Shown: in pieces, positions 1 through 25,938 of the stretch
Position numbering within the stretch: position 1 is the first letter of the stretch
How the letters are laid out: each line of letters starts with the position of its first letter
DNA from: a virus
Length of the DNA: 25,938 bases
IMG/VR virus record: IMGVR_UViG_3300034103_000630
Span: 1 to 25,938 of that record
Strand: one strand, 5' to 3'
Position numbers and translations under genes: made by a program
Notes under the pieces: model-generated
Told to the model about the DNA's origin: nothing
Databases searched by the model: none
The model's input: only the letters and a program-made list of their open reading frames with translations

Positions 1-1
1 A

Positions 2-94
2 GAAGGCATTGCTAATTTTATTGCTGAACGAATAGATGCTCATGGCAAACATGGTTGGATGCTACGCAGCTTCTTGAAAGATGCACGAGCATGA
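2..94 (+). CDS. C-terminal end of an unidentified phage protein (partial)
   Basis: An open frame enters from the left edge and ends at TGA 92-94, giving 30 residues that finish in LRSFLKDARA. The stop overlaps the ATG at 91 of the next gene (ATGA). That same overlap pattern joins the next three genes, which supports this being a real gene end. The fragment is basic and helical-looking and too short to assign. Its position directly upstream of probable virion genes suggests a late gene. Confidence 0.55.
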   Translation, partial: EGIANFIAERIDAHGKHGWMLRSFLKDARA

Positions 95-1158
95 TCTACG
101 GACTGAAACCATTTAACTCTGCAGAGATGCGAACTTATTTAGATATTCTAAATGAAGCTCCACAACCAACTGATCAACAAGCAGCAGATTTAGATGCAGC
201 TGCCGGACAAGCTGCTCAAGGTGTTGACAAGTTCAGTCAAGGTAACTATGCCAAAGGTGCAGTGGATATTGCCAAAGGCGCTAACGCTGTTGCCAACGCA
301 GCTGGAATGAACTTTTGGGATAAACTCAAAGCTGGTTGGATGGCAATTAAGGCCGGTGCCGCAGCGGCAACCACCAAAGGAGATCCAATGTATGCTGCTA
401 TGGGCAGCGTAGGTGCAAACCTTATGGATCCGTTGGCAGATTTTGTAAATTCTCCAAATTTTGAAAAAAATTTCTTAGCAGGACTCGAAGCTGCCAGAAA
501 CAATCCAAAAGCTGATGCTAAACTAAAACAAATGGTTGCAGATTACGATGCCAAAAAGTTAACTCCGGCAAGTTACAAAGCTTATGTTCAACGAATGATA
601 GCAACAAACAAATCACAGCAAGCAGGTCAAAAAGTAGACTCCGACGCTGATGACAACTATGAAGTAAGAGAAGATCAAGTTGCAGAAATTAGAAAAGCAT
701 TGGATATGCTTGAAGCCGATGATGGATCAAAAGTAACTGTTGATCCTGCGACCGGACAAAAAACTGTGATAGACGCCGAAGGAACCAAGGTATATGATAA
801 AAATGGTCAACTGATCAGTCAATCTTCTCCCAGTGTCGGTGGACTACAACAAACTAAAAATGTTCAAACTGGTAGAACAACAACCGACTACAAAATTGGC
901 GGTTTAGACGTTACGCAATCAACCGGAGGAGGCGTTCCTACTGTAACTTCTGCCACTACTGATGTTGGACCACAGACGGCGACTGTTCATTCAGGTGTAG
1001 GGTTTGGTGGTGCAGGTAAAGATGTGCAAGCACCAGTATCAGGCAGCATCACAGACAAAGCCACAGGTAAAACAACCAACATTGTAGGCAGATTGCCCAC
1101 AGCCAAGGACATGACCGAAGCGGAACATGTAAGAATGTTAATGAACAAATTATCATGA
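91..1158 (+). CDS. Putative virion/internal head protein with a capsid-targeting-like N-terminus
   Basis: A protein of 355 residues from ATG 91, which overlaps the upstream stop as ATGA; the frame is open back to a TTG at 55, but the ATG is preferred. A second in-frame ATG at 127 begins with MRTYLDILNEA. From memory this closely resembles the T4 internal-protein capsid-targeting peptide MKTYQEFIAE, which prohead protease gp21 cleaves after an L/I-x-E motif. After it come an Ala/Gly-rich helical region with a GNYAKGA motif (about residues 45-110), a charged middle, and a Gly/Thr/Val-rich, beta-prone C-terminal third with repeated TGxTT elements. No enzyme motif is visible. It is translationally coupled to the next two genes. 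Virion location is inferred from the N-terminus and neighbours; the family is not recognised. Confidence 0.7.
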   Translation: MIYGLKPFNSAEMRTYLDILNEAPQPTDQQAADLDAAAGQAAQGVDKFSQGNYAKGAVDIAKGANAVANAAGMNFWDKLKAGWMAIKAGAAAATTKGDPMYAAMGSVGANLMDPLADFVNSPNFEKNFLAGLEAARNNPKADAKLKQMVADYDAKKLTPASYKAYVQRMIATNKSQQAGQKVDSDADDNYEVREDQVAEIRKALDMLEADDGSKVTVDPATGQKTVIDAEGTKVYDKNGQLISQSSPSVGGLQQTKNVQTGRTTTDYKIGGLDVTQSTGGGVPTVTSATTDVGPQTATVHSGVGFGGAGKDVQAPVSGSITDKATGKTTNIVGRLPTAKDMTEAEHVRMLMNKLS

Positions 1159-1751
1159 GTGACGACATCAAAAGCTTATTAGAAAAACTGACTTTGATAG
1201 AAGGGTCAGTGACACCTTCCTCATATCCTAAACGTGGACTTAACAAGCAACAGAAAAGTGTAAAACAAATGCCTGCACTGTTTAAAATGCCCAAGCAAGG
1301 CCCAGTGCTCGGCGGTGACCCTAACAAAAAAGCACCAAGTCAAGGTTATTTTGTTGGTGGTGAAGCCAAAGAATCAGAAGCAGCACTGGACGAAGCCTAT
1401 GCCAGCGAAGATGTTCTAAGCACAGTGAAAAAAGGCCTAGCCGACTTCTTACGCAGTATTGAGGACAAACAGGAATTAGATAAAGCACTGGTTAACAAAG
1501 CCAAAGACGAAATTCGTCGTGATGACTTAGATAGACTGTTGCCAGTAAAGACCGTGCAAACACATGATGGGCGCGATATAAAAATTCATGGCAATGAAGT
1601 AGATGGTTTCCATGTGCGTATTAATGAAAGACCAGTTACTGCTAAATTTAGAATGTTAGATGATGCGATCATGGCTTGTGAAATGTACTGCAACCGTCGT
1701 CGCATGGCAGAAGAACAAACACAAGCAGAAGATTACGTAAGCGAAGAATGA
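1155..1751 (+). CDS. Hypothetical phage protein, possibly virion-associated
   Basis: A protein of 198 residues starting inside the previous stop (ATGA at 1155-1158). The N-terminus, MSDDIKSLLEKLTLIEG, is a short amphipathic helix ending in L-I-E before Gly. That fits the L/I-x-E cleavage rule of T4-type prohead proteases, so this may be a packaged protein. The middle is Lys/Pro/Gly-rich and probably disordered (about 20-75). The C-terminal half is a compact charged domain containing HDGRDIKIHGNEVDG and a segment with MCNRRR-like basic residues near 175-185. No catalytic signature or membrane segment is seen. Operon position between two genes of similar character supports a structural or internal head role, but this is inference. 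Confidence 0.7.
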   Translation: MSDDIKSLLEKLTLIEGSVTPSSYPKRGLNKQQKSVKQMPALFKMPKQGPVLGGDPNKKAPSQGYFVGGEAKESEAALDEAYASEDVLSTVKKGLADFLRSIEDKQELDKALVNKAKDEIRRDDLDRLLPVKTVQTHDGRDIKIHGNEVDGFHVRINERPVTAKFRMLDDAIMACEMYCNRRRMAEEQTQAEDYVSEE

Positions 1752-3136
1752 AGTTAGACGACGTATTAGTTGAGCAAGCCGCGGCGGCTGGCAAAATTGA
1801 ACAAGCAGCATCAACCGCGGCTGCTATTGGCCAGGCCTTGGCTGAACCTGCTGCTGCTGCTGGTGCTGGCTACGCAGGTGGCAAAGCTTTGAGCAAAATG
1901 TTGGGCAAGGCCGTTCCTGGTGTTGGCACAGGTTTAAGTCTATATGATGCATACACAAGATATCAAAATGGCGACTACAGCGGTGCAGTGATAGCTACTC
2001 TGGCAGGAGCCGCATACATGTTTGGACCTCCTGGAGCAGTGGTTGGTACTGCACTTGAATTGGGAAATTTAGGAAGAGATTTTATGCCGCAGCCTAAACA
2101 AAATACACCACGTGGTGCTCGAGGCGCAGCACCACAAAAAGAAGCGTTGAATCCATCTCTGAGTTTTGAAGAGACTGAACTCATGGATCCGCAAGCGGAT
2201 GCTGACATGGATGCTCGTGCAGTGGCCTGGGGCAAGGCATGGCAAGCAGGTAAATCTACATACAAAGATCCCGCCACTGGCGAAATCAAAGCCACCATAC
2301 GTCGCGGTGCTCCTCAATACGGTTCAAAAGAAGCATTTGCCAAATTTGATACCAGCGATAAATTTTATAATGATTTAGAAAGGTTAAACACTTTGATGAA
2401 ATCTGGAACCAAGATAAACGATCCAGCGTTGACCAAACTCATCCCTGGCTACGCACCAAGAATGCATCCAAAAACCAATATGCCGTTGCCTGAATCTGCG
2501 CTAGATGAAGATTGGCAAAAAGTCAACAAACGCGATAAAACCTCGGGCATGAGTCGCAAAGCAGTTAAAGCATATCGTAGAGAAAATCCTGGCAGCAAAC
2601 TACAGACTGCTGTGACAACCAAACCAAGTAAGTTGAAAAAAGGATCAAAGAGTGCCAAGCGTCGTAAAAGTTTTTGCGCTAGAATGAGTGGCATGAAAAA
2701 ATCACGTGCCAGTGCCAAGACCAAAAGAGATCCAAACAGCCCAATCAACAAGGCTCTAAGACGTTGGAACTGCGAGAGTGTAGAGGACATGCGTCAATTA
2801 GTGTTGTTGGCAGAACAGAAGCTTGAGGTAATGCGTATTGAGAAAAGACTAACAGAGTCGCTGAACCTAGGCAAATCTAAACCTGTAGCACAACCAACCA
2901 TGGAAATGTTAGACGTTCAGCGTAAAGATCCCAACGAATATGACATGGAAGGTGATTACGCAAAAACGCAGTTACAGACCATAGAGCGTATGGCACGTAT
3001 TCTTAAGTCAAGACTGAATGATGAAGAAAACTTGCCAGAGTGGGTACAAACCAAATTAGCGCGAGCAGAAAGTATGTTGGTAACTGTGACTGATTACTTG
3101 ATAAGTCAACAAGAACGCGGTAAAGACATGATGTAA
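1748..3136 (+). CDS. Putative virion protein with Gly-zipper hydrophobic region and basic Cys motif
   Basis: A protein of 462 residues overlapping the previous stop by ATGA. Residues 15-110 are very rich in Ala and Gly and hydrophobic, with VPGVGTG and GDYSGAVIATLAGAAY segments that could insert into or cross a membrane. The centre is charged. Residues about 295-345 form a strongly basic stretch with KSFCARMSGMKK followed by DPNSPINKALRRWNC; I recall similar Cys-bracketed basic motifs in hypothetical proteins of T4-like phages. The C-terminus has LPEWVQTKLARAE followed by a DYL motif, also familiar from tailed-phage proteins. It is the last gene before a 111-bp non-coding gap, so it probably ends the structural operon. 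Membrane action during infection is possible but unproven. Confidence 0.7.
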   Translation: MKLDDVLVEQAAAAGKIEQAASTAAAIGQALAEPAAAAGAGYAGGKALSKMLGKAVPGVGTGLSLYDAYTRYQNGDYSGAVIATLAGAAYMFGPPGAVVGTALELGNLGRDFMPQPKQNTPRGARGAAPQKEALNPSLSFEETELMDPQADADMDARAVAWGKAWQAGKSTYKDPATGEIKATIRRGAPQYGSKEAFAKFDTSDKFYNDLERLNTLMKSGTKINDPALTKLIPGYAPRMHPKTNMPLPESALDEDWQKVNKRDKTSGMSRKAVKAYRRENPGSKLQTAVTTKPSKLKKGSKSAKRRKSFCARMSGMKKSRASAKTKRDPNSPINKALRRWNCESVEDMRQLVLLAEQKLEVMRIEKRLTESLNLGKSKPVAQPTMEMLDVQRKDPNEYDMEGDYAKTQLQTIERMARILKSRLNDEENLPEWVQTKLARAESMLVTVTDYLISQQERGKDMM

Positions 3137-3171
3137 CACAGAATAACACCTTAGGACCGTGACTGGGGTGT

Positions 3172-3186
3172 GGGCGGCTGCTGCCT
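3172..3186 (+). terminator. Weak GC-rich hairpin after the structural genes
   Basis: GGGCGG and CTGCCT pair across a 3-nt loop with two G-U pairs, 35 nt after the stop at 3136. No clear U-tract follows, only TAGATTTT. It is positioned like a terminator of the upstream operon but is not a canonical one. Confidence 0.2.
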
Positions 3187-3187
3187 A

Positions 3188-3215
3188 GATTTTACATCCG
3201 CTACCTTGTAAAATC
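3188..3215 (+). repeat. Perfect 9-bp inverted repeat in the gap before the amidinotransferase gene
   Basis: GATTTTACA (3188-3196) and TGTAAAATC (3207-3215) are exact reverse complements around a 10-nt spacer. The stem is AT-rich and no T-run follows on either strand, so a simple intrinsic terminator is unlikely. It could be a protein-binding operator or an RNA stem-loop that protects or processes the transcript end. Confidence 0.45.
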
Positions 3216-3247
3216 AAAGTGAGCACAGATTTTTAATAAGTATCCCT

Positions 3248-4234
3248 ATGCTGAGTATAAACGAATGGGATCCACTTAAAAAAGTTGTAGTGGGTCGAGC
3301 AGACCATGCACAAATACCTCCCTTAGATCCAAGTCACCAAGCAGTTAACTATGCTAACGTACAAGACTTGTCATCTATTCCTGTTGGTCCATATCCTCAA
3401 AGCGTGATTGATGAGGCCACCCAAGATCTAGAATTACTGGTCGAAGTTTTGCAGCAAAACGGTGTGGAAGTAATTAGACCAGATCCAAATCACAAACCAG
3501 GTTACTACAATTACTGTCCAAGGGATTCCTTTTTGGTTTACAAAGACACCATACTGGTAACGCCACAGCCAATCAGAAGTCGCGCCATGGACTATGAAAG
3601 TTTGGATAAACAATTTCATAACTTTGCTTTTGAAAACGATTACCGGTATTGTCGAGCTAATATTAAATTTCCTGATGAATTTTATAATCTTGGTGAACCA
3701 GAAAAACTAGCACTCAAGGAAACCTTGCCTGCGTTTGATGCCGCGAACATTCTTAGAGCCAATGATTATGTTTTTTATCTTGTAAGCAACACCGGCAATC
3801 AACAAGGCGCTCACTGGTTGCAAAGATTCTTAGATCGCAAGGCCACTGTCTATCCTATCAATGATATCTATAGTTACAGTCATATTGACAGCACCATAGC
3901 TTTACTGCGTGAAGGACTGATGTTACTGAATCCAGCTAGGATCAAAGACATCAATCAGTTGCCAAAACCCTTGCAGTCATGGGATGTGATATGGGCACCT
4001 GAACCAGTGGATATTGGGTATCATCCTGGATACAAAATGGCCAGTGAATGGATCAGTATGAACTTGCTGAGTATTAATCCCAATCTCGTGGTTTTGGAAG
4101 AACGCCAGACCAATTTACGTGATCTTCTTGAAAAGCACGGTATTGAATGTATAATGTTGCCTGGCAGACATCAACGAACACTTTCTGGCGGTTTTCATTG
4201 CGTGACTTTGGATTTAGAACGAGAACATAGTTGA
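3248..4234 (+). CDS. Amidinotransferase (glycine/inosamine-phosphate amidinotransferase family)
   Basis: A 328-residue protein that aligns by eye along its length with the AGAT/StrB1 family, which moves the amidino group of arginine to an amine acceptor. Family hallmarks are visible: the N-terminal EWDPLKKVVVG strand, CPRD with Asp93, FDAANILRAND with Asp173, SHID with His212, ASEWISMN near 265-272, and the C-terminal GGFHC with catalytic Cys318. These match the Asp, Asp, His and Cys catalytic set of human AGAT as I recall it. The acceptor cannot be read: glycine would give guanidinoacetate, an inosamine would give a guanidino-cyclitol as in streptomycin synthesis. It lies alone between two non-coding gaps, with no strong ribosome binding site. 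Related genes are, to my memory, present in some marine phages. Confidence 0.88.
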   Translation: MLSINEWDPLKKVVVGRADHAQIPPLDPSHQAVNYANVQDLSSIPVGPYPQSVIDEATQDLELLVEVLQQNGVEVIRPDPNHKPGYYNYCPRDSFLVYKDTILVTPQPIRSRAMDYESLDKQFHNFAFENDYRYCRANIKFPDEFYNLGEPEKLALKETLPAFDAANILRANDYVFYLVSNTGNQQGAHWLQRFLDRKATVYPINDIYSYSHIDSTIALLREGLMLLNPARIKDINQLPKPLQSWDVIWAPEPVDIGYHPGYKMASEWISMNLLSINPNLVVLEERQTNLRDLLEKHGIECIMLPGRHQRTLSGGFHCVTLDLEREHS

Positions 4235-4259
4235 CACACTAAGCAAATGCCTGTAAACT
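4231..4259 (+). promoter_or_regulatory. Candidate sigma70-type promoter for the dsbA-like gene
   Basis: TTGACA (4231-4236), a 17-nt spacer and TAAACT (4254-4259). The -35 is perfect and the -10 matches 4 of 6. It lies about 20 nt before the ATG at 4280, with GAGGAG as ribosome binding site. The -35 overlaps the stop of the upstream gene, as at two other promoters in this window. Confidence 0.5.
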
Positions 4260-4279
4260 ACGGTTTTTGAGGAGCAACT

Positions 4280-4534
4280 ATGAAAAATTTTAACAGTGAA
4301 CAAAAAGCCAAACTTACTCAGTTAATCAACGAAGGTATGCAAGTGCTTCATGAAGTTGAAACTTTGAATGAAGGACTTTCAGACACAGTCAAAGCCATTG
4401 CAGAAGAATTGGAAATCAAACCTGCTGTGTTGAAAAAAGCTATTAAGATCGCTCACAAGGCAGAATTTGGTAAAGCCAAACAAGATCATGAACTGTTAGA
4501 AACCATTCTTGAAACGGTTGGCAAAACTCTATAA
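4280..4534 (+). CDS. dsbA: Small DsbA-like dsDNA-binding protein
   Basis: A protein of 84 residues with a strong ribosome binding site (GAGGAG, 5 nt before ATG). It is highly charged, all-helical in appearance, and contains LNEGLSDTVKAIAEELEIKP followed by a Lys-rich helix AVLKKAIKIAHKA. The size and the pattern resemble T4 DsbA (89 residues), a double-stranded DNA-binding protein linked to late transcription, and the DsbA annotations of marine T4-like phages. This is a resemblance from memory without conserved catalytic residues to check, so the assignment is moderate. It has its own promoter and lies just upstream of the polymerase gene. The symbol refers to the phage gene, not to the bacterial disulfide oxidoreductase. 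Confidence 0.6.
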   Translation: MKNFNSEQKAKLTQLINEGMQVLHEVETLNEGLSDTVKAIAEELEIKPAVLKKAIKIAHKAEFGKAKQDHELLETILETVGKTL

Positions 4535-4536
4535 CT

Positions 4537-4623
4537 ATGAGTAGCAGCACGAGTCGTTCACGTCACGAACAAGAGTCAAGGCAAGTGGGCCATAATCCAC
4601 AGGAGAACTATGAGTTATATTGA
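4537..4623 (+). CDS. Possible 28-residue leader peptide overlapping the polymerase start
   Basis: ATG 4537 opens a frame of 28 codons ending at TGA 4621-4623, inside the first codons of gene 43. It fills the whole 75-nt gap after the dsbA-like gene. The peptide is rich in Ser, Arg, His, Gln and Glu and ends NPQENYELY. No good ribosome binding site precedes it. Translating it would run ribosomes through the hairpin and Shine-Dalgarno of gene 43, so it could couple or regulate polymerase synthesis. Equally it may be chance. Confidence 0.25.
   Translation: MSSSTSRSRHEQESRQVGHNPQENYELY
4585..4600 (+). promoter_or_regulatory. Candidate gp43 translational operator hairpin
   Basis: GTGG (4585-4588) and CCAC (4597-4600) form a stem around an 8-nt loop, GCCATAAT. 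The AGGAG ribosome binding site (4601-4605) follows at once, and ATG is at 4610. In T4 and RB69, gp43 represses its own translation by binding a short hairpin with an 8-nt loop next to the ribosome binding site; the T4 loop was the target of the first SELEX work. The placement and loop size here match that design. Confidence 0.45.
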
Positions 4624-7270
4624 CGCACTTTTTGATCGAGATAAAGATCGTATACACATCATGGGTCGCCGCAATGGCGAACGCTATTACGAAGAGTTCC
4701 CGGCCAACTACATCTTTTACTATGACGACCCGCGAGGTAAATTTAGAAGTATCTATGGCAACCCTGTTTCCCGTTTTTCATCTAGAAACAACAAAGAGTT
4801 CCGCAAAGAACTACGCATTCAAAGTGGCAAGCAACTTTATGAAAGTGACATCAATCCGATTTTCAGATGTCTTGAAGAAAACTACAAAGGTGTTGATGCG
4901 CCAAAACTTAACACAGCATTTTTTGACATTGAAGTAGACTTTGATCCTGTGCGGGGCTACAGTCGGCCCGACGATCCATTTAATCCAATCACAGCAATAT
5001 CTGTGTATCTTGATTGGTTAGATCAATTAGTGACTTTGGTCAAACCACCCAAGCACATGAGTTTGGAAACTGCATCTGAGATTGCATCAGAGTTTCCTAA
5101 CACATTTATTTTTGCAGAAGAAAAAGATTTATTAGATGCATTTTTGAATCTTATTGATGATGCAGATGTGCTCAGTGGATGGAACTCAGAAGGCTTTGAT
5201 ATTCCCTACACTGTGATGCGTACTGTAAAAGTGTTAAGCAAAGATGACATAAGACGGTTTTGTCTATGGAATCAAATGCCTAAACAGCGAACTTTTGAAA
5301 GATTTGGTGCAGAGAATCTTACGTTTGACTTGATAGGTCGTGTGCATATGGACTATATGCAACTTTATAGAAAGTACACCTATGAAGAACGACACAGCTA
5401 TAGTTTGGATGCTATCTTAGAATATGAAGATCTAGGCGGCAAGACCGCGTTTGAAGGCACACTGGATCAACTTTACAATCAAAACTTTAAAACGTTTATA
5501 GAATATAATCGACAAGACGTAAATGGCCTTGCAAGCATAGACAAAAAATTAAAATTTTTGGATCTTGCCAACACACTGGCACATGAAAACACAGTGTTGT
5601 TGCCAACCACAATGGGCGCGGTAGCAGTTACAGAACAAGCAATTATCAACGAAGCCCACGAACGTGGAATGGTAGTACCAATTAGAAAAGAAAGGCTCAC
5701 AGATGACGATACACAAGCGGCAGGTGCCTATGTTGCTTATCCCAAAAAAGGCATTCACGAATTCGTCGGATCGATTGACATCAACAGTCTCTACCCGTCA
5801 GCGATCCGTGCTCTTAACATGGGACCGGAAACGATTATTGGCCAACTCCGGCCGATAATGACAAATAATCTAATCAAGCAACGCATGGCGTCAGGACAAA
5901 GTTTTGCCGCAGCCTGGGAAGGTTTGTTTGCGTCACTTGAATACACTGCTGTGATGGAACAGCAACGTGGTACAGAAATAACCATTGACTGGGAATCAGG
6001 TGAACAAACAGTTCACAGTGCTGCCGAAGTTTGGCGCATGATTTTTGACAGCAATCAACCTTGGATGATCAGTGCCAATGGCACAATCTTTACCTATGAA
6101 GTTGAAGCTGTGATTCCTGGCTTGCTCAAACGTTGGTATGCAGAACGTAAACAGATGCAAGCCAAACTCAAAGAGTCAACTACCAAGGAAGACGAAGAAT
6201 ACTGGGACAAACGGCAGTTGGTCAAGAAGATTAACTTAAACAGTTTGTATGGTGCTATTCTCAATCCTGGTTGTAGATTTTTTGATAAACGTATTGGTCA
6301 GAGTACAACACTGACTGGACGCAGCATTGCCAAGCACATGGATGCCTATGTCAATGAATGTATAACTGGCAAATATGACCATGTAGGCGACGCAATCATT
6401 TATGGTGATACAGATTCTTGTTACTTCACCGCCTATCCAATACTACAAAAAGAAATACAAGAAGGCAGGATGGAATGGAACAAGGAAATTTGTGTTGCAT
6501 TGTATGACTCAATATCAGAGCAAGTAAACATCAGTTTTCCAGGATACATGGAACAGGCGTTTCACTGTCCAAGAGACATGGGCAATGTGATACGCGGAGG
6601 CAGAGAAATTGTGGCCAGTAAAGGTTTGTTTATCACTAAAAAGCGATATGCCGTGCTGTATTATGACAAAGAAGGACGTCGTTATGATGTAGAAGGCAAG
6701 TCTGGTAAAATCAAAGCCATGGGTCTGGATCTAAAACGCAGTGATACTCCTCGCGTGATTCAAGACTTTTTGAGCAGTGTATTGGATGATGTTCTTAATG
6801 GTGCTGGCAAAGATGATGTAGTCGAAAAAATCAAACAATTCAAATTTGAATTCAAAGAGAGACCTGGCTGGGAAAAAGGAACTCCCAAACGTGTGAACAA
6901 TCTAACCACCTATGGTAAAAAAGAAGAGCGTGAAGGTAAAGCAAACATGCCAGGGCACGTCAGGGCGGCCTTGAATTGGAACACACTACGCAACATGCAT
7001 GGTGATAACTATTCCATGCAAATTGTTGATGGCATGAAAACAATTGTGTGCAAATTAAGAGACAATCCTCTTGGATATACCAGCGTTGGATATCCAACAG
7101 ATGAACTACATCTGCCGCAGTGGTTCAAAGACTTGCCGTTTGATGATTCTGCAATGGAAGCCACTGTGATTGATGGCAAGATAGAAAACTTACTGGGTGT
7201 GCTAGAGTGGGACTTAGAATCAGCGACCAACACCAGTAATACTTTCCAGGATTTTTTCAGTTTTGACTAA
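4610..7270 (+). CDS. 43: DNA polymerase, family B, T4 gp43-like
   Basis: An 886-residue replicative polymerase, close to T4 gp43 (898). The 3'-5' exonuclease motifs are intact: FFDIEVD (Asp106, Glu108), WNSEGFDIPY (Asp197) and YNRQDV (Asp303). The polymerase motifs are intact: DINSLYPS (motif A, about 390-397), KKINLNSLYG (motif B, 539-548) and YGDTDS (motif C, 598-603), followed by a KKRYAVLYYD segment. The last residues, TFQDFFSFD, resemble the C-terminal clamp-binding tail of T4 gp43 (SLDFLFG). ATG 4610 has AGGAG 4 nt upstream. The stop overlaps the next gene and the clamp gene follows that one. It copies the phage genome and, if the DpdA pathway works after replication, would make the substrate for base exchange. 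Confidence 0.97.
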   Translation: MSYIDALFDRDKDRIHIMGRRNGERYYEEFPANYIFYYDDPRGKFRSIYGNPVSRFSSRNNKEFRKELRIQSGKQLYESDINPIFRCLEENYKGVDAPKLNTAFFDIEVDFDPVRGYSRPDDPFNPITAISVYLDWLDQLVTLVKPPKHMSLETASEIASEFPNTFIFAEEKDLLDAFLNLIDDADVLSGWNSEGFDIPYTVMRTVKVLSKDDIRRFCLWNQMPKQRTFERFGAENLTFDLIGRVHMDYMQLYRKYTYEERHSYSLDAILEYEDLGGKTAFEGTLDQLYNQNFKTFIEYNRQDVNGLASIDKKLKFLDLANTLAHENTVLLPTTMGAVAVTEQAIINEAHERGMVVPIRKERLTDDDTQAAGAYVAYPKKGIHEFVGSIDINSLYPSAIRALNMGPETIIGQLRPIMTNNLIKQRMASGQSFAAAWEGLFASLEYTAVMEQQRGTEITIDWESGEQTVHSAAEVWRMIFDSNQPWMISANGTIFTYEVEAVIPGLLKRWYAERKQMQAKLKESTTKEDEEYWDKRQLVKKINLNSLYGAILNPGCRFFDKRIGQSTTLTGRSIAKHMDAYVNECITGKYDHVGDAIIYGDTDSCYFTAYPILQKEIQEGRMEWNKEICVALYDSISEQVNISFPGYMEQAFHCPRDMGNVIRGGREIVASKGLFITKKRYAVLYYDKEGRRYDVEGKSGKIKAMGLDLKRSDTPRVIQDFLSSVLDDVLNGAGKDDVVEKIKQFKFEFKERPGWEKGTPKRVNNLTTYGKKEEREGKANMPGHVRAALNWNTLRNMHGDNYSMQIVDGMKTIVCKLRDNPLGYTSVGYPTDELHLPQWFKDLPFDDSAMEATVIDGKIENLLGVLEWDLESATNTSNTFQDFFSFD

Positions 7271-8219
7271 ACTAAGTGAATTACTACAGGTACGTGAACA
7301 GCTTTGTAGCTTTGTAGACTACAATGACCACGAACAGGCGTTTGAAAAATACAAATCTCATCTCAGAGATCTATTCGACAATAATCAACTTGTTCAGCAA
7401 CCTTACCAAACTTTGATTCAAGGTGATGTGTCTATTGCAAACACAGCTCTGCAAAACATCAAAGAACGTTGTAAACAAGCAATCAATGATATTGATTTAA
7501 AGAAGCGTGATATAGAGCCACATTACTACAACGAATCTCAAAGACTTTATTATGAAAATTTATACGCAATAAATTCTAAAGGATTGTCAGTTATAAAAAA
7601 CAATGTTCTACGTTTAACGCCCGAAGATTTCAATTTGATTGATGGTAGGCTTGGACTGTTTACTGATTGGCGTATGCCAGGATTGTTGATTAGACCTGGT
7701 AATGATGATTTTATAAACAGATTCGTAGCTTTTGACCCACTGTATCTTGCTGACATAAGTTTAGATCTACTGTATCCTGCTATCAAGAAGTATAATGAAA
7801 CATTTCAACGCAGACTTAGGAAGTATGTGATTTCAGATGACGATGATAAAATTTTTGGATCATTGCCTCAGAATCAATTTGGGTTTTGTTTTGCTCATAA
7901 CTTTTTTAATGTGCGTACAATAACTGTGATATCAAAGTACATGCGAGATATCTGGGATGTTCTACGACCAGGAGGAATTTTTGCGTTTACCTTTTGCGAT
8001 GCAGACAAGTCTAGATGTGTGCAAGCATGTGAATCAAACTTTTATTGCTACACTCCAGGATCTGTGATAGAACATCTCAGAAAATCAATTGGTTATAAAC
8101 TGAACTTCAAACATGAAAGCAGTGCAGATTGGACGTACTTAGAACTACAAAAAACTGGAACACCCAGTTCATTCAGAGCAGGCCAAAGCCTTGCACAAAT
8201 TCTACCAATTCAATCGTAA
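7263..8219 (+). CDS. Methyltransferase-like protein with a degenerate SAM-binding region
   Basis: A 318-residue protein starting at TTG 7263; no ATG occurs early in the frame, and CAGGA lies about 10 nt upstream. It overlaps the end of gene 43 by 8 bp. The N-terminal 100 residues are helical and charged. The C-terminal half shows the later part of a class I methyltransferase fold: VAFDPLYLAD (155-164), LPQNQFGFCF (201-210) leading to an N-F-F-N turn, and LRPGGIFAFTF (234-244). The Gly-rich SAM loop expected earlier (GxGxG) is absent; the equivalent region reads GLLIRPGNDD. It may be a catalytically altered methyltransferase or a structural relative. Position between polymerase and clamp suggests a DNA-related role. 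I recall similar proteins in marine T4-like phages, but no known function. Confidence 0.65.
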   Translation: MTKLSELLQVREQLCSFVDYNDHEQAFEKYKSHLRDLFDNNQLVQQPYQTLIQGDVSIANTALQNIKERCKQAINDIDLKKRDIEPHYYNESQRLYYENLYAINSKGLSVIKNNVLRLTPEDFNLIDGRLGLFTDWRMPGLLIRPGNDDFINRFVAFDPLYLADISLDLLYPAIKKYNETFQRRLRKYVISDDDDKIFGSLPQNQFGFCFAHNFFNVRTITVISKYMRDIWDVLRPGGIFAFTFCDADKSRCVQACESNFYCYTPGSVIEHLRKSIGYKLNFKHESSADWTYLELQKTGTPSSFRAGQSLAQILPIQS

Positions 8220-8263
8220 ATTCTAAATAAACTTGTTAAAATTACTATCAACATGGAGAAAAC

Positions 8264-8986
8264 ATGAGAGATCATTTATTAGACCTTATCCAACACACTG
8301 TGGACCTTGGATTCATTGACACAGTAAAAATCACTGGTAACGATAAAGAAACCACAATCACAGGAGTAGCAGAAGACAAGTCAGTTGTGCTTGACGGAAA
8401 GTTTTCTGGCCCAATCGCTGACTTTATTGGCACATTTGGCATGCCTAACCTAAGCAAACTCAAAATCATTCTAAATCTTGAAGAATATTCTGAAAACGCC
8501 AAGTTATCTATGACCAAACGCAGCAACGGTGACTTAGATGGCATTGAGTTTGAAAACGCAGCCGGGGACTTCAAAAACACCTATAGATTCATGGTGGCAA
8601 ACGTTATCAATGCCAAACTACAGGCAATGACATTCAAAGAACCAAGTTGGGACGTTGAATTTGAGCCAACCAACAGCGGAATTCAAAGGCTGAAATGGCA
8701 GGCACAAGCCAATGCAGAAGAAACTTATTTCACTGTAAAAACTGAAAACGGCGACTTGAAAATGTTCTTTGGTGACCCCAATACACATGCAGGTAACTTT
8801 GTGTTTCATCCAGGGGTAAATGGCACTGTAAAACGTGCTTGGTCATGGCCCAAGGCACAGGTCATCAGTATTTTAAATTCTGTTGGTGACAAGGTAATGA
8901 AGATCAGTGATGGTGGTGCTGCAATGATCACAGTTGACAGTGGACTTGCAACCTATAGATATATTCTACTTGCCCAAACCAAGTAA
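8264..8986 (+). CDS. 45: Sliding clamp, gp45-like
   Basis: A 240-residue protein, close to T4 gp45 (228), with GGAG 8 nt before the ATG at 8264. Its alternating beta-strand pattern has two similar halves. The first contains GTFGMPNLSKLKIIL, a segment I recall from clamp proteins of marine T4-like phages. The second contains YFTVKTENGDLKMFFGD and ends MITVDSGLATYRYILLAQ. Clamps have no catalytic residues, so the call rests on length, strand pattern, remembered similarity and proximity to gp43, whose C-terminal tail looks like a clamp-binding peptide. In T4 the clamp also activates late transcription. A 44-bp gap precedes it; I see no convincing promoter there. Confidence 0.78.
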   Translation: MRDHLLDLIQHTVDLGFIDTVKITGNDKETTITGVAEDKSVVLDGKFSGPIADFIGTFGMPNLSKLKIILNLEEYSENAKLSMTKRSNGDLDGIEFENAAGDFKNTYRFMVANVINAKLQAMTFKEPSWDVEFEPTNSGIQRLKWQAQANAEETYFTVKTENGDLKMFFGDPNTHAGNFVFHPGVNGTVKRAWSWPKAQVISILNSVGDKVMKISDGGAAMITVDSGLATYRYILLAQTK

Positions 8987-8997
8987 TCAAGGCTATC

Positions 8998-10539
8998 ATG
9001 AGTCAAGACAATTTGACCGCAAAACAAAAAGACTACGCAGTGTTCTTGCCTGCTATAAGTGGGTTCTACAGTGCCTTTATAGGAAAACAACGTGCTAGCA
9101 ATGATTATGTTGATCCTGCTCGTATGCCACAGGCGCTACAGGACATGGAGAAGTTGAATTGGTTAAACAGTCAACAATCTCTTTTTCCTTATCAGTGGAG
9201 TCTGTGTTCAGGAGGTCATGCTAATCTAGATCTTAGCAAACAAGATTGGAGCGAAGACATGGTTCGTAATCGCGAACCAGGCACGTTTATGCTAGGCGAT
9301 TCTGGTGGATTTCAGATTGCAAAAGGCCTGTGGGAAGGTGACTGGAAGGCCAACTCGGGTTGTGCCAAAGCTGAAAAGAAACGTTCAACTGTGCTCAAGT
9401 GGTTAGATGGCATTTCTGATTATGGAATGATTCTAGACATTCCAACCTGGGTAACACTGAATCCAGCGGCCAGTGCTGCTTGTGGGATCACCACACACCA
9501 AGAAGCAGTTGATGCCACAAAGTACAACAACGAATACTTTATTAAACATCGTAAAGGTGTGTCCAACGGTGGTACCAAGTTTCTGAATGTGCTACAAGGT
9601 GCTAATCACACCGAAGCCGAAGATTGGTATCAAACCATGAAACACTATTGTGATCCTCAGCAGTATCCAGGTCGACACTTTGATGGATGGGCCATGGGTG
9701 GGCAGAACATGTGTGACGTACACCTGGTGCTGAAACGATTGGTGGCATTGCGTTATGATGGATTACTACAAGAAGGTGTGCATGATTGGATGCACTTTTT
9801 GGGTACCAGCAAATTAGAATGGGCTGTGCTGCTCACAGTTATACAAAGAGCTGTACGCAAATATGTGAATCCTGCTTTCACTATCAGCTTTGACTGTGCC
9901 AGTCCATTCCTTGCCACAGCCAATGGCCAGGTCTACTTTGAAAATGTATTTCCGCATGATGGCAAATGGAGCTATAGAATGGCGCCCAGTGCAGATGACA
10001 AAAAGTATGCCACTGACACACGCAAATGGAGTACCGGAGTGGTTGCTGATGGCATATATCCAAATTGGCAAGAGTCTCCGGTAAGTGATATGTTGACCAT
10101 GCGAGATATCTGCATTTACAAACCTGGAGACCTAAACAAAAACGGCAAAGAAGGCAAAACATCTTGGGACAGTTTTAGTTACTGTTTGCTGATGTCTCAT
10201 AATGTTTGGATGCATATCACTGCTGTTCAAGAAGCCAATCAAAGATTTGATGCAGGTGAGCATCCTGCTATGATGCAATATTCCGCACCCAGCGGCGAGT
10301 ATTTTGAAGACATTGTTGAGGCAATCTTTGCTGCAAACACCAAAGACGAATCCTTGGCTATCATTGAACAATACGACAAGTATTGGATGGAAATTGTTGG
10401 CACTCGTGGGTTCAAAGGCAAGAAAACCAAAAATGCCAACACCATGTTCAACTTATTTTTTGAGCAAGACACCATTCCAGAAATTGAACCTCAAGATTTT
10501 GATGAATCAAAACTTGACCAACTTGAACAATCAGTTTAA
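8998..10539 (+). CDS. dpdA: DpdA-like DNA 7-deazaguanine transglycosylase (TGT superfamily)
   Basis: A 513-residue member of the tRNA-guanine transglycosylase superfamily. The TGT hallmarks are present: GDSGGFQIAKG with Asp101 (base-exchange acid/base), ILDIPTW (146-152), FLNVLQGAN (195-203), GWAMGG (230-235) and SFDCASP with Asp299 at the place of the TGT nucleophile. The C-terminal LLMSHNVWMH (397-406) matches the TGT 'HN' helix. However, the CxCxxC zinc cluster of tRNA TGTs is missing; only Cys372, Cys396 and His401 are nearby. This divergence, the phage setting, and folE, queD and queE downstream fit DpdA, which swaps guanine for a 7-deazaguanine base in DNA. A tRNA-modifying role is less likely but not excluded. 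The gene follows the clamp by 11 bp. Confidence 0.85.
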   Translation: MSQDNLTAKQKDYAVFLPAISGFYSAFIGKQRASNDYVDPARMPQALQDMEKLNWLNSQQSLFPYQWSLCSGGHANLDLSKQDWSEDMVRNREPGTFMLGDSGGFQIAKGLWEGDWKANSGCAKAEKKRSTVLKWLDGISDYGMILDIPTWVTLNPAASAACGITTHQEAVDATKYNNEYFIKHRKGVSNGGTKFLNVLQGANHTEAEDWYQTMKHYCDPQQYPGRHFDGWAMGGQNMCDVHLVLKRLVALRYDGLLQEGVHDWMHFLGTSKLEWAVLLTVIQRAVRKYVNPAFTISFDCASPFLATANGQVYFENVFPHDGKWSYRMAPSADDKKYATDTRKWSTGVVADGIYPNWQESPVSDMLTMRDICIYKPGDLNKNGKEGKTSWDSFSYCLLMSHNVWMHITAVQEANQRFDAGEHPAMMQYSAPSGEYFEDIVEAIFAANTKDESLAIIEQYDKYWMEIVGTRGFKGKKTKNANTMFNLFFEQDTIPEIEPQDFDESKLDQLEQSV

Positions 10540-10548
10540 AATAACACT

Positions 10549-11094
10549 ATGAAACGCATCTATCATTCTGGCACGGAACATGACGTGAGATTCTTTTTAG
10601 GTAAAGAAATTGAACACACACCCGCTTATGGAAAGAGAACTCTTTTTGTTGTAGGAGTACAACCAGTAGAGGACATCGAAAAAATTCTAAACGATCCTTA
10701 TACAAAGTTAGGAAATGAATCTATTCAACATATCTACTTTGGTGCCAACATGAGTTTTCCAAATATTGGAATCAATGACAGAGCAAATTGGGCTGCTTGG
10801 GAAAACATGATCATGCATTTTTTAAAACAAGGCTATTGGTGTTCATTGGATTTTGATAGTTCCTGTGTGGAAGGACTGTGTGAAAGTGCATTGACAGAAC
10901 ATCGTAGGTTTATTCCAGTGATCAGTGTGAAAGTTCCTTATGCTAAACTTTTAGGCTATAATGCTACAATCAAAATTGACGACATAGGATTTGATAGATC
11001 AAATCCAGGAGTATGGTGTCATCGTTTACATGATTTACAAAGCAGTGAAAAGTTCACAAGTTGGGATGAGTATTCAAAGGATGAAACAATATGA
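10549..11094 (+). CDS. Conserved-looking hypothetical protein next to DpdA
   Basis: A 181-residue protein 9 bp after dpdA and overlapping the next gene by ATGA. It has an alternating alpha/beta pattern: a RTLFVVGVQPVEDI strand-helix, HIYFGANMSFP, GYWCSLDFD, FIPVISVKVPYAKLLGYNA and NPGVWCHRLHDL. The succession of hydrophobic strands with loop acidic residues suggests a Rossmann-like or TIM-barrel-like fold. I recall similar proteins in T4-like marine phages but no assigned function. Its tight coupling with dpdA and the PTPS-like gene makes a part in base modification possible. No SAM, ATP or zinc signature is visible. Confidence 0.7.
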   Translation: MKRIYHSGTEHDVRFFLGKEIEHTPAYGKRTLFVVGVQPVEDIEKILNDPYTKLGNESIQHIYFGANMSFPNIGINDRANWAAWENMIMHFLKQGYWCSLDFDSSCVEGLCESALTEHRRFIPVISVKVPYAKLLGYNATIKIDDIGFDRSNPGVWCHRLHDLQSSEKFTSWDEYSKDETI

Positions 11095-11399
11095 AATGGT
11101 TTGATCAATGGTTTGTTCGTAAGTGTAAATGGGCATGGGAAAACAAACATCTAGCATATGAAACAGAGCATCCTATTAGTTCCATGCACACAAAACAAGT
11201 TGCTGTAGAAGAGGATGCACACAGTCTTAATGATGGGTTAAGAATCAACATTAAAAAAGTCATAGGTGGATCCGTAGTGACTTTTAGAAAGTACGACAGA
11301 AAAATAGATCGTACTGAAGATCGATCCTATATAATCACATCAGAACAAGATTTCAATCACGAACTTGGAAAAATTATTACTATGGAGAGCATGCGATGA
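11091..11399 (+). CDS. Hypothetical protein, Trp-rich N-terminus
   Basis: A 102-residue protein overlapping the upstream and downstream genes by 4 bp each. It begins with an aromatic, basic helix (MKWFDQWFVRKCKWAWENK) that could lie on a membrane surface or bind nucleic acid. The rest is a small charged beta domain ending near ESMR. No recognised domain. It lies in the same coupled unit as dpdA and the PTPS-like gene. Confidence 0.6.
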   Translation: MKWFDQWFVRKCKWAWENKHLAYETEHPISSMHTKQVAVEEDAHSLNDGLRINIKKVIGGSVVTFRKYDRKIDRTEDRSYIITSEQDFNHELGKIITMESMR

Positions 11400-11830
11400 A
11401 TCAAGAACAACGTGAAACCATGGATAGAATCATGCACAAGGCCGCTAGGATGATATGGGTCACCTTTTGCAAAGAAGGAATTCATAAATATCCAGCAGCA
11501 GCGGAGGATCCTCGTCTTGCGGATGTTAGTTTTCTTAGTTACCCTCATCGTCATATTTTCCACTTCAGGGTGTCAATCAGTGTGTTCCACAATGATCGGG
11601 ACATCGAGTTCATCCAGTTCAAACGATGGCTGGAAGGGCTGTATAATAATTCGAACGCGATTCTAGAACTAGATTACAAGTCATGCGAGATGATAGCTGA
11701 CGACTTATATGTTCAAATCAATTCACGTTATCCAGGCAGGTCTGTTACAATAGAAGTCAGTGAAGATGGAGAAAACGGATGTTGCATCAGTTACAACACT
11801 CACGAACCATCTATGTTAATTTCAATCTAA
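11396..11830 (+). CDS. PTPS/QueD-superfamily-like protein
   Basis: A 144-residue protein whose order of motifs follows the 6-pyruvoyl-tetrahydropterin synthase T-fold: a His cluster on a strand (PHRHIFHFRVS, His51, His53, His56), then DRDIEFIQFKRWLE (67-80) in the place of the family's 'DF..LK' element, then YKSCEMIADDL (94-104) in the place of 'PTSE.LA', and VTIEVSEDGENG (117-128) in the place of the C-terminal strand with its conserved Glu. The 'LDH..LN' element is reduced. QueD makes 6-carboxy-tetrahydropterin from dihydroneopterin triphosphate. A clearer QueD is encoded at 21100, so this one may have another substrate or a structural role. Assignment is by motif reading only. Confidence 0.5.
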   Translation: MNQEQRETMDRIMHKAARMIWVTFCKEGIHKYPAAAEDPRLADVSFLSYPHRHIFHFRVSISVFHNDRDIEFIQFKRWLEGLYNNSNAILELDYKSCEMIADDLYVQINSRYPGRSVTIEVSEDGENGCCISYNTHEPSMLISI

Positions 11831-11840
11831 AGGAGTTTTT

Positions 11841-12032
11841 ATGGCAATTTCAAGTAAGTTTACAAAAGTAAGTGAAGCAGTGACTATCAGCCGTTTTGAC
11901 AATGGCTTCATGGTTGAACTCAACGGTCGTGACAAAAAAGGAGACTGGTTAACAATCAAAACTGTTTGCACCAAGGAACAAGAAGTAGTTGATCTTTTTA
12001 AAGAATACAATACCATTCCACTTGATCAATAA
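11841..12032 (+). CDS. Small hypothetical protein
   Basis: A 63-residue protein with a strong AAAGGAG ribosome binding site. It reads as four beta strands (ISSKFTKVSEAVTISRF, GFMVELNGRD, WLTIKTVC) followed by a helix (KEQEVVDLFKEY). This compact beta-sheet-plus-helix pattern is common in phage accessory proteins. Function unknown. Confidence 0.65.
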   Translation: MAISSKFTKVSEAVTISRFDNGFMVELNGRDKKGDWLTIKTVCTKEQEVVDLFKEYNTIPLDQ

Positions 12033-12043
12033 GGAGAATAAAA

Positions 12044-12265
12044 ATGGGCAAACCAGTTATCAAGCCAAATCCCAAAGTTGTTGAAATTTTCAACGAGCTT
12101 GAAAAATTTTTAGAATTTTGTAAAGATTTTGGCTATCGTTACAACGAAGCTGATTTGTACAATTTTAAAAGCTATGCGTGGCAACAGTATAGCAAGTTTC
12201 AACAAGGCAAGAACACCAAAAACATGTGGGATGAAGATCTTCGTCGTCTCGGCAGAATGCTTTAA
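12044..12265 (+). CDS. Small hypothetical helical protein
   Basis: A 73-residue, highly charged protein with AAGGAG 8 nt before the ATG. It looks all-helical: PKVVEIFNELEKFLEFCKDFGYRY, then NEADLYNFKSYAW and a Lys/Arg-rich end. Aromatic residues are frequent. I recall similar small proteins in T4-like marine phages, without known function. It precedes the sugar-chemistry block. Confidence 0.65.
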   Translation: MGKPVIKPNPKVVEIFNELEKFLEFCKDFGYRYNEADLYNFKSYAWQQYSKFQQGKNTKNMWDEDLRRLGRML

Positions 12266-12279
12266 TTTAAGGGCAGTTA

Positions 12280-13476
12280 ATGCGTAAATTATTTTACATG
12301 GGCTTAGAAAGCTACGAAGCCCGATATACTCTTCAACTCACTGAGTGGAACCGTAGAGTCTTTGATAAGCGTGGGCTTGATGTTGTATATGTTCCCGGCG
12401 AGACCATTGACGATAGCAAGAACATTGTTGTTGGACAAGTGTTAGATGCACATGGGCGCAGTTATTTTTCAATGAGCCAGATGATGAATCTGGTGCAAAT
12501 GATGCGTAATGGAGAAGTTACCAGTGGAGATGTTATCTACTTTGAGGACATGTTTCAGCCCGGTATCGAGAGCTTACCTTATATTCTTGATCAAATTCCT
12601 GCTGATCTCCGTCCTCGCATTTATGTTCGCTGTCTTGCTCAAGCCATTGACCCTGATGACTTCGTGCATGTCTGGGGCATGGCGTCGTGGATGAGCACAT
12701 ATGAGCGAATGGTAAATCATTTTGTCACAGGCGTGCTTGCCACAAATGAAGAAATGGTTGCTCATATGCGTATTGCAGGTTGGACTGCTCCTATCTATAA
12801 TATTTCTGGCCTAGCATTTGGCAAAGCAGAGGTTCTTGAACGCCTTGGTGGTGAACTTAAACCGTTTGACACTAGAACAAGGCGTGTTGGGTTTGCTGCA
12901 AGATTTGATCAAGAAAAACAACCAGGATTCTTTATGGATCTAGTTGAAATGTATCATGAACAATCCAACCAGACATGTGAGTTTGCAATTTTTCAAGGCG
13001 GCAAACTAAGATCAAATAATCCCGAGTACATTGATCGTGCCTTGCAATTACAAGCACAGGGCAAACTAAAGATATATGATAATCTAAAGAAAAATGATTA
13101 CTATGCTTTGCTCAATGATACTCGTGTGTTGTTTAATTGCGCCTTACAAGATTGGGTTAGCAACACGGTCAGTGAAGCAGACGCTCTTGGCTGCAATGTT
13201 TTATATCCTGCTTATAGGTCTTTCCCTGAAACTTTTGCAAATGATCCAAACAGGCTCTATATACCCTGGAGCATAGATGATGCATTTACCAAACTCCAAC
13301 TCTTATTGGAAAAGCCGCACCACAACATGGGACTTATTTCCGACTGGAACGATGCCACTGTGGATCGCATTGTTGATATACTCACTGGCATGGGCGAGCA
13401 ATGGAATAGATCGGGCAACCGCTATCGTGACCATGTTCCTGAAAACAAGTATCACGTTAGGAAAATAGAACCTTGA
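12280..13476 (+). CDS. GT-B fold glycosyltransferase
   Basis: A 398-residue protein with two Rossmann-like halves as in GT-B enzymes. The N-terminal half has RKLFYMGLESYEARYTLQL and DVIYFEDMFQPG. A linker runs into the donor-binding half, which begins RRVGFAARFDQEKQPG (201-216), the usual 'strand, loop, Lys/Arg' start of the GT4-type nucleotide-sugar domain. This half ends with DNLKKNDYYALL and SNTVSEADALGCNVLYP (294-310), matching the 'E...ALA.G.PV' signature. Phages use GT-B enzymes for virion proteins, host surface sugars or modified DNA bases; T4 DNA glucosyltransferases are GT-B. The acceptor cannot be told here. The next gene starts inside its stop. Confidence 0.75.
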   Translation: MRKLFYMGLESYEARYTLQLTEWNRRVFDKRGLDVVYVPGETIDDSKNIVVGQVLDAHGRSYFSMSQMMNLVQMMRNGEVTSGDVIYFEDMFQPGIESLPYILDQIPADLRPRIYVRCLAQAIDPDDFVHVWGMASWMSTYERMVNHFVTGVLATNEEMVAHMRIAGWTAPIYNISGLAFGKAEVLERLGGELKPFDTRTRRVGFAARFDQEKQPGFFMDLVEMYHEQSNQTCEFAIFQGGKLRSNNPEYIDRALQLQAQGKLKIYDNLKKNDYYALLNDTRVLFNCALQDWVSNTVSEADALGCNVLYPAYRSFPETFANDPNRLYIPWSIDDAFTKLQLLLEKPHHNMGLISDWNDATVDRIVDILTGMGEQWNRSGNRYRDHVPENKYHVRKIEP

Positions 13477-14075
13477 GTGGTTTTCAACAGTTGTTTGATT
13501 TTGAGAGTGCGCTGGCTGAATTCACCGGCGCACCTTATGTTGTGGTCACAGATTGTTGCACTCATGCCATAGAACTTGCAATGAGACACTACAATGTAGA
13601 ACATTGCAAGTTCACTGCCTACACTTATTTGAGTGTGGTCATGCTGATGCATCGTTTGAACATTGACTATGAACTCTTGGACCAACAGTGGCGGGGCGAA
13701 TATCAGTTTGAAAATACCAATATCTGGGATAGTGCAAGACGCTTGGAAAGAAATATGTATCGTCCCGGGCAGGTGCAATGTCTAAGTTTTGGCGTGAGCA
13801 AGCCTTTGCACCTTGGTCGCGGCGGTGCAATTTTGTTAGATGATGTTGAACATTATGATCAACTAAGACAAATGCGTAGCGATGGCAGAGACTTAAATTT
13901 TGCCCCATGGCAAACTCAAGAAACTTTTACAGTTGGTTATCATTATTGCCCAACATTGGAACTATGTGCTAACGGTATAGAAAAGTTAACAAATTTTCAA
14001 GGTGCAGTTACCACACATTCTTATCCTGACTGTAGAGATGTAAAAATATTCAAATCAAACACTGTCAAAAACTAG
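13473..14075 (+). CDS. Short DegT/DnrJ/EryC1/StrS-type aminotransferase
   Basis: A 200-residue protein starting at TTG, which overlaps the upstream stop (TTGA). It shows the N-terminal two-thirds of a PLP-dependent sugar aminotransferase: FESALAEFTGAPYVVVTDCCTHAIELAM (the 'SGTaALelAL' region), WDSARR (Asp86, which would hold the pyridine nitrogen), FGVSKPLHLGRGGAI (Lys110, the expected PLP lysine) and MRSDGRD. The C-terminal small domain of normal 370-400 residue members is nearly absent. I recall similarly short forms in marine phages, so this is probably a stable phage version, not a recent truncation. It would transaminate a ketosugar-nucleotide made with the nearby SDR enzyme. Confidence 0.8.
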   Translation: MSGFQQLFDFESALAEFTGAPYVVVTDCCTHAIELAMRHYNVEHCKFTAYTYLSVVMLMHRLNIDYELLDQQWRGEYQFENTNIWDSARRLERNMYRPGQVQCLSFGVSKPLHLGRGGAILLDDVEHYDQLRQMRSDGRDLNFAPWQTQETFTVGYHYCPTLELCANGIEKLTNFQGAVTTHSYPDCRDVKIFKSNTVKN

Positions 14076-14128
14076 TTGCATGAGTCTAGACAATTTGATA
14101 CAGAATAATCTACGTAGTAAATAAAGCC

Positions 14129-14641
14129 ATGCACACACAAGGGCGAATAAAAGTCATTTGGAATCAAAAAGACTACCAACAGCTGGACTTTCAACTTGGT
14201 GTAAGAGATGAAATGTGCAAACGCCTGACTGTGGTAGATCCCAAAGACATGCACCGGTACAGCAGTGAACAGTTTAGTATGGATTATTATGATGCTGTTG
14301 AAATTGGCAACAAATTTATAAATCCAACTGATTTTTCTTATATCAAAGAACAAGGCTACTCTGTTCACAGAACCAGACCTGGACACATTGTTCCAGCACA
14401 CATGGATCACTATGCTGCATATCGTAAAAAGTTTAATCTTGAATCATCTAAAAAAATTATAAGAGTTTTGATTTTCTTAGAAGATTGGCAACCAGGCCAT
14501 TACTTAGACGTTGATGGTCATGGATTTGTAAATTGGCATGCAGGTGATTGGGTAAGTTGGCAAGGCACAGTTCCTCATAGACTGGCCAATATTGGTTCAG
14601 TGGATAGATACACATTTATTATAACAGGTATCACAGAATGA
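14129..14641 (+). CDS. 2OG-Fe(II) oxygenase-like protein (170 residues)
   Basis: The C-terminal half has the double-stranded beta-helix iron site: GHIVPAHMDHY (His91, Asp93), then IIRVLIFLEDWQPG, HAGDWVSWQG and VPHRLANIG (His150), with Arg160 in RYTFIITG positioned to bind 2-oxoglutarate. The length and motif spacing resemble aspartyl/asparaginyl hydroxylase-like and other phage oxygenases. The stop overlaps the start of the SDR gene by ATGA, so it belongs to the sugar block. The substrate could be a sugar, a lipid or a peptide side chain. The 53-bp gap before it holds a 14-codon open frame that I do not regard as a gene. Confidence 0.75.
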   Translation: MHTQGRIKVIWNQKDYQQLDFQLGVRDEMCKRLTVVDPKDMHRYSSEQFSMDYYDAVEIGNKFINPTDFSYIKEQGYSVHRTRPGHIVPAHMDHYAAYRKKFNLESSKKIIRVLIFLEDWQPGHYLDVDGHGFVNWHAGDWVSWQGTVPHRLANIGSVDRYTFIITGITE

Positions 14642-15558
14642 AAATTTTCGTAACCGGCGCAAGTGGATTTATTGGTTCAAACCTAATTCCAGAATTACTC
14701 AACAGAAGTCATGACGTACATAGTATGGAAGCTGATCTTCTAGATTTTGCTGCGGTAAAAAAAGAATTGCATGATTATGCTCCAGATGTAATAGTGCATC
14801 TTGCAGCTAGAACCGAAGTTGAAGCAAGTTTCTATGATCAAACTGGATTTAGTTCTGTGAACTATATTGGCACAGTGAATTTGATCGAAGCTGCTTGTGA
14901 ATTAAAAGAAAAACCATATTTTTGTTTTGCCAGCACCATGGAGGTTTATGGCTGGCAACCTATCAGTGATAGAGTTCAACTAGGCGGCCGTCCCACTGTG
15001 TTTGACAGTTTTGATGAAACAACTCCATGTCACCCCAATGCCCCATACGCTGTTGCTAAGTTTGCTTGTGAAAAATATCTTGAATATGCAGGCCGAACAA
15101 GAGGTATTGATTATGCTATTCTAAGACAGACCAATGCATATGGACGACAGGAAAACAACTTTTTTGCTACTGAGCAGTTTATCTATCAAATGTTAACCAA
15201 TGAAGAAAACGTTTACTTTGGTTACGACAAACCCTATAGAAACTTTATTCACAGACAAGACATAGTTAGTGCATGGGTACACATGATTTACTGTAGAGCG
15301 GCTTGTTCAGGTGGTGTGTTTACTATTGGACCTAACTTTCATGTGCAGATTCATGACCATGCAGAGAACATAGCAAAAGAACTTGGTTGGTCTGGTACCA
15401 TTAACTGGAATACTCGACCCCAGAGACCAGGAGAAATTTATTATCTGTGTAGCCGTCATGACAAATTCACCATGGCCACAGGGTGGGTACCAAGAGTAAA
15501 CTACGAAGACGGTATCCGCGAAACTGTGGAAATTTGGCGACAAAAGTTAAATGCGTAA
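14638..15558 (+). CDS. NAD-dependent epimerase/dehydratase (extended SDR)
   Basis: A 306-residue extended short-chain dehydrogenase. The nucleotide-binding motif is GASGFIG (7-13), with VIVHLAART near 51-59. The catalytic set is CFASTMEVYG (Ser99/Thr100) and YAVAK (Tyr137, Lys141). Such proteins convert nucleotide sugars, as UDP-glucose 4-epimerase or dTDP-glucose 4,6-dehydratase do. The exact reaction cannot be fixed by eye. An ATGA overlap with the upstream oxygenase and an 8-bp overlap with the downstream radical SAM gene show one operon. Together with the DegT-like aminotransferase it suggests synthesis of an aminosugar nucleotide or similar. Confidence 0.9.
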   Translation: MKIFVTGASGFIGSNLIPELLNRSHDVHSMEADLLDFAAVKKELHDYAPDVIVHLAARTEVEASFYDQTGFSSVNYIGTVNLIEAACELKEKPYFCFASTMEVYGWQPISDRVQLGGRPTVFDSFDETTPCHPNAPYAVAKFACEKYLEYAGRTRGIDYAILRQTNAYGRQENNFFATEQFIYQMLTNEENVYFGYDKPYRNFIHRQDIVSAWVHMIYCRAACSGGVFTIGPNFHVQIHDHAENIAKELGWSGTINWNTRPQRPGEIYYLCSRHDKFTMATGWVPRVNYEDGIRETVEIWRQKLNA

Positions 15559-17314
15559 TGTATACCTGTTTCAGCCGCAGTATGCAGTTGAATTTAGACA
15601 GGAAGTAAATTACTGGTTGCCCTATAGTGCTGGCTGCTTATGGAGTTATGCCAGTCAATTCAATCACTTAACCGACAACTTTAAACTAGATGGTTTGTTT
15701 TTCAAACGCGATCCAGTTGCTGTTGTATTAGATCAAATTCACGACCCTGGTTTGGTGGGTTTCAGTTGTTATGTTTGGAACGAACAATACTGCCTCGCAA
15801 TTGCTGAACATATTAAACAACGCTGGCCAAACTGTGTAATTGTTTTTGGTGGAACACAGGTCAGCTTTCGTACTCTTGATCATGAGTTTATTGATACAAT
15901 TGTATTAGGTGAAGGCGAACAGGCATTTGTAAGCATATTAGAGGCGGTGCAAAATAATCTTGCGGTTGAATCCACTTACACCGCTGCTCGTATTCAAAAT
16001 CTTGACATACCCAGTCCTTATCTAACAGGTGTATTTGACAATATCATAGCGGACAATGCAAATGCTATATGGGCAATGACATTAGAAACCAATCGTGGTT
16101 GCCCCTATGCCTGTACCTTTTGTGATTGGGGAGGCGTAACCTATAGCAAAGTCAAAAAATTTGGCTTAGAGCGTGTGGCAGCAGAACTAGATTGGGCGTC
16201 AAGGAACAAAGTTGCATATATCTTTTGCGCTGACGCAAACTTTGGTATAATGAAAGACCGAGACATGGAAATTGCCAAACTCATGCGGCAGGCAGCAGAC
16301 CATGGTAGCATTGAGGCAATTAATTTGCAGTATGCCAAGAACTCCACAGAAACTGTTTTTGATATTGCAAAAATAATAGGTCCGTATGGTCGTGGTATCA
16401 CTGTGAGTGTGCAAAGCATGAACCAACCTACTTTGGAATCTATCAAACGTGAAAATTTAAAAACCAACAACATACAACATTTGATGCAGTTGAGTCAAGA
16501 GTATCAAATTGGTACCTATACGGAAGTCATACTTGGTTTGCCTTTGGAAACCACGGATTCTTGGAAACAAGGTCTAGCTGATTTATTAGAGCTCGGTCAA
16601 CATCAAAGCATAGACGTTTGGTTTACTCAACTACTTGAAAACAGTGAACTTGCCAGCAATCAGAGTCGTCGCAAATATGGCATTAAAACTATTTGGGTTA
16701 AAGACTATTTGAATCTTGATCAAACTGTGGACACAGTACCTGAATACACAGAAATAGTGAACAGTACCAATACAATGCCAATACAGGACATGATTGATTG
16801 TTACATGTATGCCTGGATGATATTGCAAATTCATGTGGCAGGGTATAGTCAAATCATTGCCAGATACGCTAGACAGTTTAATGGTTTGCATTATAGAAGT
16901 TTTTATGATCAACTTTACACCTGTATACAACAAGATGCACTTTTGGGACCTCATTTTTTGCGTATAAAAGATCTTGTGTCAACATATCTACACACCGGCA
17001 AACTTCCTGATGGAATAACTGGTGGCCATGCGTTGCACACTCAGTCGTATCATTTTCTTTATCAAAATAGGTTGCATCTAATACAACTTTGTGCTAACAT
17101 CATAAACATAGACAAATCATTAGAACAGTTACAAACTGCGTTTATCTTTGACCGGCACAAACTTGAACCATGCACAGTTGAAACTGATTTCAATATTTTC
17201 ACAGGAATCAGAGAAAAAACTAAGTATCAAATTCAGACAAAAACATCCGACGTTGTGGATGATCTTTACACTATAAGGAGGAAAGGGTTGCTCAAAAACC
17301 TTTTAACAGTATGA
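15551..17314 (+). CDS. B12-binding-domain radical SAM enzyme
   Basis: A 587-residue protein with two domains. The N-terminal 135 residues match cobalamin-binding domains of radical SAM proteins: LVGFSCYVWNEQYCLAIAE, CVIVFGGTQVSF and IDTIVLGEGEQAF. The DxHxxG cobalt-ligating motif is not seen, as is usual in this class. The radical SAM core has RGCPYACTFCDWGG, a CX3CX2C cluster at Cys184, Cys188 and Cys191. After the core comes a 250-residue C-terminal region of unknown role. Family members methylate unactivated carbons or rearrange substrates. Its operon with an SDR enzyme and a sugar-type oxygenase suggests a carbohydrate substrate. It needs SAM, which metK at the right edge could help supply. 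It overlaps both neighbours. Confidence 0.88.
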   Translation: MRNVYLFQPQYAVEFRQEVNYWLPYSAGCLWSYASQFNHLTDNFKLDGLFFKRDPVAVVLDQIHDPGLVGFSCYVWNEQYCLAIAEHIKQRWPNCVIVFGGTQVSFRTLDHEFIDTIVLGEGEQAFVSILEAVQNNLAVESTYTAARIQNLDIPSPYLTGVFDNIIADNANAIWAMTLETNRGCPYACTFCDWGGVTYSKVKKFGLERVAAELDWASRNKVAYIFCADANFGIMKDRDMEIAKLMRQAADHGSIEAINLQYAKNSTETVFDIAKIIGPYGRGITVSVQSMNQPTLESIKRENLKTNNIQHLMQLSQEYQIGTYTEVILGLPLETTDSWKQGLADLLELGQHQSIDVWFTQLLENSELASNQSRRKYGIKTIWVKDYLNLDQTVDTVPEYTEIVNSTNTMPIQDMIDCYMYAWMILQIHVAGYSQIIARYARQFNGLHYRSFYDQLYTCIQQDALLGPHFLRIKDLVSTYLHTGKLPDGITGGHALHTQSYHFLYQNRLHLIQLCANIINIDKSLEQLQTAFIFDRHKLEPCTVETDFNIFTGIREKTKYQIQTKTSDVVDDLYTIRRKGLLKNLLTV

Positions 17315-18459
17315 CACTATCTAAAACACAAGCGCCGTTTGACAACAAAACACTCAACTATGATTTACAAGAGCATCCTTTGCCTGCTATAATTTTACGA
17401 GAAATACGTAAGTATGTTCCAAATGCTTCTAGGTTGGATACTTTGCATGAGGTGATACCCCCTAGTCAGGCCAATGCCATTGCCAACAAAGTGAGTCATG
17501 ATTTATTGAAGTGTGAGTTTTATGATCATTATGATCAAATTGTACAAGACACAGTGGTGCCGCAGCTGGGCTGCGATGTACTGATTCAAAAGCATCCTAA
17601 TCTAAGATTCTTATTTCCTGATCAAGACAAGCACGGTGCTGTGTTGCTGTTTCATCAAGGACGATGGGTAGGCAATGGTCTAGGCTTGCGTACAATCTGG
17701 ATGCCATTCACTGACTGTTATGATTCTAACTCTATGCAGATCATGAACTTGGATGTCAGCAGAGAAGTAACAAGGAGAGCTGTTGCTGAAAAGTGGAGTT
17801 ATGAAGAGCTACAGGATGTATGTGTTCGAGAATCATGGCCAATCACACTCAAGCCTGGTCAAGCACACTTGTTTTTCCAAGAGCACATTCATGGCAATAT
17901 TCCAAATCGCACCAACAAGACTCGTGTAAGCATTGACATTCGACTACTGACCAGAGACGGGCAACCACATCGCAAATGGCCAGGGGCATACTTCCGAAAA
18001 CTGTTTGATAGAGAATATGGTCGTGCTGTGCCAATTGATGAGTCCAAAGAAAACGTTGTTACCTATGCTGAATACGAAGGTATTAAGACAAAGAATATTG
18101 ATTTGCATTTCCAAACACTTGTGGTCAAAGGCTATTGCAGCAAGCGTGGATATACTTTCCCGTATCAGCATGGTGATAACGAAGGTTTGAATCATAGTCA
18201 TTTAGATCATTTGATTAATCACGCCAACACCGATCATATCATTATGTTTTCAATTTTCAGTTTACCAGACAACACTGAATATCGCAATCGGTTGATGCGA
18301 GATGCTTTGGCAAAGAAATGTGTGTTGCACTTTGCCAACGAAGAACTTGTTTTACAAAGCGAAAAGGATTTAGAGCATATTGAGTATTTGCGTACCTTTA
18401 CCAATGACTGGAGTTCTCCAGTTCAGCAGTTAAGAGACGAGTTAAAACTTGACAACTGA
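17311..18459 (+). CDS. Two-domain protein: StrG-like 2OG-Fe(II) oxygenase fused to a sporadic-carbohydrate-cluster domain
   Basis: A 382-residue protein overlapping the radical SAM stop by ATGA. Residues about 40-225 resemble the 2OG-Fe(II) oxygenases that NCBI names 'sporadic carbohydrate cluster' (StrG-like): HPNLRFLFPDQ, LLFHQGRWVGNG, IWMPFTDC, and EHIHGNIPNRTNKTRVSIDIR with His194 and Arg205. The first iron motif reads H115-Q-G117, so the expected Asp is Gly. Residues about 255-370 resemble the partner family (TIGR04323-type, LIC12192-like): KNIDLHFQTLVVKGYCSKRG, DHIIMFSIFSLPDN and CVLHFANEEL. These two are, as I recall, usually separate genes. Family names are from memory. A carbohydrate-tailoring role is inferred. 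Confidence 0.65.
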   Translation: MTLSKTQAPFDNKTLNYDLQEHPLPAIILREIRKYVPNASRLDTLHEVIPPSQANAIANKVSHDLLKCEFYDHYDQIVQDTVVPQLGCDVLIQKHPNLRFLFPDQDKHGAVLLFHQGRWVGNGLGLRTIWMPFTDCYDSNSMQIMNLDVSREVTRRAVAEKWSYEELQDVCVRESWPITLKPGQAHLFFQEHIHGNIPNRTNKTRVSIDIRLLTRDGQPHRKWPGAYFRKLFDREYGRAVPIDESKENVVTYAEYEGIKTKNIDLHFQTLVVKGYCSKRGYTFPYQHGDNEGLNHSHLDHLINHANTDHIIMFSIFSLPDNTEYRNRLMRDALAKKCVLHFANEELVLQSEKDLEHIEYLRTFTNDWSSPVQQLRDELKLDN

Positions 18460-18477
18460 CCTAAATATCAGTATAAT
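18449..18477 (+). promoter_or_regulatory. Perfect sigma70 consensus promoter for folE
   Basis: TTGACA (18449-18454), exactly 17 nt, then TATAAT (18472-18477). Both hexamers match the bacterial consensus in full. The -35 lies in the last codons of the upstream gene. The expected transcript starts near 18484, about 35 nt before the folE ATG. This looks like a strong early promoter read by unmodified host RNA polymerase. Confidence 0.85.
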
Positions 18478-18483
18478 TTAACC

Positions 18484-18501
18484 ATAGACATCCTCGTCTA
18501 T
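18484..18501 (+). promoter_or_regulatory. 5' leader stem-loop of the folE transcript
   Basis: ATAGAC (18484-18489) and GTCTAT (18496-18501) pair around the loop ATCCTC. It begins at the predicted transcription start and ends a few bases before the CGGAG ribosome binding site. It may stabilise the 5' end or regulate translation. It does not resemble a preQ1 riboswitch, being too short and without a pseudoknot partner I can see. Confidence 0.5.
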
Positions 18502-18518
18502 AACTCGGAGAATAATTA

Positions 18519-19259
18519 ATGGTTTACAACAAAGCTTATATCAGTAACGATGTAGAAACAACATCCTCAATCAATGGGTATCCCACTATCAGTGAGGTTA
18601 TCAGAAAACGTATCAATGAAGCAAATGCAAGATTTCATGCCAATGATAACATAGCAGAATTTATTGAAAGTGAAGAAGAAATTGATGCATTGGTTGATGA
18701 AGTAGCAGAACAATTCAAAGGCGTTCTAAACAGTCTTGTAATTGACACTGACAATGATCACAACACACAAGACACTGCACGTCGAGTGGCTAAAATGTTT
18801 GTACGTGAAACCTTTAGCGGGAGGTATCGCAATGTTCCAAAAGTTACAGCTTTCCCTAACATGGGCTATAAGAGTCTATATACTACTGGTCCTATTAGTA
18901 TTCGCAGTACCTGTGCTCACCACTTCCAAAACATTGTTGGTAGATGTTGGGTTGGGATCGTACCTCAAGACGAAGTTATTGGTCTTAGCAAGTTCAATAG
19001 ACTAGTACATCATATCTGCGAGCGACCGCAAATCCAAGAAGAGATGACCACACAAATTGCAGATGCACTGAAAAAATATGCAAAGACTGAACATATTGCA
19101 GTTGTGGTCAAAGCTGAACATCATTGCATGACCATGCGTGGGGTACGTGAGCATGAATCAGATATGACCACAGCAATTATGCTAGGTGCGTTCAAAGAAG
19201 ATTCAGCTCTAAGACAAGAGTTTTATGATCTGTGTTTGAGTATGAAAGGACATGGTTAA
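18519..19259 (+). CDS. folE: GTP cyclohydrolase I
   Basis: A 246-residue enzyme that opens GTP to 7,8-dihydroneopterin triphosphate, the entry to both folate and 7-deazaguanine synthesis. The family segments are clear: DTARRVAKMF, STCAHHFQNIVGRC (Cys132, His134, His135), IGLSKFNRLV, ERPQIQEEMTTQIADAL and AEHHCMTMRGVR (Cys203). The zinc ligands Cys and His are kept, but the usual CEHH reads CAHH. It has an N-terminal extension of about 60 residues of low complexity and acidic character. GGAG precedes the ATG. Own strong promoter. With queD, queE and dpdA in the window, preQ0-type base synthesis is the likely purpose. Confidence 0.95.
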   Translation: MVYNKAYISNDVETTSSINGYPTISEVIRKRINEANARFHANDNIAEFIESEEEIDALVDEVAEQFKGVLNSLVIDTDNDHNTQDTARRVAKMFVRETFSGRYRNVPKVTAFPNMGYKSLYTTGPISIRSTCAHHFQNIVGRCWVGIVPQDEVIGLSKFNRLVHHICERPQIQEEMTTQIADALKKYAKTEHIAVVVKAEHHCMTMRGVREHESDMTTAIMLGAFKEDSALRQEFYDLCLSMKGHG

Positions 19260-19261
19260 TT

Positions 19262-19357
19262 TTGTTAGCCGGGCTTTGGGGACTGTGCAAACTTATTCTC
19301 ATAGCCATTCCCACGTTGTATTGTGTTTGGTGGTTAACACAAAGACATGATGTATAA
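19262..19357 (+). CDS. Candidate 31-residue single-pass membrane peptide
   Basis: A frame from TTG 19262 to TAA 19355-19357 exactly fills the gap between folE and the next ATG at 19358. It encodes one hydrophobic segment, LAGLWGLCKLILIAIPTLY, followed by CVWWLTQRHDV, with positive charge after the segment. AAAGGA lies 11 nt upstream of the TTG. The composition is typical of small phage membrane peptides. The non-ATG start and small size keep confidence moderate. Confidence 0.45.
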   Translation: MLAGLWGLCKLILIAIPTLYCVWWLTQRHDV

Positions 19358-19582
19358 ATGCACAAACTAGTTTGGATCAAGAAGCCTCCGAGTTTGATAA
19401 TATATGCCGCACTTAGGTATGACCATAATGATGCTGTTACACAAACTGGCTTGCGTGAAGATGATATAGCGCCAGTACAATTTTGGTGCGAAGAACACAA
19501 GTGCGGTAGGCGAATGAGTTTTAACATGTTTAAGTTTCGCACCAAAGCAGAATTATCAATGTTCTTATTAAAATGGGGATAA
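19358..19582 (+). CDS. Small hypothetical protein
   Basis: A 74-residue protein whose ATG follows the preceding small frame's stop directly. It contains KKPPSLIIYAALRYD, an acidic middle with two Cys-His-Cys residues (FWCEEHKCGRR), and a Lys-rich C-terminus ending FLLKWG. The C-x3-H-x-C arrangement could bind a metal, but there are too few ligands to be sure. Function unknown. Confidence 0.55.
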   Translation: MHKLVWIKKPPSLIIYAALRYDHNDAVTQTGLREDDIAPVQFWCEEHKCGRRMSFNMFKFRTKAELSMFLLKWG

Positions 19583-19586
19583 TTGT

Positions 19587-19817
19587 ATGAGAAAATCCGC
19601 AGCCGAACTCACAAAAGATATTATTGATCGAGCTCAATCCATGCGTAGTTACAAAGTGAAAATGCGTGTGGATGATGGCTGGGTACCTACCGGACCTGTG
19701 CCGTTTGATATTCATATCAAGAATGGTATCGCCACTCTTACTGTGATTTCTAACAGCGAATCTGACGCAAAAAATCAAGCCAGTGTTTATATGGAAAGTG
19801 ACGATTTCTATGAATGA
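19587..19817 (+). CDS. Small hypothetical protein
   Basis: A 76-residue protein with a basic N-terminal helix (MRKSAAELTKDIIDRAQSM) followed by beta strands (YKVKMRVDD, PFDIHIKNGIATLTVISN) and an acidic end. Its stop overlaps the HIT-family gene by 8 bp. I do not recognise it. Confidence 0.6.
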   Translation: MRKSAAELTKDIIDRAQSMRSYKVKMRVDDGWVPTGPVPFDIHIKNGIATLTVISNSESDAKNQASVYMESDDFYE

Positions 19818-20190
19818 CTTATCAACAGCTCAAAAAATGGGAGTGGCTCCTTGGGACGACTTGGTACAAGAAGACTTTCATATAGCAGTGTTTAGAGACA
19901 AGTATCCAGTTAGTGTTGGTCATCTTTTGTTTGTGCCAAAATACAACACAGAAGAAGTCATACGTGATGCATTCTATGATGCACTGCGTTATGGAAATGA
20001 ACAGGTATCACAAGGCAAATGGGATGCTTTTAACATTGGCATGAACTGTGGTGAGGTCGCAGGACAAACTGTGAATTGGCCACATGTGCATCTAATTCCT
20101 AGGTATCGCGGGGATGTTGAAGATCCAATTGGTGGTGTGCGAAATACCATCCCTGGTAAAGGCAACTATCGCAAAACAGAGCATGCTTGA
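19810..20190 (+). CDS. HIT-family nucleotide hydrolase/transferase
   Basis: The preferred start is ATG 19810, overlapping the previous stop; a start at 19783 would add nine residues inside the upstream gene. The 126-residue product has the HIT pattern: FHIAVFRDKYPVSVGHLLFVPK, NIGMNCGEVAGQTVNWPHVHLIPR and GDVEDPIGGVR. In the histidine triad the first His is replaced by Trp (W-x-H-x-H, His92 and His94), while the catalytic middle His is kept. Relatives of this type hydrolyse dinucleoside polyphosphates such as Ap4A or nucleotidyl conjugates. It would fit the nucleotide-handling genes around it. The next gene overlaps its stop. Confidence 0.85.
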   Translation: MNDLSTAQKMGVAPWDDLVQEDFHIAVFRDKYPVSVGHLLFVPKYNTEEVIRDAFYDALRYGNEQVSQGKWDAFNIGMNCGEVAGQTVNWPHVHLIPRYRGDVEDPIGGVRNTIPGKGNYRKTEHA

Positions 20191-21001
20191 AGTACACAAC
20201 AATGTTCTAGATCAAGGTGCTGTGCAGGATTTGGTGTCTTATTTTTTTGCACAGGACGGCAGTGAAGACTCTAGGCCAGACGTGACATCAAAGTCGCCAA
20301 TTTGGAATCAAACTATCTGGCCACAACATCATGTAAAAAAACTTCTTGATCAAATTTTACAAGAGCCGTACGAAGTTGAAGAGTGTTTGTTTCATTTAAG
20401 CAACTATAGGTATCAGCTGCATGCAGACACAAACTGGGGCGAGCAGCACCAAAAGCTTTACAAAGTAGTTCTTATTCCGTTGCACATTCAAGGTCCAGTT
20501 GGAACTTGTTTTTTCAAGAACACCTGGACAGGACAAAGTGCAAAGTTTACCAAAGCCAAGTATTTGCCCTGGAGTTACACTATCAAAGATAAAAACAATC
20601 AAGACTTTTTTGTAGAAGATTTACGTGAGTTTCTATCATTGTTGCAAACACCAGAACAATTACCAAACTTTGATGTCACTGAACAACTTGTGCAAAGTAT
20701 CCAACACTTGATAGAATCGCGCTCTCCCAAAGCCAACAAAACAAAACTGGCCGGTAGACATGTTTGGGTGTCTGATTATGCTGATGTCGGCGGGATAACT
20801 GATAAAGATTTTCCTGAACACACAAGAACACAGTATTGCAGTCATATTGCCAGTGAGGATCTACATGGATTTACGTTTGATAAGTTTGTACCATGGGAAC
20901 CAGGTAGCGTAATGGTTTTTGATCGCATTCAAATTCATAGCTCAGGCAATGGTGAATTGAACAAACTAGGACTAACTATTTTCACAAATAAAATCAGTTG
21001 A
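20183..21001 (+). CDS. 2OG-Fe(II) oxygenase-like protein (272 residues)
   Basis: The preferred start is ATG 20183, overlapping the HIT stop by 8 bp; the frame is open upstream to 20114, but that start lies deep inside the HIT gene. The iron site is readable: FHLSNYRYQLHADTNWG (His80, Asp82), KVVLIPLHIQG, and near the C-terminus GSVMVFDRIQIHSSGNG (His252) followed by LGLTIFT. The usual Arg for 2-oxoglutarate is not obvious; Lys261 may replace it. A large insert (about 112-225) separates the halves and includes AGRHVWVSDYADVGG. Substrate unknown; it may be a small molecule, nucleic acid or protein. It precedes the queD promoter region. Confidence 0.7.
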   Translation: MLEVHNNVLDQGAVQDLVSYFFAQDGSEDSRPDVTSKSPIWNQTIWPQHHVKKLLDQILQEPYEVEECLFHLSNYRYQLHADTNWGEQHQKLYKVVLIPLHIQGPVGTCFFKNTWTGQSAKFTKAKYLPWSYTIKDKNNQDFFVEDLREFLSLLQTPEQLPNFDVTEQLVQSIQHLIESRSPKANKTKLAGRHVWVSDYADVGGITDKDFPEHTRTQYCSHIASEDLHGFTFDKFVPWEPGSVMVFDRIQIHSSGNGELNKLGLTIFTNKIS

Positions 21002-21050
21002 TAAATAATTTTTTTACACTTCATAGCGGCCTTTCTGGCATTCATCCCGC

Positions 21051-21080
21051 TTTACAAATTCTGCAAGCCTATGCTAAAAT
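21051..21080 (+). promoter_or_regulatory. Candidate sigma70-type promoter for queD
   Basis: TTTACA (21051-21056), 18 nt, TAAAAT (21075-21080). Both hexamers match 5 of 6. The transcript would start near 21087, only about 13 nt before the ATG, so the leader would hold little beyond the AGGAG ribosome binding site. Confidence 0.5.
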
Positions 21081-21090
21081 TTAACATAGG
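21068..21090 (+). promoter_or_regulatory. Inverted repeat over the queD -10 box and ribosome binding site
   Basis: CCTATG (21068-21073) and CATAGG (21085-21090) are exact reverse complements with an 11-nt AT-rich spacer that contains the -10 box. The right arm runs into the AGGAG ribosome binding site (21088-21092). If the promoter above is used, the dyad would act as a DNA operator. If transcription comes from upstream, it would form an RNA hairpin that masks the ribosome binding site. Confidence 0.4.
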
Positions 21091-21099
21091 AGAACTACA

Positions 21100-21618
21100 A
21101 TGCTTTATCTTAACGAAATACAACAACCTCGCACTTACAAATATACCAGTACCAAAGAATATCACGATGCATTTCCTTGTGCATATCGTCAATGGCGTGC
21201 TGATAGTCACTGTAATCTAATTCATGGCTATAGTTTTAGCATGAAGTTTTATTTTGGCACAGACAATCTGGATGTGCGTAATTGGGCTGCTGATTACGGC
21301 GGTTTGAAAGAACTAAAGAAGATATTAGAAGATCAATTTGATCATACACTGTTGGTAGCACAAGATGATCCAGAGCTAGAAACATTCAAAATGTTGCAAA
21401 ACCGGAAGATGGCCAAACTCACAATTTTACCAAGGCTGGGTTGTGAGGGTTTAGCCGACATGCTTTACAAATATGTCAATGGCGTGTATATTCCTGATAT
21501 GTGGGGGCCAGGTGAAGCAGAAAGACTTTGGTGTTTTAGGGTAGAAGTACGTGAAACACAGAGCAACATGGCTTTCCGTGAAGGCCACCGTGAATGGAAT
21601 GAGGATCTATTTGTATAA
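21100..21618 (+). CDS. queD: 6-carboxy-tetrahydropterin synthase, QueD family
   Basis: A 172-residue PTPS-family enzyme acting after FolE: dihydroneopterin triphosphate to 6-carboxy-tetrahydropterin. Visible elements in order: FPCAYRQW (25-32), DSHCNLIHGYSFSMKF (35-50, Cys38, His42), AADYGGLKELK (63-73) in the place of 'DF.LK', FDHTLL (80-85), GCEGLADML (114-122) and FRVEVRET (146-153, Glu152). The canonical HGH zinc motif reads HGY, and the first zinc His of E. coli QueD is Tyr, while an extra His37 lies nearby. I recall the same pattern in cyanophage QueD annotations. AGGAG precedes the ATG; own promoter region. It has insertions compared with the 120-residue bacterial form. Confidence 0.85.
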   Translation: MLYLNEIQQPRTYKYTSTKEYHDAFPCAYRQWRADSHCNLIHGYSFSMKFYFGTDNLDVRNWAADYGGLKELKKILEDQFDHTLLVAQDDPELETFKMLQNRKMAKLTILPRLGCEGLADMLYKYVNGVYIPDMWGPGEAERLWCFRVEVRETQSNMAFREGHREWNEDLFV

Positions 21619-21629
21619 GGAAAAATTCT

Positions 21630-22472
21630 ATGGAACAAGAGTCGTTTAAATTTGATATTGCGGTTTTATTACCAACTCGTGGTCGAACCACAGCACTCAC
21701 AAGAAGTGTTATGACTTTGATCAACAGGGTAAGAAATCTAGACAAAATGCAAATCCTACTGGGTTTTGATGACGATGACACAGTGGGACTCGCACATTTT
21801 CAAAAAGAACTTGAGCCTATTCTCAAAGACAGAAAGGTTCATTACAAAGCGTTGAGTTTCGCGCCAGTGGGCTATATTAGGCTTAATGAATATGTAACTG
21901 CGCTGGCTCGTGCAGCAGACAAACCAAGATGGTTTATGTTCTGGAATGACGACGCTGTGATGGAAAGTCAGAACTGGGATGAGGAAATTTGCAAGTACAA
22001 CAACCAGTTCAAAGTGTTGGCAGTGCATACTCACAGAGAACATCCTTACAGTATCTTTCCAATTGTACCAAGCAAATGGTTAGAAATTTTTGGTTACATG
22101 AGTCCGCATCAACTCAGTGACGCATGGTTTAGTCAGGTTGCCTATATGCTGGATATCTGGGAAAGAATTCCAGTTTGGGTCGAGCATGACAGATTTGATC
22201 TAACAGGCAACAACAATGACGAAACCTATGCCAATAGACCACAATTGGAAAATCAACCCAACAATCCAGAAGACTTTCATAGTTCCAAATGGCATTACAA
22301 ACGAATCTATGACGCCAACACATTAGCAAATTATCTACGTGCAAATGGTGCAGACATGACTTGGTGGGACAACGTGCAAACTGGTAAACAAAATCCTTGG
22401 CAGAAACTTGAAGCCAATGATATCAATAAACAAATGACTCAAAGTAGAACCTCAATGACTTATGGCCAATAA
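21630..22472 (+). CDS. GT-A-like (family 2 type) glycosyltransferase
   Basis: A 280-residue protein beginning with the GT2 pattern: IAVLLPTRGRTTALTRSV (10-27), ILLGFDDDDTVG (42-53) and FMFWNDDAVMESQNWDEEI (102-120), where NDD stands for the metal-binding DxD. Later motifs include WFSQVAYML and ERIPVWVEHDRFD. The C-terminal 60 residues are polar and may recognise the acceptor. AAGGA precedes the ATG by 8 nt. The stop overlaps the methyltransferase gene. The sugar donor and acceptor are unknown; glycosylation of DNA, virion or a lipid/polysaccharide are all possible. Confidence 0.75.
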   Translation: MEQESFKFDIAVLLPTRGRTTALTRSVMTLINRVRNLDKMQILLGFDDDDTVGLAHFQKELEPILKDRKVHYKALSFAPVGYIRLNEYVTALARAADKPRWFMFWNDDAVMESQNWDEEICKYNNQFKVLAVHTHREHPYSIFPIVPSKWLEIFGYMSPHQLSDAWFSQVAYMLDIWERIPVWVEHDRFDLTGNNNDETYANRPQLENQPNNPEDFHSSKWHYKRIYDANTLANYLRANGADMTWWDNVQTGKQNPWQKLEANDINKQMTQSRTSMTYGQ

Positions 22473-23256
22473 AACTCTCAAAGAAAAGATAGTAGACTAC
22501 TGGGATCGGCAACCTTGTAATATCAAGCACAGTCAACGTGAACTAGGTACACCAGAATACTTCGAAGAAGTCACCGCTAGACGTTACAAGGTTGAGCCAC
22601 ACATACTTGACTTTGCACAGTTTCATCGTTGGCAAGGCAAGCGTATACTAGAAATTGGCTGTGGCATTGGCACTGACGCAGAACAATTTGTAAGACACGG
22701 TGCAGAGTACGTGGGCATTGACATCAGCGATAGCAGTTTAAACATTTGTCGTGATAGATTCAACACCTTGGGATTGAGAGGCGAATTTTTAAATATTAAC
22801 TTACTTGACCCAGCAGACACCATTCCGGCGCAACATCTTGGTATGTTTGATTTGGTTTATAGCTACGGTGTAATACATCATTCGCCAGACATTGCACAGC
22901 ACATTCAAGAGATTCACAAGCTAGTAACACCCGGCGGCGAGTTTCGTTTCATGGTTTATGCCAAGAACTCATGGAAGTATGCCATGATTCAAAAAGGGCT
23001 TGATCAGTTTGAGGCACAAGCTGAATGTCCTTATGCAGAAGCATTTACCAAAGATGACATTGGTCAACTACTTGATGGCATGTTTGAAATAGAACGTATT
23101 AGACAAGATCATTGTTTTATGTACAATGTGCCTTTGTACAAACAAGGTCAATATCAACTTGAACCCTGGTTTGAAGCCATGCCTCCAACCATGCGCGAAG
23201 CTGTGCGTGAGTATCTTGGATGGCACTTATTAGTGAAAGCGAGAAAAAATGCGTAA
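22462..23256 (+). CDS. Class I SAM-dependent methyltransferase
   Basis: A 264-residue enzyme with an intact SAM site: RILEIGCGIGTDAEQF (motif I, 61-76), AEYVGIDISDSSLNIC (acidic ribose ligand Asp87), DLVYSYGVIHHSPD and LVTPGGEFRFMVY. The N-terminal YWDRQPCNIKHS segment followed by EYFEEVTARRYKVEPHI is a form I recall from small-molecule methyltransferases in surface-sugar and natural-product clusters. It overlaps the glycosyltransferase by 11 bp and the phosphoribosyltransferase by 8 bp. A carbohydrate substrate is more likely than DNA, as no DPPY-type motif is present. Confidence 0.88.
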   Translation: MANKTLKEKIVDYWDRQPCNIKHSQRELGTPEYFEEVTARRYKVEPHILDFAQFHRWQGKRILEIGCGIGTDAEQFVRHGAEYVGIDISDSSLNICRDRFNTLGLRGEFLNINLLDPADTIPAQHLGMFDLVYSYGVIHHSPDIAQHIQEIHKLVTPGGEFRFMVYAKNSWKYAMIQKGLDQFEAQAECPYAEAFTKDDIGQLLDGMFEIERIRQDHCFMYNVPLYKQGQYQLEPWFEAMPPTMREAVREYLGWHLLVKARKNA

Positions 23257-23737
23257 GGTGTTTTTTAATTGGAAACAGGTCCAAGGTCATTGTTTGGAAC
23301 TAGCCAGACAAATTGCCAAAGATCAATGGGTACCTGACTATGTCGTGGGTATCACTAGAGGTGGAGCTACTCCGGCAGTGCTTATCAGCCAGTATCTTGG
23401 CGCAAACTGCGAAATGCTCAAAGTAAGTCTAAGAGATGGCGGCAACGTTGAAAGTAACTGCTGGATGGCTGAAGATGCATTTGAAGGCAAGAAACTTTTG
23501 ATTGTAGATGATATCAATGACAGCGGTGCTACCATTGAATGGATCAAACAAGATTGGAAATCGTCTTGTCATCCCAAGTCTGAACGATGGGATGAGGTCT
23601 GGGGACAGAACATACGCTTTGCTGTATTGGTCAACAACGAAGCAAGCAAAGCTGATGTTTCTTATTCATCTATATCAATCAACAAACTAGACGACCCACA
23701 ATGGATCGTTTTTCCCTGGGAGGAATGGTGGAAGTAA
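23249..23737 (+). CDS. Purine-type phosphoribosyltransferase
   Basis: A 162-residue type I phosphoribosyltransferase. The PRPP loop is KLLIVDDINDSGATIEWI (82-99, Asp87 and Asp88), and the pyrophosphate loop region is VVGITRGGATPAVLIS (32-47). The C-terminal DDPQWIVFPWEEWW resembles the 'WIVFPWE' ending of xanthine-guanine phosphoribosyltransferase. It would join a base to PRPP, giving a nucleotide. Candidate bases are guanine, hypoxanthine, xanthine or, speculatively, a 7-deazapurine. Similar genes are, as I recall, frequent in cyanophages. It overlaps genes on both sides. Confidence 0.85.
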   Translation: MRKVFFNWKQVQGHCLELARQIAKDQWVPDYVVGITRGGATPAVLISQYLGANCEMLKVSLRDGGNVESNCWMAEDAFEGKKLLIVDDINDSGATIEWIKQDWKSSCHPKSERWDEVWGQNIRFAVLVNNEASKADVSYSSISINKLDDPQWIVFPWEEWWK

Positions 23738-24102
23738 ATCCATTTAAAGATCAAGAAAAATTCATGCGAGCCTGCGATCAAAGCGTAGACGAATCAAACG
23801 GTGAACAGTTCAAGATGTACTGTAACTTGATCGAAGAAGAATATCAAGAACTGAAAACCGCAGTTGCCGACGATGACAAAACTGAATGCCTTGATGCTCT
23901 CGTAGATATCCTAGTTGTTACTATTGGCGCCATACACAGCATGGGTGCTGACGCTGAAGGTGCTTGGAACGAAGTGATGCGTACCAATCTTGCCAAAATT
24001 GATTCAGTGACAGGCAAAGTACGCAAACGTGCGGACGGCAAAGTTCTAAAACCAGATGGTTGGCAACCACCAAGTCTTGAAAAGTTTGTGTTTAAAACTT
24101 GA
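23725..24102 (+). CDS. mazG: MazG-like nucleotide pyrophosphohydrolase
   Basis: A 125-residue all-helical protein from ATG 23725. Other possible starts are ATG 23701, which would add eight residues inside the upstream gene, and GTG 23728; GGGAGGA just before 23725 makes 23725-23728 the likely zone. The metal site is visible: NLIEEEYQELKTAV (the EExxE helix) and ECLDALVDILVVTIGAI (the ExxD helix), followed by a C-terminal KIDSVTGKVRKRADGK segment. MazG enzymes split (d)NTPs to NMPs, and in cyanophages the protein is thought to affect the host nucleotide state. Here it shares an operon with a phosphoribosyltransferase. Confidence 0.88.
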   Translation: MVEVNPFKDQEKFMRACDQSVDESNGEQFKMYCNLIEEEYQELKTAVADDDKTECLDALVDILVVTIGAIHSMGADAEGAWNEVMRTNLAKIDSVTGKVRKRADGKVLKPDGWQPPSLEKFVFKT

Positions 24103-24127
24103 CAATATCATTGCAACTGTGTACAAT
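24099..24127 (+). promoter_or_regulatory. Candidate sigma70 promoter for the cupin-queE-metK unit
   Basis: TTGACA (24099-24104), 17 nt, TACAAT (24122-24127). The -35 is perfect and the -10 matches 5 of 6. As at folE, the preceding bases read AAAACT and the -35 overlaps the upstream gene's end. The leader is short, with GGAG 7 nt before the ATG at 24145. Confidence 0.7.
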
Positions 24128-24144
24128 TACGCTTTGGAGTAACA

Positions 24145-24609
24145 ATGTTTAAAACATTTTTAAACTGGTTAGACAAAATAGGTCGTAAAAGAATTGTCTA
24201 TGATCGAATAGAAGATGCCCCGTATCTAGAACGTTACTATCTGTTCCTTACAGATAGAACCAAGTTTCCTTTTAATATTTTTCTACACAAATTTCTAAAA
24301 GGAGACATTGATGATGTGCATGATCATCCATGGCCTTATGCTACATTGATACTACGAGGTGGATACTTTGAGTATGTGCCAGTGTTTGATGATCAAGGAC
24401 GCAAAATCAGTGAACAGTGTTTCTGGCGTGGTCCTGGACATTTTAGAATATGCAGTGCCAACAGCTTTCATCGCATTGAACTTAAACCCGATGTAGAATG
24501 TTGGACTTTGTTCATGCCAGGACCTAAACAACGTGAATGGGGATTTTTGGTTCGTAATCGATGGGTACAATGGCAACAGTATCTCGCACAACGCAAAGGA
24601 CAGACATGA
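24145..24609 (+). CDS. Cupin-like metal-binding protein
   Basis: A 154-residue beta-barrel protein. Cupin motif 1 is KGDIDDVHDHPWPYATLILRGGYFEY (split here as VHDHPW at 58-63, His59 and His61), and cupin motif 2 is SANSFHRIEL with His109, followed by WTLFMPGPKQREWGF. The arrangement resembles cysteine-dioxygenase-like and sugar-related cupins and small phage cupins. Iron or another metal is likely; the reaction is unknown. It is the first gene of the unit that carries queE, and its stop forms ATGA with the queE start, so a role in pterin, deazapurine or sugar chemistry is possible. Confidence 0.7.
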   Translation: MFKTFLNWLDKIGRKRIVYDRIEDAPYLERYYLFLTDRTKFPFNIFLHKFLKGDIDDVHDHPWPYATLILRGGYFEYVPVFDDQGRKISEQCFWRGPGHFRICSANSFHRIELKPDVECWTLFMPGPKQREWGFLVRNRWVQWQQYLAQRKGQT

Positions 24610-25445
24610 AAATAAAAGTGGCAGAATTATTTTATAGTATACAAGGTGAAGGACGCTACATGGGTGTTCCTTCTATTTTCTTACGCACATTTGGATGCAA
24701 CTTTAAATGTGCAGGCTTTGGTATGCCAAGAGGACAACTCAGTAGTGAAGCCAACAATGTTGATCCTGCAAAATACAGCAAATACGAAGAACTTCCCTTG
24801 GTATCTACCGGCTGTGACAGTTATGCGTCATGGGATCCAAGGTTTAAAGATCTCAGTCCTGTGTTAACAGTAGATGCTATCGCAGATAGAATTATGGAAT
24901 TACTGCCCAACAATAAATGGCGAGGCGTTCACTTAGTGATAACAGGCGGTGAGCCACTGCTAGGGTGGCAACGTAGTTATCCTGACTTACTGAGTCACAG
25001 CAAGTTTAAAAAATTAAAAGATATCACATTTGAAACCAACGGCACACAAAAAATTTCTAAAGATTTTGAGAAGTACTTGGAAAAGTGGACACACAAACAT
25101 GGATATCATAATCTGACATTCAGCGTTAGTCCAAAACTTAGCGTAAGTGGAGAAAAAAGAGAAGAAGCAATTCGCCCTGACATCATAAGACAGTATGAAG
25201 ATCTAGGACATACCTATCTTAAGTTTGTGGTTGCATCAAACGATGACGTAGATGAAGCACTGGAAGTTATCGAATTGTATAGAAAAGAAGGTTTTGATGG
25301 TAACGTGTATCTAATGCCTGTTGGTGGTGTTGAAAGTGTTTACACACTCAACAATCGTACTGTGGCAGAGCTTGCGATGAAACATGGATTACGTTACAGC
25401 GATAGACTACAAGTGCCATTATTCAAAAATGAATGGGGAACTTAA
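24606..25445 (+). CDS. queE: 7-carboxy-7-deazaguanine synthase, QueE (radical SAM)
   Basis: The start is ATG 24606, overlapping the cupin stop (ATGA); the open frame extends 15 codons upstream inside the cupin gene. The 279-residue protein has FYSIQGEGRYMGVPSIFLRTFGCNFKC (split: SIQGEGRYMG 11-20; Cys31, Cys35), then GCDSYASWD with Cys70, VITGGEPLLGW, ETNGT and FSVSPKLSVSG. These are QueE signatures: the SIQGEG start, the GGEP motif and the SPK motif. The third cluster Cys comes 34 residues after the second instead of 2, because an insert GFGMPRGQ...LPLVSTG intervenes. I recall this insert from other phage QueE proteins. It converts 6-carboxy-tetrahydropterin to 7-carboxy-7-deazaguanine using SAM. 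Confidence 0.93.
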   Translation: MKIKVAELFYSIQGEGRYMGVPSIFLRTFGCNFKCAGFGMPRGQLSSEANNVDPAKYSKYEELPLVSTGCDSYASWDPRFKDLSPVLTVDAIADRIMELLPNNKWRGVHLVITGGEPLLGWQRSYPDLLSHSKFKKLKDITFETNGTQKISKDFEKYLEKWTHKHGYHNLTFSVSPKLSVSGEKREEAIRPDIIRQYEDLGHTYLKFVVASNDDVDEALEVIELYRKEGFDGNVYLMPVGGVESVYTLNNRTVAELAMKHGLRYSDRLQVPLFKNEWGT

Positions 25446-25651
25446 TGAACGAAACGCGAACAAGAACTATTACCAGAATGGTAACCTACAGAATCACTGC
25501 ATGGTTGTTTACAATTTTTTGGACATATTTGTTTACAGGAAATTTGGGATCAGCTACAGGCTTTGCGACCACATTACACATTTTGCTGAGCATAGACTAT
25601 TACATACATGAAAGGATATGGCTTAAAATAAAATGGGGGAGAGTAGAGTGA
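25445..25651 (+). CDS. DUF2061-type small membrane protein
   Basis: The start is ATG 25445, sharing the last base of the queE stop (TAATG). The 68-residue protein has [19 protein letters not shown], a hydrophobic stretch with [22 protein letters not shown], and the ending [14 protein letters not shown]. This is the layout of DUF2061 proteins: two membrane segments and a 'HER.W..i.WG' C-terminus. The function of the family is not known to me. In bacteria members sit beside sulfur or nucleotide-sugar genes. Here it lies between queE and metK and may simply be an inner-membrane phage protein. Confidence 0.75.
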
Positions 25652-25938
25652 ATTATTTGTTTACCAGTGAATCAGTAAGTGAGGGTCATCCAGACAAAGT
25701 AGCAGACGCCATCAGTGATGCTATTCTAGATCTACTCATGGCCAAGCAAGATACTCGTTTACGCTGTGCATGTGAAACACTTGTTACCACAGACACTGTG
25801 ATTGTAGCAGGTGAGTACAAAGGTGTGTTGGATCCGTATGAAGTAGAGAACACTGTTAGGTCAACTATTCGTAGGATTGGTTATGAGCAGCCAGGATTTG
25901 ATTATCGTACTGTAAAAATCACTAATCTAATGCATGAA
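25648..25938 (+). CDS. metK: S-adenosylmethionine synthetase (N-terminal part, runs off the window)
   Basis: GTG 25648 overlaps the upstream stop (GTGA) and has GGGGGAG 6 nt before it. The 97 residues read to the window end open with [20 protein letters not shown], followed by [18 protein letters not shown] and [15 protein letters not shown]. These are the conserved MetK N-terminal segments, including the GHPDK ATP-binding His and Asp and the ACET-type strand (here CACET). The enzyme makes SAM from methionine and ATP. As the last gene seen in the queE transcription unit it may raise SAM supply for QueE, the B12 radical SAM enzyme and the methyltransferase. Confidence 0.93.

Follow-up and report, generated by a model that had tools for sequence, protein, structure and literature searches.

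Among the non-heme Fe(II)/2-oxoglutarate (2OG) enzymes, halogenases have alanine or glycine in place of the carboxylate of the metal-binding triad, which lets a halide bind the iron (PMC8407142; PMC12346261), and the resulting HxG/A motif has served as a signature in mining for such enzymes (PMC11186838). The halogenase domain of CurA, SyrB2 and CytC3 have Gly or Ala at the position where hydroxylases have Asp or Glu, and their substrates are carrier-bound groups (PMC8407142). However, human AspH has an HxG...H site yet hydroxylates, and FIH retains some activity after a D-to-G exchange, although AspH is an exception among the characterised hydroxylases (PMC8252765). In marine phages, the halogenase described in a cyanophage is, as cited in PMC10452541, a flavin-dependent enzyme and thus of another kind (Nat. 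Chem. 2019, PMC6875430); potential flavin-dependent halogenase genes were reported in 20 of 153 cyanophages (PMC10452541). The two protein families that concern us here, TIGR04323 (SpoChoClust_1, the LIC12192 family) and TIGR04324 (SpoChoClust_2, the sporadic carbohydrate cluster 2OG-Fe(II) oxygenases), are so far known by name only, and we found no paper on the 'sporadic carbohydrate cluster' among 5.39 million open ones.

The window analysed here, a whole virus record of 25,938 bases that encodes a family B DNA polymerase and also carries queuosine-type genes, contains a gene (product P0001) in which relatives of both families are joined in one chain (Table 1). Such a fusion had been proposed in a preliminary description of this DNA and it is real. 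The peptides named there (GYCSKRG, MFSIFSLPDN and VLHFANEEL) all lie in the 382-residue reading frame, and the suggested searches of each half with the TIGR04323 and TIGR04324 models gave significant matches for both. In NCBIfam, TIGR04323 matches the second half with an E-value of 2.2e-17 (63.1 bits, over the curated cut-off of 55). TIGR04324 matches the first half with an E-value of 7.6e-28; its 97.7 bits lie under the curated cut-off of 150, and by its sequence this half is a homologue of TIGR04324 that falls beyond the curated subfamily. The same assignments came from profile-profile comparison against stand-alone families that had been assembled independently, with E-values of 2.6e-20 for TIGR04324 (residues 42-231) and 1.8e-19 for TIGR04323 (residues 252-362). 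Across 48 non-redundant fused proteins, TIGR04324 was found in all 48 and TIGR04323 in 45. The Pfam family PF05721 (PhyH) was recognised in 18 of 48 homologues (best E 1.1e-7), P0001 itself being without a match to it. A sequence search of the PDB with P0001 alone returned no significant match, and the best PDB match by sequence profile was PtlH (E 0.012).

Table 1. Features of the fused gene and of its neighbourhood, with positions in the 25,938-base window.
Feature	Position	Strand	Basis or remark
Fused gene (P0001), TIGR04324-like Fe/2OG domain plus TIGR04323 domain	17311..18459	+	ATG start, 382 aa
N-terminal domain, PhyH-superfamily double-stranded beta-helix (DSBH), TIGR04324-related	17395..18006 (aa 29-232)	+	NCBIfam, PF05721 in homologues, Foldseek
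H115-Q116-G117, proximal metal-site motif HxG (HxD in stand-alone relatives)	17653..17661	+	alignment
H194, distal metal-binding His (HGN)	17890..17892	+	invariant in fused and stand-alone proteins
R205 (His+11), presumed 2-oxoglutarate-binding Arg	17923..17925	+	invariant in fused and stand-alone proteins; role inferred from PhyH family
C-terminal domain, TIGR04323, serine-recombinase-like fold	18064..18390 (aa 252-360)	+	NCBIfam, profile-profile, Foldseek
B12-binding radical SAM protein, KedN5-like (under KedN5 cut-off)	15551..17314	+	overlaps fused gene by 4 nt
Extended SDR, sugar-nucleotide dehydratase/epimerase type	14638..15558	+	homologues near fusion in 30/60 loci
Probable second DSBH oxygenase, own HxD...H motif	14129..14641	+	homologue alignment; 21/60 loci
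Half-size DegT-like aminotransferase	13473..14075	+	PF01041, E 7e-14; 16/60 loci
Glycosyltransferase-like protein, weak	12280..13476	+	PF00534, 23.1 bits, under cut-off 26.4; 13/60 loci
FolE-like GTP cyclohydrolase I, first of neighbouring 7-deazaguanine genes	18519..19259	+	profile match
Amidinotransferase-like gene	3248-4234		left out of core, ~13 kb from fusion; homologues beside fusion in 17/60 loci

In bacteria, the two halves occur as separate genes. In a sample of 385 genomes from the class of a Pelagibacter metagenome-assembled genome, TIGR04323 scored over its cut-off in 28, and in every genome that has both genes (27/27) TIGR04324 lies directly upstream of TIGR04323 on the same strand. 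One of these 27 pairs runs into a contig end; in the 26 that could be measured, the intergenic gaps lie between -17 and +28 nt, with an overlap in 16 pairs, given start codons as assigned automatically. The order of the bacterial genes is that of the domains in the phage chain, where TIGR04323 forms the C-terminal half and shares conserved Q, E, S, R and E positions with its stand-alone counterparts. Since the alphaproteobacterial halves are separate, adjacent and in the same order, the fusion joins a pre-existing gene pair, and this adjacency provides the classical fusion argument for a linked function. The preliminary description had proposed a check for the same SDR and radical SAM neighbours in bacteria: SDR genes lie near the stand-alone pairs, and B12/radical SAM genes near some of them. 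In one genome, the pair is accompanied by genes for a sugar kinase/nucleotidyltransferase, a SIS isomerase, a split transketolase, methyltransferases, a GT41 glycosyltransferase and flagellin, a combination that points to flagellin glycosylation at that locus. Homologues of the large TPR/GT41 protein were present in 5 of 11 neighbourhoods.

The most distinctive feature of the fused proteins is a change at the metal site. In the stand-alone TIGR04324 proteins, H125, D127, H204 and R215 are invariant (29 of 29 aligned) and form the iron-binding HxD...H...R arrangement. All 105 fused sequences that cover the motif, P0001 included, have HQG instead, and H194 and R205 are likewise invariant wherever they are covered. 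The alignment of the fused and stand-alone profiles has no gap across the motif. When TIGR04324 matches were taken more broadly, from Pseudomonadota and the class of Roseivirga, HxD was found wherever it could be read, except in the two fused genes. We could rule out that HxG is a product of the search patterns, because the motif formed no part of those used in the first scan. Thus, the plain 2OG-Fe(II) oxygenase that the preliminary description saw in this half is the wrong default label, since HQG has replaced the oxygenase HxD. A maximum-likelihood tree with 32 fused sequences, though weak in its deep outgroup joins, recovers the fused proteins as a monophyletic group (support 100/99), and a single D-to-G change suffices to explain the motif. 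Furthermore, the glycine did not change alone: the columns that are conserved within each group yet differ between fused and stand-alone proteins include 105, 117, 128, 134, 140 and 209, where the fused group has, besides the glycine, Q105, T128, T134, N140 and D209. Both histidines, the arginine and the HGN motif are common to the two groups. That H115, H194 and R205 stay fixed while several other positions switch together argues for an altered activity rather than decay.

The AlphaFold model of the fused protein, built with 48 sequences, has a pLDDT of 95.8 and a pTM of 0.92. When it was compared with the PDB by Foldseek, the CurA halogenase domain came first (3nnj/3nnl, E 1e-8), followed by SptF, ThoJ, GriE, PtlH, SnoK/SnoN and, within the top 50, SyrB2. 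On the model, this ranking sets the fold of the first domain, a PhyH-like fold shared with CurA, SyrB2 and CytC3, without separating a halogenase from a hydroxylase. These three enzymes, to which the fused protein is about 15% identical in sequence, also resemble it in the glycine or alanine noted above, and H115-Q-G117 together with H194 presents the signature of Fe(II)/2OG halogenases (HxG/HxA for HxD/E, with the distal histidine retained). The chlorinating-enzyme model TIGR01762 matched one of 48 members (E 0.0035) and did not match P0001. PtlH, a 1-deoxypentalenic acid 11-beta-hydroxylase, shares the fold and an Asp at His+15 but is a canonical HxD hydroxylase with a terpenoid substrate. 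The stand-alone TIGR04324 proteins have the same two histidines and arginine and a carbohydrate gene context, but keep HxD and lie outside the fused clade.

From these observations, we infer halogenation, a sugar substrate and a role for the second domain as follows. The gene may be the single-chain form of a two-gene module that modifies a glycan sugar. Its N-terminal, PhyH-type Fe(II)/2-oxoglutarate enzyme would retain the two metal histidines and the 2OG arginine, and loss of the carboxylate ligand (HxD to HxG) would leave an open iron site able to take a halide; the chemistry that we favour would then be radical C-H halogenation, with chlorine or bromine, of a sugar, free or as its nucleotide. 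On the same molecule, the C-terminal domain would most likely bind or present the substrate or catalyse a connected step; both halves may act on one substrate, as the preliminary description supposed. The sugar would probably be supplied by the upstream SDR, the aminotransferase-like protein and, in this phage, the radical SAM enzyme; it is the gene context that suggests the substrate class. Judged from the halogenase literature and from the counter-example of AspH and FIH, we put the probability that the N-terminal domain is a halogenase of this kind at roughly 0.4. The wider proposition, that a large clade of uncultured phages has turned a glycan oxygenase into a non-heme Fe(II)/2OG carbohydrate halogenase and locked it to a partner with a reused serine-recombinase fold, is more tentative and ranks below both the halogenase and the hydroxylase readings of the domain taken by themselves.

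The strongest competitor, which we consider a serious possibility though it too falls short of even odds, is that the domain is an AspH-like two-histidine hydroxylase (or a desaturase or epimerase), in which oxygenation of the sugar persists and water occupies the vacant site. AspH itself is a natural HxG hydroxylase and the D-to-G form of FIH is partly active (PMC8252765), so HxG does not prove halogenation; the nearest HxD relatives are presumed hydroxylases, and SptF, PtlH and GriE score almost equal to CurA by structure. However, AspH is exceptional among its kind, and in the fused proteins the glycine is fixed over deep divergence (to about 33% identity) alongside the other changes. Although the HxG...H site is present, an AspH-family Pfam match is absent in P0001 and in the 48 homologues. 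It is improbable, in our judgement, that the first domain is a pseudo-oxygenase that, without productive iron, binds sugar or acts as a scaffold in support of the second domain or partner enzymes. One metal ligand has indeed been lost, and fusion could make one half structural, but the invariance of both histidines and of the 2OG arginine would be unexpected after loss of the metal chemistry. Very unlikely is an ordinary oxygenase in which the carboxylate ligand has moved elsewhere in the chain. The obvious candidate, D209, never varies among the fused proteins and corresponds to Asn in the stand-alone ones. Yet PtlH, StrG of Azospirillum and locus L197 have this Asp as well as an intact HxD; we therefore reject D209 as a substitute iron ligand. 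Only two other acidic residues are invariant: D75, on a helix a long way upstream in the chain, and E344, which belongs to the second domain.

The second domain had been set down as a separate, uncharacterised family. Separate it is, but it is not merely unknown, as its predicted fold is that of serine-recombinase catalytic domains. The model of a stand-alone TIGR04323 protein (pLDDT 92.8) placed these domains on top in Foldseek, with the TP901-1 integrase (3bvp) at an E-value of 4.3e-4 and gamma-delta resolvase among the other matches (probability about 1, TM about 0.5-0.7, query-normalised). The model of the fused protein also matches viral resolvases and serine recombinases. The likeness is one of fold: the 28 stand-alone TIGR04323 members gave no match to Pfam Resolvase at E-values up to 1, and neither the DRxxR motif nor the conserved nucleophilic Ser of the recombinases was seen in the alignments, as judged by eye. 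The models thus suggest a reused fold in which the catalytic residues of recombinases seem to be missing and which would be non-recombining. Searches of the literature on non-catalytic serine-recombinase folds, and on StrG, found nothing.

The genes around the fusion bear on its substrate. Our neighbourhood counts cover 60 non-redundant fused loci and are lower bounds, because contig ends cut many loci. The overlap between the fused gene and the radical SAM gene, on which the preliminary description based a possible link between three steps, amounts to 4 nt and recurs in six further loci (L002, L004, L007, L009, L010 and L111). Nevertheless, a B12/radical SAM protein lies near the fusion in only 11 of the 60 loci, against 30 for the SDR, so the three-step link holds in a subset. 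The probable second oxygenase, identified by homologue alignment, matched no Pfam family over cut-off. Taken with the other frequencies in Table 1, a common sugar pathway around the fusion, varying between phages, is likely. The FolE, QueD and QueE genes alongside probably belong to a separate 7-deazaguanine pathway outside the module.

The fusion is widespread in uncultured phages. When IMG/VR was first scanned with the P0001 protein, 38 loci matched, and a profile scan found at least 332 stretches matching the fused protein, of which the best 80 were retained. In all, 105 homologous loci were read, two of them from genome contigs. One of these contigs was binned as Pelagibacter but is phage-like by its reading frames. 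The other is a 957-kb Roseivirga contig in which the fused gene lies near ABC-2 transporter and SDR genes, in a polysaccharide locus; in the maximum-likelihood tree this gene nests among the viral sequences. Among 395 sampled genomes of the Roseivirga phylum, TIGR04323 rose above a marginal score in the Roseivirga genome only. Viral contigs with stand-alone versions are rare (four loci, all HxD). With three divergent members as queries, the fused protein was not found in 50,697 phage records, and a plasmid search with P0001 gave only a StrG-like match. Although the fusion is known from metagenomic contigs and from no isolate, an explanation by errors of sequencing or assembly, or by chance read-through, is hardly credible, given more than 100 loci read, many of them divergent, the long Roseivirga contig and the single clade that they form.

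As far as we have checked, no earlier description exists of the fusion, the HxG switch, the spread among phages or the second domain's fold. Even without halogenation, two uncharacterised NCBIfam families gain a shared function from phage fusion and bacterial adjacency; the stand-alone pair is placed in glycan loci, once next to the genes for flagellin and a GT41 glycosyltransferase; and, if the models are right, a serine-recombinase fold is seen outside DNA recombination. If the candidate halogenase is what we propose, it would be, as far as we are aware, the first phage-encoded non-heme iron halogenase, acting on sugars, and a natural HxD sister family would be available for comparing the D-to-G switch.

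Several neighbours recur among the 60 non-redundant fused loci, and the counts given here are minima, many loci ending at contig edges. The DegT-like aminotransferase gene is present in at least 16 of these loci; its homologues are mostly 189–217 aa long, i.e. half-size, and two motifs are retained, one IWDSAR-type and the other Lys-Gly-rich and PLP-type. Alignment of homologues from 21 of the 60 loci revealed HxD...H in the 170-aa protein and, on this sequence pattern, it is probably a small, undescribed DSBH oxygenase adjoining the HxG one. Amidinotransferase/arginine-deiminase-like relatives flank the fusion gene in at least 17/60 loci, hinting that some products may bear a guanidino group.

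Coordinates of the features discussed
Feature	Position	Remark
Amidinotransferase/arginine-deiminase-like protein	window 3248-4234	
Half-size DegT-like aminotransferase	window 13473-14075	conserved
170-aa protein with HxD...H	window 14129-14641	homologue alignment
FolE, QueD, QueE and phosphoribosyltransferase-like genes	window 18519-25445	
Fused HxG gene	L043:7971-9104	Roseivirga chromosomal contig
Alphaproteobacterial flagellin locus	L185:1114-15331	

A 7-deazaguanine pathway is suggested by the genes for FolE, QueD, QueE and a phosphoribosyltransferase-like protein, in whose midst there is also a cysteine-dioxygenase-like gene.

In one phage group (L112, L121, L122, L126, L128, L135, L136 and L137), the fusion gene is followed immediately by a gene of ~1,900 aa, rather than lying in a sugar cluster; in L126, this gene encodes an S74 chaperone domain of tail-fibre type. 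In the tree the Roseivirga copy nests within viral sequences and thus was probably acquired from a phage, or else from something closely related to a phage. Finally, the alphaproteobacterial locus with stand-alone TIGR04324 and TIGR04323 genes also contains flagellin, HldE-like, SIS, split transketolase, methyltransferase and GT41 glycosyltransferase genes, and is likely to specify a flagellin glycan pathway involving both families.
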